A stretch of DNA of 64,000 bases, taken from positions 496,001 through 560,000 of the forward strand of contig NZ_OY762512.1 in the NCBI RefSeq assembly GCF_963665995.1. Direction: 5' to 3'. Shown here in pieces: positions 1 through 64,000 of the stretch. The notes under the pieces were generated by a model. That model had not been told where the DNA came from, searched no databases, and saw only the letters and a list, made by a program, of their open reading frames with translations. Every line of letters begins with the position of its first letter. The stretch's first letter is position 1. This stretch comes from Pleurocapsa sp. FMAR1. Lineage in GTDB: Bacteria > Cyanobacteriota > Cyanobacteriia > Cyanobacteriales > Xenococcaceae. The translations under genes were made by a program, and so were the position numbers.

Positions 1-1
1 T

Positions 2-301
2 AAGTTAGACGACCTAGAAGCAGAACTAAATCAAAAAACTGTTTCTGATTCTCAAGAGTCTAGCACCAAGACGGTTTTTCCCCAGATCGAAGCCGATCCT
101 TCAACACGGTTTAAAGGCTGGATTAATTACGGCAACGAACGGTTTAGCACCTTACCCAAAGCTGGCAAAGCTGCTGTAGCTGTTGGCGGAGTTTGGTTAG
201 GATTTTCAATTTTAGGGGCAGTACTTCATGTAGTTAGCAGTGTGGTTAGTATTGCAGTTGTTGGCTTTGTTGTCTATATTGGCTATCGCATTTTTAAATG
301 A
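2..301 (+). CDS. Conserved membrane protein, 3' end only
   Basis: An open frame enters from the left edge and stops at TGA 299-301, giving the last 99 residues of a larger protein. The first half is polar (acidic, then a Trp-containing stretch around residues 40-50). The last 45 residues are a long Gly/Val/Ile-rich hydrophobic stretch that could form one or two membrane helices, ending in YRIFK. No catalytic motif is visible. The stop lies 21 bases before cobL on the same strand, so the two may be cotranscribed. I do not recognise a named family, and the start is outside the window. Confidence 0.6.
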   Translation, partial: KLDDLEAELNQKTVSDSQESSTKTVFPQIEADPSTRFKGWINYGNERFSTLPKAGKAAVAVGGVWLGFSILGAVLHVVSSVVSIAVVGFVVYIGYRIFK

Positions 302-322
302 ACAATTATTAATTATCATTAA

Positions 323-1573
323 ATGGTAATTGCCGTTGTTGGTATTGGCTTAGATGGTGAAAAAGGATTAACTTTAAATGCTAGAAATATAGTAGAACAA
401 GCTACGATTTTGGCAGGTAGCAAACGCCATCTAAATTATTTTGCTGAACAGGCAGTAGAGAAAATAGAGCTAACTAATCTTCAAACAGGATTAGAGGCGA
501 TCGCACAACTAAACTTGGCTGAACATAATGTTGTTATTTTAGCTAGTGGCGATCCACTTTTTTTTGGTTTAGGACGATTGTTATTAGAAAAGTTTTTTCC
601 CGAACAAATTCAATTTTATCCCCACGTTAGTTCAGTTCAATTAGCCTTTAGTCGTCTAAAAATTCCTTGGCAAGATGCTCAAACAATAAGCGTTCATGGG
701 CGAAGTACCGATGAGTTGGTTAAGCTTTTGAAGCAAGGAAAGGAGAAGATTGCCCTATTAACGGATAGTCATAACAATCCTGCTGCGATCGCATCTCTTT
801 TTCTCAGTTTAGACCTGCCTCTTAACTATAGTTTTTATATCTGTGAAAACTTGGGAGATATAGCAGAAAAGATACATCATTTCTCCTCTGAACAAGTAGT
901 TGAATTAAGTAATTTAGACGATAATTATTTTGCTTCTCTAAATGTTTTAATACTATTGCGTCAGACACAAAATGAGAATTTAGAACTTAATAATTTGCCC
1001 TTAATCGGATTACCTGATAGTAGTTTTCTAAGCTTTAGCGATCGCCCTAGTCTAATTACCAAAAAAGAAATTCGTTTATCTATCCTGGGAGAATTATCAC
1101 TACAGCCAAAGCAAACGGTATGGGATATTGGCGCAGGAACAGGTTCTGTCTCCATTGAAATAGCTAGATTATGTCCTACCTCTAAAGTATTTGCGATCGA
1201 AAAGACTAGTATGGGTTCAAATTTAATTACCAAAAATTGCCAGAGATTTAAAGTCGATAACATTAACAGTATTAACGGCAAAGCACCAAAAGCACTATTG
1301 GATTTACCCAATCCTAATCGCATTTTTATTGGTGGCAGTGGCGGAAACTTAATTGATATTCTAAATTATTGCGGTCAAAAGCTAACAGAAAAGGGAATTA
1401 TCGTCATGGCATTTGCTACTATTGAGCATCACTTGCAAGCAATCAACTGGTTTAATAATAATTCCTGGCAATATCGCTTATTACAGCTACAGATATCTCG
1501 TTCCATGCCAGTACATCACCTAACCCGCTTTACGCCTTTAAATCCCGTTACCCTAATTACGGCTTACCGCTAA
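323..1573 (+). CDS. cobL: Precorrin-6Y C5,15-methyltransferase (decarboxylating), CbiE-CbiT fusion
   Basis: This bifunctional cobalamin-biosynthesis enzyme methylates C5 and C15 of the corrin ring and decarboxylates the C12 acetate side chain. The N-terminal half (about 1-205) is a tetrapyrrole methylase (CbiE) that opens MVIAVVGIGLDG and carries the ASGDPLFFG loop near residue 75. The C-terminal half (about 225-416) is CbiT, with the SAM-binding motif DIGAGTGS at residue 268 and the GGSGGNL segment. The length of 416 is normal for the fused form. cobN, another cobalamin gene, lies at the far end of the window and is not in the same operon. The ATG follows the preceding stop by 21 bases, suggesting cotranscription. 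Confidence 0.93.
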   Translation: MVIAVVGIGLDGEKGLTLNARNIVEQATILAGSKRHLNYFAEQAVEKIELTNLQTGLEAIAQLNLAEHNVVILASGDPLFFGLGRLLLEKFFPEQIQFYPHVSSVQLAFSRLKIPWQDAQTISVHGRSTDELVKLLKQGKEKIALLTDSHNNPAAIASLFLSLDLPLNYSFYICENLGDIAEKIHHFSSEQVVELSNLDDNYFASLNVLILLRQTQNENLELNNLPLIGLPDSSFLSFSDRPSLITKKEIRLSILGELSLQPKQTVWDIGAGTGSVSIEIARLCPTSKVFAIEKTSMGSNLITKNCQRFKVDNINSINGKAPKALLDLPNPNRIFIGGSGGNLIDILNYCGQKLTEKGIIVMAFATIEHHLQAINWFNNNSWQYRLLQLQISRSMPVHHLTRFTPLNPVTLITAYR

Positions 1574-1685
1574 CAGCAATAGCTTTCAAATTATGATTCT
1601 TTTAAAATAGCTTGAGCAAAAATTGCGATCGCCTGAACTAAATGATTAGATAATTGTTTTTATAATACTCAAATAATATTAATGA

Positions 1686-2339
1686 TTAATTATTATTCAT
1701 TGTTTTTGCTACCACCACTGCACCTATCACCCTAGTATTGTGTTGTTGCAAAACATTAGCTGATTCTTTGATTGTAGTTCCCATTGTATAAATATCATCC
1801 AGCAATAAAACGGGATGTTTAGGTAATTTGCCTACTAGTCGAAAAGCATCGTGGAGGTTTTTAACTCTGTCTTCAGGGCTTAAGTTAAACATTGCTTGCG
1901 TATCCCGTACCCGAACCAAACTCTTCGTATTTAGACCATATCCTGTTAACTGACAAAAACTTATAGCAATTATTTCCGCCTGATTAAACCCTCTATCTTT
2001 AAGCTTTTTACTATATAAAGGAATAGGAACAACGGTCATTTTTGGCTGAGGTTCAATTAAACTACTCTCCAGCCAAGCTTTTCCTAATAATTGCCCTAAT
2101 ACTCTGCCCATTTCTGGTTTATTATCATATTTCATCAGGGCGATCGCTCTTTTTAATTGTCCATCATATTTACCCCAAGCAAAGATGGGTAAATTGTCAG
2201 CTAATGACAGGCGATAGTCTTCTTTTAAGCGACAACTAGCTAACTTTTTTTGACAATATACACAAAGAGTTTTTGAAGTAGCACGCTGACAAAATTCACA
2301 GCGAGATTCTAGAAATACCGAAAGTAATTGTTTCAACAT
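1686..2339 (-). CDS. comF: ComF-family phosphoribosyltransferase-like protein
   Basis: The 217-residue protein has the ComF/GntX layout. An N-terminal zinc-ribbon-like part (CEFC near residue 15 and CVYC about 10 residues on) precedes a type I PRTase fold with the PRPP-loop sequence LLLDDIYTMGTT at about 178-189. In naturally competent bacteria ComF acts in handling incoming single-stranded DNA; in cyanobacteria it is needed for transformation. The gene is convergent with cobL across a 110-bp spacer containing a GCGATCGC site. The catalytic role of the PRTase fold in this family is not settled, so I claim only the family. Confidence 0.88.
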   Translation of the reverse strand: MLKQLLSVFLESRCEFCQRATSKTLCVYCQKKLASCRLKEDYRLSLADNLPIFAWGKYDGQLKRAIALMKYDNKPEMGRVLGQLLGKAWLESSLIEPQPKMTVVPIPLYSKKLKDRGFNQAEIIAISFCQLTGYGLNTKSLVRVRDTQAMFNLSPEDRVKNLHDAFRLVGKLPKHPVLLLDDIYTMGTTIKESANVLQQHNTRVIGAVVVAKTMNNN

Positions 2340-2478
2340 ACTCTCAGTTTTCCCAAAATGATCCTGTTAATTACCTCAAATGCCTCAAGAAAATTGAATA
2401 CTTAATGCTTCATGAGTTAAATTAAATAATTAAAAATTATAGATTACCCCAGCAAAATAACGCTCATTAGCGATGGTA

Positions 2479-3426
2479 TCAGACAAGTTTAAGCTCCATC
2501 TGAATATTACAACGCTTATAAGCTGAGGGTTGCCCGACAATTTTCCGAAACCCTAACTTTTGATAAAGATTAATTGCAGGTTTTAAAATTGTATTACTTT
2601 CTAAAAAAATTGTTTTTGCTCCTAATTCACGTGCTTTAAGAATAGCAGCTTGCCCTAATAACCAGCCGATACCTCTGCCTCTATTGCCTTCTGTGACTGC
2701 CATTTTTGCTAACTCATAGGTATTGTCATTCACTTTAATCAAGGCACAAGTACCAATAATTTCATTGTTATAACGCGCTAAATATATATGTCCCCCAGGC
2801 TGCAAAATATTTTCATCTGGATTGTTAAGAGATTGATAGTCTGATTCTTCTAACTCAAAGTGTTTTTTAATCCATTCATAATTTAAATCTTGAAAGTTTT
2901 TTTGAAACCTAGTAGAGTAATCAATAATTTCAATTTGTTGGCGTTCACGAACTTTTCGCGCTTCTCGGACACGCTCGAGAAAGTTTTTGTCAGCAAGTAG
3001 AAACTCAACCTCTTCGATAATATTCCATAAATCATCCTGTGTTTGCGATAAAAGATCTTCAACAGCCTTGGTTACGTCGAGGTACTGCTTTTCAATTTTA
3101 GAGATAAGTTGTTTTCCAGTACTAGAAAGCTTGGCAATATTTACTCTTGCATCCTCAGCACTCTTGTTAGTAATTACCAATTCTTTTGTTTTCATTTCTT
3201 TGATAATTTGACTGACGGACGGGTGCGAATGACCAATAATTTGCGCAATTTCTGTAATTGATGCTTCCTCTTTATGTGAAAGGACATAAAAGACAGGAAA
3301 CCATTTGGGGTCTAACGGAACTTCATATAGGTCGTAGACTTTTGTGGCATCCTCTGTCAACATCTCACTCAAACGACGTAAGCGACTACCTAATGCCAAT
3401 TTGCCAACCTGAAAATAAAAATCCAT
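2479..3426 (-). CDS. MarR-type regulator fused to a GNAT acetyltransferase
   Basis: The 315-residue protein combines two domains. Residues about 35-110 form a winged helix of the MarR type (SITEIAQIIGHSHPSVSQIIKEM is the helix-turn-helix). Residues about 165-315 form a GNAT fold with the acetyl-CoA loop NRGRGIGWLLGQAA near 245 and a C-terminal NLYQKLGF motif. Such fusions are known as bifunctional HTH/GNAT proteins; the small molecule or protein acetylated cannot be inferred. It is transcribed alone, leftward. A 12-bp perfect palindrome lies 13 bases upstream of its ATG, overlapping a promoter-like sequence, which suggests autoregulation. Confidence 0.85.
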   Translation of the reverse strand: MDFYFQVGKLALGSRLRRLSEMLTEDATKVYDLYEVPLDPKWFPVFYVLSHKEEASITEIAQIIGHSHPSVSQIIKEMKTKELVITNKSAEDARVNIAKLSSTGKQLISKIEKQYLDVTKAVEDLLSQTQDDLWNIIEEVEFLLADKNFLERVREARKVRERQQIEIIDYSTRFQKNFQDLNYEWIKKHFELEESDYQSLNNPDENILQPGGHIYLARYNNEIIGTCALIKVNDNTYELAKMAVTEGNRGRGIGWLLGQAAILKARELGAKTIFLESNTILKPAINLYQKLGFRKIVGQPSAYKRCNIQMELKLV

Positions 3427-3438
3427 AAATATAAAACT

Positions 3439-3487
3439 AGTTACGTAACTGCTTACGTATTTATTATAATGCTATATAAGTAGTCAA
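3439..3487 (-). promoter_or_regulatory. Promoter and palindromic operator of the MarR-GNAT gene
   Basis: Read on the minus strand there is TTGACT (3482-3487), a 17-nt spacer and ATAAAT (3459-3464). Overlapping and just downstream is TACGTA (3454-3459), and 9 bases further the perfect palindrome AGTTACGTAACT (3439-3450). Two TACGTA cores spaced 12 bases apart centre to centre fit a dimeric winged-helix regulator binding on one face. That the MarR-GNAT protein binds here is inference from position and symmetry. Confidence 0.5.
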
Positions 3488-3519
3488 AGCATTATGTAAA
3501 ATATGTGATAATTGTTATT

Positions 3520-4119
3520 TTAATTGTTGTATTTCATCACCATTTCTAAACGAGATAAAGCACTAGTTGCCGATTCTTGAAGGTAGACATCGGCTGATTT
3601 GTCATTGCTAAACTGCGTCAATACTTCTACTCCTCTAGGATCGCCCATTGAACCAAGAGCATTAAGTATTGCTACTCCCACAGCGAGATTATCAGTAGTG
3701 TGAAGAGTTTCTACTAATAAATCAAAAACAGGAGAGCCTATTTCACCAAGAGTCATCACCGCAGGAATATTTACTACAGGGTTAGGATCATCAAGTGCTT
3801 GTTTCAATCCCTGAATACCCTCATCGGGCATAGGTACATCTGGATGGTTGACCACAATTTGAGCCAAAGCTTTGGCGCAGCTAGAGCGTACTGTGGGATT
3901 ATCACTGTTTAACAAAGAATCTACTACCAAGGGAACAACATCTGCACCAATCACTCCCAAAGTTTTGACTGCTGCTCTTCTATAGGTTACATCTTCTTGA
4001 TTGAGAATACTCATTAAACGAGGGATAGTATTTTCGTCTCTCGCTTCGGCTATTTCCCACATAGCTTTGCTACGCAAATTTGGGTTAGGATGTTTGAGCT
4101 TTTCAAATAGAGCGTCCAT
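3520..4119 (-). CDS. cpeZ: HEAT-repeat phycoerythrin lyase/chaperone, CpeZ type
   Basis: The 199-residue protein is built entirely of HEAT/PBS-lyase repeats, with recurring units of the type RRAAVKTLGVIGA, VRSSCAKALAQI and NIPAVMTLGEIGS. The size matches CpeZ (about 200 aa) rather than CpeY (over 400 aa). In Fremyella-type strains CpeZ assists CpeY in attaching phycoerythrobilin and stabilises the phycoerythrin subunits. It lies 148 bases downstream of cpeA on the same strand, so it probably belongs to the cpe transcript or a processed tail of it. No cpeY is adjacent, unlike the usual cpeYZ pair. It could be another E/F-type lyase subunit, but context favours CpeZ. Confidence 0.8.
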   Translation of the reverse strand: MDALFEKLKHPNPNLRSKAMWEIAEARDENTIPRLMSILNQEDVTYRRAAVKTLGVIGADVVPLVVDSLLNSDNPTVRSSCAKALAQIVVNHPDVPMPDEGIQGLKQALDDPNPVVNIPAVMTLGEIGSPVFDLLVETLHTTDNLAVGVAILNALGSMGDPRGVEVLTQFSNDKSADVYLQESATSALSRLEMVMKYNN

Positions 4120-4267
4120 TTACCAACAAAATAAATACTATATAAACAACAGAAGCTTTAAGACTGACACTCAAACTAATACAAGTCAAAGCAACAGACC
4201 TAAAGCCACTATTTAATAAACAGGAATACTATCCGTTTATTCTAAAATCAAACTATCAATTAATCTC

Positions 4268-4765
<498 letters not shown>

Positions 4766-4809
4766 TTAAATATCTCCTGAATTGCTTTTAATCGAAGTAT
4801 GGTATATTT

Positions 4810-4839
4810 TCAATGCTTCAAAAAGTTTATGAGCATTGA
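4810..4839 (-). promoter_or_regulatory. Hairpin between cpeB and cpeA
   Basis: TCAATGCT (4810-4817) and AGCATTGA (4832-4839) form a perfect 8-bp stem with a 14-nt loop in the 95-nt cpeB-cpeA spacer. There is no U-tract, so it is not an intrinsic terminator. A role in mRNA processing or 3'-end protection of cpeB is inferred from its position. Confidence 0.4.
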
Positions 4840-4857
4840 GACTAAGCCAAAAGATGC

Positions 4858-5571
<714 letters not shown>

Positions 5572-5687
5572 TTACTTTAATTTTTTGTTGTTTATGTTGC
5601 TTGAGTAAGGCGATCGCCTGAGTATAATCCTGATTCGCTGCCAAAGTCACAGATAAATTTCTTTTCTTATCTCTTATCCCTTTAAAT

Positions 5688-7199
5688 ATGACAATCGGAA
5701 TTTGGATATTAGGCGATCGCCTGACAACAAAGCAGTTAACTTTACAAAATAATCAAGATCGTAAACAGCAAACGCCAGTAATTTTGATTGAGTCTAGTAA
5801 CTATGTTAGACAACGACCATATCATCGGCAAAAGTTGGTTTTAGTTTGGTCAGCAATGCGTCATTTTGCCGCCGAATTAAAGGCAGATAACTGGCAGGTA
5901 AGTTATGAAATTAGTGCTGATTTTGCCACCCCTTTACAAGCATGGATTAGACAAAATCAGATTACTGAGTTACAGATAACTAGTCCCTGCGATCGCCCTT
6001 TTTTTAAACTGATTCAAAACTTAGATTTGAATTGTGCAATAACGTTTTTAGCCGATAATCATTTTTTGTGGAGTAAAGATGAGTTTATCACTTGGTCAAA
6101 GTCTCGTAAAAGACTGCTAATGGAAGATTTTTATCGAGAAGGCAGAAAAAGATTTAACATCTTGATGGACGGTAAAAAACCTATTGGTGGCAAGTGGAAT
6201 TATGACAAAGATAACCGTCAGCCACCCAAGCAAAATCTGCAAACACCTGAACCTTTAACTTTTAAAGCTGATGCTATTACCCAAGAAGTAATTGATTGGG
6301 TAAAACAAGAAAAGTTTTCCGACTACGGCAAAATTGAACCTTTTAATTGGGGAGTAACTAGACAACAAGCTCAAGCAGTTTTGGCTCATTTTGTGCAAGA
6401 ATGTTTGCCCAATTTTGGTACATATCAAGATGCCATGATTACAGGAGAATATACTATGTGGCATGGCTTAATATCCCCCTATTTAAATTTAGGTTTACTT
6501 GAACCTATAGAAGTAATTGATGCAGTCGAAACTGCCTATTATCAACAGGAATTGCCCTTAAATTGTGTAGAAGGTTTTATCCGTCAGGTAATGGGTTGGC
6601 GAGAATATATGCACGGTATTTATTACCACCAACCTGAAGGCTACAGCCAAAGCAATTGGTTTGAACATCACCACCCTTTGCCAGAGTTTTTTTGGGATGC
6701 TAGCAAAACAGAGATGAACTGTTTACGCCAAACTCTAACTCAGATAGAGGATACAGCTTACGGACACCATATTCAAAGATTAATGGTGTTAAGCAACTTT
6801 GCACTCATTTCAGGAATTTCTCCCCAGGAGATTGAAAACTGGTTTCATAGTGCTTTTATTGACGCTTACGACTGGGTAATGCAAACCAACGTCATTGGCA
6901 TGGGACAATTTGCAGATGGCGGTGTCTTGGCTTCTAAACCCTATGCAGCCTCGGCTAACTATATCAATAAGATGAGCGATTACTGTAGCGGTTGTCAATA
7001 CAATAAAAGCGATCGCACTGGAGATAAAGCTTGTCCCTTTAACTTCTTTTACTGGGATTTTCTGATACGTCATCGCGATCGTCTACATTCTTTAGGTAGA
7101 ATGAACCTGGTTTTAAGTCATCTTAAGCGAATGTCAGATACTGAAGCCCAAGAAATAAGCTTCCTGGCTGCAAAATGGTGGAAAGAACAAAAAACATGA
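5688..7199 (+). CDS. Iron-sulfur bacterial cryptochrome/photolyase (FeS-BCP, PhrB class)
   Basis: The 503-residue protein belongs to the COG3046 'photolyase-related' class, which binds FAD and a [4Fe-4S] cluster and includes Agrobacterium PhrB, a (6-4) photolyase. The N-terminal third is the antenna Rossmann domain, and the helical FAD domain follows. Cluster cysteines are visible as MNCLRQT (about residue 345) and the YCSGC plus KACPF group (about 430-448), with the family signature FADGGVLASKPYAASA just before. It is divergent from cpeBA over a 275-bp spacer. Light-driven DNA repair or photoreception are both possible; sequence alone does not separate them. Confidence 0.88.
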   Translation: MTIGIWILGDRLTTKQLTLQNNQDRKQQTPVILIESSNYVRQRPYHRQKLVLVWSAMRHFAAELKADNWQVSYEISADFATPLQAWIRQNQITELQITSPCDRPFFKLIQNLDLNCAITFLADNHFLWSKDEFITWSKSRKRLLMEDFYREGRKRFNILMDGKKPIGGKWNYDKDNRQPPKQNLQTPEPLTFKADAITQEVIDWVKQEKFSDYGKIEPFNWGVTRQQAQAVLAHFVQECLPNFGTYQDAMITGEYTMWHGLISPYLNLGLLEPIEVIDAVETAYYQQELPLNCVEGFIRQVMGWREYMHGIYYHQPEGYSQSNWFEHHHPLPEFFWDASKTEMNCLRQTLTQIEDTAYGHHIQRLMVLSNFALISGISPQEIENWFHSAFIDAYDWVMQTNVIGMGQFADGGVLASKPYAASANYINKMSDYCSGCQYNKSDRTGDKACPFNFFYWDFLIRHRDRLHSLGRMNLVLSHLKRMSDTEAQEISFLAAKWWKEQKT

Positions 7200-7535
7200 T
7201 TACTGTTTATTGTTCATTAATTAGTACTTTTTTACTTTTCTCAAAAAGTCAAGGAAAAGTTATTATTTCTTATTTTTAGGGACTACTTTACCCCATAAAT
7301 TCCCCACTGTTTCCCCAAGCCTTTTTATAGTTATCCACATTTTACCCAGCTTTTTCCACAGGTCGTAACGCAGCAATAAAGTCTTGAGTCTGAAATAGGG
7401 GATTTGATAAATTTACCAAATATTAACTGTTTCTTAAAGCAGGTTTGTAAAGTAAAGTAACAAAAAGCAGGCTTAAATACCTATGTTTACGTAAGTAAAA
7501 TAATGATTTAACAAATCTCGTAATATTTTGTAGCA
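7200..7535. other. Intergenic stretch with a DnaA-box cluster (candidate origin or DnaA titration site)
   Basis: Downstream of the photolyase no gene is seen for 580 bases. Within 75 bases lie TTATCCACA (7331-7339, the classical DnaA box), TTTTCCACA (7352-7360, the box form reported for cyanobacteria) and weaker TTTACCCCA (from 7288) and TTTTACCCA (7340-7348), all in the same orientation. The two perfect boxes start 21 bp apart, two helical turns. AT-rich DNA follows to 7535. No dnaN or dnaA is adjacent, so I call it only a candidate. Confidence 0.4.
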
Positions 7536-7564
7536 TTGACAAATAGCCCCCTTTTAAGACGACA

Positions 7565-7633
7565 ATGTATCAACATCCACTTGAAGAACCACAAGTCTTC
7601 TCTAAAACAAAAGAGCAACAGCTACTTGTGTAA
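7565..7633 (+). CDS. Possible 22-residue peptide in a short transcription unit
   Basis: ATG 7565 opens a 22-codon frame (MYQHPLEEPQVF... ending QQLLV) that stops at 7631-7633. A TTGACA (7536-7541) lies upstream and a clear intrinsic terminator (7647-7673) lies 14 bases after the stop. No good ribosome site precedes the ATG, so the unit could equally be a non-coding RNA of about 100 nt. I do not recognise the peptide. Confidence 0.25.
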   Translation: MYQHPLEEPQVFSKTKEQQLLV

Positions 7634-7646
7634 AGCTATATAATAC

Positions 7647-7673
7647 ACAAAGCTATTTTTTAGCTTTGTTTTT
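7647..7673 (+). terminator. Intrinsic terminator
   Basis: ACAAAGCTA (7647-7655), a TTTTT loop and TAGCTTTGT (7661-7669) form a 9-bp perfect stem followed by further T residues. It ends whatever is transcribed from the TTGACA at 7536 and separates it from the DUF2811 gene. Confidence 0.7.
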
Positions 7674-7778
7674 AAATTAAAAGCTTTCCTTAAGCGCGCA
7701 AGCGCATCTGTTTTTTAGATTTGAAAACAGTCCTCGTGTCCCATTAAAAATCATATAAACTGGAGCAGTTTACCAACT

Positions 7779-8000
7779 ATGAACTCAAATGTAACTATTT
7801 CGGCGGAAATCCCTGAAGAACTCCATTTGTCGTTAAAGAACTATCTCGAAACTCATCCTCATTGGGATCAAGACCGCGTTTTTGCTGCTGCTTTATCTTT
7901 GTTCCTGTTGCAAAACAACAATGGGCAAACCACTGAATCATCTCAAAACTATCGCGCCTGTGCCAGAGTTTATTTAGAAACTTTATTTCAATCAAACTAG
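7779..8000 (+). CDS. DUF2811 family small protein
   Basis: The 73-residue protein carries the SAEIPEELHLSLKNYLETHPHWDQDRVFAAALSLFLLQN-type sequence of DUF2811, a small cyanobacterial family of unknown function, and ends with the family-typical ARVYLETLF. It has no membrane segment and no catalytic motif. The N-terminal part resembles ribbon-helix-helix proteins in length and in its strand-then-helices pattern, but I do not claim DNA binding. It is monocistronic in appearance, 110 bases before pth. Confidence 0.75.
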   Translation: MNSNVTISAEIPEELHLSLKNYLETHPHWDQDRVFAAALSLFLLQNNNGQTTESSQNYRACARVYLETLFQSN

Positions 8001-8109
8001 ACTTAAAATAAGAGTTAGACATCACTTACTCAACTTTTGTTTATCAGGATGAGAGATAGTTTTTTTTAAAATCCTCATCCTTTATCATTCATCCCTTGTT
8101 AAGAATCTT

Positions 8110-8721
8110 GTGACTTCCGATTCAACTGCACTTTTTCCTGAACTAATTATTGGTTTGGGTAATCCTGAACCAAAATACGATCGCACTAGGCATAATATTG
8201 GCTTTGCAGCAGTTGATGAATTAGCTAAAACTTGGCAAATGCCGTTGCAAGAAAACAAACGTTTTCAAGGTTTATTTGCTGAGGGAGTTACACCAGGAGG
8301 AGCAAAAATTCGTTTGCTCAAACCCCTAACCTATATGAATCGCTCAGGACAATCAGTAAGAGCCGTGACAGACTGGTATAAGATCCAGGCTCAATCTGTA
8401 TTGGTTATCTATGACGATCTGGATTTACCTGTTGGCAGATTACGAATACGTCTATCGGGCTCGGCTGGAGGTCATAATGGGATGAAGTCAATTATTGCTC
8501 ATTTGGGAGTCAAAGACTTTCCCCGTTTAAGAATTGGTATTGGTAAATCTGATGGTAAGAAAACAACTATAAATCATGTTTTAGGTAAGTTTGCTCCCCA
8601 AGAAATTCCAGCTATTGAAGAAGTGTTATATGCAGGAATAAAGGCGATAGAACTAAGCTTGAAAGAAGGGGTAGAAAAATCTATGAGTCGTTACAATGGT
8701 TTCTCAGTTAACCTTGAATGA
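8110..8721 (+). CDS. pth: Peptidyl-tRNA hydrolase
   Basis: The enzyme cleaves peptidyl-tRNA released by stalled ribosomes, recycling tRNA. Family signatures occur in order: GLGNPEPKYDRTRHNIG (with the catalytic His in RHNIG), LLKPLTYMNRSGQS, YDDLDLPVGRLRIR (catalytic Asp region) and GSAGGHNGMKSI. The length of 203 is slightly above the usual 190 because of a short N-terminal extension. The start is GTG 8110; no ATG lies between it and the conserved core. Confidence 0.95.
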   Translation: MTSDSTALFPELIIGLGNPEPKYDRTRHNIGFAAVDELAKTWQMPLQENKRFQGLFAEGVTPGGAKIRLLKPLTYMNRSGQSVRAVTDWYKIQAQSVLVIYDDLDLPVGRLRIRLSGSAGGHNGMKSIIAHLGVKDFPRLRIGIGKSDGKKTTINHVLGKFAPQEIPAIEEVLYAGIKAIELSLKEGVEKSMSRYNGFSVNLE

Positions 8722-9199
8722 TAGGATATTCTTGAAAGCGATCGCTCATCTCTTCAATCTTCAGGATTCGTACTTCACATCATCTAGTAACACACGAATA
8801 ATATAATAATATCTGCTTTATTTCTAAGAGTCCTTGCAGACAAAATAGACAATTTACGTGTACCGATTTTCTCTTTTTAAGTATATATAGCAGTGCGTTT
8901 TTAGATTATGACATCAGATTCACGATTTATATTGTCCTAAGCCCAGTTGGTATTGCTATAAAAAAACCTCAGCTACCAGACTGAGGTTACACAGGAGAAG
9001 TTGACTTTGAGAAGATAGTTTGCTTTGAATACTGCTGTTGCAGAAAAGTTACTAATTCAAAATAAAAACTAAATATATAAATATATAAGTTGCTACAAAT
9101 TTATATTTGTTAACTTATGTATCTAATTATAGCAACAAATGTTAAATTATGTAAACTTTAGTAGTTAAATTATAAAGTATAATTGTACACAAACAAATT
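8722..9199. other. Gene-free stretch between pth and the methyltransferase fragment
   Basis: No supported gene is seen in 478 bases. It holds a minus-strand terminator hairpin (8961-8988) and, before the methyltransferase, an AT-rich segment with inverted arms GTTGCTA (about 9088) and TAGCAAC (about 9131) that may be part of its control region. Confidence 0.5.
8961..8988 (-). terminator. Intrinsic terminator, minus strand
   Basis: AACCTCAG (8965-8972) and CTGAGGTT (8981-8988) form an 8-bp stem with an 8-nt loop. On the minus strand it is followed by a run of T (complement of 8961-8966). No minus-strand gene is now upstream of it, so it may serve a lost gene or an antisense or small RNA. Confidence 0.6.
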
Positions 9200-9696
9200 G
9201 TGAGCGACTCAGAAGCCTCGAATTCAAACCTATCAAACAGATTAAATAACATTTACCGCTGTGGTGATAAGAATAACTGGTATAGCGAAGTAGCACAGGC
9301 TTATGAGCGCACTAGACCTCGCTATCCTGCAAAAATTCTGGCAAATCTGCAAGAAATAGCTCAGTTACAGCCACCAAAAGCGATGCTGGAAATTGGTACG
9401 GGACCTGGTATTGCTAGTGTTGAATTTGCCAAAATGGGCGTGGAAATGATCTGTCTTGAGCCGAGTCTCCCAGCCTGTCGATTAGCTCAACAAAAATGTG
9501 CAGCTTATTCAAATGTCCAATTTATTAATACCACTTTTGAAGAATGGGAGTTAACTAACCAAAAATTTGATGTGGTGGTGGCGACAACGTCTTTTCATTG
9601 GCTAACTCCAGAAATTAGAACGCAAAAAACGGCAGCAGCTTTAAAAGAAGATGGCTTATTAATTTTACTGTGGAATACTCCGCCCCAACCTAGTTA
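9200..9696 (+). pseudogene. Class I SAM methyltransferase, N-terminal part (gene split by inversion)
   Basis: GTG 9200 starts 165 codons of a methyltransferase with motif I LEIGTGPGIASVEFA (about residue 64), the acidic post-I LEPS and FDVVVATTSFHWL. The frame reaches QPSY and meets the IS630 end at 9697. The missing C-terminal 113 codons are at 49383-49724 on the other strand, next to the second IS630 copy. Joined through a single TA they read PQPSYKVYQALTGIYQ without a gap, giving about 279 residues, the size expected for this family. The fragment alone lacks the substrate-side half and is probably inactive. Confidence 0.9.
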
Positions 9697-9701
9697 TAGC
9701 A

Positions 9702-10163
9702 TTACGCATATACGTTAGGACATTTTTTGAAAGCTGTATCAACACATTCTCTAACAGTCTCAAATTCTTTAACTCTCTGCTTCATCCAAGTTTTGAGAAC
9801 CGACCACCAACGCTCTATCTTGTTTAGATCGGCAGAATAAGAGGGCAAATACCAAATCTGGCACCCTGCTTCTTCTACTATTTCTTGAATACTTTGTCCT
9901 TTATGAAAAGTAGCATTATCAATAATAATGATATTTCCAGGTTGAAGTTGAGGAATCAAACTTTCTTTAAGCCATGTCTCAAATAAATCTCGATTACATG
10001 ACCCTTCAAAAGTTAACGGAGCAAACACTTTTCCTTCTTTGAATGCAGCAATCCAACTTACTCTCTCATTTCTTTTACCAGATTTGAGTGCGTAACATCT
10101 TTCTCCTTTGGGGCTATAACCATAGGGATAATCGTCTCGGTTATCGAATCCTGCTTCATCCAC
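9702..10163 (-). pseudogene. IS630 transposase, DDE part
   Basis: This is the catalytic half of the transposase: VDEAGFD gives the first Asp, IIIIDNATFHKG the second, and YSADLNKIERWW the final acidic residue. In the same frame the coding sense continues upstream of 10163 (QTYGYQETDEEKRKEFQEQ) to the edge of the palindromic insertion, so the two halves were one gene of roughly 320 codons before the insertion shifted the frame. Confidence 0.85.
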
Positions 10164-10224
10164 ACAAACTAGGTTATTTGCCTGTTGATGTTTTAGTTGC
10201 TCTTGAAATTCTTTTCTTTTCTCT

Positions 10225-10653
10225 TCATCTGTTTCTTGATACCCGTAAGTTTGTCTTGGTCAGCGTACATGCGGGCAAGCCCTTTGTCTTGCGCCTGTCG
10301 GCGACGCGGGGTCTGACCGCTTTTTTTCTGGTTATGCCTAACTTTTTAATTCCATCACTAATATTTTGCTGGGTAAGATTCTCTCCCCACAAATCTGCCA
10401 TTTGCTGTTGTGTCTTATCTTTATGTTGTTTAACAAACTGTTTGAATCTCTCTAAATCCTGAATTTTTCGCTCTTCTCTGGTAAGACGCTCGGCGACCGC
10501 TTTAAAGTCTCCTGTTTCTTGTTCTCTTTTCAGCCATAGGTCTAAGGTGTTACGGCTTATTTTCATCAATCGACAAATAGTTCTCTTCTTTTCACCTCTA
10601 GAACAGGCATCTACGGCTTTTTTTCTTAAATCGTAGCTATAGGGAGCAGGCAT
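10225..10653 (-). pseudogene. IS630 transposase, helix-turn-helix part
   Basis: MPAPYSYDLRKKAVDAC begins the DNA-binding half, with RTICRLMKISRNTLDLW as helix-turn-helix. After GITRKK the frame runs into the inserted palindrome, which adds about 21 foreign residues, then goes out of frame and stops. Unless a frameshift is used, no full transposase can be made. Confidence 0.85.
10258..10318 (+). repeat. Core-1 hairpin repeat inside the IS630 transposase
   Basis: Arms GGTCAG and CTGACC enclose a core that ends CGGCGACGCGGGGT, preceded by TTGCGCC and a CATGCGGGCAAGCCC module. The same core, with other arms, occurs at 36587-36630, 37692-37734 and 63326-63368. The identical insert is present in the second IS630 copy (50130-50190). 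Confidence 0.85.
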
Positions 10654-10758
10654 TATTTTTCGGTTTTGGCGAGCGCTTTGATTTTAGCTAATTTTGTCCT
10701 AACCTAGCCACGTATTGCTATAACTGCAATTAAAGAATTTTTAGGTTTGACGATAGAT

Positions 10759-11208
10759 TGTTATTCCTATATTCAATTTGATGACGCTAAAGTCGGCTTA
10801 AATGAGGTAGATAAATTAGGATTAAACAATCCACCCGTAGATTTACTAGTACTGAGTGCTTGTAAAACCGCAGTGGGTAATAAAGATGCTGAATTTGGTT
10901 TTGCTGGTTTGGCTCTTCAGGCTGGAGTTAAATCTGCTTTAGCTAGTTTGTGGTCAATTAATGATGCGGGGACAGTAGCTTTAATGAGCGAGTTTTATCA
11001 GAATCTCAAGTCTGGCTCAATGAAAGCTCAGGCTCTTAGAGAATCTCAGGTAGCAATGTTACAGGGCAAAGTATATGTTGAAGGAGATCGGCTAAGAAGC
11101 TCCAGAGGAGCAGTAGATTTACCACCAGCCCTAGCTGAAACCAAAACTACTAACCTTTCCCATCCTTTCTATTGGGCTGGTTTCTCCATTATGGGTAATC
11201 CCTGGTAA
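10759..11208 (+). pseudogene. CHAT-domain protein, C-terminal fragment
   Basis: The frame encodes the last part of a caspase-like CHAT domain, with the catalytic-Cys block LLVLSACKTAVGN followed by FGFAGLALQAGVKSALASLW and the terminal HPFYWAGFSIMGNPW. The N-terminal part, including the conserved His region and any TPR repeats usual in cyanobacterial CHAT proteins, is absent. The first 38 bases after IS630 (10721-10758) instead read, on the opposite strand, as GGDEF-protein sequence (SIVKPKNSLIAV). The fragment has therefore been joined to foreign DNA at about 10757. The native start is lost. Confidence 0.8.
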
Positions 11209-11234
11209 AAGTATAAGTTCAACTAATAACTTAT

Positions 11235-12584
11235 TTACTCCTCGTTATTCCAGTCGGGGATTTCTTTTTGGCGCGATCGCGCTACTACCAAAGCATTGTC
11301 ACTAACGTCTTGAGTTACCACTGAACCTGCTGCTACGGTAACATTTTCACCCAAGGTAACAGGAGCAACTAAAACACTATTTGAGCCAGTTTTAGTACCT
11401 TTTTTAATGATTGTAGGATGTTTATGTTTACCATCATAGTTAGCGGTAATTGTCCCCGCACCGATGTTGACGCGATCGCCCAAAGTCGCATTTCCCAAAT
11501 AAGAGAGATGAGCCACATTAGTATTTGAGCCGACGGTAGTTTTCTTAATCTCGACAAAGTTACCCACACGACAGCTTTCACCTAGTTTAACGTCTCCACG
11601 CAAATGAGAATAAGGTCCGATTTTCGTGTGGTCAGCAACTTCTGAATCTGTCACTACCGAATATAAAATGCTCACCCCAGAACCAATTTTGCTATTTTCA
11701 ACTAGGCTACCAGGACCGATTCTGCTGCCTGTAGCAATGATAGTATTACCTCGCAAATGAGTTTGAGGTTCAATAATTACATCAGGCTCTAGTCGAACAT
11801 CTTCACCGATAGTAATGCTGTCGGGGTTAAACATAGTTACTCCAGCCTTCATCCAGTCGTCTTTGATTCTGGCTTGTAAAACATCATCAGCAGCCGATAG
11901 CTGTAGGCGGTCGTTAATACCGTTGGTTTCACGATAATCTTCGGCATCGTGAGCCATTACACGAGAGAGATAATCAACAACCTCGGTTAAATAGTATTCT
12001 TGCTGATCGTTGTTGGTAGAAAGCTTAGGCAATGATTCGGCTAGTTTCTGCCAATTAAAACAATATATGCCTGCATTGACGCGCCGATTTTGCTTTTGAG
12101 CAGCATTACAATCACGGTCTTCTATAATGTGACTAACCAAATTATCGCCGTTACAAAACACTCGTCCATAACCTTGAGGATTAGGCAAATTAGCGGTTAG
12201 AAGAGTTGCTGCATTTTGCTTTTCTTGGTGAGTAGCTACTAGCTGCTGAAGAGTTTCAGGACGTAGTAGAGGCGCATCACCATTTAAGACCAGCAAATCT
12301 CCCTCATAGCCCTGGAGATGGGGTATTAGCTGCTGTACCGCGTGACCAGTACCTAACTGCTCAGTTTGCTCGACAAATTCTACATCCTGACGATGACTCA
12401 AAGCCTGCTTAACTTTTTCTCCCTGATAGCCGATAATGACAATCTGTCGCTCCAAATCTAGTAAACTACAGCTATCAAGTACTCTTTCGACAAGCGATCG
12501 CCCTGCCAATGTATGCAAGACTTTGGGTAAATCGGACTTCATTCGGGTGCCGCGCCCTGCTGCTAAGATTACTACCGCTACCAT
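11235..12584 (-). CDS. glmU: Bifunctional GlcNAc-1-P uridyltransferase / GlcN-1-P acetyltransferase
   Basis: It makes UDP-GlcNAc for peptidoglycan and lipopolysaccharide. The N-terminal nucleotidyltransferase opens [21 protein letters not shown]. The C-terminal left-handed beta-helix of hexapeptide repeats runs from about residue 250, with the acetyltransferase core [11 protein letters not shown] and [11 protein letters not shown]. The length of 449 is normal. The two stop codons face each other, 26 bases apart, with the CHAT fragment. It lies just inside the inferred inverted segment. Confidence 0.96.
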
Positions 12585-12744
12585 GCTTTTAGAGATTAAT
12601 TGTTTTTTATAAATCCGATTGGAGTATAGCTTTTAAGAGGATGCTAGTCAAAGTAAATTCTTCGGCACTAATAAAACTAAAGACTAGCTCAAAGCTTTGA
12701 AAACCAACTCTTGTAGAATAAGCTACGGTCTTTATAATTACAAT

Positions 12745-12889
12745 ATGACCAAAAAAGAAAAATTATGGAAAAAAGCGCAACATAGTCTCCAAAATCTAAC
12801 TTTTAAGAAGTTTGAAACTCTTTTAGGAATTGGTTAAAGAAGACTATCAAGAAAAATATCAAGAAATTCCTATCACTAGTAATAATTAA
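12745..12889 (+). pseudogene. HicA-type toxin remnant
   Basis: ATG 12745 encodes MTKKEKLWKKAQHSLQNLTF then KKFETLLGIG and stops at 12835. This resembles the N-terminus of HicA mRNA-interferase toxins, but the region with the catalytic His and the GSH motif is missing. In another frame the next bases read VKEDYQEKYQEIPITSNN, a plausible C-terminal tail ending at 12889. The pattern suggests an internally deleted, dead toxin gene. No HicB is adjacent. Identification rests on a short N-terminal similarity. Confidence 0.4.
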
Positions 12890-12894
12890 AAATC

Positions 12895-13912
12895 TCACTG
12901 TGGTTTAAATTTAATTTTTTGATGTAAAGGACTAATTTGTCTTACTTGCTTTAGTCTTTGTTCTAACTCTGTATGATTTACTGCGCTAATTGGAGCAGAT
13001 AACGATCTATACTTGTCTTTTTCCAAGATTCTAATTGTAACTTTATGAGGTTTGAACCACTTGGGGGCATAGTTTCTTTGAGAAGATATATAATCAGCTT
13101 GTTCTAAGCCTAATATTTCACAACCGCCAAACCAATTGATTGCTTCTTGATAAGCTTTGATAACAAATCTTCCTTTACCTATAGCTTCACAGTATACTTT
13201 TATTTGACGACCTCTATCTCTACCTTTACCTATTTTTGATTCGGTTCTTTTTTGATGAAATTCTTCAATCGTTTTTGCATCATATTGATTAAACGTTAAA
13301 TCTTGTGACCACAATAGAGGAATAGGATCTCTGTTGTATGTTTGTATATTTGGATGATAAGATTGCGACCAATCTTTTTGTCGAATATATTGTTCATAAT
13401 TCTCCTCTGAAAGATTTAATAATGAGATTCCCGCTAAAGTTGTAATTTGTCCCTGCTGAATATAGTGATTGATATTCATGTCACAACCTATTACCAAAGC
13501 TATTCCATTACATTTAGTTTGCCAAATCGGAGTAGTTTTCGAGCTTCGATAATAAGACCACTTCAAGAAGTTTTTTCTATTATTATCTGCATTAAATATA
13601 TTTCTTAAAATTCTTGCAGGATTATGATAAAGAAAATCATATTTTAAAAATACTGTTGGTAATTTAAAAATTGCACTATTTTTTTCATAACCACAAATAA
13701 TTATATATTTAGAAATCTTAGTTAACGTTTCTCTTAGAGCTATTTCAGCAGGCGTTATTTGTCTTGATTTAACTTTTGTTTGGTTTAATTCAGGGAAATA
13801 AGTCTCTATAAAGTAATTTTCTAGTTTACTAAGAATTTCTTTATTATTTTCACATTCATACCATTTTAATGTAATTAGATTTTGTTTATTAATTTTTGCT
13901 AGCTGTTTGAAT
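12895..13912 (-). pseudogene. GIY-YIG nuclease family protein, C-terminal part (cut by IS4)
   Basis: The frame emerges from the IS4 end at 13912 as SGFKQLAKINKQNLITLKWY, then ENYFIETYFPELNQTKV, the distal half of a GIY-YIG fold, and continues about 330 codons to a stop at 12895. The later part contains QRNYAPKWFKPHKVTI and is of unknown function. Its N-terminal half lies beyond the element at 16481-16660. In-frame coding is kept over the whole piece, so the disruption is probably recent. Confidence 0.75.
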
Positions 13913-14505
13913 CCTGATTGACTGACAAAACTTTCAAGAAATATTGTAGGAATAAGTTAAAACTTTGAACTCCAACTGATCTGCTCGTTTTTGATATTGC
14001 GATCGTGATGCCATTGCAGGTGAGGGATCTTGATTACTAGAGAAAGTCACGCAATGAAGTAAATTCCAACCATTAATGAGTGCAGCTTTGACCCAATCCC
14101 AACCAATCCTAAAATAGCTATTACCACGAAACCAATGAGTATCAACCCATCTTCGTTTGCCAATACGAACTACCTCAACACCTTGGGCACTAACGTAGAG
14201 AGTAGCCACAGATAAGATAAACCACAAACGGGACAAAGCGCATACATCTCGAATCATCGAGCGTTGAACATTCCAACCACCAGATTGGTCATCTAAAAAA
14301 TTCGCTTCGATATCAAAACGTAATCCATATTCAGCAAAGGTTTGTAGAGTAGTTTTTTCATTACTGACAATTGCCCATAGTTCGCCGTTAACGTTGTTGC
14401 GACCAAGAATCACATGAACTTTGCCAGAAAATTCACCTTTGTGAATCTGTACGTTGTGTAAGCAAATTGCCTCTGCTAAATGAAAGTGAAAGTTTTTAGG
14501 TTGAC

Positions 14506-15127
14506 CAGGGCTTCGCCCTACACGATGCGAAGCATCGAAGTCGTCCGAAGGACGGACGATCTGGGCGATAGCCCTGTGGCGCGAAGTGTGAGGTGAACGC
14601 TCTCTGCGTTCCGACGTCTCCTTGGGAACGGCGACGGACAGAGAGTCCGTGTATGAAGTAAAACAGCTGCATGAAGTATGAAGTATGAGGTATGAAGTAT
14701 GAAGTAAAACAGCTACTTCTTCCTTCGTATGAGGTACAAAAAATCTTTCTTCCTTCTTCCTTCAAACTTCTTCCTTCAAACTTCGTAAACAGCTACTTCC
14801 TCCTACATGCGGACAAGTCCTTTGTTCCACTATAGTTGCAAGCCCCGTCGTTCACGACGAAAGAGGTTTGGTAGAGGTACCAGGGCTTCGCCCTACACGA
14901 TGCGAAGCATCGAAGTCGTCCGAAGGACGGACGATCTGGGCGATAGCCCTGTGTATGAGGTATGAAGGCGCGAAGTATGAGGTGTGAGGTATGAGCTACA
15001 AAAAATCCTTCCCGAATTCCGAATTCCTTCAAACTTCGCGCCTTCAAACTTCTTCCTTCGTATGAGGTACAAGCCCTCGAACAAACTTGAAACTTCGCGC
15101 CTTCATACTTCTGTCTTCAAACTTCTG
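14506..15127 (+). repeat. 622-bp composite palindromic element, copy A
   Basis: It is flanked by TTGAC on both sides (14501-14505 and 15128-15132). It starts CAGGGCTTCGCCCT, a hairpin, and holds two copies of a 71-bp multi-hairpin unit (14506-14576 and 14881-14951), a CTCTCTG/CAGAGAG hairpin (14600-14645), runs of TATGAAG-type and CTTCAAA-type heptamers and an ACATGCGGACAAGTCC module. No protein is credible. Copy B at 15688-16309 has the same length and differs at only a few places. Confidence 0.9.
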
Positions 15128-15687
15128 TTGACACCAACTTCCACGCCAAATCCAGGTATTACTCTTAATTCGGAGACGATAATGCCATCCTAGTTGAGTT
15201 GTCAGCATGGTCATCAATTCGGTATGTATAAATCCTCGCTCCGCGAGTAAAATTACCTTAACTGATTCTCGTAGCCTAACTTGTGCCTGCTTAATCATCT
15301 CTCGATAATCGGTAACTGAAATACTAGCACTTTCATGGTTCATCACTCTCCACACCAACGGTAAAGCTCTCCCTCGATGAATAACCCAAAGCCGCACAAG
15401 GCAATACTCATCCCAGAACAGTGAAGTGTCTAATGCCAAAAATATTTTTGATTCTGACCAATCATCAAGTGCTGCTTTGACCAAGGACTTTCTGATTCGA
15501 TGGACATTGATTCGAGGATTGTTTAGCCAACGCTGAATACGTCTCTGTCTACCCCCAGCCAACTTCCCTCGACCAGGGATGTACATCGACCATTTTGTCA
15601 GGTTGACATTGCCCGTGTGTATTAAAGCAATTATCATCCAAATACAAGTTTGAAGATGACATAAATGTAACCAGTCAGTAGCTTGAC

Positions 15688-16309
15688 CAGGGCTTCGCCC
15701 TACACGATGCGAAGCATCGAAGTCGTCCGAAGGACGGACGATCTGGGCGATAGCCCTGTGGCGCGAAGTGTGAGGTGAACGCTCTCTGCGTTCCGACGTC
15801 TCCTTGGGAACGGCGACGGACAGAGAGTCCGTGTATGAAGTAAAACAGCTGCATGAAGTATGAAGTATGAGGTATGAAGTATGAAGTAAAACAGCTACTT
15901 CTTCCTTCGTATGAGGTACAAAAAATCTTTCTTCCTTCTTCCTTCAAACTTCTTCCTTCAAACTTCGTAAACAGCTACTTCCTCCTACATGCGGACAAGT
16001 CCTTTGTTCCACTATAGTTGCAAGCCCCGTCGTTCACGATCGCTCTTAGTTTGGTAGAGGTACCAGGGCTTCGCCCTACACGATGCGAAGCATCGAAGTC
16101 GTCCGAAGGACGGACGATCTGGGCGATAGCCCTGTGTATGAGGTATGAAGGCGCGAAGTATGAGGTGTGAGGTATGAGCTACAAAAAATCCTTCCCGAAT
16201 TCCGAATTCCTTCAAACTTCAAACTTCAAACTTCTTCCTTCGTATGAGGTACAAGCCCTCGAACAAACTTGAAACTTCGCGCCTTCATACTTCTGTCTTC
16301 AAACTTCTA
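15688..16309 (+). repeat. 622-bp composite palindromic element, copy B
   Basis: It is nearly identical to copy A and also flanked by TTGAC (15683-15687 and 16310-16314). The 71-bp units are at 15688-15758 and 16064-16134. Visible differences from copy A are a short replacement near 16038-16050 (with GCGATCGTGAACG on the reverse strand) and loss of a GCGCC inside the CTTCAAA run; the two length changes cancel. Confidence 0.9.
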
Positions 16310-16480
16310 TTGACTCATCCATTGATTCAAGGCATTGTAGAGACGGGAGTTTTGATTCACAGTATTCTGAAATTATGAGTGGTATCTAATCTCAGAGTGC
16401 TGACTCCCCTTGCTTTGTGTCAATCCCTCAACTCTTTACTGAATCTCTATTCTCAGGTTTTTCTCTTCATCTTTTGTCAG

Positions 16481-16660
16481 TCAACCAGGATCGTATCGGT
16501 GATGATTGAGCCATCTCTTGTAAAGATTTTGTGCTTTGCCAACATAAAGTAATCGCTTTTTTTCATCAACTGCAAAATAAATACCTGATTTTTGCGGTAA
16601 TTGATCTTTATTTAAAAGCTTTGTTGAAGGTAATTTGTCTAAACTAAAATTATCAATCAT
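16481..16660 (-). pseudogene. GIY-YIG nuclease family protein, N-terminal part
   Basis: ATG 16660 begins MIDNFSLDKLPSTKLLNKDQ, then SGIYFAVDEKKRLLYVGKAQ and NLYKRWLNHHRY, a textbook GIY-YIG start with the GIY and YVG strands and the conserved Arg. It runs into the IS4 end and stops at 16481. The remainder of the gene is at 12895-13912. The whole protein would have been close to 390 residues; function is unknown beyond the nuclease fold. Confidence 0.8.
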
Positions 16661-17390
16661 CTAGTAATAATATTGACGTTGGTGAATCGAAGTCCAATTT
16701 CTTCAACTTGTGAATATTAATTAAATGATAAATCACAGTGCGATCGCACTGTTCTAGATCTTGTAGATTTGGTAGAGAAATGAAACCCAACAAAAATCTA
16801 CTATGATTTTTCTCATGAGGCGATCGCATTTTGAAGACATATTAGAAATGAAGATAAAACAAAACCAGTCTAGTTTGAAAACTGAAGTTTTGTACAGAGA
16901 AGAAATAGAGTAAAGGAAAGAAATTCCGAACAAAACCAATGTTGAAGATAAGATGCGATCTATTCTCTTTCTTTTTTTGTTTCTAGCCTTCTGGTTCGTC
17001 TAAACTAAAGTTATTAGCTACTAAAGCTGTTTTTGAACTTTTTAATTTTATGTCTGCAAACGTCGAAGTAATTTAATTAAAGTGACTAAAAATAGCTGGC
17101 ATTGATTTGTCTGCTCAAAAGCTGCTAGTTTATAGTAATGATACCCAAATTTGGACTTATCACGAATGCTTCTGTAAAGAATAATATCGCCCGTTACTAG
17201 GAATATTTGAACAGTCACAGATTACTTCCTCTGTTTAGGACAGAGTAATCGGTAAGCGTTGGTTAATATTCAGGCAAAACACTATAAATAAAATTTATTA
17301 GCAGCCTGTTGACCTTCACATTTATACATTAATAAATTACTAATGCCAAGTAACTTTTACCAAACTTATTAATTATTAAAAGCAGCTACA
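16661..17390. other. Gene-free stretch before the NRPS
   Basis: In 730 bases I see no intact gene. A frame at 17095-17184 (AGIDLSAQKLLVYSNDTQIW..., 29 codons) looks like a protein remnant of unknown family. Two GCGATCGC octamers and AT-rich DNA make up the rest. No strong promoter was found ahead of the NRPS gene. Confidence 0.5.
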
Positions 17391-20300
17391 TTGTTCATGA
17401 ATTATCAAAAAAGTTTTTCCGCCAACGAACAATCCTCAGACATCGACTATTGGCGCAAGCAACTTAAAAACATTGCTCCCATATTGGATTTTCCGACAGA
17501 CAGAGTAAGGTCAGTATCGTCTAGTCTAGAAGCTCAAATTAATCTTCGACCAAGTGCTAATGGGCAAAATTTGTTGACAGTTGACCAAGGCTTAAATCAA
17601 GACTTAAAAAAAATTGCTCAACAAGAAAATGTTTCTCTGCCAATTATTTTGCTTGGAGCCTTTCAAGTTCTACTCTACCGCTATACAAATCAATCTGACG
17701 TTTTAGTTGGATACCCTAACCCGAATTTAGAAGACCCTACAGCACTTGAAACATTGCCAATTAGGGTGACAATTGAAGCCAAACAAAAGTTCAGTGAGTT
17801 ACTAAAAATTATTCAGGCTCAAATTACAGAAGGGAGCAACTACTCAAATACAAGCACAGCAGCTATAGCTTCAGCTTTGAATCAAGACTTCTCAGAATTT
17901 CCCGTATCTTCTTTATTTCAGATGTTGTTTAGATTTGATGACGGATTCAAAATCTCACAAACTAAACCAACTAAAGCAATACCCGAACAGGAATTATTCT
18001 TAGACGTTATCGACAAACCAAATCATTTGCTCTGTAGGTTTGAATACAATCGTCGTTTGTTTGATGAATCAACTATTCAGCGTATCTGTGATAACTACGA
18101 GGTATTACTTAAGTCAATTGCTAATGATTTTTATAGTTCAGTCGCTTCTCTATCGTTGCTATCAGCTACCGAAACAAAACAGGTTTTAAATGAATGGAAT
18201 CAGACTCAAACACAGTCTTTACCGCAGTGCATTCATAAGTTGTTTGAAGCACAGGTTCAGGCTCACCCTGATGCAGTAGCCATCATTTGCCAAGGACAAC
18301 AGTTAACCTATAGCGAATTAAATACTCAAGCTAATCAGCTAGCTCATTATTTGCAGTCTTTGGGAATTACCACAGGTTCGTTGGTTGGGTTATGTATAGA
18401 ACGTTCTCTGTCTATGGTAGTTGCTGTATTAGGGATTCTTAAAGCAGGAGGAGCTTATGTTCCTTTAGATATTAATAATCCTCCTGCCAGAATAGCCTTT
18501 ATCTTAGAAGATGCCCAGATTAAAACATTACTGACTCAAGAAAGCTTACTGAAGAAAATTTCTACCGAAATCGAGCAGATTATTTGTGTAGATACAGATT
18601 GGCATTTAATTACTCAGCAACCCCCAGACAATTTAGATCAGCAGGTAAATCTTTCAGATTTAGCACATATTGTCTATACTTCTGGTTCTACAGGCAAGCC
18701 GAAGGGAGTAATGCTAAGTCAAGGAAACTTGAGTCATTATGCCCAATCAATGCAGTTAGCTTTAGATATAACCCCAGCAGATACTTATCTCCATCGTGGT
18801 TCAATTGCTTTGATAGTTTCAGCTAGACAGTTATTAATGCCTTTGGCACAGGGAGCAACTGCATTGATTGTTACAACCGCAGAAACAAGAAACCCCCTCG
18901 AATTTTTTGAAATAATTAAGCGTCACTGTGTAACTATTGTCGATCATGTTCCCTCTTTCTGGCGGAATTTTTGGGGCATTCTCAATCAGCAAGATCGAGA
19001 TTATCGTCAGAACTTATTAGATAATCAGGTACGTCTTGTAGCAGCAGGAGGAGAACAGGTAACCCCAGAAATATATCAGTGCTGGCGGGAGACTTTTAAA
19101 CCCGATGTTCAATTAGCTAATATCTATGGTCAGACAGAAGGGACTGGGGTTGTAACCTTATATAAAATTCCTGAGCAAATAGATCATCGTTTTAAGTCGC
19201 TGCCTGTGGGTAGTCCAATTCCCAACATGAGAGTGTATTTATTAGATGAAGATTTACAGCCAGTCCAAATTGGAGTAGCAGCAGAAATTCACATCAGTGG
19301 AGATGGAGTTGCTATGGGCTATCTTAATCGACCTGAATTAACGGCTGAAAAATTTGTCGAGAATCCTTTTGTAAAAGGGGAACGTTTATATAAAACGGGA
19401 GATTTGGGACGTTATTTGTCTGACGGTACGCTACAGTTTTTAGGTCGGGTAGATCGTCAAGTCAATATCCAAGGATTACGCATTGAATTAGGAGAAATTG
19501 AAGCAGTACTATCCCAATCTGAATTAGTAGTAGAAGCTGCGGTAGTAGTGCGCGAAAATAAACTAGGAGAAACTTTAGCTGCTTATATTGTATCCAATAA
19601 AACTTACGCGCTTACAGAAGAAATGCTGCGGAACTATCTAGAGCAAAAGTTGCCAAGCTATATGATTCCTAAAGCTTTTATCATGGTTGATAGTTTTCCT
19701 CTGACCACCAGCGGAAAAGTAGATCGTCGTGCTTTATCTGAGCTTAATGTAAAAAAATTAACTGAGGCAACTATTGCCCCTCGCGATCGCCTAGAATCAG
19801 AAATAATCGAGATGCTGCAAGAAATTCTAGGTATTGAATCAATCAGCATCGAAGACAACTTTATTGAATTAGGCGGTAACTCTCTACTAGCAGCACGTTT
19901 AGTAACGGAAATAGAACAGAGATATGAACAGAATATTCCCATATCTATGATGTTCCAAGCCTCAACTCCTGAAGCTCTAGCAAATATTATTCGTCAAAAA
20001 GAACCAATTTCTGATGCCGACTCAAAATGCCTAGTGCCAATTAAACAAGGCAACTCTAAGCCAATTTTGTTTGCTATTCACAATTTGGGCTATGGTTTGG
20101 AGTTTTATCGTCCCATGGCTAAATACTTAGATGCAGACATCAGTATTTATGGTCTATCATCATCTTTTAGTAATGAACCTGACAAACCTCATATTAGAGA
20201 TATTGCTAATCTAGCATCCTATTATGCTGATAATATTCAGAAAGTTCAGCCTCAAGGGCCTTATTATCTAATGGGAGTATCCTTTGGCGGTACTATTGCT

Positions 20301-20828
20301 TACGAAATTGCCCAGCATCTTGTATCTCAAGGGCATGAAGTCAGGTTTTTAGGCTTATTAGACTCCCATTGCCCAAACAAAGGCTCGGCTTATCAAAATC
20401 CTCCCTTAAAAGACCGCATTTATCGTCACGCTAATAAAATACGCACCATAGGTGCAAGCTACATTTTAGACAGAATAAAATGGCGGATAAATTCAACAAC
20501 AGATCATGTTAGGTACAACTTATACAAAATTGATTGGGTGCGCGAGAATTTTGTTGACAAAACAAGCCGCGGTTTTGCTCTGAGTGAGTATATTCAACAG
20601 ACAAAAGATCATCAAAAAGTAAATGAAGGCTATACAATGCAGCCCTATCCAGGTTCTGTAGTATTATTTCGAGCAGCAGAAGATAGAGATCCCAAGCTGG
20701 AATGGCAAAACTTTGCTCAAGGAGGATTAAATATCATTGATGTTCCAGGAAATCATCTAGGAATACTTCAAGAACCTAATGTTCAAGTATTAGCAGAAAA
20801 AATACGCTTGGTATTACAAGACAAATGA
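17391..20828 (+). CDS. One-module nonribosomal peptide synthetase (half C - A - PCP - TE)
   Basis: The 1145-residue protein has four parts. Residues about 15-265 are the C-terminal half of a condensation domain (DYWRKQL onward) without an HHxxxDG motif. About 280-800 is an adenylation domain with YTSGSTGKPKG at 429, NIYGQTEGTG and YKTGDLGRY. A carrier domain has the phosphopantetheine Ser831 in LGGNSLLA. A type I thioesterase has Ser964 in GVSFGG and His1122 in GNHLG. In the A domain the usual FDxS motif is replaced by LIVS (about 474-477), so the Asp that holds an alpha-amino group is Ile; the substrate may not be an ordinary alpha-amino acid. No other synthetase gene is nearby, and the product is unknown. 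Confidence 0.9.
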   Translation: MFMNYQKSFSANEQSSDIDYWRKQLKNIAPILDFPTDRVRSVSSSLEAQINLRPSANGQNLLTVDQGLNQDLKKIAQQENVSLPIILLGAFQVLLYRYTNQSDVLVGYPNPNLEDPTALETLPIRVTIEAKQKFSELLKIIQAQITEGSNYSNTSTAAIASALNQDFSEFPVSSLFQMLFRFDDGFKISQTKPTKAIPEQELFLDVIDKPNHLLCRFEYNRRLFDESTIQRICDNYEVLLKSIANDFYSSVASLSLLSATETKQVLNEWNQTQTQSLPQCIHKLFEAQVQAHPDAVAIICQGQQLTYSELNTQANQLAHYLQSLGITTGSLVGLCIERSLSMVVAVLGILKAGGAYVPLDINNPPARIAFILEDAQIKTLLTQESLLKKISTEIEQIICVDTDWHLITQQPPDNLDQQVNLSDLAHIVYTSGSTGKPKGVMLSQGNLSHYAQSMQLALDITPADTYLHRGSIALIVSARQLLMPLAQGATALIVTTAETRNPLEFFEIIKRHCVTIVDHVPSFWRNFWGILNQQDRDYRQNLLDNQVRLVAAGGEQVTPEIYQCWRETFKPDVQLANIYGQTEGTGVVTLYKIPEQIDHRFKSLPVGSPIPNMRVYLLDEDLQPVQIGVAAEIHISGDGVAMGYLNRPELTAEKFVENPFVKGERLYKTGDLGRYLSDGTLQFLGRVDRQVNIQGLRIELGEIEAVLSQSELVVEAAVVVRENKLGETLAAYIVSNKTYALTEEMLRNYLEQKLPSYMIPKAFIMVDSFPLTTSGKVDRRALSELNVKKLTEATIAPRDRLESEIIEMLQEILGIESISIEDNFIELGGNSLLAARLVTEIEQRYEQNIPISMMFQASTPEALANIIRQKEPISDADSKCLVPIKQGNSKPILFAIHNLGYGLEFYRPMAKYLDADISIYGLSSSFSNEPDKPHIRDIANLASYYADNIQKVQPQGPYYLMGVSFGGTIAYEIAQHLVSQGHEVRFLGLLDSHCPNKGSAYQNPPLKDRIYRHANKIRTIGASYILDRIKWRINSTTDHVRYNLYKIDWVRENFVDKTSRGFALSEYIQQTKDHQKVNEGYTMQPYPGSVVLFRAAEDRDPKLEWQNFAQGGLNIIDVPGNHLGILQEPNVQVLAEKIRLVLQDK

Positions 20829-20986
20829 TAAAAATAACAAATATGAATTTGATTAATTTGTCATAAACTAATACAAAGCTGTTAGTTTACACTGCCCATA
20901 ATAATTTGGTTAAAATTGGCGATCGGACTAAAAATCATTTATTTTGATGTAATTATGGTAAATAGTTCGTTGATGCGCAAACAAAA

Positions 20987-22141
20987 TTGGATTTTAACAG
21001 CATTAAAAAGATATCTAAGTGGCGCTTTCCCTTAATAGATAGCTATATCACCAATCAATTGAGCTTATTCTTTTTATTCAGCGTTGGCTTATTATCCTCC
21101 TTGGGAGTGTCGATTGGTACAGTTTCAGATTTAGCATCTAAAATTACTGACTACGGCTTACCTATTCCTGTCGCTATTCTCATCTTTATATATAAAATAC
21201 CTGAGTATGTTGCCTATGCTTTGCCTATTTCTATTTTGCTCTCTTGCTTAGTAATATATGGTCGTTTAAGTAGTGACTGTGAATTAGTGGCACTGCTTAG
21301 TTTTGGCATTAATTTTTATCGCATCACCATACCTGCATTATTATTTAGTTTGATCGTTACAGGCATAACTTTTTTACTCAACGAATTAATTGTTCCTGCT
21401 GCTAACTATCAAGCAAATTTATTACAGAGTGATTATATTACTGAAACAGAATTAAGTCGCCAAAAAAGAGACGTTTTCTATCCAGAATATAAATCAAATC
21501 TACACAATTCTGCCTCTAAAAAGCTACAAAACATTTATTTTGCTGAACAATACATTAATCAAAGCTTTAAAAAAGTAACAATAATTAGCTTTGAGCAGGA
21601 AAAAATAAGCCAGATTACTACAGCTAAATTGGCTCAATGGAATCAGTCTGGGCAAGTTTGGAATCTGTTTGATGGCGAAATAAATAAGGTTGGCGATAGT
21701 GCTGAGGAGATGAAGACAGAGCGGTTTACTTATAAGCAATTGCCTTTTTCGGCGAATGTTTTTGAGATTGCCCAAAAAAAACGTAACTTTGAAGACATGA
21801 ATATTCAGCAAGCGAAAGAATATTTAGATCTAATTAAAGATAGTGGGGCAATTGTAGACGTATCTAAATTGAAAGTAAGTATTCAGCAAAAGTATGCTTT
21901 TCCTTTTATTTGTTTTGTTTTTGCTTTAATTGGTTCAACTTTAGGAGCAAAATATTCGTATCTTAATCGTTCTAAAGGTTTTGGTATCTGTGTTGCTATT
22001 GTTTTTGTTTATTATTTATTAGCATTTATATTAGGTTCACTAGGAATAACAGGGATTTTATCGCCTTTTTGGGCAGCATGGACACCTAATTTGTTGGGCT
22101 TGGGTATGGGGGGTTGGTTGTTGATTGCTGTAAATAACTAA
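20987..22141 (+). CDS. LptF/LptG family lipopolysaccharide-export permease
   Basis: The 384-residue membrane protein has three N-terminal helices (FFLFSVGLLSSLGVS, PVAILIFIYKIPEYVAYALP, and the next at about 115-140), a central soluble region of about 150 residues (the periplasmic beta-jellyroll) and three C-terminal helices. This is the LptF/LptG layout that drives lipopolysaccharide off the inner membrane with LptB. The start is TTG 20987; an in-frame stop lies just upstream and no ATG occurs before the first helix. It follows the NRPS by 158 bases. Confidence 0.88.
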   Translation: MDFNSIKKISKWRFPLIDSYITNQLSLFFLFSVGLLSSLGVSIGTVSDLASKITDYGLPIPVAILIFIYKIPEYVAYALPISILLSCLVIYGRLSSDCELVALLSFGINFYRITIPALLFSLIVTGITFLLNELIVPAANYQANLLQSDYITETELSRQKRDVFYPEYKSNLHNSASKKLQNIYFAEQYINQSFKKVTIISFEQEKISQITTAKLAQWNQSGQVWNLFDGEINKVGDSAEEMKTERFTYKQLPFSANVFEIAQKKRNFEDMNIQQAKEYLDLIKDSGAIVDVSKLKVSIQQKYAFPFICFVFALIGSTLGAKYSYLNRSKGFGICVAIVFVYYLLAFILGSLGITGILSPFWAAWTPNLLGLGMGGWLLIAVNN

Positions 22142-22174
22142 CAGCAATTATCGATCCGAAAATTTTCTGGAAAA

Positions 22175-22894
22175 TTAGGAGTTTAAAACTTTCTCATCTG
22201 ATTTAGACGAAAATAGCCCCAACATTGGTCCTAAAATTGCTCCAGCTATAAATCCACCTGCGTGAGCCCAATAGGCTACGCCACCGCTTTCCATACCGAC
22301 GCTAGCGGTAACTTCAAAAGAGCTAATGCCGTTTAACGCCTGTTCAACAAACCAAAAGCCAAGAAAGTATACCGCAGGTATTTTAAATAGCGGAAAAAAG
22401 ATGCCTAAAGGGATAACAGTAACAATTTTTGCTTGGGGAAACTTAAGAATATATGCTCCCATAACTCCAGCGATCGCGCCACTCGCTCCTAGAGATGGTA
22501 CAGTAGACATGGCGGAAAAGAACCATTGCGCTAGTACGGCTATAACGCCACAGGATAAGTAAAACAAAACAAATTTGGCTCTTCCTAACTCTTCTTCGAT
22601 GTTGTTGCCAAATATCCAGAGAAATAGCATATTGAAACCAACATGGGTAAATCCCGCATGAAGAAACTGAGAGGTAACGGGAGTAACTATTTCGGGAATG
22701 CCCTGATGCACATCAACACCGTTAAAGCTAGCGGTTAACTCTTTGGGTACAACTGCAAACAAATGGAAGAAAATATCTAACTGATTTGAGTTTAAGCTTA
22801 GTTCATAAATAAAAACCAGAATATTAACTGCAATTAAGATGTAGGTAATATAAGGGACAATTTTGATCGGATTTTCGTCTTTTAAAGGAACCAT
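22175..22894 (-). CDS. Rhomboid-family intramembrane serine protease
   Basis: The 239-residue polytopic protein has the rhomboid catalytic serine in LGASGAIAGVMGAY (about residue 136), the catalytic His in AYWAHAGGFIAGA near the C-terminus, and the HxxxN-type NMLFLWIFGNNIEEELGR segment. It cleaves membrane-protein substrates within the bilayer; the target is unknown. It is convergent with the LptF/G gene (33 bases between stops) and shares no obvious operon. Confidence 0.92.
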   Translation of the reverse strand: MVPLKDENPIKIVPYITYILIAVNILVFIYELSLNSNQLDIFFHLFAVVPKELTASFNGVDVHQGIPEIVTPVTSQFLHAGFTHVGFNMLFLWIFGNNIEEELGRAKFVLFYLSCGVIAVLAQWFFSAMSTVPSLGASGAIAGVMGAYILKFPQAKIVTVIPLGIFFPLFKIPAVYFLGFWFVEQALNGISSFEVTASVGMESGGVAYWAHAGGFIAGAILGPMLGLFSSKSDEKVLNS

Positions 22895-23054
22895 TTTTTC
22901 AGGGATAAGGACAGCAGTTGGTCATAATTGAACATCATTCTAGATTTTATAGTAAATGATTGCTCACTATTTTCAGTCAGTCTAGGGAATAAGATTTTGA
23001 GTCAGCGCGATCGCTTATTATTAATTTCCTTTATAATTTTGAAAATAATCCCAG

Positions 23055-23163
23055 GTTCGGACACGCCCTCGGCAATAGCTATATCGGGACAAAGGCGTGA
23101 GCCGCATGTACCCCTCAACCGCTTTGCCTCGCAAATAGGAAATATTCTCATTTGTGTCCGAAC
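23055..23163. repeat. 109-bp element with 10-bp inverted ends
   Basis: GTTCGGACAC (23055-23064) and GTGTCCGAAC (23154-23163) are perfect inverted ends around a GC-rich body with GGGACAAAGGCGTGAGCC and a CATGTACCCCTC module like those in the larger palindrome clusters. It lies in the 397-bp gap between the rhomboid gene and the MFS-HEAT gene; the remainder of that gap holds short GCGATCGC and CTAATAACTA-type tandem sequence and no gene. Confidence 0.65.
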
Positions 23164-23291
23164 TTGACTCGTTTTTACGTTGATGGTGAAGATGGCTACA
23201 TGGCAGTAAGTTTATCAAAAAGTTTTTAGTGTCAATTTGAACTAATAACTAACGACTAAAAACTAACAACTAATAACTACGGCGCAGCCGT

Positions 23292-26200
23292 TTATCCCTT
23301 TGGCGTTGGACGCATTTTTTTTGCAGACATATACTTGTCTGTTTCCCGTAGTCTTTGACTCAAAAAACGACAGAGTTCTAGAATAATATGAGGACGCTGA
23401 GAAATAAGGCTAATAAAGCGTTTCTTTTCTAAGCTGAGTAAGATAGAGTCTTCAAGAGCGATCGCGCCATCCCAACGAGGAGCTTCATCAAACAGCGCAA
23501 TTTCGCCAAAATATTGACCTGTGCTTAATTGTTTGATTTCCTGTTGTTCACCATCAAGCTGCTTGACAATTTGTACTTTTCCTTCGGCAATAATATAGAG
23601 GTAACTGCCCCAACTTCCTTCGGTGTAAATAGTTTCTCCTACCAAAACCTGTCTTTGTTCTAAAGCCCGATCGATGGGAAAGAGTTCATCTAGGGAAAGG
23701 TTTTTAAATAAGGCGATGTTTCGTAATAGAAGCAGTCGATTCATAGAGGTGCTAACGGGAGAAGTAAGCCGATCGGCAGGGAAGAATATTTCTTGTGCTA
23801 CTGATTGTACGATGGGATCGGGATCTTTGAGTAAAGCGGTGGGAATGACTGCCAAGGCTACAGATGCACCCGTTTTAATCCAGCGATCGCCAGATTCTAA
23901 GGCTTCTAAGAGTATTTTATAGCCTTTTTTCCTCAGCCATTGGGGAGTAGGCTCGATCCTTACCTCAGATTTTTCGGATACCGTTTGCTCTAATAAAGGT
24001 ATCAGAGGTTGAATAAAACGACGATGACTAATTGAAGAAAGAACTTCTACGGCGTTGGCTAAGTCGCGGCGATCGCTAGTTGCCAAAACTCGCGTTACTA
24101 AATTAACGGTACGGGAATAGCCCAAACAGGAAAGGATATATAAAACCTTTTGTAATAGACGTTGCTGATAGTCTTCAATTGCCACTGCTAGTAGCTTCCA
24201 GCTTGGATCTTGGGCAGGTATTTGCTGTTGCCATCTGCGGATACGAGCTAAATTCTGAAATTCTGGGGTGAGATGCTTATACAAAATTTCGTTAGCCTGT
24301 TTGCTCTTTACTTTACCAATAGCTGCGATCGCCGTATTAACTACATGAGGATTATCAGCAGTTAAGTTATCTTTGGCTACAGCTAAACCTGATTTACCAT
24401 AGGCTGCCAGGGTATTTGCTACCTGTTGGCGAACTTGAGCATGGCGATCGCTTAATCCCTCAGCTACTGGCTTCAGCATTTGCGGACAACGGGTAATTTC
24501 TAAGAGTTTAAAGGCTGCAACCCTGACCATTGGTTCAAAATGATTGATTTCGGCTAGAGCAATTTTGGCTATATTATGATCTTGAGGATGAGCCAAGCTT
24601 GCTAAAGCAGTTAGAGTTTCTTGTTTAACTTCTGGACTTACCTGGGGCAGTAAATATTCAATTAGGGTAATAAATTCTGGATTTTGGCTATAGCGAACTA
24701 CACGAGCGATCGCTTTAGCGGTGGTATCGGTTATTTCTGTCTGCCAAAACTGTTCGGCAACACTAGAGTCTAAATTCCCCCCATTGGTGGTTTGAAATGC
24801 AGCAATTAAACCCAAGGTTTTTACTTCTTTGTCTCGATCGACAATTAACGTTTGCAGTTGCTTGGGTTCAAAATTGTATTTATTGGTGATTAAAACTTCT
24901 AAACTAGCTGCCCTAGTCTGGGGATTGCGATCGCTCAAAAGATGGGCAAACTTTTGCAAAGTTACCCGATCGAGATTACTGCTAAACAACTTTAATATTC
25001 CCTGACGCAGTGAGTTATCAGCATCAGGCAATAAAGCTTCGATTTCAGCAAAAAACTGTTGGGGATTACCTACACTGGCAGCTAATTCTAATCCTTTAAT
25101 TTGAGTATAGCGATCGCTATCTGTCAAAAACTCTCGAATTACATTACTTGATTGAGGTGGTAGTTGAGTTTGCTCATCCCTAAAGTCATCTAAATTAATA
25201 CTATCAGAGCGAATCATCTCTTCTAAACTGCGGGTATAAAATCTGCCCATGGGCAACCGCACCAGCAACAGCAACACTGTTAAGCTAATTGCCAGTAAAG
25301 TAATTTGCTCTAAGCTTAAATAAAGATGGCAGATCCACAGCACTACACCTGCTAGAGTTAGTCCCAGCGAATAAATCAAACCATCGCTTAAAGCCCGAAT
25401 ACGCCCTACATACTGATGGGGAATGCCGTTATAGTTCAGCTGGTGTACAGGTAGGTTAATTGATTTATATAGTGCGTCGCCGTTGATTTGTAAACCAATT
25501 CCCGCAGCTAAATTAAAGTTAAACAGTAGTCCGCCCAAACTTAAAAGAGTGGTAATCGGATAAAGCGCATTTAGCCTAGCTACCCCCACCCATTTGAGCA
25601 AAGGACGAGTAATACCATAAAGAAACGCTACCTGAATTAGGGAAATAATCATCCGCATCAGCCCCAGAAAACCCGTCAATTCTGATTCTTTAAAATGTTG
25701 ACCATAAATATTAAACCAGAGAAATTCAGAGCTTATGTAAATAATTACCAGTAAGAAAGTGCTTGCTGCGATAAATAAGATTAAAGGATAGCGTTTGGTC
25801 AAATCGGGCAGAGTTTTTAGAGATTCGAGAATACTTAGATTAAATTCTAGGGGAGACGTTTCTAAACGTCGCTGAGACTTTTCTAGATATACTAGTTGCC
25901 CAAAAGCGATCGCCATAAACAACGGTAAACACAACAGTAATTCTTGACTAGGAAAATAACGAGACAGCAAAATAGTTAAACCACCACCAACTAAAGTGCC
26001 TACCGCTTGAGCAATCCCAATATAGGGGGCATTTTGCTTGTATTCTAGGGTAGTGAAATAGTCTGTAAGTAGCCCTGGATAAAGAATATTATTATTAAAA
26101 TCCCACTGAAAAAAGATAGCGATCAAAACAACATAATAAACCCAATCTAGGTCGATATCGAGCAGTAGTCTCAGCCCGATCATAGTGACCATAGATCCCA

Positions 26201-26432
26201 GCAGTACATAGCGAAATACTAAAGGGCGACTATAGCGATCGGCTATTTGCGAAAAAACGCCATAAATGGGAAAAGAACATAAGCCAATCAAAATAAAGAC
26301 AATAGGGAGTTTGCCTGCCCCAACATGACTGACAAATAGAGAATTGGCGATCGCCATAGCAATGACATTATAGGTCAACACCGTAATCGCTAACAGTAAG
26401 AGTTGAGTTAAACGACCAAACTGATTAATCAT
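23292..26432 (-). CDS. MFS-like transporter fused to HEAT repeats and a cyclic-nucleotide-binding domain
   Basis: The 1046-residue protein begins with about 12 membrane helices (residues 1-410) of an MFS/ADP-ATP-carrier-like type. Residues about 425-890 are HEAT repeats (units such as VRVAAFKLLEITRCPQ and VRQQVANTLAAYGKSGL). Residues about 895-1020 are a CNMP-binding domain with GETIYTEGSWGSYLYII and GQYFGEIALFDEAPRW, the phosphate-binding cassette, where APRW replaces the usual APR-T/S. The order suggests transport gated through a solenoid by cAMP or another ligand; the substrate is unknown. Its ATG overlaps the end of the upstream MFS gene by 4 bases (26429-26432), so the two are probably translationally coupled. 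Confidence 0.85.
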   Translation of the reverse strand: MINQFGRLTQLLLLAITVLTYNVIAMAIANSLFVSHVGAGKLPIVFILIGLCSFPIYGVFSQIADRYSRPLVFRYVLLGSMVTMIGLRLLLDIDLDWVYYVVLIAIFFQWDFNNNILYPGLLTDYFTTLEYKQNAPYIGIAQAVGTLVGGGLTILLSRYFPSQELLLCLPLFMAIAFGQLVYLEKSQRRLETSPLEFNLSILESLKTLPDLTKRYPLILFIAASTFLLVIIYISSEFLWFNIYGQHFKESELTGFLGLMRMIISLIQVAFLYGITRPLLKWVGVARLNALYPITTLLSLGGLLFNFNLAAGIGLQINGDALYKSINLPVHQLNYNGIPHQYVGRIRALSDGLIYSLGLTLAGVVLWICHLYLSLEQITLLAISLTVLLLLVRLPMGRFYTRSLEEMIRSDSINLDDFRDEQTQLPPQSSNVIREFLTDSDRYTQIKGLELAASVGNPQQFFAEIEALLPDADNSLRQGILKLFSSNLDRVTLQKFAHLLSDRNPQTRAASLEVLITNKYNFEPKQLQTLIVDRDKEVKTLGLIAAFQTTNGGNLDSSVAEQFWQTEITDTTAKAIARVVRYSQNPEFITLIEYLLPQVSPEVKQETLTALASLAHPQDHNIAKIALAEINHFEPMVRVAAFKLLEITRCPQMLKPVAEGLSDRHAQVRQQVANTLAAYGKSGLAVAKDNLTADNPHVVNTAIAAIGKVKSKQANEILYKHLTPEFQNLARIRRWQQQIPAQDPSWKLLAVAIEDYQQRLLQKVLYILSCLGYSRTVNLVTRVLATSDRRDLANAVEVLSSISHRRFIQPLIPLLEQTVSEKSEVRIEPTPQWLRKKGYKILLEALESGDRWIKTGASVALAVIPTALLKDPDPIVQSVAQEIFFPADRLTSPVSTSMNRLLLLRNIALFKNLSLDELFPIDRALEQRQVLVGETIYTEGSWGSYLYIIAEGKVQIVKQLDGEQQEIKQLSTGQYFGEIALFDEAPRWDGAIALEDSILLSLEKKRFISLISQRPHIILELCRFLSQRLRETDKYMSAKKMRPTPKG

Positions 26433-27874
26433 TTTACTTGTTCTGTCGCAGAATTAGTTTCGTCCCCACTAGAAGCCATATTCTCTTGAGTTTCTATGGC
26501 TTGTGCCTCCAGCTTCAAATCATTAACGGGAGTTGATTTGATTAGTAAAGTTAATCCCGCGGCAATAATTAAAAATATTCCGCCCATTACAACCGCTAGC
26601 AGGTGATCTTCGTGGAGTAAATGCTGCATTACCCAACCCAAGCCAAGAGAAGCGACAATTTCTGGTAAGACAATAAAGAAGTTAAATATTCCCTGATAGA
26701 TTCCTTGACGCTGAGGTGGGATAGAATCACTTAACATGGTGTAGGGCATAATCAGCGCGCTTGACCAAGCTATACCCAAACCGATCATTGCCAAAAGCAA
26801 AACATATTGATTGCTAATTACTAATAAAGAAATTAAGCTTGTCCCGCCGCAAAGCAAGCAAATACTATGGGTTAAAGGGCGACCAAGACGTTGAGCAATT
26901 CGAGGTAATAAAAAAGAAAAGCCAATACAAACAGCATTATACAAAGCAAAACAAATTCCTGCCCATTCTATACCGTCGCTATAAATAACCGAATTTTGGC
27001 TGGTTGCCCCAAAGATATTGCGCGCCACCGCAGGAGGAAAATAAAGAAAAAAGCAAAATATCCCCAACCAAGTAAAAAACTGTACTTTGGCAAGCTGCTG
27101 CATTTTGACTGGCATCTTGCCCAAAGTCTGCCAAGTTTCTCGTAGGCTGCTGTAAATCCCGCTACGTTCAGCTTTTAACTGCTCAAACCGAGCTAAATTT
27201 TGCGGTGGATATTCGGAAGTAGTCACAATTGTCCACAAGACAGTACCCAAAAATAATACGCTGCCGACATAAAAAGAGACTTCCACCGTTAGGGGTATTT
27301 TATGTAGAGAATTTCTGGCGTTACTTACGTGGAGAATGTGACTCAAGATCCAGGGCAAAGTCGAAGCCGAAACCGCCCCCAAACCTAGCATAATGCTCTG
27401 CATCGCAAAACCTTTGGTTCGCTGCTCTTTTGGTAACAAATCGCCGACAAATGCTCTAAAAGGCACCATGCTAACGTTGGCACTAGTATCTAAAATCCAT
27501 AATACCCCTGCTGCCGTCCAGATATTGTCACAGTTTGGCATCAATACCAGAGAGATAAATGCCAAAATTGCCCCGACTAAAAAATATGGTCGCCTTCTAC
27601 CCAAAGGAGTCCAGGTATAGTCACTGAGATTACCGATAATTGGCTGGATAAATAAGCCTGTTAAGGGTGCAGCTAGCCAAAGAATCGGTAACTGGTCGGC
27701 ATCTGCCCCTAAAAGCTCAAAAATAGCACTCATGTTTACCATTTGGAGTCCCCAGCCAAACTGAATACCTAAAAAGCCAAAATTCATGTTCCATAGTTGC
27801 CAAGAGTTGAAGGGAGATTTGGAAACGGGTTTAAATGTGTTCTCGGCTACATCAGGGTTTTGAGAAATGGACAT
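26429..27874 (-). CDS. MFS transporter, SLC45/GPH sugar-transporter-like
   Basis: The 481-residue, 12-helix permease has the loop NLSDYTWTPLGRRRPYFLVGA between helices 2 and 3, characteristic of the SLC45 (sucrose/H+ symporter-like) and GPH families. The N-terminus NFGFLGIQFGWGLQMVNMSAIFE fits the same group. A sugar or other small solute driven by protons is likely, but the specificity is not readable. It is the first gene of a two-gene unit with the MFS-HEAT-cNMP gene, overlapping by ATGA. A 28-bp perfect palindrome lies 87 bases upstream. Confidence 0.85.
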   Translation of the reverse strand: MSISQNPDVAENTFKPVSKSPFNSWQLWNMNFGFLGIQFGWGLQMVNMSAIFELLGADADQLPILWLAAPLTGLFIQPIIGNLSDYTWTPLGRRRPYFLVGAILAFISLVLMPNCDNIWTAAGVLWILDTSANVSMVPFRAFVGDLLPKEQRTKGFAMQSIMLGLGAVSASTLPWILSHILHVSNARNSLHKIPLTVEVSFYVGSVLFLGTVLWTIVTTSEYPPQNLARFEQLKAERSGIYSSLRETWQTLGKMPVKMQQLAKVQFFTWLGIFCFFLYFPPAVARNIFGATSQNSVIYSDGIEWAGICFALYNAVCIGFSFLLPRIAQRLGRPLTHSICLLCGGTSLISLLVISNQYVLLLAMIGLGIAWSSALIMPYTMLSDSIPPQRQGIYQGIFNFFIVLPEIVASLGLGWVMQHLLHEDHLLAVVMGGIFLIIAAGLTLLIKSTPVNDLKLEAQAIETQENMASSGDETNSATEQVK

Positions 27875-27960
27875 AAACAGGAATTGATAAACTGTGAGTC
27901 AGTCTTAAAAATCCAGTATTACACTCATTCCTAATAATTTCAGCAATAAAACAATAGCAA

Positions 27961-27988
27961 CGCCCAAGTTAGTTAACTAACTTGGGCG
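27961..27988. repeat. Perfect 28-bp palindrome
   Basis: CGCCCAAGTTAGTT and AACTAACTTGGGCG meet with no spacer. It lies in the 290-bp gap between the DUF1772 stop and the MFS start, and on the minus strand a T-rich stretch follows (TTGCTATTGTTTT). It may end the azoR-DUF1772 transcript; an operator is the alternative. Confidence 0.55.
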
Positions 27989-28164
27989 CGAGTGATTTCT
28001 TATAAGCCAGCTTTTTATAAATGTTAGCTGGCGGTATTTATATTTATATCCTGATTTTAAACCGCTATTTAAATCTAAAATATGATCTCGATCGCATTAC
28101 GAATATGATTTTAAACTTAGTATTGGCGATCGCGCTCACAAACCATCTATATAAATATAACTGT

Positions 28165-28632
28165 TTAATAACGTAGAGCGATCGCCAATGCCGTTGTTGC
28201 TGCTGATGCTGCTATTGTGCGAACATGATTCCAAAGTGTCCAGTTCGTTAGGTATTCAGCCCATAAACTCGCGCCTTCAGCACTACTCCGATCGACTTTT
28301 GCTAGAGCATCGTTTAACGGTACATTGAAGGCGATCGTTACTCCTACCGTGCCAACTATATAGAGTAAGCTACCAACCAGTAAGTAGATTGAAGCTGAAT
28401 AATGCCATTTTAAAAGGCAAAAGATAACTAAAAACAAGCAAACTACAGCCGTACCAAACAATGCAGTCATAAACAAGGGATTAATCACTGTAATATTAAT
28501 AGACTGCATGGCAAGAATTCCTTCTTGCGGTTTGAGTCTGGCAAGGGCTGGCATTACAAAAGTTGAGAAGGCGAAAAAGACTCCAGCTACTAGCCCGCAG
28601 CCTAGTACCGCGAAAAGTTTTAATGCAAACAT
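28165..28632 (-). CDS. DUF1772 (anthrone-oxygenase-like) membrane protein
   Basis: The 155-residue protein has four hydrophobic helices, with the family pattern of an N-terminal GLVAGVFFAFSTFVMPAL helix and a C-terminal NWTLWNHVRTIAA segment carrying the conserved Trp, Asn and Arg. DUF1772 includes fungal anthrone oxygenases; bacterial members are uncharacterised. It follows azoR by 45 bases on the same strand, and with the AraC-type regulator beyond the IS4 looks like a small detoxification or redox unit. Confidence 0.8.
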   Translation of the reverse strand: MFALKLFAVLGCGLVAGVFFAFSTFVMPALARLKPQEGILAMQSINITVINPLFMTALFGTAVVCLFLVIFCLLKWHYSASIYLLVGSLLYIVGTVGVTIAFNVPLNDALAKVDRSSAEGASLWAEYLTNWTLWNHVRTIAASAATTALAIALRY

Positions 28633-28677
28633 AAAATCTCCCGTGGATTATTATTAAACACTCCTTGCAGTAATCCT

Positions 28678-29307
28678 TTAACTCTTAACCAGTTGAGCGA
28701 TTTGAGTACGCGCAGAAGCGATCAATTCGGCTAACTTCTTCTGTCCATAATCAGTCTTTTCAACATGAATAAATGTGATGTCGGTAATGCCAATAAATCC
28801 AAACAATGACCTCAAATAAGGATCGTGATGATTCATGTTCTCATAGTGTCCACCAGGTTCAAAACCAGAATCCCCTCGGGCTTCGATGACAAACATTTTT
28901 TTACCTAGTACAAGAGGTTTAAGATGAGCAGAGTCATTTGGTTCAGAGGCAATGGTTCGCCCTATCCTTACAATCTGATCGATATAAGCCTTGAACGTAC
29001 TAGGAACGCTGAAATTGTACATAGGAACACCCATAACGTAGATGTCGGCAGCTAAGAATTCGTCAACAAGGCGATCGCTTAATTCAATTGCCTTCCACAG
29101 TTCGGGTGTGCGCTGTTCGGGTGGGGCAAAAGCTGCTGCAATCCAGGGTTCATCTACATGAGGAACGGGATTGCGTCCAATATCGCGATAGGTGACTATA
29201 TCATTCGGATATTTATGCTTCCATTGTTCGATAAATTCCTTGGACATTTGGCGAGAGAGAGATCGCTCTCCTCTGGGACTAGAATCGATGTGTAATAAAT
29301 GTGCCAT
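28678..29307 (-). CDS. azoR: FMN-dependent NADH-azoreductase
   Basis: The 209-residue flavodoxin-like quinone/azo reductase starts AHLLHIDSSPRGERSLSRQ (FMN phosphate loop) and carries the PMYNFSVPSTFKAYIDQ motif (flavin ring contact) and EARGDSGFEPGGHYENMNHHDPYL. It reduces quinones and azo compounds by two electrons using NADH. It heads a two-gene unit with DUF1772. The IS4 at 29465 starts 158 bases upstream of its ATG, so distal regulatory DNA may have been displaced. Confidence 0.93.
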   Translation of the reverse strand: MAHLLHIDSSPRGERSLSRQMSKEFIEQWKHKYPNDIVTYRDIGRNPVPHVDEPWIAAAFAPPEQRTPELWKAIELSDRLVDEFLAADIYVMGVPMYNFSVPSTFKAYIDQIVRIGRTIASEPNDSAHLKPLVLGKKMFVIEARGDSGFEPGGHYENMNHHDPYLRSLFGFIGITDITFIHVEKTDYGQKKLAELIASARTQIAQLVKS

Positions 29308-29464
29308 AGTTTTTCCTGAGTAATTACTTCCAGCTTAGGCAAACTACTTATCCTGGACTATCAAATTCTGGTGAAACTATCAAAATCTTGTGGTCAATAT
29401 TGAGATTGATTTAGTCTGCTACATTTGACTGGGTGGCGGTAACTTAGCAAATCAAAGATATAAA

Positions 29465-30770
29465 CCTGGCTGATGGACACATCTAAATAACAATTTGAAT
29501 TTAAACAGAACATTTTAAAGAACGCACGCGAGAAAAAAGTAGTCGCTCATAATAATCAGCTTCAGCACGGTGACTAGCAAAACATCTTTCTCTGTCTTGA
29601 TAAGGTAATGGTAGTAGCTTGAGTAGCTGTCTATTTTTATAGATAGTTCCTCTCAGCCAACGAAGACCAATTTTGAGATAACTCAAGCCTCGGCAACAAT
29701 GAACGTCAACTTGTGTTCTTAATCCAGATAATTGAACTGTAGTACCCATTACGGTGCTGTAAAGAATCGCGATCGCTACCACTAAGTAAAGACGACTTAA
29801 TTTAGAAGCAGTCCGAAGACGAGAATCAGCCAAACCAAAAACTCCAGACTTGCTATCCAAAAATAGCTCTTCTACTCGAAAGCGTAAACCGTACTGCCAA
29901 AAGGTATTAAGAGTTGGAGTTTCATCAGTAATTACTGTCCAAGGTTCTGCTGCGCCCATTGGATAAGCATGAGCTAGATTTACTCTTTCAATTCCTGATT
30001 CCCAAAGTCGAACTTGATGATACATTTTAGCTTCACCTTTGACCGTTCTTAATTGAGAAACAGGACAAGCACGCCAACGATGAACTCCGTGAATTAAGGT
30101 ATCGCTAGGAATGCGAAGGCAATAATGCCATGTTCTTTTATTTAACCATTTTAATAATCCTTGATGGGCAAATCCTCGATCTGCTAAGAGCATGACATCA
30201 TCGTGATGACGCAGCAACCAAGATGCCTTTCTTAATAATTTTCGATAGACAGTAAAAGAAATTGTGGCACTTTTATGTTCCTCAACCTGCCATAGAAAAG
30301 GAATGGCTCTGCCACCACAAATAATTGAGAGATGAATCATGCAGTATTGATTCCAGAGTACAGTAGTATCTAATGCTAGGTATATTCTCTTATCTGACCA
30401 ATGTTCGATTGCTGCCATCACTAAAGGTAGATACAATTTTTCTTCATCTATTCGACTATTTTGTAAAAAACGACTCCATCTCTTTTGATAACTTTCTGCT
30501 TTATTGGCACGACTGACAACAAATGGCTCCCATTCCGTTAAATGAAGGCTTTGACTCATCAAAACTCCTACCACCATCCAACTCAAAGTAATTAGATGTC
30601 TATAGTCTGAATAATTAGTGTGTTGACCTAAATATTGCAATAGCTGATGATGAAAAGGTGGGTGTGATGTCATGATGCTTCACTGGTTTTTCGCAATCTC
30701 AGTGTCTCATGCTTCTTGCCCATTTTCTTTGCCAGTTCTACTTTTCAGCTACTTGTGTCTATCAGCCAGG
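29465..30770 (-). mobile_element. Intact IS4-family element
   Basis: The 1306-bp element has ends CCTGGCTGATGGACACA (left) and its near-match CCTGGCTGATAGACACA on the opposite strand (right). It is flanked by the 7-bp direct repeat ATATAAA (29458-29464 and 30771-30777), a clean target duplication. It carries a full transposase and separates azoR from the divergent AraC regulator gene. Confidence 0.93.
29501..30673 (-). CDS. IS4-family transposase
   Basis: The 390-residue transposase fills the element. DDE residues are visible in IYLALDTTVLWNQYC, VMLLADRGFAHQGLL and the YREK-like block YGLRFRVEELFLDSKSGV. The gene is uninterrupted and the element has matching ends and a target duplication, so it is probably active or recently active. 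It is related to the broken transposase at 13934-16360, but not closely enough to be the same element. Confidence 0.93.
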   Translation of the reverse strand: MTSHPPFHHQLLQYLGQHTNYSDYRHLITLSWMVVGVLMSQSLHLTEWEPFVVSRANKAESYQKRWSRFLQNSRIDEEKLYLPLVMAAIEHWSDKRIYLALDTTVLWNQYCMIHLSIICGGRAIPFLWQVEEHKSATISFTVYRKLLRKASWLLRHHDDVMLLADRGFAHQGLLKWLNKRTWHYCLRIPSDTLIHGVHRWRACPVSQLRTVKGEAKMYHQVRLWESGIERVNLAHAYPMGAAEPWTVITDETPTLNTFWQYGLRFRVEELFLDSKSGVFGLADSRLRTASKLSRLYLVVAIAILYSTVMGTTVQLSGLRTQVDVHCCRGLSYLKIGLRWLRGTIYKNRQLLKLLPLPYQDRERCFASHRAEADYYERLLFSRVRSLKCSV

Positions 30771-30824
30771 ATATAAACTCTTCCAAAATGAATACAATCA
30801 AAAAAGATAAGTTGAGTTTGCCTT

Positions 30825-31709
30825 ATGAAAAATCCAGTTAAGCAACAGATAGAATGTAACAACTTACCAATTCTGTCCAGTCAAGATCGGGGTTGGGAAA
30901 ATATTCTAGTCGAACAATTTCAACACCCTGCTGGAGAAGGAAGAACTTGCTACACTAAAGAACACGCAATTTGTATATCTCTTGCTCCGCGTCCAGTACG
31001 CTTGTTACAAAATAAAGGAGGCAAAGTTTACGCAGGACTTTATGGCAAAGGAGACATCTCCATAACCCCTGCTGAAACGGCATTTTTTGCTCGTTGGGAC
31101 AGTGAGGATCGCTTTGTGCAGATTCGGATCTCATCTAATTTTCTGCAAAACATTGCTAGAGAAACTCTTGACACCAATCCCGATTGCCTAGAAGTAATCT
31201 CCGAATTTAAGACTCGCGATCCTCAGATTGAGTCAATTGGTATGATGCTACTTTCTGAACTCCAAGAAAATTTAGGCGGTAAGCTTTATATCGAATCATT
31301 AGTAAATGTTTTAGCAGTTAATTTACTTAGACAATACTCTACGACTCAACCTCGTCTGGCAATTTACGAAGGTGGTTTAAACGAACCTCAACTGCTGCAA
31401 GTTTTAGAATACATTAATGAGTATCTAGAGCGAGAAATTAAGCTCGCAGATTTAGCTCGATTATTAGACATGAGTCAATTTCATTTCAGCTATTTATTTA
31501 AGCGATCGCTGGGAATACCCCCGTACCAATATTTGCTCCAGCAACGAATAGAACGAGCAAAGCAGTTATTAAAACAAAAAGAGCGATCGATTATGGATAT
31601 TGCCTTAGAGTGTGGGTTCAATAGCCATAGCCATCTTAGTAAACAGTTTCGGCAGTTTACAAGCATGACACCCAAAGTCTATAGAGCAAATCAATCGAAC
31701 ACACACTAA
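30825..31709 (+). CDS. AraC-family transcriptional regulator
   Basis: The 294-residue protein has a C-terminal AraC/XylS pair of helix-turn-helices (about 195-290: IKLADLARLLDMSQFHFSYLFKRSLGIPPYQYL then MDIALECGFNSHSHLSKQFRQFTSMTPKVYR). The N-terminal 170 residues are a cupin-like sensor domain. Family members often control divergently transcribed neighbours; here azoR and DUF1772 diverge on the other side of the IS4. Its ATG lies 48 bases after the IS4 target repeat, so its promoter may have been altered by the insertion. Confidence 0.9.
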   Translation: MKNPVKQQIECNNLPILSSQDRGWENILVEQFQHPAGEGRTCYTKEHAICISLAPRPVRLLQNKGGKVYAGLYGKGDISITPAETAFFARWDSEDRFVQIRISSNFLQNIARETLDTNPDCLEVISEFKTRDPQIESIGMMLLSELQENLGGKLYIESLVNVLAVNLLRQYSTTQPRLAIYEGGLNEPQLLQVLEYINEYLEREIKLADLARLLDMSQFHFSYLFKRSLGIPPYQYLLQQRIERAKQLLKQKERSIMDIALECGFNSHSHLSKQFRQFTSMTPKVYRANQSNTH

Positions 31710-31730
31710 AGTTTCTGGTAGCTTTTAATT

Positions 31731-32537
31731 TTACTTATAGGCTCGAACATATAACGTAGTACAATCTTGCCATACTCCTTCATCCGTAACACGATCGGCG
31801 ATCGCTTTCTGATATCCTACTAACAATAATTCCTTTTGTGCTGCGGTTAAATTAGTTAAAGGATTACCTCTAGGGAAAAATCCTTGTCCATGCCAGTGAG
31901 TATCATAACGATTAGTTAGCGATCGTAATCTCTTGGTGCGATCGACTTCAATTTCTATATTTTTGAACCCATATTGTTGTAATTGCCAGCGACACTTTTC
32001 AGGAGTCCATAAAGGGCGAATTATGTGGGGCAAATCGATATTAAGTAATTCTCGACACAACCTAACGTGAATTTCCGCCATGTAAGAGGTTTTATAAGGA
32101 GTGGTAAAGACTAAACAGCCTCCAGGTTTTAACCAGCTATAGCATTTACCTATTATTCCAGGAACATCAACAATATAAACGATCGCCGAACAACAAAAGA
32201 TTAAATCGAATTGTTCGGCATCAAATTCAATTGATTCGATATCTTTTTGAATTAATTCCAGATTATCTATACCGTCTGCTGCAATTTTTTCTCTTGCCTG
32301 CGCCAGCATTCCTGATGAAAAATCGACACCAATTACCGAACCTGTAGGTGCCACTTTTTGCGCTGCGGAAATAGCTAATAATCCTGTACCTGTAGCAATA
32401 TCTAAAATGCTTTGTCCAGGTTCTACTAAAACAGATGATAATAATTTCTTCGCTTCTCTTGGGTGCTTTTCTCCTTCTGTATCGTAGCTAGTTCGACTAT
32501 CAAAAAAATCAATTACTTGCTGTTTGTAATCTGCCAT
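31731..32537 (-). CDS. Class I SAM-dependent methyltransferase
   Basis: The 268-residue protein has motif I ILDIATGTGLLAISAAQKV (about 38-56), post-I VIGVDFSSGMLAQAREK and IFCCSAIVYIVDVPGIIGKC. It resembles UbiE/Methyltransf_11 enzymes acting on small molecules, but the substrate is not evident. It lies 12 bases downstream of the YqgF-like gene on the same strand, so the two are probably cotranscribed, and converges with the AraC gene. Confidence 0.85.
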   Translation of the reverse strand: MADYKQQVIDFFDSRTSYDTEGEKHPREAKKLLSSVLVEPGQSILDIATGTGLLAISAAQKVAPTGSVIGVDFSSGMLAQAREKIAADGIDNLELIQKDIESIEFDAEQFDLIFCCSAIVYIVDVPGIIGKCYSWLKPGGCLVFTTPYKTSYMAEIHVRLCRELLNIDLPHIIRPLWTPEKCRWQLQQYGFKNIEIEVDRTKRLRSLTNRYDTHWHGQGFFPRGNPLTNLTAAQKELLLVGYQKAIADRVTDEGVWQDCTTLYVRAYK

Positions 32538-32549
32538 TGTTTCTATTGT

Positions 32550-32978
32550 TTAAGATTTTTGAGTTGCCAAATATCGTTCAATTAAAATGATAGCCACGAT
32601 ATCATCAACAGGACGAGGAGGAACTCTTAATCCTTGGGGAATAAGACGCTGTAATCCCTTAGGGGGATACATTGACCAATAGCGATCGCCAGCCTCTAGA
32701 GTACTATTTTTCTCATCTATCGTCACTAAGGGACATTTGTTAGTCAAGTTAGATTCAATTTGTTGACCCCAGCTTTTTGAAGTAGTGCCATCGCCCATAA
32801 CAATTAAGTTAATAGTAAACTGCTGACATAACTCTTCAATTTTGGCGATCGCGCTGACAGAATCAATCACCTGATGATAAGCAACTTTTTGCTTACTATC
32901 CATCACCGCCAGACCGCACTTATCCCTGCCAGGATCTAAACCAAGAATTATAGGTTGTAAAAATTTTAAATTATTCAC
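32550..32978 (-). CDS. RNase H-fold YqgF/RuvC-like nuclease family protein
   Basis: The 142-residue protein starts with LGLDPGRDKCGLAVMD, the metal-binding first strand of the YqgF/RuvC fold, and has VMGDGTTS and ending PRPVDDIVAIILIERYL with the last Asp pair. True YqgF (RuvX) processes 16S rRNA ends; this shorter, diverged cyanobacterial paralogue may do the same or act on other nucleic acids. It heads a probable two-gene unit with the methyltransferase. A 20-bp perfect palindrome lies 45 bases upstream. Confidence 0.75.
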   Translation of the reverse strand: MNNLKFLQPIILGLDPGRDKCGLAVMDSKQKVAYHQVIDSVSAIAKIEELCQQFTINLIVMGDGTTSKSWGQQIESNLTNKCPLVTIDEKNSTLEAGDRYWSMYPPKGLQRLIPQGLRVPPRPVDDIVAIILIERYLATQKS

Positions 32979-33023
32979 TTGTTAACTACTACTATCTTAT
33001 TTCTAAAAGCTAAAAGCTAAAAG

Positions 33024-33043
33024 CGCAGCGCGTACGCGCTGCG
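33024..33043. repeat. Perfect 20-bp GC palindrome
   Basis: CGCAGCGCGTACGCGCTGCG lies between the DUF3084 and YqgF-like genes, preceded by three AAAGCT-type tandem units. It is of the same compact kind as GGGCGATTCGCGAATCGCCC inside cobN. Confidence 0.7.
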
Positions 33044-33101
33044 TGCAGCTAACAGCTACGAACTAATAACCTATAATTTTACCGATTCACATTCAACGAT
33101 C

Positions 33102-34520
33102 TTAAGTGCTTAAAACGATTTCGCCATCGCGTATGACTACAAAATTGAGCTTTAGTGGTCCTGCGGTATAGGTATTTTCTTCCACTACAGCTTTAATTTC
33201 ATTAATAGGCTCTTCTTCTCTAATCACTTTGTTCATGAAGTTAACAATACTTTCTACCTGATTATCGCCTATTTCTATTTCACCCAATGTTCCTGCTCTT
33301 TGAGCGCGAAATTTGGATACTGCCAGCAACCAATTAAGCCTTTCCTGTACTTCTTGGCGAGTGATGTTACTAGAATCAATAGACACTGTGGCTATTTCTT
33401 CTCCTGCGGCAAATACTTGTTTATTAAGAGCCAAGTCGGCAAAAACTCTTACTTTTTTTTCTCCTTGGACATAATTACCCGCCGAGATAATCCTCAAAAC
33501 ATAATCTTGACCATCTTTAATTTGTTCTTCTAACTGTTTTACCTGAGAACTAGTAATTTCCACTATGCGCTGTTGTGGGTTAGTGCCGCTGAATTGAATT
33601 GCCTTGAGTGCATTGCTGTTAGCCTGCCTCAATATACTATCAATCGCTGATTTTGTAGCATGGGAATCGACAACTGTTACTACAGCAGAAGATAATACCT
33701 GACCTTTGACAATGGCAATTCTGTTCTCTCGTAATTCTTGATAAGATTGCTCTAAGGCTGCCACGTTACGAGATAGATAATCTAGCTCTGATTCTAACTT
33801 TTCTAGTCTTTGAGTTCTCAATTTTAAGCTTATTTCAGCAGTTGCGATCGCCTCATCTAACTTAGCAATAGAGCGATCGCGCTCTTGCACTTGGGTTTGG
33901 AGAATTTGCTGCTGTCCTTCTAGTGATTGTAGACGTTTTTCTTTTTGCGTCAGAACTCGATCTTGCTGCTTAATTTTTTGTTCGCGCTCTTGCAGTTGAC
34001 CCTGTAATTCTTGACTTTGCTGCTGTATTTGACTAAGCTGCCGTTGTTGCTTTGCTCTTTCTGCTAGAAGACTATCTAACTCCTGCTTGAGTTGTTTAGC
34101 CTGCCCAGAAGTTTGTTTTAACTGTTGTTTCGACTGAGCGAAATTTTGATTAATGGCATCGAGGTTGTCAACCGCTGCAATTTGCTCATTTTTGACTTGG
34201 GCAAGCTGCTGTTGCACCGCTGCTTTTTCTTGCCTTGCCTGTTTTAATTCTCCTTTAATCTGGCGTTTTTCTTTGAGGATATCGTCTAAATTAAAAATTC
34301 CCTTACGCAAAGAACTGCTCAAGCTGAATAAAATGCCCAAAGTCAGAGCAGAAATTAGCATCCCCGTAACCCAAGTAATAACCATCGCTGTTTGGCGAGG
34401 ACGCAGATTAAACAATCTAAGCTTGGCTTTGCCAATCTTTGTTCCTAAACGATCGCCAGATACTGCAACAATACCGCCCAAGAGAAAAATTGCTGCAATT
34501 AAAATGTAGGCACTCGTCAT
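33102..34520 (-). CDS. DUF3084 coiled-coil membrane protein
   Basis: The 472-residue cyanobacterial protein has two N-terminal membrane helices (about 1-20 and 45-68), a very Gln/Lys/Glu-rich coiled coil (about 75-270) and a C-terminal folded region matching DUF3084 (GQVLSSAVVTVVDSH onward). The layout suggests an envelope-spanning protein with a long coiled coil. No enzymatic motif is seen. It lies upstream of the YqgF-like gene in the same direction and downstream of ntcA, each with its own spacing. Confidence 0.85.
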   Translation of the reverse strand: MTSAYILIAAIFLLGGIVAVSGDRLGTKIGKAKLRLFNLRPRQTAMVITWVTGMLISALTLGILFSLSSSLRKGIFNLDDILKEKRQIKGELKQARQEKAAVQQQLAQVKNEQIAAVDNLDAINQNFAQSKQQLKQTSGQAKQLKQELDSLLAERAKQQRQLSQIQQQSQELQGQLQEREQKIKQQDRVLTQKEKRLQSLEGQQQILQTQVQERDRSIAKLDEAIATAEISLKLRTQRLEKLESELDYLSRNVAALEQSYQELRENRIAIVKGQVLSSAVVTVVDSHATKSAIDSILRQANSNALKAIQFSGTNPQQRIVEITSSQVKQLEEQIKDGQDYVLRIISAGNYVQGEKKVRVFADLALNKQVFAAGEEIATVSIDSSNITRQEVQERLNWLLAVSKFRAQRAGTLGEIEIGDNQVESIVNFMNKVIREEEPINEIKAVVEENTYTAGPLKLNFVVIRDGEIVLST

Positions 34521-34587
34521 TAGAAATGATTAAAAATAAATTTTCAGTGACAATTTAACCTTTTTAATCGAAATGGCTTGAACATTA

Positions 34588-35265
34588 TTAAGCAAACTGC
34601 TGACTCAATGCTATAGGATTATACACGGTTATTTTTTTCTTGTGAATGGAAACCATTTCTTTATCCCGCAGGTCACCTAAAAGCCTAGTCACCGTTACTC
34701 TTGTCGAACCAATTGCTTCGGCGATCGCTTGATGAGACAGTTTTAGATCAATTTTAATACCTTCTTCGGTTGGCATACCAAAGTCACGACATAATATTAA
34801 CAAGAAGCTAACTAAACGCGAACCCATATCCCGATGAGCCAAGGTTTCAATCATCATCTCTGTTTGTAAAATGCGCGAAGATAATCCCTTTAACATTAGC
34901 AAAGATAATTCAGGATTTTCTTGCAGGGCTTTTTCTACCTGTTCAATGGGGGCAGACAAAAGTTCGACGGGGGTAAATGCTACTGAATGATAAAAGCGAT
35001 CGCTTTTCTGTCCAGTAATTAAAGAAAGCACGCCAAACACGGTATTTTCTTTGAGTAAAGCTACTGTGATTTCTTCTCCTGCTTCATATACACGGGATAG
35101 CTTAACCGCACCTTTGAGTAAAAAATATACTCTTTCGGCAGGATCGCCTGGAAAAAAGATAGTTTTGCCACGTTCAAAACTCTCCACAATGGGAGGAAAA
35201 GAACCGCGACCAAGTTTACGGAAGACTGATGATAAGGGCTGGTGTTGTGTCAAAGGAAGTTCCAT
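34588..35265 (-). CDS. ntcA: Global nitrogen regulator NtcA
   Basis: This CRP-family factor activates nitrogen-assimilation genes when 2-oxoglutarate is high. The 225 residues comprise a cNMP-like effector domain ([22 protein letters not shown], about 35-57), a long dimer helix and the C-terminal helix-turn-helix [21 protein letters not shown] (about 175-195), which is almost invariant among cyanobacterial NtcA proteins. The N-terminus [19 protein letters not shown] is a good start. It is transcribed alone, leftward, with a possible NtcA-like site 33 bases upstream of its ATG, fitting autoregulation. Confidence 0.97.
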
Positions 35266-35297
35266 ATAACCTAAAGTTAAGCTTAAGATACCTTATT

Positions 35298-35313
35298 GAT
35301 AAATTGTGCTACA
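35298..35313 (-). promoter_or_regulatory. Imperfect NtcA-type site upstream of ntcA
   Basis: On the minus strand the sequence is TGTA, 8 bases, TATC, against the consensus GTA-N8-TAC; one position of the second half differs. It is 33 bases from the ATG with no good -10 at the usual distance. Because NtcA commonly controls its own gene it is worth recording, but the match is weak. Confidence 0.25.
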
Positions 35314-35433
35314 TAACTCTATATTCTCACATTCCAAACCCAAATTTTTTTCTTACTTTTAATAGATGCGATTAAATTTACTTTCCCAGGCAGTTGTAGG
35401 ATAGATAATTGCAACTGAAATTGGAAAACGACC

Positions 35434-36210
35434 GTGCTAGATTTAACAGGAAAAAATGCTTTTGTTACAGGAATAGCTAACAATCGTTCTATTGCTTGGG
35501 GTATTGCCCAGCAGTTACATAAAGCTGGTGCCAATATAGGCGTTAATTATCTTCCCGATGAACGAGGACGCTTTGAAAAAAAAGTTAGAGATTTGGTCGA
35601 ACCACTTGCTCCCAGCATTATTCTTCCCTGTAATGTGCAGGATGATGAATTACTCGACTCGATGTTTGCCGCGATCGCCGAAAAATGGGGCAAACTAGAT
35701 ATTTTGGTTCACTGTCTGGCTTTTGCTGAAAAAGAAGATTTGACAGGGGATTTTTCTGCTACTTCTAGAGCGGGTTTTGCTAAAGCCTTAGATATTAGTA
35801 GTTATTCCCTTAACTGTCTGGCGGTTAGAGCTAAACCGTTAATGACCGAAGGCGGTAGTATTGTAACTCTTTCTTATTTAGGGGGAGTTAAGGTTATTCC
35901 TAACTATAATGTGATGGGAGTGGCTAAGTCTGCCTTAGAAATGAGCGTGCGCTACTTAGCTGCCGAACTAGGTCAAGATAATATTCGCGTCAATGCTATT
36001 TCGGCAGGTCCAATTCGTACCTTGGCTTCATCGGCTGTGGGCGGCATTTTAGATATGATTCGCCATGTAGAAGAAACTGCCCCTTTACGTCGAACCGTAA
36101 CCCAAACCGAAGTAGGTAATACCGCAGCATTTTTGTGTAGCGATCTTGCTAGCGGCATTACAGGTCAAGTTATCTATGTTGATTCGGGATATGAAATCAT
36201 GGGAATGTGA
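35434..36210 (+). CDS. fabI: Enoyl-[acyl-carrier-protein] reductase (NADH)
   Basis: It performs the last reduction of fatty-acid elongation. The 258-residue SDR-fold protein has GKNAFVTGIANNRSIAWGIAQ (the divergent FabI nucleotide loop), catalytic Tyr and Lys in YNVMGVAKSALE preceded by LSYLGG, and the substrate-loop segment AISAGPIRTLASSAVGG. The start is GTG 35434, where the family N-terminus LDLTGKNAFVTG begins. It is divergent from ntcA. A dense palindrome cluster begins about 20 bases after its stop. Confidence 0.97.
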   Translation: MLDLTGKNAFVTGIANNRSIAWGIAQQLHKAGANIGVNYLPDERGRFEKKVRDLVEPLAPSIILPCNVQDDELLDSMFAAIAEKWGKLDILVHCLAFAEKEDLTGDFSATSRAGFAKALDISSYSLNCLAVRAKPLMTEGGSIVTLSYLGGVKVIPNYNVMGVAKSALEMSVRYLAAELGQDNIRVNAISAGPIRTLASSAVGGILDMIRHVEETAPLRRTVTQTEVGNTAAFLCSDLASGITGQVIYVDSGYEIMGM

Positions 36211-36229
36211 TCTTTTTAGCTTCTTGCGT

Positions 36230-36700
36230 ATGGAGCCTCGCCCTCGACAGTTCCTTCAACGGGGGGAACCCCCGCAATGGCTACATGCGGAAGTGCGCCT
36301 TTGTTGAAGCGATGGCTGCACAACGCGAAGCGTTGAGTACAGCGCATCCGCGCCATCGTCTGCGGAGCACAAAGGGCTTGCCAGACATGCGGGCAAACCC
36401 CCACCGCGAGAGTGGAATAGCGCTTGGGTCTGTTGCGGACGGCTGTTTTGGGGACAGAATACTCTGACCCAACCTCGACAGTTCCTTTAAGCGGGGTTTC
36501 CCCGCCAACGGACTGTCTCGCAAAACACGCCTTGGCTTCCCCCCGTTGAAGAACTGAACCAAGACAGCCCTTTAACTCAGGGCATCGAGAAGCATTCCCT
36601 TGCGCAGTAGCGGCGACGCGGGGTCTTCTCTCATTTCCGTGCAGCAAAGACCGCCTCGCTTCGCTTTTCACGCTGTTAGCTGTTAGCTGTTAGCTTTCAG
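36230..36700. repeat. Palindrome cluster between fabI and hisB
   Basis: About 470 bases of GC-rich hairpin units fill the gap. They include CTTCAAC/GTTGAAG arms around a GGGGGGAACCCCC core (36248-36308), GACAGT/ACTGTC (36477-36517) and the core-1 hairpin GAGAAG/CTTCTC (36587-36630), ending in three GCTGTTA heptamers. Open frames here run only because the repeats lack stops; I see no real gene. Confidence 0.85.
36587..36630 (+). repeat. Core-1 hairpin, arms GAGAAG/CTTCTC
   Basis: A 32-nt core beginning CATTCCCTTGCG and ending CGGCGACGCGGGGT is enclosed by six perfectly paired bases. The same core with GGTGCG/CGCACC arms lies inside cobN, with GGAAAG/CTTTCC arms after hisB, and in an extended form with GGTCAG/CTGACC arms inside IS630. 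Confidence 0.85.
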
Positions 36701-36747
36701 CCTTATTAGGTTCATAATTAAAACAGACTGCATATCAAGGAGTAATA

Positions 36748-37389
36748 ATGCAACTTAGCGATCGCGAAACAGCCTTAAAGAATAATCATGATCTAAGCCT
36801 AGGTAGAACAGCATCTATTAGCCGTACTACTGGAGAAACAGATGTTCAGGTCGAGTTAAATATCGACGGTACGGGCAAATGTCATGCTGATACTGGCATT
36901 CCCTTTCTCGACCATATGTTAAACCAAATTTCTGCTCATGGTTTAATCGATCTCAACGTCAAAGCCACTGGAGACATCGAAATTGACGATCACCATACCA
37001 ATGAAGACGTAGGTATAACTTTAGGCATGGCTTTAGCTAAAGCTTTAGGCGATCGCCAAGGCATTGTCCGTTTTGGTCATTTTGTTGCTCCCTTAGATGA
37101 AGCTTTAGTGCAGGTGGCACTAGATTTTTCAGGCAGACCGCACCTTAGCTATGGTTTAGAAATTCCTACCCAACGAGTCGGCACTTACGATACTCAGTTG
37201 ATCAGAGAGTTTTTTGTAGCAGTGGTCAATCATTCTCAAATGACCCTCCATATTCGCCAGATAGACGGCATCAATTCGCATCACATTATTGAAGCAACCT
37301 TTAAAGCTTTTGCCCGTGCAGTTCGCATGGCGACAGAACCCGATCCCCGCCGTGGTGGTAAAATTCCTAGTTCCAAGGGAGTTCTTTAG
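36748..37389 (+). CDS. hisB: Imidazoleglycerol-phosphate dehydratase
   Basis: This is the histidine biosynthesis enzyme that dehydrates IGP to imidazole-acetol phosphate. The 213 residues contain the metal-binding signatures [17 protein letters not shown] and [11 protein letters not shown], and the second pair [14 protein letters not shown] near the C-terminus. It is the stand-alone form, without a phosphatase domain. AAGGAG lies 7 bases before the ATG. It is boxed in by palindrome clusters on both sides and is not in a his operon. Confidence 0.97.
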
Positions 37390-37490
37390 CATTGAACATT
37401 GCGAGACACCCTCGACAGTACGTGCGTACAAGTACGTGCGGACAAGTCCTTCGTTCGTCTGCGGAGGGAAAGCCAAGGCGCGTTTTGCAA

Positions 37491-37532
37491 GACAGTTGCG
37501 TTGCGGGTCTGCGACCCATTGAGCAAACTGTC
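37491..37532 (+). repeat. Core-2 hairpin, arms GACAGTT/AACTGTC
   Basis: A 28-nt core starting GCGTTGCGGG and ending CCCATTGAGCA is bounded by 7 perfectly paired bases. It has the same length and ends as the core at 37629-37656 but different arms and a different inner stem (GGGTC/GACCC). Confidence 0.8.
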
Positions 37533-37622
37533 GAGGTTGAGTGGGAAGCTTCCCACTCAAAAGCCGCCGTTCCTGCAAGGCTGTCTCGCAAAACCGTTGC
37601 GGTGAAGCAGTTGCGGTGGTGA

Positions 37623-37662
37623 AGCATTGCGGTCTTGGGGGTTTCCCCCATGAGCAAATGCT
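37623..37662 (+). repeat. Core-2 hairpin, arms AGCATT/AATGCT
   Basis: A 28-nt core (GCGGTCTTGGGGG then TTTCCCCCATGAGCA) is bounded by 6 paired bases. Its reverse complement is identical at all 28 positions to the core at 47712-47739, which has GAAAGT/ACTTTC arms. Confidence 0.85.
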
Positions 37663-37691
37663 GAAAGGGTTCCCCGACTTGAGCAAACTGA

Positions 37692-37734
37692 GGAAAGACC
37701 CCGCGTCGGCGTAAGACGCAAGGGAATGCTTTCC
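37692..37734 (-). repeat. Core-1 hairpin, arms GGAAAG/CTTTCC
   Basis: On the minus strand the core begins CATTCCCTTGCG and ends CGACGCGGGGT, 31 nt, with six paired arm bases. The inner stem also differs from the other copies yet still pairs (GGCGT/ACGCC). Confidence 0.85.
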
Positions 37735-38097
37735 GATGTCGAACCCGAAGGGGGGTTTCCCCCGTTGAGCGGAGGAAACGCTCCCGTTTAGGGAGCTTGT
37801 TCCACTCCGCTGTTGAGGTACCTGCGACCAAGGGGTACCCCCCGCAGGTAGTACCCCTTGGTTGTCGAGGGCGAGCAAACTGTCGAGGGCGAACATTGTA
37901 GGGTGGGCAAAAAATAGTTTTACATTTTATCTATTATTAAGCTTTTATTGCCCACCAAATAGCAATCAGAATATTAGTAGGGTGGGGAAATTAAATTGTG
38001 TATTTACATCAAAAGTATTTTCCCTGCCCACCAAGAATAGGCAGTGAATAAGTAAGCAGTTAGGAGCGAACGGTTGTTCGCCCGTATAGTAATCAAT

Positions 38098-38835
38098 ATG
38101 GAAGTAGCAATATCTAGTGATTGGATCAAAGTTCCCAATCAAGAGTTAGAAATGGATGCCTATCTGGCAATACCCGAAGCATCAGGTACTTATTCTGCTG
38201 TGGTGGTGATTCAAGAAATTTTTGGCGTAAACGAACATATCCGAGATGTTACTAGAAGATTAGCCAGAGAAGGATATGTTGCGATCGCACCTGCAATCTA
38301 TCAGCGTCAAGCACCAGAATTTGAGGCAGGCTATACGGATGATGACATGAAGTTGGGCAGAAAATATAAAGAGCAAACTCAAGTCAGTGAGTTGTTAAGC
38401 GATGTTCAAGCTACAATTAAATATCTCTATACCTTGCCAGAAGTTAAACAATCAGGAGTAGGGACAATTGGCTTCTGCTTTGGTGGTCATGTAGTGTATT
38501 TAGCAGCTACCCTCAAAGATGTGGCAGCGACGGCATCTTTTTATGGCGCACAAATTGCCACCTGGTGTCCTGGAGAAGACGAACCAACTATAAATATAAC
38601 CAAAGATATTCAAGGCACAGTCTACGCCTTCTTTGGCACGGAAGATCCCTTGATTCCTAACGAACAAACAGAGCAAATAGAGGCAGAGTTGAAAAAACAA
38701 AATATTCCTCATCAGATATTTCGTTACGAGGGGGCAACTCACGGGTTTATGTGCGCTCGCCGAGAAAGCTATAGTCCTGATGCAGCTAAAGATGCTTGGA
38801 AAAAAGTGCTAGACTTGTTTAGCCAAAAACTATAA
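38098..38835 (+). CDS. Dienelactone hydrolase family protein
   Basis: The 245-residue alpha/beta hydrolase has the DLH-type nucleophile motif GFCFGGHV (Cys around residue 124), VVVIQEIFGVNEHIRDV near residue 35 (with the conserved Glu) and a C-terminal THGFMCARRESYSPDAA with the catalytic His. Members hydrolyse dienelactones or other esters; the physiological substrate in cyanobacteria is not known. I start at ATG 38098 because the upstream frame passes through a GCGAACGGTTGTTCGC repeat. No good ribosome site is visible. Confidence 0.88.
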   Translation: MEVAISSDWIKVPNQELEMDAYLAIPEASGTYSAVVVIQEIFGVNEHIRDVTRRLAREGYVAIAPAIYQRQAPEFEAGYTDDDMKLGRKYKEQTQVSELLSDVQATIKYLYTLPEVKQSGVGTIGFCFGGHVVYLAATLKDVAATASFYGAQIATWCPGEDEPTINITKDIQGTVYAFFGTEDPLIPNEQTEQIEAELKKQNIPHQIFRYEGATHGFMCARRESYSPDAAKDAWKKVLDLFSQKL

Positions 38836-38964
38836 GTAGTTTACAATTTACTCAGTTTCGTTTGTCAGATCGACATTCTAACTTATCCCGCTTATTGTGG
38901 GATATGCTTCTAGGCAATGGGGAGTTTGAACTCCTATCCGTTTATATTTACCATTCACTTTATT

Positions 38965-39960
38965 ATGTCTGATTCAACTTCTGCCCCTAAGTCTGCTCAA
39001 GCTTTCTCTATGGAAGATTTTGAGAATGCTCTCCAGGAATATGACTATGAATTTTCTAAAGGACAAAAAGTGCAGGGTACGGTAGTTCAAATTTCCTCGG
39101 AAGGGGCGTATGTTGATATTGGTGGCAAGTCTCCTGCTTTTGTACCTACCAACGAGGCTGCTTTGGGTTTCGTTGATAATTTGGCTGAAATTTTACCCGT
39201 TGGTGAAACCAAAGAATTTTTGATTATTCGTGAACAAGACTCTGAAGGACAAGTTACTCTCTCTGTTCGTCAGATGGCATTAGATCAAGCTTGGGCAGAA
39301 ATCAAAGAAATGGCAGAAACTAGTAAGTCCACTCAAATAAGGGTTACAGGGGCAAACAAAGGCGGTATAACAGGCGAAGTTATGGGTCTTAGGGCATTTA
39401 TTCCGCGATCGCACCTGCAACAACGTGATAACCTAGAGTCTCTTACGGGACAACTTCTTACCGCTACTTTTTTAGAAGTTAACCAGGAAAACAGAAAGCT
39501 AGTTTTATCTCAGCGAGACGCGATGCGCGCTGTGGCAATGAACAACATTGTCGAAGGGGCATTAATGCCAGGCAGAATAGTTAATATTAAGCCCTATGGT
39601 GTCTTTGTCGATCTCGAAGGGGCAACAGGTTTGTTACACATCAAAGAGATTAGCGGTGCGCGGATTGAATCTTTGGATACTGTGTTTACCGTAGGACAAG
39701 AAATCAAGGTGATCATCAAGCAAATTGATGAGGTGCAAAATCGGATGTCTCTTTCCATTAAAGCTTTAGAAGGATATCCAGGGGAGAATACAGAAAAACT
39801 AGAGCAGGTAATGGCAAACGCTGAGGAAAGATGGGAAAAAGCGCAAAATCCTGAACCAGAACCAAAGGAAGCTAAACAAGAAGCCCCAAAAGAAACTAAA
39901 CAAGAGTCCCAAACTCCTGAATCTAAACCACAAGAATCTGCACCAAAAGCTGAGTCTTAA
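38965..39960 (+). CDS. S1-domain ribosomal protein homologue, Rps1b type
   Basis: The 331-residue protein begins MSDSTSAPKSAQAFSMEDFE and has three S1 RNA-binding domains (about 35-105, 120-185 and 205-275; e.g. GQKVQGTVVQISSEGAYVDIGG and GRIVNIKPYGVFVDLEGATGLLH), then a Glu/Lys/Pro-rich tail of 45 residues. Cyanobacteria have two S1 proteins; the AFSMEDFExAL opening and YDYEFxKGQ match the shorter Rps1b/Nbp1 form rather than Rps1a. It binds mRNA or ribosomes. I prefer the internal ATG over the upstream one because the first 16 residues are atypical. Confidence 0.88.
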   Translation: MSDSTSAPKSAQAFSMEDFENALQEYDYEFSKGQKVQGTVVQISSEGAYVDIGGKSPAFVPTNEAALGFVDNLAEILPVGETKEFLIIREQDSEGQVTLSVRQMALDQAWAEIKEMAETSKSTQIRVTGANKGGITGEVMGLRAFIPRSHLQQRDNLESLTGQLLTATFLEVNQENRKLVLSQRDAMRAVAMNNIVEGALMPGRIVNIKPYGVFVDLEGATGLLHIKEISGARIESLDTVFTVGQEIKVIIKQIDEVQNRMSLSIKALEGYPGENTEKLEQVMANAEERWEKAQNPEPEPKEAKQEAPKETKQESQTPESKPQESAPKAES

Positions 39961-40002
39961 CTGCCCAGTACTTAAACAACCTACTTGAATAGAATTTAGT
40001 AA

Positions 40003-40602
40003 TTAGATGTCTTTCAAAAAATCTTTTTTGATCGAGGATGGACTTTCTGTGAATCCTCGATTAACATATTTGACGAATGATTCTGATTTTATGCGAGTAA
40101 GTGTTCTACTCGATTCAACGACAGCATAGTCGTTTTGTTCAATTGCATAAAAGATAATTTTATTGTCTTTCCAAATCCATAGTTCAGGAATACCAATATT
40201 TCTATAGCTTGACTTTAGGGTTTCAAGATTGCCACTACTAAAGATTACCTCCACTACTAAGTCTGGTAAATCTTTATCGAAATTGAAAGCATAAGCAAGA
40301 TCTGGTTCTCTTCCTGCCTGTCCCCATAGGTTTAATCTTGTCTGTCCAAAAGGAAAATCATCAAGATTATATTTTTCACAGTAAGCAATAATTAATCGGT
40401 CAATTACCGCAGCAATTTTTTCATGATTTCGCCCTGGGGACACAACCGTTATTTCTCCGTTGAAATAAGAAACTCGATAACCTGGATATTCTTGAGACTC
40501 AAATCTTTGGTAATCTGACCAAGTTGCTCCAGTAATAGTTAGTATCTGATCCTGTTGGCTGAATTTATGGCGATTTATTGGTAAATTTGCCGTAATTAAC
40601 AT
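40003..40602 (-). CDS. Uma2-family endonuclease-like protein
   Basis: The 199-residue protein is of the DUF820/Uma2 family, abundant in cyanobacteria, with a PD-(D/E)xK nuclease core: REPDLAYAFNF then LPDLVVEVIFSSG, followed by YRNIGIPELWIWKDNKI. The role is unknown. It is isolated between rps1b (convergent) and the arsenic operon (divergent). Another, frameshifted member lies at 46288-46834. Confidence 0.85.
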   Translation of the reverse strand: MLITANLPINRHKFSQQDQILTITGATWSDYQRFESQEYPGYRVSYFNGEITVVSPGRNHEKIAAVIDRLIIAYCEKYNLDDFPFGQTRLNLWGQAGREPDLAYAFNFDKDLPDLVVEVIFSSGNLETLKSSYRNIGIPELWIWKDNKIIFYAIEQNDYAVVESSRTLTRIKSESFVKYVNRGFTESPSSIKKDFLKDI

Positions 40603-40703
40603 GATTGAAATGCTTGTTTGATGATCTTAATTTTACGATAAGTGGCTTCATAGTGTGGAGAGCGATCGCCATAGCTTAGAACTGTTAACCTTATCTTAAT
40701 CGT

Positions 40704-40725
40704 CATATCAACTTTTTTTGATATG
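40704..40725 (+). promoter_or_regulatory. ArsR/SmtB-type operator ahead of arsB
   Basis: CATATCAA, 6 bases, TTGATATG is a perfect 8-6-8 inverted repeat and contains ATCAA-N6-TTGAT, the form bound by ArsR-type repressors. It ends 66 bases before the arsB ATG. No arsR gene is in the window, as in Synechocystis where arsR is unlinked, so control in trans is inferred. Confidence 0.7.
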
Positions 40726-40791
40726 ATGATTGTAGGCTTTTCAAATGTTGGTCATGACAAGCCACTCTGCAATCAAATTGATTTTATTTTA

Positions 40792-41931
40792 ATGAGTAAT
40801 TCTTCAATTAACTCCCAGGCAGTAAAGGCAGGGAGCCAGCTTAGTTTTTTTGAGAAGTATCTAACCTTATGGGTGACAGCCTGCATTATGGGAGGAATTA
40901 TTCTTGGAAAACTATTTCCTAGTATTGCCCAGACTTTAGATAATCTGAGCGTTTATAATGTTTCTCTGCCTATTGCCGTATGTCTCTTTTTCATGATGTA
41001 TCCCATCATGGTCAAGATTGATTTTTCCCAGGCAGTGCAGGCAGCTAAGACTCCTAAACCCGTAATCTTAACTTTAGTAATTAATTGGTTGGTTAAACCC
41101 TTTACCATGGTAACTTTTGCCCAATTTTTCCTTGGTTGGCTATTTCGCCCTTTACTCAGCGCGACAGAAACCATTAGGGGAGTCGAGGTAACCTTAGCAG
41201 ATTCTTACATTGCGGGAACAATTCTATTAGGAATCGCTCCCTGTACGGCGATGGTGTTGATGTGGGGCTATCTTTCCTACAGCAATCAGGGACACACTCT
41301 GGTAATGGTAGCGGTAAACTCTTTGGCAATGTTGTTTCTTTATGCACCTTTGGGTAAATGGCTGCTGTCGGCAAATAATTTAACTGTTCCCTGGCAGACT
41401 ATTGTTTTATCAGTGTTAATCTATGTTGGACTGCCTCTAATTGCAGGAATCTTAAGCCGTTATTTTATTTTTAAATACAAGGGCAGACAGTGGTTTGAGA
41501 CGCAGTTTTTAGAGTATCTTTCTCCAGTAGCGATCGCAGCTATGTTAATTACCTTGGTGTTACTTTTTGCTTTTAAAGGAGAGCTAATTTCTAAGAACCC
41601 TTTGCATATACTGTTGATTGCCATTCCTCTGTTTTTACAAACTACCTTTATCTTCTTCATTACTTATGTGGCAGCCCTAAAGCTGGGCTTAACTTACGAA
41701 GATGCTGCCCCTGCTGCCTTAATTGGTGCGAGTAATCATTTTGAAGTTGCGATCGCTACTGCCATAATTTTATTTGGCTTAAATTCTGGCGCAGCTTTAG
41801 CCACCGTTGTCGGCGTGTTAATTGAAGTTCCTTTGATGCTGATGCTGGTTGAGTTTTGCAAAAAAACTGCTTTTTGGTTTCCTCGTCAGCCAGAAAAAGC
41901 AACTTTGTTAGATCCTAGATGTTGTAAGTAG
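40792..41931 (+). CDS. arsB: ACR3-family arsenite efflux permease
   Basis: This 379-residue membrane protein with ten helices exports As(III). The conserved Cys is in [16 protein letters not shown], and [14 protein letters not shown] is the family signature near helix 9. I start at MSNSSINSQ (40792), since the frame upstream passes through the operator region. It is first in arsB-arsH-arsC; arsH begins 8 bases after its stop. In the Synechocystis literature the ACR3-type pump of this operon is called ArsB. Confidence 0.94.
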
Positions 41932-41938
41932 CAAGCAA

Positions 41939-42556
41939 ATGTCAGATTTTAATCATCCACCGAGAATATTATTTTTATATGGCTCACTGCGAGAACGCTC
42001 CTATAGCCGTCTAGTAGCTGAGGAAGCTGCCAGAATCATTGCAGATATGGGTGCAGAAGTGAAATTTTACGATCCCCGTGAACTTCCCTTAAGAGGGCAA
42101 GTAGATGAAACTCACCCAAAAGTTCAGGAATTGCGAGATCTAAGTCTTTGGTCTGAGGGTCAGGTTTGGTCTTCTCCTGAAATGCACGGTAACATTACAG
42201 GAATTTTGAAAAATCAAATTGATTGGATACCTTTAAATATCGGTTCGGTTCGTCCAACTCAAGGAAAAACTTTAGCTGTGATGCAGGTTAGCGGAGGTTC
42301 ACAGTCTTTTAATGCAGTCAATACTTTAAGAATTTTAGGGCGATGGATGCGGATGTTTACTATTCCTAATCAATCTTCAGTCGCCAAAGCCTATCAGGAG
42401 TTTAACGAAGACGGAACGATGAAAGACTCGGCATATCGCGATCGCGTAATAGACGTAATGGAAGAACTTTATAAGTTTACTCTCTTATTGCGAGATCGGG
42501 TTGATTACCTTAGCGATCGCCACAGCGAAAGAAAAGCAAAAGCTATTAATAAATAA
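41939..42556 (+). CDS. arsH: ArsH NADPH-dependent FMN reductase / organoarsenical oxidase
   Basis: The 205-residue flavodoxin-like protein has the ArsH hallmark [22 protein letters not shown] (FMN loop), [11 protein letters not shown], the [19 protein letters not shown] segment and a [13 protein letters not shown] loop. ArsH oxidises trivalent organoarsenicals and reduces quinones or metals. It is the second gene of the arsBHC operon, with 12 bases to arsC. Confidence 0.95.
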
Positions 42557-42568
42557 CAACTAAAATCA

Positions 42569-42976
42569 ATGAAGAAAATAATGTTTGTCTGCCGTCGCAA
42601 TTCCTGTAGATCGCAAATGGCAGAAGGATTTGCCAAAATTTTAGGCAAGGGAAAAGTAGAAGTTGCTTCTTCGGGTTTAGAAGCTAGTCGAGTTCATCCC
42701 ACTGCTATTGGGGTGATGTCTAAAGTAGGGATCGATATCAGCGATCAGACTTCTAATGCTTTGAGTAATTTTAATGCAGTCGATTATAATGCGGTAATTT
42801 CCATGTGTGGCTGTGGCACAACCTTACCTTCTGAGTGGATAACCCAAGAAATTTTTGAGGACTGGGATTTGGACGATCCTGATGGACAACCTATAGAGAC
42901 TTTTCATCGCGTTAGGGATGAGATCGAGCAACGAGTGTCAAAGTTAATTGATTCCCTATTTTTGAAAAAAAGTTAA
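42569..42976 (+). CDS. arsC: Arsenate reductase, LMW-phosphatase fold (Synechocystis type)
   Basis: It reduces As(V) to As(III) for export by ArsB. The 135-residue protein has the P-loop VCRRNSCRSQMAEG with Cys8, Cys13 and Arg14, and the Cys pair in SMCGCGTTLP (about 80-82) used in the thiol relay of the glutathione/glutaredoxin-dependent cyanobacterial enzyme. It is the last gene of the operon. A GCGATCGC octamer directly follows. Confidence 0.94.
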   Translation: MKKIMFVCRRNSCRSQMAEGFAKILGKGKVEVASSGLEASRVHPTAIGVMSKVGIDISDQTSNALSNFNAVDYNAVISMCGCGTTLPSEWITQEIFEDWDLDDPDGQPIETFHRVRDEIEQRVSKLIDSLFLKKS

Positions 42977-43039
42977 AAGCGATCGCCGTAAAAGTTAAAG
43001 GAATTGTTTAAATTAGAGTGAGTTCACAACTAAAGAAAA

Positions 43040-46000
43040 TTAGTTTGATACCTGTAAAGTTGAACCTTTATCTCCTTTGTAGACTTCAATCCTGGTTTGA
43101 AATGCCTCTTTAAACTGGGGCATATGAGTTACGGTTAGGATACAGGCAAAATCTGAGGCGATCGCATTTATTGCCCCTACTAGTCGGCTACAGCCTTCAG
43201 CATCCTGTGTGCCAAAACCTTCATCTACAATCAGCATTTGTAGAGATGTGCCTGAGCGTTGAGCCAGCAGTTTGGCTAGGGCTAAGCGAATAGAAAAGTT
43301 AATCCGAAATGCCTCCCCGCCAGAATAGGTTTCATAGGCACGAGTGCCACTGGCATCGGCGATCAAAATATCCAAGGTATCAATCAGCTTAGTTTTTTTC
43401 TTAGATGTTCCTTTGCTAGCTCGTTGAGTCAGAAACTGGACATGAAATTGGTTACCCGTTAATCTGGCTAAAATTTGGTTGGCTTCGGCTTCTAGCTGGG
43501 GCAAGATGTTTTCAATGGTTAATGCCTGAATTCCGTTTTTACCAAAAGCTTGAGTCAATTCTTGATAGATGCGATATTGTTTTTCGTTTTCTTTGAGTTG
43601 TTTTTCTGCATCTTGATGTTGGACTTGTAAATTGTCTAGCTGAGTTAAAGATTGTTGTAGTCTACCGCTACGAGAAATTAGTTCATCTAGCTGTTGACGG
43701 CGTTGATAAATTTGTAGATCTAAAGCCTGTATTTCCTGACGCTTATCGGCAATGTTTTCTTTTTGAGCCAGATGATATTCTAGTTGTGATTGGCTACTTT
43801 GCTTACTCTCTAGCCTTTGTCGTAATAGCTGTTCTAGTTCAGCTAGCTTGCTTTGCAGTTGAGGATAATCCTGCTGTGCTTTGAGTAGTTCTTGGTGTTT
43901 TAGCTGCCAAGATTGAGACTGTCTGAGGGAAGTTAATAAGTTTTGGTGAGTATGGCGATCGTATCCTAATTCTTGGATCTGTTGCTCTAGAGAATTAATT
44001 TGCTGCTGGATATCGGAATTGACGTACAGTTTTTCTAGGGTGGTTTGAAGATCGCTGAGTTCTTTGAGTAGCTGGGGTTTTTGTGCGTCTAATTTTCCTT
44101 GACGTTTTTTTGCATCTTCAATTTTTGCCTGTTTTATTTCTGCCCAACGTAAGCTATTTACTTCTCCTCGAACAAGAGCATGGGTTTTTTCGTCGTAACT
44201 AAGAGTTTCCAGCTTTTGGTCTACCTGCTGAATTTCCGTCTTCAACTCTACGGCATAGTAACCGTTTTTGAGAGATGCTTCCAGATTTTGTTGTTCTTCT
44301 TGAATAGTCTGTAGCTGTTCATAAATTGCTTCTATGGCTTCTAGTTGAGCTTCTAGCTGTCCATATTGCTGTTGTAAAGAATCGTAAGGAGAAATCTGGC
44401 GATCTATCTCATGATATTCTTGAATTAACAACTGTATTTCACGATCGCAAGTGGATAGCTGTTCTCTAATTACCCAGATTTGTTCTTTGATCTCTTGCTG
44501 TTGCTTTTGGGTTTTGCCGACTACCTGATGCAGATGATGTTCATCTAATTCGCGATCGCACAAAGGGCAGGTGGCATCTGGGTTAGCCAGCATCTGTATT
44601 TTTTGCTGAAGCTCATGTAGCTGTCTTTCATAAATGCGTTGATTTTCCTGTAATTTAGTCTGAAACTCTCTTCTCTCTGTGCCTTTTTCTTTGACTCTAT
44701 TCTGATATATGCGTTTTTTATTTAATTCCTCAATTTGAGCATCAACAGTCAATAGCTGATTGCGCTTTTCAGGCACTTGTTCAATATCTAACGTCAGCTT
44801 TTGGGTAGAATACTGGATTTGTTCTAGCTTGGCTGAGAGTTTGGCTTCCTCGCGGTTTATTTGTGTCTGTAAGTCGTTTTTTTGCTTAATTAAAGGAGAA
44901 ATATACTGCTGAATTTGGTCTAGTTCTGCTAGCTGTTTACGGCTTGCTTCTAGCTTGATTAACGCCGATTCTACGTCTTGAGTTTTAGTCAGAACTTTGG
45001 TTATTTCCTGTTCTTGTTGTTCAATACTTTCAATGCGAGTTTGAATCTGATTGATTTGTAGATTTAACTGGTTTTTTTGCTTTTCCAACTGCTTTTCTTG
45101 CTGTTGTTTTTGCTGTTGAGTTTCTTGGTGAATGGCAAACTTACCCGACAGTTCATTTTCTTGATTTTGCCAGCTTAATAGCTGATTGTAACCTGTAGTT
45201 ATTTCCGCTTCTTGTTTAATTAAGCTATCTAGAGATGCTAATTGTCCTTGAAGAGCGTTAATATCTTTAGTAGCGCGATCGCAATCTTGGGTTAAATTTT
45301 GATACTGGGTTTGTTGAAAGGCTAGTTGTTTTTCCCAATTGAGTCGCTGATATTCGACTGCCTTAAATTGCTCAAGCTTAGTGCGATCGCTATCTTGAAT
45401 AGCTTGTAATTGAGTTAATTCTTGCTTTAACTGACTCAAATCATCAACAATCTCTTTTCTTTGGGCTAATTTTTCCACTATCGGCTCTAGACTTTGCTTT
45501 AGCTGTTCTATCTTGCCTTTATATTCTTTTGCCGTATCTTTAGCTTTTACCGCTAGCTCTTCATAGCGGTCTAGCTTTAACAAATCTGCTAGTATTTGTT
45601 TACGCTCATTGGGACGACGCAACATAAACTCATCTGCTCTTCCCTGACGCAAGTATGCAGAGTTGGTAAAGGTATCATAATCTAATTTCAAACAGGAAAT
45701 AATTTCATCTTGGGTAGCTCGTAACCCTTTTGCTGTCAGAGTGCGAAAATTACCAGCCTTTGTTTCTACCTGAAATTCCAACGAACTGCTTTTGCCTCTA
45801 GTACGAGATCTAATCACCCGATAAGTTTGCTTGTTGCAGCTAAAATCAAAATCAACGCGGACATTATTACCACCGCTATGAATTACATCATCTTCTGTTC
45901 CTGTACGGCTTTTACCCCAAATTACCCAGGTGATTGCTTCTAAAAGTGATGATTTTCCTGCACCATTGGCACCACAAATACAGGCAGTATGTAAGCCTCT

Positions 46001-46063
46001 AAAGTCTAAAGAAGCATCTCGGTAACTCAGAAAGTTTTTTAAGGTTAGCTGCAACGGAATCAT
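43040..46063 (-). CDS. sbcC: SbcC-type exonuclease ATPase
   Basis: The 1007-residue SMC-like protein has Walker A CGANGAGKSSLLEAI (about 33-47), two long coiled coils, a central zinc hook CPLC (about 513-516), and at the C-terminus the ABC signature ETYSGGEAFRINFSIRLALA and Walker B LQMLIVDEGFGTQD. It partners with the SbcD nuclease to cut DNA hairpins and broken ends. No sbcD is adjacent. SbcCD attacks long palindromes, which is of interest in a region so rich in short ones. Confidence 0.95.
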   Translation of the reverse strand: MIPLQLTLKNFLSYRDASLDFRGLHTACICGANGAGKSSLLEAITWVIWGKSRTGTEDDVIHSGGNNVRVDFDFSCNKQTYRVIRSRTRGKSSSLEFQVETKAGNFRTLTAKGLRATQDEIISCLKLDYDTFTNSAYLRQGRADEFMLRRPNERKQILADLLKLDRYEELAVKAKDTAKEYKGKIEQLKQSLEPIVEKLAQRKEIVDDLSQLKQELTQLQAIQDSDRTKLEQFKAVEYQRLNWEKQLAFQQTQYQNLTQDCDRATKDINALQGQLASLDSLIKQEAEITTGYNQLLSWQNQENELSGKFAIHQETQQQKQQQEKQLEKQKNQLNLQINQIQTRIESIEQQEQEITKVLTKTQDVESALIKLEASRKQLAELDQIQQYISPLIKQKNDLQTQINREEAKLSAKLEQIQYSTQKLTLDIEQVPEKRNQLLTVDAQIEELNKKRIYQNRVKEKGTERREFQTKLQENQRIYERQLHELQQKIQMLANPDATCPLCDRELDEHHLHQVVGKTQKQQQEIKEQIWVIREQLSTCDREIQLLIQEYHEIDRQISPYDSLQQQYGQLEAQLEAIEAIYEQLQTIQEEQQNLEASLKNGYYAVELKTEIQQVDQKLETLSYDEKTHALVRGEVNSLRWAEIKQAKIEDAKKRQGKLDAQKPQLLKELSDLQTTLEKLYVNSDIQQQINSLEQQIQELGYDRHTHQNLLTSLRQSQSWQLKHQELLKAQQDYPQLQSKLAELEQLLRQRLESKQSSQSQLEYHLAQKENIADKRQEIQALDLQIYQRRQQLDELISRSGRLQQSLTQLDNLQVQHQDAEKQLKENEKQYRIYQELTQAFGKNGIQALTIENILPQLEAEANQILARLTGNQFHVQFLTQRASKGTSKKKTKLIDTLDILIADASGTRAYETYSGGEAFRINFSIRLALAKLLAQRSGTSLQMLIVDEGFGTQDAEGCSRLVGAINAIASDFACILTVTHMPQFKEAFQTRIEVYKGDKGSTLQVSN

Positions 46064-46287
46064 ATTCTAAACATCGAAGCACTGAGCATCGAAGCACTTT
46101 TGGTTTCAAGGCAAATGACCAATGATAAATAATAGATGCCAAATGATAAGACATAATTCTATTTAGTATCCTTACACTAATTTTTAGCCAATGGGCTTAA
46201 AACTCGCGAATTTTAGCCTTTTAGCCTAGAATTACATAAAAATTAACAAAGCGCGACTGTAATCTTTCTTTTTTATCAAGCAAAAAT

Positions 46288-46834
46288 TTACTTTTCAAAT
46301 AATTTTGCCACTGATATTTCGAGATCTTGAAAAGCAATTGGTTTGACTATTCCTGCTGATAACTTTAATTGAACATGATAAGTACCGTTTTCAGGCTGAG
46401 TAAAAACAGTCAACTCTTGCTTTTTGATATTTAACACCCAATATTCCTGAATATTTTCTAGAGCATAAATCTCTTTCTTTTTGCTCAAATCATAAGCTAA
46501 AGTTGTATCAGCAATTTCTATTAACCAAAAAATATCTTGAGGAGTAGGATGATTCTGAAAGTATTTGCTTCTAGGTAGTTTGACGATAGCGATATCTGGT
46601 TCGGGTTCGGAGTTGGAGAGAATAATCGGATGTGCCTCTCGAATCCAGGCTTTACCCACAAGCACTTGACGCAGGTAATCAGCTATAGTTCCGCTCCCCA
46701 GCAGCATGAATCGCACCTTCAGGACTCATCTCTACTAATTCCCCATCAATTAATTGAATATGGCGATCGCCTAAAATCCCAGCTTCAATCATTTTATGAT
46801 AATCAGCGATCGACCATTTTGCTAAAGTCACCAT
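46288..46834 (-). pseudogene. Uma2-family protein with a frameshift
   Basis: ATG 46834 opens MVTLAKWSIADYHKMIEAG... and reads to MSPEGAIHA. Just after, near 46700, the sense passes to another frame (GSGTIADYLRQVLVGKAWIREAHPIILSNSEPEPDIAI) and continues to 46288. In Uma2 proteins these two stretches are continuous. A one-base change in or near a GGGG run near the junction would explain it. Either the gene is dead or the base is a sequencing error. Confidence 0.75.
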
Positions 46835-46876
46835 GATGTCGTTGTTGCTTACAATCTATATCTATAATATTGCACT

Positions 46877-47671
46877 ATGATTAAGCAAAACATAAGCTTA
46901 ATCATAGTGCTAACAGGAATTAATCAAGGCAATGCTTTGATAGTAGGAGCAAGTCAGGGTATCGGTTTAGGATTTGTTCAGTATTTGTTGCAGCAAGAGA
47001 ATATTGCTAAGATTTACGCCACTTATCGACAAAAAGAAACTGCTAACGAATTATTGGCATTGAAAATAGAGTTTGGCGATCGCCTAGAATGTTTACAGGT
47101 TGATGTCACTATAGAATCAGATATTGCAGCAGCAGCAGCACACATAAAAGAATCTAGTAAACGACTACATTTAGCTATTTACTGTGTTGGAGTACTCCAT
47201 GAAGAAGATTTAACCCCAGAAAAAAGCCTAAGACAAATCGACCCTGAGAATTTGCTTTATTCTTTTCAGGTTAATAGTATTGGGGCGGTATTGCTAGCTA
47301 AACATTTAATGCCTTTATTTAAGAAGGGCGAACCCAGTGTTTTTGCCAGTGTTTCCGCCAAAGTCGGCAGTATTGGCGATAATCGCTTAGGAGGTTGGTA
47401 TGGCTACCGCGCCTCTAAAGCAGCATTAAATATGTTTCTGAAAACTACGGCGATCGAGTACAGTCGTAGATGCCCTCAAACTATCGTTCTGGCTTTACAT
47501 CCAGGTACTACTGATACCAGACTGTCTCAGCCATTTCAAAAAAATGTCCCTCCAGGTAAACTTTTTGCTGTAGAACATACGGTTAACCTGTTATCAAAAG
47601 TAATTCAACAAGCGAATATTAAAGATAGTGGTAAATTCTTTTCTTGGGATGGTAGTGAATTACCCTGGTAA
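46877..47671 (+). CDS. Short-chain dehydrogenase/reductase (C-factor-like)
   Basis: The 264-residue SDR has the nucleotide loop IVGASQGIGLGFVQYLL (about residue 23), AIYCVGVLHEE in place of NNAG, a Ser-containing VFASVSAKVGSIG and the catalytic YGYRASKAALNMF (YxxxK). The C-terminal sequence LHPGTTDTRLSQPF and GKFFSWDGSELPW match CsgA/C-factor-like SDRs. The first 18 residues are hydrophobic and may be an extension, the true start possibly being later. Its substrate is unknown. The third palindrome cluster starts about 20 bases after the stop. Confidence 0.88.
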   Translation: MIKQNISLIIVLTGINQGNALIVGASQGIGLGFVQYLLQQENIAKIYATYRQKETANELLALKIEFGDRLECLQVDVTIESDIAAAAAHIKESSKRLHLAIYCVGVLHEEDLTPEKSLRQIDPENLLYSFQVNSIGAVLLAKHLMPLFKKGEPSVFASVSAKVGSIGDNRLGGWYGYRASKAALNMFLKTTAIEYSRRCPQTIVLALHPGTTDTRLSQPFQKNVPPGKLFAVEHTVNLLSKVIQQANIKDSGKFFSWDGSELPW

Positions 47672-47687
47672 CTTTAAATCAATTATC

Positions 47688-47930
47688 AACCTCGACAGTT
47701 CTTACGAAAGTTGCTCATGGGGGAAACCCCCAAGACCGCACTTTCGCGCTTTACTCACCCTCGACAACCAAGGGGTTCCCCCCGCAAGTACCTCACCCTC
47801 GACAGTTCCTTCAACGCGGGGAACCCGCGCAACGGACTCAGATGCGGACGAAGCGTCCTTTCTCGCAACGGGGGGAACCCCCGCAACGGTTTTGTCTCGC
47901 AATTATCAATTTTAGGCGCAAGAGTAAGAT
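47688..47930. repeat. Palindrome cluster after the SDR gene
   Basis: About 240 bases contain three CTCGACA units (near 47691, 47758 and 47790), the core-2 hairpin 47705-47746 and repeated GGGGGAACCCCC and GCGGGGAACCCGCGC cores. No gene is visible. Confidence 0.85.
47705..47746 (-). repeat. Core-2 hairpin, arms CGAAAGT/ACTTTCG
   Basis: The 28-nt core (47712-47739) is identical, as reverse complement, to the one at 37629-37656, but the 7-nt arms share no paired sequence with those of that copy. Confidence 0.85.
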
Positions 47931-48954
47931 TAGGGCATTATTAAGATTGGCGATCGCCAATTTTAATAGGCAAAATAAATGAACTATTCAGCTGCTAATT
48001 GTCTTGCACCATCACTTCAATGTTTTTCTGTTGTTCAATTGCCTGCCTTAATTGTTCTGTTTGTTATTTTAAAATGTTAAATAGATTACAAATATTCTCC
48101 TGATTCTTTAGTTGCTTGGGAAAAGTTTAATCCGTGAGAATCGACCACCTCTTCGAGCTTAGATAATATAATTTCCAAATTACTATCGCTAGACATAATG
48201 TAATGTAATGTTTGCCGATCTGAAATTAGTAGTGTGTTAACTGTTCAAAATATAGAATTAATTGGTACTGGTTTTAAAAAACTAGGTATTTGATTAAGCA
48301 GTTTTGAACCACGATAAATTTTAAATTAAAAAGCGAACGTTGTATTTTATTTGAACTTACTGTTCCCATTTAATTGTCTTTAGTAACGTAAAAACTGATA
48401 CAAAACTAAATTTAATAGTGGTTATATTAGTATTCTGTTGTCAATTAATTCTTGAATTGAGATTTTATTTCTGTATTTGTTGTTACTTTTAGTTTAAAGC
48501 AGATAGGTTGTATTACTCCAATAAAACTTTTACAGTCAAAAAATTGCGATCGCGATTAGAAGAAAAATATAAACAAAATATTAAGCCTTGCTAATTAAGC
48601 CTTGCTCAATATCTAATTAAGTATTTTCACCGTTAACTTATTGTTTTATTCTCATTACTATTATCTAAAACCTGCTTAAAGTAAGTCGATTTTGAGAATT
48701 TCTGACTAAGCAAAGCATTTGCCAGCAATAATCAATCAGGCATTAGTCCTCAATTATTGCTGACAAACTAATACCTCAACTACCACTAAAGTATGATGAT
48801 ACAAATTTTGTGAAGGGACATATTACTAGTAATACCCAAACAAAATAGAAAAGCAGTCTATATTCTCAAAGTCAGGATTGATCGGTAAGAATTCATTTGG
48901 CATCAAGACCAAATATTATCTTTCTAACCACTAAGTTCTTTAAAATAAAAAATT
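47931..48954. other. 1-kb stretch without an established gene
   Basis: The DNA is AT-rich with scattered GCGATCGC sites. A minus-strand frame at 48086-48196 (36 codons, MSSDSNLEIILSKLEEVVDS...) looks protein-like and is followed by an out-of-frame QLRQAIEQQKNIEVMVQDN, suggesting a decayed gene. Nothing else can be supported. Confidence 0.45.
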
Positions 48955-49155
48955 ATGATTCCTCTTCCTCTTGAATCTGAGTTACAGGTTATTCGTCTCA
49001 AACGCTACTTAGATAAATATCCTGAAGAAGCTTTCGAGCTAGCAATACAGCATTATGAAGACTTTCTCGCTTTAGCAGTGGAGTACAAAAAGCTTAAGGC
49101 AGAATTAAAATTGATGCCAATGCCTGCAAATAATCTTAGTAACTCTCAAAACTAA
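48955..49155 (+). CDS. Small conserved-looking protein of unknown function
   Basis: The 66-residue protein (MIPLPLESELQVIRLKRYLD...) is predicted to be two amphipathic helices rich in Leu, Glu and Tyr. The size and helix-turn-helix layout recall NblA-like phycobilisome proteolysis adaptors, but I see no decisive NblA residues. Good codon structure and an ATG without overlap support a real gene. No operon partner. Confidence 0.5.
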   Translation: MIPLPLESELQVIRLKRYLDKYPEEAFELAIQHYEDFLALAVEYKKLKAELKLMPMPANNLSNSQN

Positions 49156-49382
49156 CTAAATTAGGGCGGCAATAGAATAAACTTGTCATATTAAATTCTG
49201 TTTGGATTGAATACTTTAAAGTGATGTAAGCTGTGACTGAGAAAACTTGTAAAACCTTTAGCTTGTCGTAAGTTGGGTTACGCTACCGCTAACCCAATGA
49301 AATTAATGAAGCTACTGAGTTTCACGTTATTCTACCCACCTACAATCCGTTTTTATAAATTAAAGTACTTTATGAATCAGGT

Positions 49383-49727
49383 TTAGCTTTTGTGAGCCAT
49401 CTGCATCATAGAAAGGTAAGTCAACTCTAGCTGATTGTCAAAGTTGAGTTGCAAAATCTGTCTCAACTCAGCAAAAAAACCATCTCTGTGTTCTCTTTGC
49501 AACCTAATATACGGCGAGAGGGTACTTAACAGAGTTAGATAATCATCAATGCTGTAGTTAACCTTGCTGATTAAATGTTTTTCTGTTAAATCTTTAAAAT
49601 AGCCAGAATCGATTACTTCCTGACCCATTTTGCCCAGGTTTCCTTGGTAATTTGCCAAAGTTTCGTATTTATTTAACTCAGGTGCATAATTCTGATAAAT
49701 GCCTGTCAGTGCTTGGTACACTTTATA
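49383..49727 (-). pseudogene. Class I SAM methyltransferase, C-terminal part (split gene)
   Basis: Reading leftward from the IS630 end, the frame gives YKVYQALTGIYQNYAPELNK, then VIDSGYFKDLTEKHLISKVNYSIDDYLTLLSTLSPYI and MMQMAHKS, typical of the distal half of the methyltransferase whose first 165 residues lie at 9200-9696. Joined through one TA the reading frame is exact. It has no start of its own; the only ATG in frame belongs to IS630 sequence. Confidence 0.9.
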
Positions 49728-49794
49728 TAGCAATACGTGGCTAGGTTAGGACAAAATTAGCTAAAATCAAAGCGCTCGCCAAAACCGAAAAATA

Positions 49795-50746
49795 ATGCCT
49801 GCTCCCTATAGCTACGATTTAAGAAAAAAAGCCGTAGATGCCTGTTCTAGAGGTGAAAAGAAGAGAACTATTTGTCGATTGATGAAAATAAGCCGTAACA
49901 CCTTAGACCTATGGCTGAAAAGAGAACAAGAAACAGGAGACTTTAAAGCGGTCGCCGAGCGTCCCACCAGAGAAGAGCGAAAAATTCAGGATTTAGAGAG
50001 ATTCAAACAGTTTGTTAAACAACATAAAGATAAGACACAACAGCAAATGGCAGATTTGTGGGGAGAGAATCTTACCCAGCAAAATATTAGTGATGGAATT
50101 AAAAAGTTAGGCATAACCAGAAAAAAAGCGGTCAGACCCCGCGTCGCCGACAGGCGCAAGACAAAGGGCTTGCCCGCATGTACGCTGACCAAGACAAACT
50201 TACGGGTATCAAGAAACAGATGAAGAGAAAAGAAAAGAATTTCAAGAGCAACTAAAACATCAACAGGCAAATAACCTAGTTTATGTGGATGAAGCAGGAT
50301 TCGATAACCGAGACGATTATCCCTATGGTTATAGCCCCAAAGGAGAAAGATGTTAGGCACTCAAATCTGGTAAAAGAAATGAGAGAGTAAGTTGGATTGC
50401 TGCATTCAAAGAAGGAAAAGTGTTTGCTCCGTTAACTTTTGAAGGGTCATGTAATCGAGATTTATTTGAGACATGGCTTAAAGAAAGTTTGATTCCTCAA
50501 CTTCAACCTGGAAATATCATTATTATTGATAATGCTACTTTTCATAAAGGACAAAGTATTCAAGAAATAGTAGAAGAAGCAGGGTGCCAGATTTGGTATT
50601 TGCCCTCTTATTCTGCCGATCTAAACAAGATAGAGCGTTGGTGGTCGGTTCTCAAAACTTGGATGAAGCAGAGAGTTAAAGAATTTGAGACTGTTAGAGA
50701 ATGTGTTGATACAGCTTTCAAAAAATGTCCTAACGTATATGCGTAA
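49795..50746 (+). pseudogene. IS630 transposase, copy 2 (insert, frameshift and stop)
   Basis: The helix-turn-helix part runs 49795-50223 and the DDE part to 50746. Between them the 63-64 nt hairpin insert shifts the frame, and a TAG at 50355-50357 interrupts the catalytic half. At least this copy cannot supply transposase. Confidence 0.85.
50130..50190 (-). repeat. Core-1 hairpin inside IS630 copy 2
   Basis: It has the same sequence and position as 10258-10318 (arms GGTCAG/CTGACC), showing that the insert predates the spread of this IS630 lineage or was copied with it. Confidence 0.85.
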
Positions 50747-50751
50747 TGCTA

Positions 50752-51961
50752 TACATGGATTGATATTGAACGTTTTAAAACCATTAACGATAGCTTAGGC
50801 AAGCAAATAGGCGATCGCCTGATTATTTTGGCAGGAAAACGCATTCAGAACTCTATTCGCTCCCAAGATAAGCCAGCCAGGATCGCCAATGCTACATTTG
50901 CCGTGGCGTTATTAACCTTAAAAGATCGAGAGCAGGCGATCGCGATCGCTAAACGAATCCAAAAAGATTTAGCTCAAGTATTTAATATACAACAAGAAAT
51001 TGTTATCTCTACTAACCTGGGTATTGCTTTTCATCATTCAGGAGAAAAAATTCAAGCAGAAGAGCTACTGAGAAACAGCAATATAGCACAAGATCGCGCC
51101 CAAATTATTGGTAAAAATCAGTAGGCAATTTTTACCCCCAAAATGCACTCAGAAACCGTTGCTCAGTGGCAGTTGGAAAACGATCTCAGGCAAGCGATCG
51201 CTAATCAGGAGTTTGAACTATACTATCAGCCAATCATCAATCTCAAAAGAGATCGCCTTGCTGGATTTGAAGCTTTAGTACGCTGGATTTCGCCTACCAG
51301 AGGCTTTGTTTCTCCTGGAGAATTTGTTCCCTTAGCCGAAGCAACAGGACTAATTATTCCTTTAGGAGACTGGATTTTACGCACAGCCTGTCAGCAAATG
51401 TATCAGTGGCATCAGCAGTTTACCCCACAACCAGGATTGACTGTCAGTATTAATCTTTCTAGTCATCAATTTTCACCAGATTTAGTTCAGCAGGTAGAGC
51501 AAATACTGGCTGAAACCAAACTTAATGCCCAATTTCTAAAACTGGAAATTACCGAAAGTGCGATGATGGACAATGTAGAAAAAGCGATCGCATTGCTACA
51601 CCAACTAAAAGCCTTGGGCATTAAATTGAGTATTGATGACTTTGGTACTGGTTACTCTTCTTTAAGCTATCTACAGCAGTTTGGCGCGGATACTATAAAG
51701 GTCGATCAATCCTTTGTGCGTCAAATGGAACAGTCAGATAAAAATAAAGCGATCGTCGATATTATTATTACTTTAGCTCAAAAGTTAGACATGGACGTAA
51801 TTGCCGAAGGTATTGAAACCGAAAATCATCAGCATATTCTTAAGGCTTTAAATTGCGAATATGGTCAGGGATATTTTTTTGCTAAACCTCTCAAAAGTGA
51901 AGATGCAACCAAGCTTTTAGCGCAACAATTTTCTGCCGATCATGTTGACAATTCTATTTAA
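50752..51961 (+). pseudogene. GGDEF-EAL protein: 5'-truncated, one in-frame stop
   Basis: From the IS630 end the frame reads TWIDIERFKTINDSLGKQIGD, the start of a GGDEF domain whose signature is degenerate (ARIANATFAVAL where RxGGDEF is expected). It continues to GKNQ, meets TAG at 51122-51124, and goes on in the same frame as AIFTPKMHSETVAQWQLENDL into an EAL domain (51143-51961) with all phosphodiesterase motifs: GFEALVRW, LEITESA, IDDFGTGYSSLSYL, KVDQSFV and AEGIET. The EAL part could still be made from ATG 51143. Another 13 residues of the GGDEF domain lie at 10721-10758 across the inferred inversion. Confidence 0.85.
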
Positions 51962-51998
51962 CGCTACTTTCGGGTTGTGAACATGAAATGGTTGGGCT

Positions 51999-52040
51999 GT
52001 AACCTATAACCTGTAATCTATAACCTATAACCTATAACCA
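51999..52040 (+). repeat. Short tandem repeat (CTATAAC heptamers)
   Basis: About six units of CTRTAAC/CTATAAC follow one another, the heptameric tandem-repeat style common in cyanobacterial intergenic DNA. The rest of the 200-bp gap to the DUF29 fragment shows nothing else. Confidence 0.75.
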
Positions 52041-52164
52041 AAAAGCCTTTGAAAGATTTGTTGATTTTCCTAACCTAAAATTTCATCATCGAAAAACGGT
52101 TTTTCAATTACCTCTGTTTGCAATAGCTCTACTCTTCCACGCGAACCGACGTTATTTAATTAAA

Positions 52165-52640
52165 TTACATCTCTGTTGACAAATATCCAACGGGAAAGCG
52201 ATCGCTAACAAACTCAACTAAACTATCTGCATCTAAATTATAAGTAAGCTTTAGCAGCTTTAAGGTGATACTTTGTAATCTGGCTAAATCTAGCAATGAT
52301 TTAAGTTGTTTGATTTCTATTTCTCCACAAGCTTCATCAGCAGCTTGAAAAATGGCATCTGGATATGTAGCGTCAAAATGTTCTAGCCACTGGTTTTTTT
52401 GGATATATTGAGATTTTTTACCCAATTTATTGCGCTTTTGAATTTCTCTGAGACTATTTAAAATTGAACTACGCCAGCTTCGAGTAACTCTTTTTTCTAC
52501 TTGGATTTTAATGAGATGAATTAATAAAATGACTAGAAAAGATTCAAGATTGTTGATTTTATCCTGTCTGCCCATCTCTTCTAGTTCTGCAACTATGGAA
52601 ATTGCACGCTCATATTGATGGTTTAGCAGACAGTGTTTTA
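52165..52640 (-). pseudogene. DUF29 family protein, N-terminus removed by an insertion
   Basis: The frame encodes VAELEEMGRQDKINNLESFLVILLIHLIKIQ and RSWRSSILNSLREIQ, the hallmark of DUF29 (EEIExMGRxE... LLxHLLKxQ... WRxTI). The N-terminal DFYLWLE-type part is missing: the sequence meets the ISY100-like element at 52641 and the ATG in frame is borrowed from the element end. I could not recover the N-terminal piece in the right flank. Confidence 0.75.
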
Positions 52641-53553
52641 TAGTCATTCTAAATAATTTGCGTATGATTTAAGGATGTCATCCAAAGAAGTACCAGGAGC
52701 GGAATAAATACGTCTTTTTTTGAGGATGGCAAAGTCTTGTTCGATACGATTAAAATCGGCTGAATAGGGCGGTAAAAACAAAACTTTATGACCCGCTTGT
52801 TCGGCAATACGAAATACATCATTTTGCCGATGAAATGCTGCATTATCAAGAATAAGAGTAGAGTTCGGATTCAATTCGGGAATGAGATGCTCTTCAAGCC
52901 ACTGATTAAACCAGAAAGCGTTAGTACTTCCTTTAAAAAGAACTGGTGCTAATAATTCTTTGCCTCTTTTTCCTGCTATTAAGCTTGTTCTCGTTCCTCT
53001 TTTGCCATTGCGCTCGCCATAGGTTTTTTGTCCTCGTTTTGACCATCCATATGGGCGATAAACATATTCTTCAAAGCCCGATTCATCCAAGTAAACTAAG
53101 TTATTTGAACCATCTAAAACAACAATCTCACGCAAATTTCTCAGAAAAGCGATTCGTTGACCATGCTTACGTTCACTATATTTCAGAGTTTTTTTTACGA
53201 GTCAATTTCATTTGTTTTTAAGCAGATCTAATCGCACTCGTATGGACTCCAAAATGTTGCGCCCGCTCTCTCAAAAGAGCGTCTGGATTTTCTTGAATAT
53301 GTTGGATAAGTGCTTTCCAATCTAGTTTTCGCTTTCTTCCTAGTTGTGGTGTTGGAGTTAAATTCTTTCTTTGACACCAATCATTCACACACCACAAACT
53401 TACCTCATATCTTCTTGATGCTTCTGCCTTTGAGCCTCCCGTCGCTACAAAGTCAACTACTCGTTTTCGTAAATCTACACTATAAGTCATCTAATAGGAT
53501 TGATTTTTCAACTCAATCCTATTATTCCATATGTTTCCTATTTAGAATGACTA
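52641..53553 (-). mobile_element. ISY100-like element (IS630/Tc1 superfamily)
   Basis: The 913-bp element has ends TAGTCATTCTAAATA on each side (inverted) and TA duplications at 52639-52640 and 53554-53555. It is a different element from the two 1024-bp IS630 copies. It inserted into a DUF29 gene. The right flank begins ACGTATTGCTATA, the same 13 bases that end IS630 copy 1, so it may have landed on a solo IS630 end. Confidence 0.88.
52644..53490 (-). pseudogene. ISY100-like transposase in two frames
   Basis: The N-terminal frame 53218-53490 (TYSVDLRKRVVDFVATGGSK, with paired helix-turn-helix motifs, to FGVHTSAIRSA) ends in a stop. The catalytic frame (KKTLKYSERKHGQRIAFLRN onward, DDE residues in VYLDESGF, LILDNAAFH and YSADFNRIEQ) runs 53135-52644 with sense extending upstream. 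The intervening sequence includes a run of eight A, a possible slippage point, but another break is needed upstream, so a dead gene is more likely than programmed frameshifting. Confidence 0.75.
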
Positions 53554-53720
53554 TACGTATTGCTATATCTATTAAAAATGCAGCCACTATCGAGAGATTG
53601 CTGATTCTCAAGAAAAACTCACGGATTAACAGTGTTAATCAAGAACTAACCAACAAAACCAGCATTAAACTGTTTAAGAAGAGTATTTAAAACCAAAGTA
53701 TTAATTGATAAAAATAAGAT

Positions 53721-53927
53721 TTAATCAGCTAAATCGACTAAAGCTTCTGAGTCAAAATTAATCGTACCTGAACTTGAATAGCGATAACGATCGCCCAGAA
53801 ATACTGATAGCTTGATGTTAGTTTTATCTGAAATAGAGATATGTTTAACAGTGCATACCTGCATTTTGTTTTTAAAGTAGGCAATAATATGGTCGCCAGT
53901 CTGAATATTTAAGGCTTGGATCTTCAT
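53721..53927 (-). CDS. Small protein of unknown function
   Basis: The 68-residue protein begins MKIQALNIQTGDHIIAYFKN and looks like a small beta-barrel: alternating hydrophobic strands, TGDHI at the first turn, no membrane segment. Codon structure is good and an ATG is well placed. It precedes ruvB by 91 bases in the same orientation reading away from it. Family unknown. The 160 bases to its right hold a plus-strand frame (ATIERLLILKKNS...) that looks like the tail of another disrupted gene. Confidence 0.5.
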   Translation of the reverse strand: MKIQALNIQTGDHIIAYFKNKMQVCTVKHISISDKTNIKLSVFLGDRYRYSSSGTINFDSEALVDLAD

Positions 53928-54018
53928 ACCTATTATCTTATCTAAAAATCTCCTCAGATTTAAAGATTTAAATCAAGCCTGCAAATAAATTAGTGTTTTG
54001 CTTTATTTAGCTTCGATT

Positions 54019-55113
54019 TTATTTTGAAAAAATGTCAACAGAATCATGGCTAGAAAATCCTAGATGTTGGTAGGCTTTAGCAGTAACCATTCTGCCTCGG
54101 TGGGTGCGACTCAGATAACCGTTTTGCAACAGGTATGGCTCATAAACCTCTTCAATAGTTTTGCGATCTTCTCCTGTAGCAGCAGCGATCGCTTCTAAGC
54201 CAACAGGTCCACCATTAAACTGTTTGATAATAGTGTTTAATACCAAGCGATCTGTCCAATCTAAACCTTCTCGATCCACATCAAACAGATCCATAGCCGT
54301 AGCTGCTAATTCTGCGGTAATGGTTTCGGCTTTTTGCACCTCCACATAGTCTCTAACCCTTCTTAAGAGGCGATTGGCAATACGAGGTGTTCCGCGAGAA
54401 CGACGAGCAATTTCGATCGCCCCTGACTCGGTTATCGGCGTACTAATAATTTGTGCGGTGCGTTTGACAATCAAAGTTAGTTCATCTAGCTCATAAAAAC
54501 GTAGTCTTTGAATAATACCAAAGCGATCGCGCAACGGCGAAGAAAGAGAACCAGCTTTGGTGGTTGCACCCACAAGAGTAAAGGGAGATAAAGGAATACT
54601 GCGGGTTTTGGCAGTCTGTCCCTTACCAATAGTTACATCCAGACGAAAATCCTCCATAGCAGGATAGAGCAGTTCTTCCGTCATCCGATTTAAACGATGA
54701 ATTTCATCGATAAACAAAATATCTCCTGGCTGAAGATTTACTAAAAGTCCTGTAATATCTCTGGGACGTTCTAAGGCTGGTGCGGAGGTTATTTTGCAGT
54801 TGACTCTCATTTCTGTGGCTAAGATCAAAGAGATGGTGGTTTTACCTAACCCTGGAGGACCGTACAATAGCAGATGATCTAAAGAGTCTTGTCTACCTTT
54901 GGCTGCTGCGATCGCAATATTAAGAATCCCCTTGAGATCCTTTTGTCCTATATAGTCTGCTAATCGCTGAGGACGAATTTTATCTTCAGTATTTTCCGTT
55001 TCCTCATTGTTTGCCTGTGCCAACATCAATTCTGGTTCAGATTGGCGTTTGCGGGGTGGAAATGACTGTTTTGGGGTTGAGTTGGATGAGTCGGAAGATC
55101 TTTTGATTGCCAT
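54019..55113 (-). CDS. ruvB: Holliday junction branch migration ATPase
   Basis: RuvB is the hexameric motor that with RuvA drives branch migration. The 364 residues contain [15 protein letters not shown], Walker [13 protein letters not shown], Walker [13 protein letters not shown], the sensor loop [20 protein letters not shown] and the C-terminal winged helix with [33 protein letters not shown] sequence. The N-terminal 45 residues are a low-complexity extension typical of cyanobacteria. Confidence 0.97.
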
Positions 55114-55226
55114 TGCAGCTAAGAAAAAAGTTTGCTCGGCTTGAATATTATATATTGTGACATTTAAATTGAAGCGATAAATATAGGTAGCTTTGTTTAT
55201 AAATATTCTTGGTTTGTGATCGTAAC

Positions 55227-56225
55227 TTATGGCTCACCTTTATGAATAATAGTAAGAGTTCGCCGAGCATAATTGCGTAGTTCCGAATCGCTTATATAAG
55301 CTGTACTACTAGTAACATCAGTATTATGATGAAATTGACCCGCATAGTCATTTATTTCATCAAGTTCTGTTGCTAATGGTTGTAAGTAAAAAAGCGGATT
55401 AGGTAATTGTGCTAATTTAACATCTCCAATAATTTGCCCAAAAAGCTTGCATCGTTTGACGTGTCCTGGAAATCGACGATGTAAATATCCTTCGAGTAAT
55501 GAGCGAATAGCTTTGGCTACTGAATGTAAATCATTAACTGCTTGACCATCTATAAAATCCTGAAGCATTTTATGATCTCTGTAATAGTTGGATGCGCACT
55601 CTTTATCAATATCACAGGTGGAAAAATTAGAGTAGTCATTATTGACCCGATTGATTTTTTGAACCACGTTTGAATTTAACGGCAACTTGGCAAATTCTTT
55701 CAGTGTCATTCCGTTTCTATAGGCTGCTAATGTTTTCTCGACATTAACCACTTCTTTTTGACTTTCAGATGCTTTGCGTGTTTAACTATCAACTTGTTGT
55801 TTCAATTGAACGGCATCCTCACCTAGTGCAAATTCCAATAATCCTTGTCTATGGTTTGTTTGAATTTAGGTTCCAGGATATACGTTGTTGTCAACAAATT
55901 CAGTATCAAAAACTATAATGTCAGGGTAGGAGCAAGACCACTTTTCCCCGTCAAACTTAGCTTGTTTATGAGAAGTCCCATTTTTGAACAAGAGCTTTAT
56001 TTCTGGCAAATTACCACTGTCTAGTGTTTGCCGATTTCTAATCGATTCCGTGTCGTCTTTCGCACAAGAACGCAGTATGCTTGCCAATGTTGATTTACCG
56101 CGACCGTTTTCTGCATAAATCAAAGTGGCTTTATCAAAATCAGGTGAAGTACGTTCAGCATTGCTAAATAGCCCTAAGTTCTTAATGCATAGTATTTTTT
56201 TAAGCATACGTGTGACTAATTTCAA
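55227..56225 (-). pseudogene. AAA_13 / RloC-like ATPase, decayed
   Basis: One reading frame carries an N-terminal ATPase start (MLKKILCIKNLGLF, Walker A IYAENGRGKSTLASILRS near residue 40, QTLDSGNLPEIKLLFKNGT), then TAA at 55866-55868 within VYPGT-IQTNHRQGLLEFALGE, another TAA near 55781, and finally the C-terminal AAA_13 end (DLHSVAKAIRSLLEGYLHRRFPG). All pieces are in the same frame, so two nonsense codons broke it, and a large internal deletion must have removed the coiled-coil and distal ATPase centre. Intact relatives are 700-800 residues, and some (RloC, PrrC-like) are anticodon nucleases in phage defence. Confidence 0.75.
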
Positions 56226-56517
56226 GGTTTATAATTTAGTCTGCCCATTGATAATAGTAATCTTGCTCTCAAATCCTAAATACTTAAAAAACAATAAAAT
56301 TATAAATTAATATTTTGCTTTCCGCAGTCTTGGAGGTGTTGAGGGGAATCTTAATAACAACGATTTAAGTATACTTTTTAATGCGATTTGATTCTTAAAA
56401 TCAACTATTCTTCATCGGCAAAATCAACATATATTCAGGCTTTTCATTTTAAGCAAAATAGACCTCCTAAATATTAAACTTATTTTAGGAAGAGAATTTT
56501 GAGGAGCAAATTTTTAT
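56226..56517. other. Intergenic region before the bilin lyase gene
   Basis: It holds 292 AT-rich bases. No gene or clear terminator is visible. Immediately before the lyase ATG there is AGGAAGAG and GAGGAGC (the latter about 10 bases upstream), a good ribosome site supporting the start at 56518. Confidence 0.5.
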
Positions 56518-57093
56518 ATGCGTTTAACTGTACCCATGACCATGATGGAGTTTTTTCGCAAGAGTGAAGGCAAATGGTATACAGAGAGAAGCGTGCATCA
56601 TTTTGATATTGTGGCGGATGAATCAGGAGAATCTAACTTAATTATTAAGGTGGTTGAGCCTGACGATCCTAAAGTTAAACAGGTGTGCGATGTGCAAAGA
56701 ATCGATCCAACTAAAGCCAAGGGTGGCGGTAGCTTTAGTTGGCAAGATAACTTAGAAGAAAAAGAACCCAATCCTAACTATGCTGCCATTTTAATTGATG
56801 TTCCTGATGATGAAACGGGACGTAGTGGCAAATTGATCCGTGATAAAGGTTATGTTGATGGATTACCAGTAATTAGTCGCTATTGGTTTGGAGAAGACGG
56901 TATTTTAACTATTAATACCGATTACGACAATAACCAAGGACAAGAACGCTGCTGGTTTCTAACTGATGATTTTAGAGTTAGGGTTAGCACAATTCAAATG
57001 CTTAATGGTGTAAGCCTCATGGCTTATTGTTCTGAGCGTCGTTGTGTCTCCAATGACGAGCTTAAGAAAATGGCTCAAAGTCATGCTGCTTAA
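56518..57093 (+). CDS. CpcS/CpeS-family phycobiliprotein lyase
   Basis: The 191-residue protein has the CpcS/CpeS (lipocalin-like) fold signature: MMEFFRKSEGKWYTERSVHHFD near the N-terminus, GRSGKLIRDKGYVDGLPVISRYWFGEDGILTINTDYDN in the middle and QERCWFLTDDFRVRVSTIQMLNGVSLMAYCSERR at the end. These enzymes attach bilins to Cys82-type sites of phycobiliproteins. With cpeBA in the same window a phycoerythrin role (CpeS) is plausible, but phycocyanin/allophycocyanin service (CpcS) cannot be excluded. It stands alone with its own terminator. Confidence 0.88.
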   Translation: MRLTVPMTMMEFFRKSEGKWYTERSVHHFDIVADESGESNLIIKVVEPDDPKVKQVCDVQRIDPTKAKGGGSFSWQDNLEEKEPNPNYAAILIDVPDDETGRSGKLIRDKGYVDGLPVISRYWFGEDGILTINTDYDNNQGQERCWFLTDDFRVRVSTIQMLNGVSLMAYCSERRCVSNDELKKMAQSHAA

Positions 57094-57119
57094 TGGAATA
57101 CGTTGAGAATTGACTATTT

Positions 57120-57160
57120 CTGATAGCTATTAGCTGTCAGCCATCAGCTATCAGTTTTTT
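57120..57160 (+). terminator. Intrinsic terminator after the bilin lyase gene
   Basis: CTGATAGCT (57120-57128) pairs with AGCTATCAG (57146-57154), followed by TTTTTT. An AGCTGTCAGCC segment in the loop can form alternative pairings. The stop codon of the convergent 106-residue gene lies inside the right arm. Confidence 0.8.
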
Positions 57161-57471
57161 ACTCGATAATCTTGCCAAGAGTTGTAGCGTCGAGCATAAT
57201 ATTCTAAAATAGATTCGACTTGTTCTTGAGCAGTCTCGTCTGTTTTATCTGTGTATTTAATTTCTAAAGCTGCAACTTGGCTTTGGTAATAATTAAACTT
57301 TTCAGATTCATCATGTTTGATCGAACGAAGAATTAGACTGGTATCAATTCCTTGTACCTGTCGTAAATGAGCAGCTACTTCTCGATACACTCCTAAAGGT
57401 AGATTCGGACAAGTAAGCTGCTGCTTATGCTGCCCTATAGCTGGTGACTGCATAGATAAATTTTGAACCAC
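57151..57471 (-). CDS. Conserved cyanobacterial-type hypothetical protein
   Basis: The 106-residue soluble protein has a predicted mostly helical C-terminal part (KYTDKTDETAQEQVESILEYYARRYNSW) and the N-terminal LPLGVYREVAAHLRQVQGIDTSLI. No motif identifies a function. Its stop overlaps the terminator of the bilin lyase gene, and it diverges from thf1. Confidence 0.65.
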   Translation of the reverse strand: MVQNLSMQSPAIGQHKQQLTCPNLPLGVYREVAAHLRQVQGIDTSLILRSIKHDESEKFNYYQSQVAALEIKYTDKTDETAQEQVESILEYYARRYNSWQDYRVKN

Positions 57472-57668
57472 AAATATATATTAATTAGGTCTATTTTCGC
57501 ACTTAATTCATTGGTCTCCAATTAGAAATCTCCAATAGTAGGGCAGAATCATTGCATAATATAAAGATATACTAAGAGTTTTGTTTTGGTAAGTAGTTCC
57601 TAAAAAGAGCTATAGTGCAGGACTCATAGGATAGATAAATTGTTTGATAGAAAAAATTAATATTAATT

Positions 57669-58394
57669 ATGAAAACTGTTTCCGATAGTAAAAGGGCTTT
57701 TTATGCTGCTTATCCTCGACCAATCAACTCTATATATCGCCGAGTGATAGAAGAGTTACTGGTAGAAATGCATCTTTTATCAGTAAATGCTGATTTTAAG
57801 CCTGATCCTGTTTATTATTTGGGAATTGTCACTTCTTTCGAGCGTTTGATGCAGGGCTATCAGCCAGAATCAGACAAAGAGAAAATTTTTAATGCTATCT
57901 GTACTTCTACAGATGGCGATCCGCAAAACTTTAAATCTCAAGCAGGTATTTTATTAACGTTAGCCAAAGATAAATCTATTGATGAGCTAATGGCATGGTT
58001 GAGCAATCCCTCGGCTGAAGGAGAGGCAGGTTATATAGTTGAGCCAATTAAAGCGATCGCTAATAATGATAACTTTAAGTACAGTCGTCCTTTTGCGATC
58101 GGCGTGTATACTCTTTTAGAGGAATGCGATAGTAAGGCAGTTCAAAATCAAGAAAAGCGCGATGAAATTGTCGGCACTATTGCCGAAAGTTTTGGTTTGC
58201 CTAGCGAAAAAATGAAAAAAGATTTAGAGCTATATCGTAGCAACCTCGAAAAAATGGAACAGTTGCTTAAGGTTATTGAAGATGTTTTAGAAGCTAGCCG
58301 TAAAAAGAGAGAAAAAAGAGAACAGGAAAAAATAGATTTAGTTAAAAAAGAAGACCAAGTTAATGAAGAAGTTGAAGAGGCAACAGCAGAATAA
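57669..58394 (+). CDS. thf1: Thf1/Psb29 photosystem II biogenesis protein
   Basis: The 241-residue protein opens MKTVSDSKRAFYAAYPRPIN, the invariant Thf1 start (TVSDTKRxFYxxHxRPIxxIYRRVVEELLVEMHLL), with YDPIFALGVVTxFDRFMxGY-like sequence and a long C-terminal coiled coil rich in Lys and Glu. Thf1 binds the FtsH protease complex and affects PSII assembly and repair. It is a single gene. The 170 bases that follow have a GCTCTC/GAGAGC hairpin without a T-run. Confidence 0.95.
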   Translation: MKTVSDSKRAFYAAYPRPINSIYRRVIEELLVEMHLLSVNADFKPDPVYYLGIVTSFERLMQGYQPESDKEKIFNAICTSTDGDPQNFKSQAGILLTLAKDKSIDELMAWLSNPSAEGEAGYIVEPIKAIANNDNFKYSRPFAIGVYTLLEECDSKAVQNQEKRDEIVGTIAESFGLPSEKMKKDLELYRSNLEKMEQLLKVIEDVLEASRKKREKREQEKIDLVKKEDQVNEEVEEATAE

Positions 58395-58563
58395 ATAAGT
58401 AGGTAGGTGAGTCAACACGAGCGTGGAGGCAAGGGATTAGCCGCAGCCAGCTCTCTGATCGAGAGCATTTCTGCTGGTCAAATTAATCAGAAGATGGTTT
58501 GCTAGGGAATTGGGAAATTAGGAAATAAGAAATTAATTTGTATACTTCCTTATCTTTTATCCT

Positions 58564-60837
58564 TCATCCCTTAATTAATCCGCTTATCTTGGCAATTACT
58601 TGAGTTGGTGTCATTGATTTCAATAGATAGTCATCAACTCCTGATTTGGCGAAATTTTCCCATTCTATATTGTTTAATTCATTTCCCAGTAAAACTAAAT
58701 TAGTATTTTGAGCAAATGTTTTTTGGGCAATAGTTTCCGCAATATTTTTCACCACTATCTCCGAGCAATCACGATCTACAATAATAATTCTTGGCTGCAA
58801 TAGTTCAATTTGATTCATCGCCGTAGCCGAATCCATCAGCCAAACTACCTGACATTCAATAGTGTTGAGTAGCTGGCAAATAAAAGTAGCGTTTTCCTCA
58901 TCCTCAGTAATTAGCATAACTGTTTGAGAAGTCAGATTAGTCTGATAATTAACAGATGATTGAGCATTTAAATTCGGCTGGAAGGGAATCTTTTCTGGCA
59001 GATAAACTGTGAATATCGAACCTTCTCCCGAAGCTGATTCGACTTCGATACTTCCACCATGTAATTCTACTAACTTCTTGGTTAGAGCTAACCCTAAACC
59101 AGTACCGCCTTGGGTGCGCTGACGGAAATCTTCTAACTGTTTGAATTTCTCAAATAGTAAAGGGATTTCTTGATCTGTAATGCCAATCCCCGTATCTTCT
59201 ACCTGCAAAACTACCTGACGTTTTTCTCGCCAAAGCCTTAGAATTACTTCTCCTCTGGCTGGAGTAAACTTAATACCATTGCTGAGGAGATTAAATAAAA
59301 TCTCTTTTAATCTTATTTCATCAGCAAAGAAGTAGTCTTGGTCTAGCTTAAGTTTAATTTCGGGAATTAGCGTAATTTGCTTGGCTCTGGCAATTTCCTG
59401 GAGCATCTGTATCGACTCTCTGGCTACTCTAGTTAAAGAGATCTGTTGAATATTTAGCAGGTGTTTACCTGATTCTACTTCGGAAAACTCTAAAATATTA
59501 TTAATTAAGGTCAACAGGTGCTTGCCACTTTGTTGAATGAGGTAAAGATATTCCTGCTGTTTCTCTGGAGACAAAACTTTTTCTTTGCTAGATGATAATT
59601 GCAGCAGAGTACTAGACAAGCCGATAACGCAAGTTAGAGGAGTACGTAATTCATGGCTCATGCTACCTAAAAACTCATGTTTAGACTTACTAGCAGCTTC
59701 TGCTGCAATGAGAGCATCTTTAATCTGTCGTGCTTGGTTTTGAACCTGTTTTTCTAGTAGTAATTTCTGCTGTTGTAATTGCTGATATGATTGATGATGG
59801 TGGATGGCGATCGCCAAATACTCAGATATTTGACGCAAAAACTGGATATCTTGCTGATGCCATTGTCTTGACTCAGAACATTGATGAGCAATAACAAATC
59901 CCCATAGCTTGCTCTCTACTCTAATTGGCGTAACAGCCTTAGCTCTTACTTTTAGCTTTGTCATTAAGTCTTTAAGACAAGGATTAAGTGTAGAATCAAG
60001 TTTGACATCATCAATAACTAAATTAAATCCTTGATGATATTTATTTATCGATTGAGGAATCTTACGCCAACAAACTTCATCCTGGAAATACAAAGTAGAA
60101 GTAATATCCTGGTTTTTTCTGCATTCATAGGTAACTGTATCTACAAGCTCAACAGGTTTTGAACTGACAATATTAGACTCTAAAGGAACATCTAATTGAT
60201 AAATCAAAAGCCTATCTAATGCCAAAAAATCACAGCTGCGATCGATCGCTGTTTGAATAATTTCTGATAAATTTAGATTCTGGCTAATCTGGATTTTAAT
60301 TTGCTCAAATATGCGCTCTTGTTCCACCTGATAGTGCAATAATTTAGCCATCGGTGCAGTTTGGGGTAAATTATGTTTGATTTCCGAGTTTTCTGCCTCA
60401 TTTATGAGTAATTTGACTACCTTGACGATAAATTCCGCGAAATCATTATGATTGTGGATTAATTTATTAATAAAATTTGTTTTTAAATATTCAACAACCG
60501 CAATTTCCCATTTTTGTTGGCAACTAAGCTGGATTAGCTCTTGGGTAATTATTGAGGTATCAAAAGCTAATGTAACTTGGTATTTTTGGGGATCTGTTGT
60601 TTCTTCCCTACGTAAAAAAGCATTAACTTTCGATGTAATTAACAACAAAAAACTAGCTGTTTCTGTTCGTTTATTTAGCTGATTTTTTTGTTCGCTATTT
60701 GCTAGCTTTAATAGTGTATGCTCTGTAATAAGCAAGTTTTCGTCTTCTGTTGACATTGCTAACCAGAGTTTGGCAATCTGAAGCCAAACTTGATAACTAA
60801 CGACCTTTTTAAACACCAAAGAAGAAGAACTCAACAC
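58564..60837 (-). CDS. Hybrid sensor histidine kinase (GAF, HisKA, HATPase, receiver-like)
   Basis: The 757-residue protein has an unrecognised N-terminal domain of about 180 residues, a GAF domain (about 195-350) of the cyanobacterial type (FLALDRLLIYQL, AKAVTPIRVESKLWGFVIAHQC), a short coiled coil, and HisKA with the phosphoacceptor in GSMSHELRTPL (His395). An HATPase follows (KEILFNLLSNGIKFTP, VEDTGIGI, GGTGLGLALTKKLVELHGG), then a C-terminal receiver-like domain (QPRIIIVDRDCSE) whose phospho-Asp pocket looks incomplete. The GAF has no obvious bilin Cys motif. The start is GTG 60837; ATG 60753 is an alternative. It is divergent from cobN. Confidence 0.9.
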   Translation of the reverse strand: MLSSSSLVFKKVVSYQVWLQIAKLWLAMSTEDENLLITEHTLLKLANSEQKNQLNKRTETASFLLLITSKVNAFLRREETTDPQKYQVTLAFDTSIITQELIQLSCQQKWEIAVVEYLKTNFINKLIHNHNDFAEFIVKVVKLLINEAENSEIKHNLPQTAPMAKLLHYQVEQERIFEQIKIQISQNLNLSEIIQTAIDRSCDFLALDRLLIYQLDVPLESNIVSSKPVELVDTVTYECRKNQDITSTLYFQDEVCWRKIPQSINKYHQGFNLVIDDVKLDSTLNPCLKDLMTKLKVRAKAVTPIRVESKLWGFVIAHQCSESRQWHQQDIQFLRQISEYLAIAIHHHQSYQQLQQQKLLLEKQVQNQARQIKDALIAAEAASKSKHEFLGSMSHELRTPLTCVIGLSSTLLQLSSSKEKVLSPEKQQEYLYLIQQSGKHLLTLINNILEFSEVESGKHLLNIQQISLTRVARESIQMLQEIARAKQITLIPEIKLKLDQDYFFADEIRLKEILFNLLSNGIKFTPARGEVILRLWREKRQVVLQVEDTGIGITDQEIPLLFEKFKQLEDFRQRTQGGTGLGLALTKKLVELHGGSIEVESASGEGSIFTVYLPEKIPFQPNLNAQSSVNYQTNLTSQTVMLITEDEENATFICQLLNTIECQVVWLMDSATAMNQIELLQPRIIIVDRDCSEIVVKNIAETIAQKTFAQNTNLVLLGNELNNIEWENFAKSGVDDYLLKSMTPTQVIAKISGLIKG

Positions 60838-60946
60838 AATTTAAATTCAGCAATTATCACATTTTTCTGCTTCTACATAGCTTGGCTCATTTTTATCCTC
60901 TTAATCCAAACCGTAATTATTTCTCAAGATTAGACCAATATTAACT

Positions 60947-63900
60947 ATGCACAAATTAGCAGCACTTCCTGGAGGTTGGAATCCCAATACGGAGGGTGTA
61001 ATTTTTATTGAACAATCTCCTGCACCAATTGTTTTTTTGACTTATGCTGATACCGATATTCAAACTATCGCTGCTGCTCAAGATTCCTTAGACAATGATT
61101 TCCCTAATATCAGAGTGGTTAATTTGTTGAATTTACAACAACAATTAAGCATTGACGTTTATGTAGAAACAGTATTGTCAAAAGCACAGGTAGTTGTCTT
61201 ACGTTTATTAGGTGGAAGTGCCTACTGGTCTTATGGATTAGAGAGAATTAAAGAAACCGTTGAGTTGAGCAATGCTGCTTTATTTGTCTTACCAGGAGAC
61301 AACGCTCCAGATCTTGATTTAATTAGTCATTCGACAGTTTCTTTGGCTGTAGTCAATCAATTGTGGCGTTATTTAATTGAAGGAGGAAAAGAAAATTTTG
61401 TCAATGCTTTGCGGTTTGTTAGTGATACTTGTTTACAAACAAATTATATACCAGCAGCACCAAAGTCTGTTCCCGAAATCGGAATTTATCAATGGCAAAA
61501 CCAAATAGATAAAAATAGTTTAGAAAACTTAAATATTGAGGCAGAAAATGTTAAGAGCGATAAGCTAGACGGACAGGGCGTTAGCCCAGATCGTCGTCTT
61601 ACGACGACTGGCGATGCTTCCGCATCGCGTGCTTCGTTACGCTCTTGTGCGGTTCTTTTTTATCGTTCTCATTATTTAGCAGGTAACACCACGGCAATTG
61701 ATTGTTTATGTCAATCTATAGTATCTCGAAATTTACACCCCATACCTATATTCATCTCTTCATTAAGAAATGTAGAATTACAGCAACAATTGTTAGCTTT
61801 GCTGCAAGAAAATCCGATTAAACTATTATTGAACACTACTAGTTTTTCTTTGGCAAAAATTGGCGAGTCTGCTCAACTACAGTTTTGGCAACAGTTAAAT
61901 GTTCCTGTTTTACAGGTGATACTAAGTAGCAGTACTCTTGAGCAATGGGAATCTAGCTTACAAGGCTTAATGCCCAGGGATGTAGCCATGAACGTAGCAC
62001 TACCAGAAGTAGATGGTAGAATTATCACCCGCGCTATTTCTTTTAAATCGGTACAAACCTGGAACAAAAAGCTAGAAACTAACGTGGTTGTTTATCAGCC
62101 AAAAAGCGATCGCACGGATTTTGTCGCCGACTCAGCAGCTAACTGGGTTAATCTCGCTAATACAATACCTAAAGACAGGAAAGTAGCTTTAATTCTTGCT
62201 AACTATCCTAACAAAGACGGCAGAATTGCTAACGGCGTGGGTTTAGATACTCCCGCAAGCTGTATTAAAATTCTTGAAGCTTTACAACAATCAGGATATA
62301 CAGTTACAAATATGCCCAAGACGGGAGAGGAATTAATTCAACGTCTGACTACAGGTATTACCAACGATCCTGAAAGTCGCGCCTCTCGCCCAACATATCA
62401 AAGTTTATCGATAGAAGATTATCAAAAGTATTGGCAGACATTACCTGAAGCGGTACAGCAAAGTATAACAAATAGATGGGGCGTTTCTGTTGAACATCCT
62501 CATGAAATTGCCAAGCAGGATGGGGAGATGGGGAGATGGGGAGATAGGGAGATACAAATTCCTGGAATACAGTTGGGGAATGTGTTTGTAGGGATACAAC
62601 CATCGCGGGGATACGATCGCGATCCTAGTTTAAATTACCATGCACCAGATCTAGAACCTACTCACGAGTATTTAGCTTATTATCATTGGCTAAGAAGTTG
62701 CTTTGGGGTACAGGCGATCGTTCATGTCGGCAAACATGGCAACCTAGAATGGCTACCAGGGAAAAGCTTGGCATTATCAGCCAGTTGCTATCCTGAAGTT
62801 GCCTTACAAACTATTCCCAATATCTATCCCTTTATTGTCAACGATCCAGGAGAAGGTTCACAAGCAAAAAGGCGATCGCAAGCCGTAATTATCGATCATC
62901 TTACCCCGCCCCTTACCCGTGCGGAGTTATACGGTGGGTTAGAAAAATTAGAGGCTTTAATCGATGAATACTATGAAGCACAAAGCTTAGATCCGACTCG
63001 CTTAAATATTATTAGCGATCGCATTACTAAACTAGTTCAGCAAGAAAACTTAGACCAAGATTTAGGTATCAAACCCAATGAGACTGAAACTTTAGCGCAA
63101 TTTCTCTCTGTCGCTGATGGCTATCTCTGTGAACTAAAAGAAGCACAGATACGAGATGGTTTACATATCTTTGGGCAATGTCCCCAAGGAGAACAACTAC
63201 GAGATCTAATTATTGCGATCGCTCGTTCACCTAGTTATAACCGTATCGGTTTAACTCAGGCATTGGCAAAAGATTTTGGTTTGGATTTTGATCCTTTATT
63301 AGGCGGAGATGTAGGGGCGTGTCTTGGTGCGCGTTCCCTTGCGCCTAACGGCGACGCGGGGTCGCACCGCTTTCGCGAAACGCCCCTACAGGGTATTGCA
63401 GGTTTGCCAGATAATTATCTAACAGAATTAAAACAAGCTAGAAATAAAGGTGATGCGATCGCCATCCTCGAAGAAATTGCCATCGAATTAGTAGATAACT
63501 TGCTCAACAATACACTTCTTACCTCTTACTGTACGGGCGATTCGCGAATCGCCCCTAACCTATTACCTATTACCTCATTACAGCTTCAGTGGATTAAAAA
63601 CACCCTACTGCCGAATCTAATCAAAAGCGATCGCGAAATAACTAACCTAATCAAAGCTTTAGATGGCAAATATATACCCAGTGGTGCATCGGGCGCACCC
63701 ACTAGAGGTAGACCAGAAGTATTACCCACAGGACGTAACTTTTATTCGGTAGATATTCGCGGGATTCCTACCGAAACCGCCTGGGAAGTAGGCAGTAAAG
63801 CAGCAGAGGTAGTAATTGAACGCTATACCCAAGAAAACGGCGAATATCCCCAATCCTTGGCAATTTCTATCTGGGGAACCTCAACCATGCGGACTGGAGG

Positions 63901-64000
63901 CGATGACATCGCTCAAGTAATGGCATTAATGGGAGTAAGACCAGTCTGGGACGGGATGTCTCGACGAGTTGTGGATTTTGAAGTGTTGCCAGCCTCTATC
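60947..64000 (+). CDS. cobN: Cobaltochelatase subunit CobN, 3' end outside the window
   Basis: An uninterrupted frame of 1018 codons runs from ATG 60947 to the window end. CobN (with ChlI/D-type partners) inserts cobalt into hydrogenobyrinate diamide. Recognisable blocks are RLLGGSAYWSYGLE, ANYPNKDGRIANGVGLDTPAS, IVHVGKHGNLEWLPGK, PFIVNDPGEGSQAKRR, HLTPPLTRAELYG, LKEAQIRDGLHIFGQCPQG and GAPTRGRPEVLPTGRNFYSVD. Intact family members are about 1250-1350 residues, so some 250 codons lie outside. Odd: four stretches of repeat DNA are inserted in frame (61571-61653, 62521-62554, 63311-63391, 63535-63580), each translating to residues foreign to the family. The gene appears functional because the frame survives all four. 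Confidence 0.95.
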   Translation, partial: MHKLAALPGGWNPNTEGVIFIEQSPAPIVFLTYADTDIQTIAAAQDSLDNDFPNIRVVNLLNLQQQLSIDVYVETVLSKAQVVVLRLLGGSAYWSYGLERIKETVELSNAALFVLPGDNAPDLDLISHSTVSLAVVNQLWRYLIEGGKENFVNALRFVSDTCLQTNYIPAAPKSVPEIGIYQWQNQIDKNSLENLNIEAENVKSDKLDGQGVSPDRRLTTTGDASASRASLRSCAVLFYRSHYLAGNTTAIDCLCQSIVSRNLHPIPIFISSLRNVELQQQLLALLQENPIKLLLNTTSFSLAKIGESAQLQFWQQLNVPVLQVILSSSTLEQWESSLQGLMPRDVAMNVALPEVDGRIITRAISFKSVQTWNKKLETNVVVYQPKSDRTDFVADSAANWVNLANTIPKDRKVALILANYPNKDGRIANGVGLDTPASCIKILEALQQSGYTVTNMPKTGEELIQRLTTGITNDPESRASRPTYQSLSIEDYQKYWQTLPEAVQQSITNRWGVSVEHPHEIAKQDGEMGRWGDREIQIPGIQLGNVFVGIQPSRGYDRDPSLNYHAPDLEPTHEYLAYYHWLRSCFGVQAIVHVGKHGNLEWLPGKSLALSASCYPEVALQTIPNIYPFIVNDPGEGSQAKRRSQAVIIDHLTPPLTRAELYGGLEKLEALIDEYYEAQSLDPTRLNIISDRITKLVQQENLDQDLGIKPNETETLAQFLSVADGYLCELKEAQIRDGLHIFGQCPQGEQLRDLIIAIARSPSYNRIGLTQALAKDFGLDFDPLLGGDVGACLGARSLAPNGDAGSHRFRETPLQGIAGLPDNYLTELKQARNKGDAIAILEEIAIELVDNLLNNTLLTSYCTGDSRIAPNLLPITSLQLQWIKNTLLPNLIKSDREITNLIKALDGKYIPSGASGAPTRGRPEVLPTGRNFYSVDIRGIPTETAWEVGSKAAEVVIERYTQENGEYPQSLAISIWGTSTMRTGGDDIAQVMALMGVRPVWDGMSRRVVDFEVLPASI
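61571..61653 (+). repeat. Multi-hairpin repeat in frame inside cobN
   Basis: About 27 codons (GQGVSPDRRLTTTGDASASR...) correspond to a diverged version of the 71-bp multi-hairpin unit seen four times in the IS4 region. CAGGGC-GTTA-GCCC, CGTCGT-CTT-ACGACG and CGATGC-TTC-GCATCG stems stand in the same order, with stem bases that differ from the IS4-region unit but still pair. Confidence 0.75.
62521..62554 (+). repeat. GGGGAGAT octamer array inside cobN
   Basis: About four tandem GGGGAGAT units encode GEMGRWGDREI in frame. Being 8-mers, the units are read in successive frames. The flanking protein sequence (EIAK... and QIPGIQLGNVF) is normal CobN. Confidence 0.85.
63311..63391 (+). repeat. Nested palindromic insertion inside cobN
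   Basis: An 81-bp (27-codon) insert: outer ends GTAGGGGCGT and ACGCCCCTAC (perfect, 10 bp) enclose the core-1 hairpin with arms GGTGCG/CGCACC (63326-63368). It looks like one element inserted into another, and the sum keeps the CobN frame open. Confidence 0.85.
63535..63580 (+). repeat. Perfect palindrome plus heptamers inside cobN
   Basis: GGGCGATTCGCGAATCGCCC (63535-63554) is followed by CTAACCTATTACCTATTACC-type heptamers. Together they encode GDSRIAPNLLPITS in frame within CobN. Confidence 0.8.

What the first reader, a model, noticed from the sequence alone, without database searches (positions are those of the whole stretch)
36587..37734. Core-1 hairpins: one loop sequence, a different self-pairing stem in every copy
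Seen: a 31-32 nt core (C-A/G-TTCCCTTGCG... to CG-CGACGCGGGGT) is enclosed by GAGAAG/CTTCTC (36587-36630), GGAAAG/CTTTCC (37692-37734, inverted) and GGTGCG/CGCACC (63326-63368, in cobN); an extended form has GGTCAG/CTGACC (in both IS630 copies) and a diverged form CTCTCTG/CAGAGAG (14600-14645, 15782-15827). In every case the arms pair perfectly over 6-7 bases although the arm sequences differ, while the core is conserved. Slow compensatory mutation would not normally change every stem pair while sparing the loop. Alternatives: insertion that makes an inverted copy of its neighbour bases, insertion into the centre of pre-existing small palindromes, or strong selection on a structured RNA or DNA. 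I know of small dispersed repeats in cyanobacteria, but not of this rule being described.
Basis: partly seen in the sequence, partly recalled or inferred. Interest (0 to 1): 0.9.

Follow-up and report, generated by a model that had tools for sequence, protein, structure and literature searches.

The report
Tiny mobile hairpins in cyanobacterial genomes
A hairpin of about 50 DNA letters has spread through this cyanobacterium and its relatives, even into working genes; its inner part stays the same while its stem differs between subfamilies yet usually still pairs, which resembles small mobile repeats already known but may be an undescribed family.

Summary
The core TTCCCTTGCG-N8-CGACGCGGGG (or near it) has 78 places in the 5.43 Mb genome; in 62 of 78 the arms pair over six or more bases. 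Of 207 distinct copies from several cyanobacteria, 153 pair 6 of 6, with 29 different perfect arms; of 28 further copies kept apart, 23 do. But arms recur in subfamilies, and one (CTCGCG..CGCTCG, 20 of 207) is imperfect.

Orthologous empty sites, heptamer arrays and self-nested copies show that the arms belong to the inserted unit, 51 nt in the main subfamily, usually set between C and T, without target duplication where resolved. So there the arms are neither copied from neighbours nor pre-existing palindromes. The 12 stems of the main subfamily form one network of single base-pair steps. Best reading: a non-autonomous small mobile element whose stem must usually pair for it to move. The enzyme is unknown; a REP-type (RAYT) transposase is not supported. 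Some copies are read through in frame in conserved genes. Closest known: SDR repeats, REPINs, Rickettsia palindromic elements.

The parts
36587..36630 (+). copy 1: arms GAGAAG (36587-36592) and CTTCTC (36625-36630) around a 29-nt core variant; subfamily with CATC..TCA edges
37692..37734 (-). copy 2: arms GGAAAG/CTTTCC, same CATC..TCA subfamily (8 of 207 distinct copies have this arm)
63320..63370 (+). copy 3: complete 51-nt main-subfamily unit TGTCTT-GGTGCG-CG-core-T-CGCACC-GC, in frame (17 codons) in cobN, next base T
63310..63319 (+). left half TGTAGGGGCG of a GTAG-type palindrome that copy 3 interrupts
   Evidence: same arrangement in L032
63371..63390 (+). right half TTTCGCGAAACGCCCCTACA of that palindrome
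10258..10318 (+). interrupted main-subfamily copy (GGTCAG..CTGACC) in an IS630-like transposase gene; about 20 nt of another small repeat lie inside the core
50130..50190 (-). same interrupted copy in the second IS630-like element
14600..14645 (+). possible distant relative: CTCTCTG..CAGAGAG hairpin of similar predicted shape; kinship unproven
15782..15827 (+). duplicate of the 14600 hairpin inside a repeated block, not an independent case

Best explanation
It is a family of non-autonomous, very small mobile elements. The main-subfamily unit is 51 nt: a 5' tail (T-S-TCTT), a 6-bp stem of free sequence, a conserved inner hairpin (CR-TTCCCTTGCG-N8-CGACGCGGGG-T), the second stem arm and a 2-nt 3' tail GC. 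It inserts cleanly, usually between C and T. SHOWN: arms travel with the unit at the resolved sites; no target duplication there; insertion into heptamer arrays, into its own core and in frame into genes; strong covariation of the arms; stems connected by single-pair steps. INFERRED: an unknown enzyme supplied in trans recognises the folded single strand (RNA or ssDNA) by the inner hairpin and needs mainly pairing, not sequence, in the outer stem. Copies whose arms no longer pair stay in place and decay; copies that pair again seed new subfamilies. Hence a conserved loop and diverse but paired stems.
For: 78 places in the genome, none for the reversed control. Arms: 153 of 207 distinct copies 6/6 paired, 29 perfect arms, 31 of 59 distinct arm pairs fully paired against 1.6 by shuffling; a later set of 28 copies not used before gives 23 of 28. 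Covariation score 0.265 against 0.079 in shuffles and at most 0.062 in slid frames. Unit boundaries: P450 gene, 3 aligned relatives empty (a fourth candidate did not come out in the alignment), 51-nt difference in length; ddl gene, 18 aligned relatives empty, own genome and G318 occupied, net +45 nt in frame; 16 of 72 main-subfamily copies lie between matching heptamers, shuffled mean 1.8, maximum 6; removal of 5 of 72 restores core sequence of another copy, one of them (L112) only in part. C on the left in 54, T on the right in 63, both in 49 of 72. Stem network: 12 stems, one component. Copies sharing outer flanks: 31 of 38 pairs have identical arms; at the two sites that look inherited with changed arms (L111 against L151 and L173; L146 against L154) the change is on one side.
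Against: No mobilising gene identified. The 20 copies of the CTCGCG/CGCTCG subfamily, from several genomes, have an imperfect stem yet are numerous, so perfect pairing is not strictly needed. Two of the five measures do not exceed shuffles: pairs with a change on both sides (6 against 6.5) and further pair types (17 against 18.1). The ddl site is occupied in two genera with arms differing by one compensated pair (GATGCG/CGCATC, GATGGG/CCCATC); if that were one inherited insertion, pairing would have been kept in place. The comparison of inherited sites rests on two events and one C.A mismatch at a site shared by G313 and G318. Near-paired copies have 5 G.T/T.G and 5 A.C/C.A mismatches, so the arms do not tell the structured strand. 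Folded as DNA the cobN copy is no better than shuffles (z -0.55, -0.89); as RNA moderately better (z -1.98, -2.52). Conservation of the core is partly imposed, since copies were picked by exact core letters.
Confidence: 0.68

Rival explanations
1. The hairpin is a REP/REPIN-like element moved as single-stranded DNA by a RAYT (TnpAREP, a Y1 HUH enzyme).
For: Junctions are mostly C|T, the cleavage site reported for TnpAREP (PMC8266576, passages). Compensatory changes in hairpin arms are reported for REPINs (PMC3116915, passages). All 10 family genomes with a RAYT over the NCBIfam cut-off carry the core.
Against: No GTAG or CGTC tag at the edges of the main subfamily. The genome's own RAYT (L290) is flanked by other, GTAG-GGTGGGCA palindromes, and GTAGGGTG-type motifs are present in 7 of 10 RAYT loci fetched, own included. 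Model R1 finds one match in the 11 loci searched (10 different genes), near the end of L345, over 1 kb from the gene. 8 of 11 family genomes without a RAYT over the cut-off carry the exact core, up to 9 copies. An earlier comparison with a pattern that misses copies gave 6 of 11 and p 0.035; the contrast is 10 of 10 against 8 of 11, one-sided p about 0.12 by hand. Copy number also followed genome size (rho 0.56, p 0.008, on the incomplete counts).
Confidence: 0.15
2. It moves through an RNA intermediate (reverse transcription at a nick), as proposed for the SDR elements of Nostoc (recalled).
For: The cobN copy folds better than shuffled sequence as RNA on both strands and not as DNA. The inner stem holds two T.G pairs, which suit RNA; their invariance in 58 of 58 aligned copies is imposed by the choice of copies.
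Against: No direct test was possible; no transcript data; clean ends without target duplication fit ssDNA transfer as well.
Confidence: 0.3
3. The arms stay paired in place because template switching in the imperfect palindrome (quasipalindrome correction) copies one arm onto the other; pairing has no function.
For: Perfect arms of changed sequence are what such correction would leave; at the ddl site two genera have arms differing by one compensated pair.
Against: At the two sites that look inherited, changes are one-sided, and a C.A mismatch stands in G318 at a site shared with G313. Few events.
Confidence: 0.15
4. The core inserts into pre-existing palindromes or copies its neighbouring bases.
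For: Some copies lie in other palindromic repeats (cobN, L032) or GC-rich inverted repeats (L143).
Against: Empty P450 and ddl sites lack the arms; arms are inside the unit in heptamer arrays and self-nested copies.
Confidence: 0.04

Closest known systems
Small dispersed repeats (SDR1-8) of Nostoc punctiforme (Elhai et al. 2008; recalled, paper not held)
   Same: Very small, mobile, cyanobacterial; precise insertion of SDR5 into HIP1 is cited in PMC4390886 (passage). From recall: compensatory stem changes, nesting in themselves, location in heptamer arrays.
   Different: From recall 21-27 nt and confined to one subgroup; here a 51-nt unit with a core found in Xenococcus, Pleurocapsa, Okeania, Hydrocoleum, Spirulina, ESFC-1, Moorena and others. 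Sequence identity with an SDR could not be tested.
REP / REPIN with RAYT
   Same: Short mobile hairpins, compensatory arm changes (PMC3116915, passages), C|T junctions (PMC8266576, passages).
   Different: No GTAG/CGTC tag, no copy beside a RAYT gene in the loci searched; here the inner hairpin is conserved and the stem free.
Rickettsia palindromic elements (RPE; recalled, search listing only)
   Same: Palindromic DNA read through in frame in protein genes (recalled).
   Different: Smaller unit, different phylum; sequence relation not tested.
MITEs
   Same: Non-autonomous and short.
   Different: No target duplication at the resolved sites; no transposase with matching ends was found, but none was searched for by its ends.

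Membership tests
SDR-type very small mobile repeats | tiny (tens of nt), dispersed, high copy in a cyanobacterium | tested here: met
   78 places in the genome; 51-nt difference at the P450 site
SDR-type very small mobile repeats | shared structure with compensatory stem changes | tested here: met
   that this marks SDR4-6 is recalled
SDR-type very small mobile repeats | sequence of one of the eight described SDR families | not testable with these tools
   paper not held; a text search for core strings listed 30 of 121 papers, none on cyanobacterial repeats by title
REP/REPIN | GTAG or CGTC tetranucleotide at the hairpin foot | tested here: not met
   aligned main-subfamily edges
REP/REPIN | copies flank a RAYT gene | tested here: not met
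   11 loci (10 genes), one distant match; own RAYT has other REPs; not every RAYT of the family was looked at
REP/REPIN | junction at C|T | tested here: met
   49 of 72 copies have C left and T right; P450 site
MITE | target site duplication | tested here: not met
   P450 site, 3 aligned relatives; self-nested copies
RPE-like in-frame palindromes | in-frame read-through inside conserved proteins | tested here: met
   ddl and P450 with empty relatives; cobN; Pfam matches spanning the insert in a P450, a PKS and a kinase of other genomes
Rfam families | match to a described RNA family | tested here: not met
   window 36300-38000 only; the one match at E up to 1 lies elsewhere in that stretch

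The most novel reading that the evidence does not exclude
A family of about 50-nt mobile hairpins in cyanobacteria outside the known SDR range is moved by an enzyme that reads the inner hairpin and checks mainly whether the outer stem pairs, so that stem sequence drifts freely by compensated steps; its unit adds 15-17-residue segments to conserved enzymes. The stem would then be a natural record of transposition and would point to an undescribed mobilisation system.
Probability: 0.33. Interest if true: 0.75.

Novelty: new variant of a known kind. Interest (0 to 1): 0.55.

Why it matters
It is a very small mobile unit with resolvable ends and orthologous empty sites, and it separates what the machinery seems to read (inner hairpin) from what it seems only to need paired (stem). 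The mobiliser of the cyanobacterial SDR-type repeats is, as far as I recall, unknown; clean C|T junctions and the free stem make the question testable. In-frame insertion into D-Ala-D-Ala ligase, P450, CobN and TnpB genes parallels Rickettsia palindromic elements (recalled) in a free-living phylum.

Tried and rejected
Arms from the target or from old palindromes: rejected for the main subfamily. Six-frame openness as an adaptation to coding DNA: rejected, 4.75 of 6 open frames against 4.62 in shuffles. Phage carriage: no exact core in viral contigs. Rfam: nothing at copies 1 and 2 (other copies not searched). General Y1 transposases as mobiliser: their number does not follow core counts (rho -0.10, on the incomplete counts); two of the 7 own Y1 genes lie within about 1 kb of a core copy, one copy being inside the neighbouring tnpB, which I take as an insertion. 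Strand from mismatches: 5 against 5, no signal. Three imperfect main-subfamily copies (GGTCAG/CGCACC: L123, L136, L165) follow a TTCCC half-core and are read as nested insertion followed by deletion. The SufD and PabB sites gave no clear single-unit empty site; in cobN the relatives differ too much around the site to fix the ends. RAYT association: first seen at p 0.035, lost on a full count.

Data limits: the 207 come from 78 own copies, 86 copies on loci L108-L187 (two of these 164 dropped for short flanks, L137 and L184) and 72 of the 75 non-own rows (3 exact duplicates left out). The pattern needs a non-G at both ends and misses part of the copies. The main subfamily was picked by CTT before the left arm and GC after the right arm, so those letters, and the 51-nt count, follow from the choice; the other edge letters (T 96 percent, T 100 percent, C or G 93 percent) do not. 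All these sets need exact core letters. Phylum-wide the exact core is in 5 of 386 genomes, model R1 in 9 of 292 with only 21 candidates scored per genome. On re-check I lowered the best explanation from 0.72 to 0.68, because inherited one-sided changes came down to two events, and the RAYT rival from 0.2 to 0.15.

Full report
What was checked. TTCCCTTGCG occurs three times in the window against 0.13 expected. The genome holding the window is one contig of 5,429,540 bases; the gapped core pattern has 78 places in it and none for the reversed control. A covariance model from 58 aligned copies finds 130 matches in the genome (150 of 1358 candidates scored) and 5 in the window, two of them the interrupted copies in the IS630-like elements.

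The arms. In the 78 own copies the arms pair without a break over 6 bases in 46, 7 in 13 and 8 in 3; the other 16 pair over 1 to 5. I merged them with 86 copies on loci L108-L187 of the genome-contig scan (Xenococcus, Pleurocapsa, Okeania, Hydrocoleum, Spirulina, ESFC-1, Moorena, Crocosphaera, Richelia and others) and 72 rows from family members: 207 distinct copies. Of these, 153 have 6 of 6 Watson-Crick pairs, 14 have 5, 25 have 4 and 15 fewer; 29 different perfect arms occur. Of 59 distinct arm pairs 31 pair fully outside the innermost G-C, against a shuffled mean of 1.6 and a maximum of 7 in 2000 shuffles. A check set of 28 further copies has 23 with 6 of 6 and one new arm. On the 58-copy alignment the covariation score is 0.265; shuffles give 0.079, slid partners at most 0.062; two other measures, pairs with a change on both sides and further pair types, do not exceed shuffles. 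The pairing rule is real but not universal: the CTCGCG/CGCTCG subfamily (20 of 207) has two adjacent mismatches, and several copies join a left arm of one subfamily to a right arm of another.

What moves. Picking copies with CTT before the left arm and GC after the right arm gives 71 of 150 deduplicated copies; the other edge letters, T-S-T before CTT, were not part of the choice and are kept in 93 to 100 percent, while sequence outside is unrelated. In a P450 gene of this genome, two of three aligned relatives read AACGC|TA and the third AACGT|TA where the unit stands; the length difference to the nearest is 51 nt, in frame, with no duplication. In the ddl gene 18 aligned relatives are empty while this genome and G318, of another genus, are occupied, with a net gain of 45 nt in frame. 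Own ddl is closer to its genus-mates (up to 93 percent over the query) than to G318 (78 percent), so the two look like separate insertions at one favoured spot. Sixteen of 72 main-subfamily copies lie between matching heptamers (shuffled mean 1.8, maximum 6), and removal of 5 of 72 restores core sequence of another copy, L112 only in part. The left neighbour is C in 54, the right neighbour T in 63, both in 49 of 72. So the arms come with the unit.

How stems change. The 12 perfect stems of the main-subfamily context (91 of 99 copies perfect) form one connected network in which neighbours differ by a single base pair; 7 of 8 stems of the CATC..TC context do likewise. Of 38 pairs of copies with similar outer flanks, 31 have the same arms. 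Of the 7 that differ, three pairs are one-sided changes at sites that look inherited (L111 against L151 and L173, one event; L146 against L154); one swaps part of the left arm (L037 against L102); three (L085 against L108; L158 against L169 and L177) have flanks made of the core itself and are read as separate insertions. I infer that pairing matters when a copy moves and is not kept up afterwards; this rests on two events and one mismatch in G318 at a site shared with G313.

Where it sits. Copies are read through in cobN in the window, in ddl and P450 with empty relatives, in tnpB, and in others; of nine read-through peptides eight match a Pfam family in or beside the insert, the own P450 fragment none. 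Units are not more open in six frames than shuffled sequence, so this is tolerance rather than an evident adaptation. How many copies lie in genes was not counted.

What moves it. C|T is the site reported for TnpAREP (PMC8266576, passages). This genome has 7 Y1 transposase genes, one a RAYT by NCBIfam, but that gene is flanked by GTAG-GGTGGGCA palindromes, GTAGGGTG-type motifs occur in 7 of 10 RAYT loci fetched, and the model finds no copy beside the gene in 11 loci searched. All 10 family genomes with a RAYT over the cut-off carry the core, but so do 8 of 11 without. I do not file the element as a REP. An RNA route remains open: the cobN copy folds better than shuffles as RNA, not as DNA.

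Comparison with the literature. REPIN arms also show compensatory changes (PMC3116915, passages), so the rule itself is not new for small mobile hairpins. The nearest in kind are the SDRs of Nostoc; that paper is not held, so its content here is recalled, except that PMC4390886 cites precise SDR5 insertion into HIP1 (passage). Cyanobacterial GTAG REPs are described in PMC3733652 (passages). Searches of the held library showed no description of this core; one search listed 30 of 121 papers, judged by title.

Verdict. A real SDR-like mobile hairpin family, found in several cyanobacterial genera, with a conserved inner hairpin and a free but usually paired stem.

Noticed in passing
window 9702-10653 (minus) and the copy at 50130-50190: IS630-like transposase gene split into two frames at an interrupted core-1 copy that itself contains about 20 nt of another small repeat (TACATGCGGGCAAGCCC); 17 genome matches share its 30.7-bit model score, so this IS may spread with the insert. 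The 15 outside the window were not read.
   Followed up: partly
window 14600-14645 and 15782-15827: Hairpin CTCTCTG..CAGAGAG of similar predicted shape to core-1 with another core; may be a sister family.
   Followed up: partly
L290 1240-2160: RAYT gene flanked by GTAG-GGTGGGCA..TGCCCACC palindromes, a separate cyanobacterial REP system.
   Followed up: partly
window 63310-63390; L032: GTAG-type palindrome TGTAGGGGCGTTTCGCGAAACGCCCCTACA, itself inside the cobN frame, interrupted by core-1.
   Followed up: partly
L031, L040, L049, L051, L054, L085, L091, L166: Nested copies of the TAGGTCAG..CTGACCTC kind appear to replace 3 nt (G-Y-C) of the core they enter, unlike the clean insertions of the main subfamily.
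   Followed up: partly
L119, L163, L148, L176, L182, L187 and others: Core-1 units between matching heptamers: 14 of 16 at a C|T phase, L121 and L126 at G|T.
   Followed up: yes
ddl gene, own genome and G318 (L052, L293): Same insertion point used in two genera, with arms differing by one compensated pair.
   Followed up: partly
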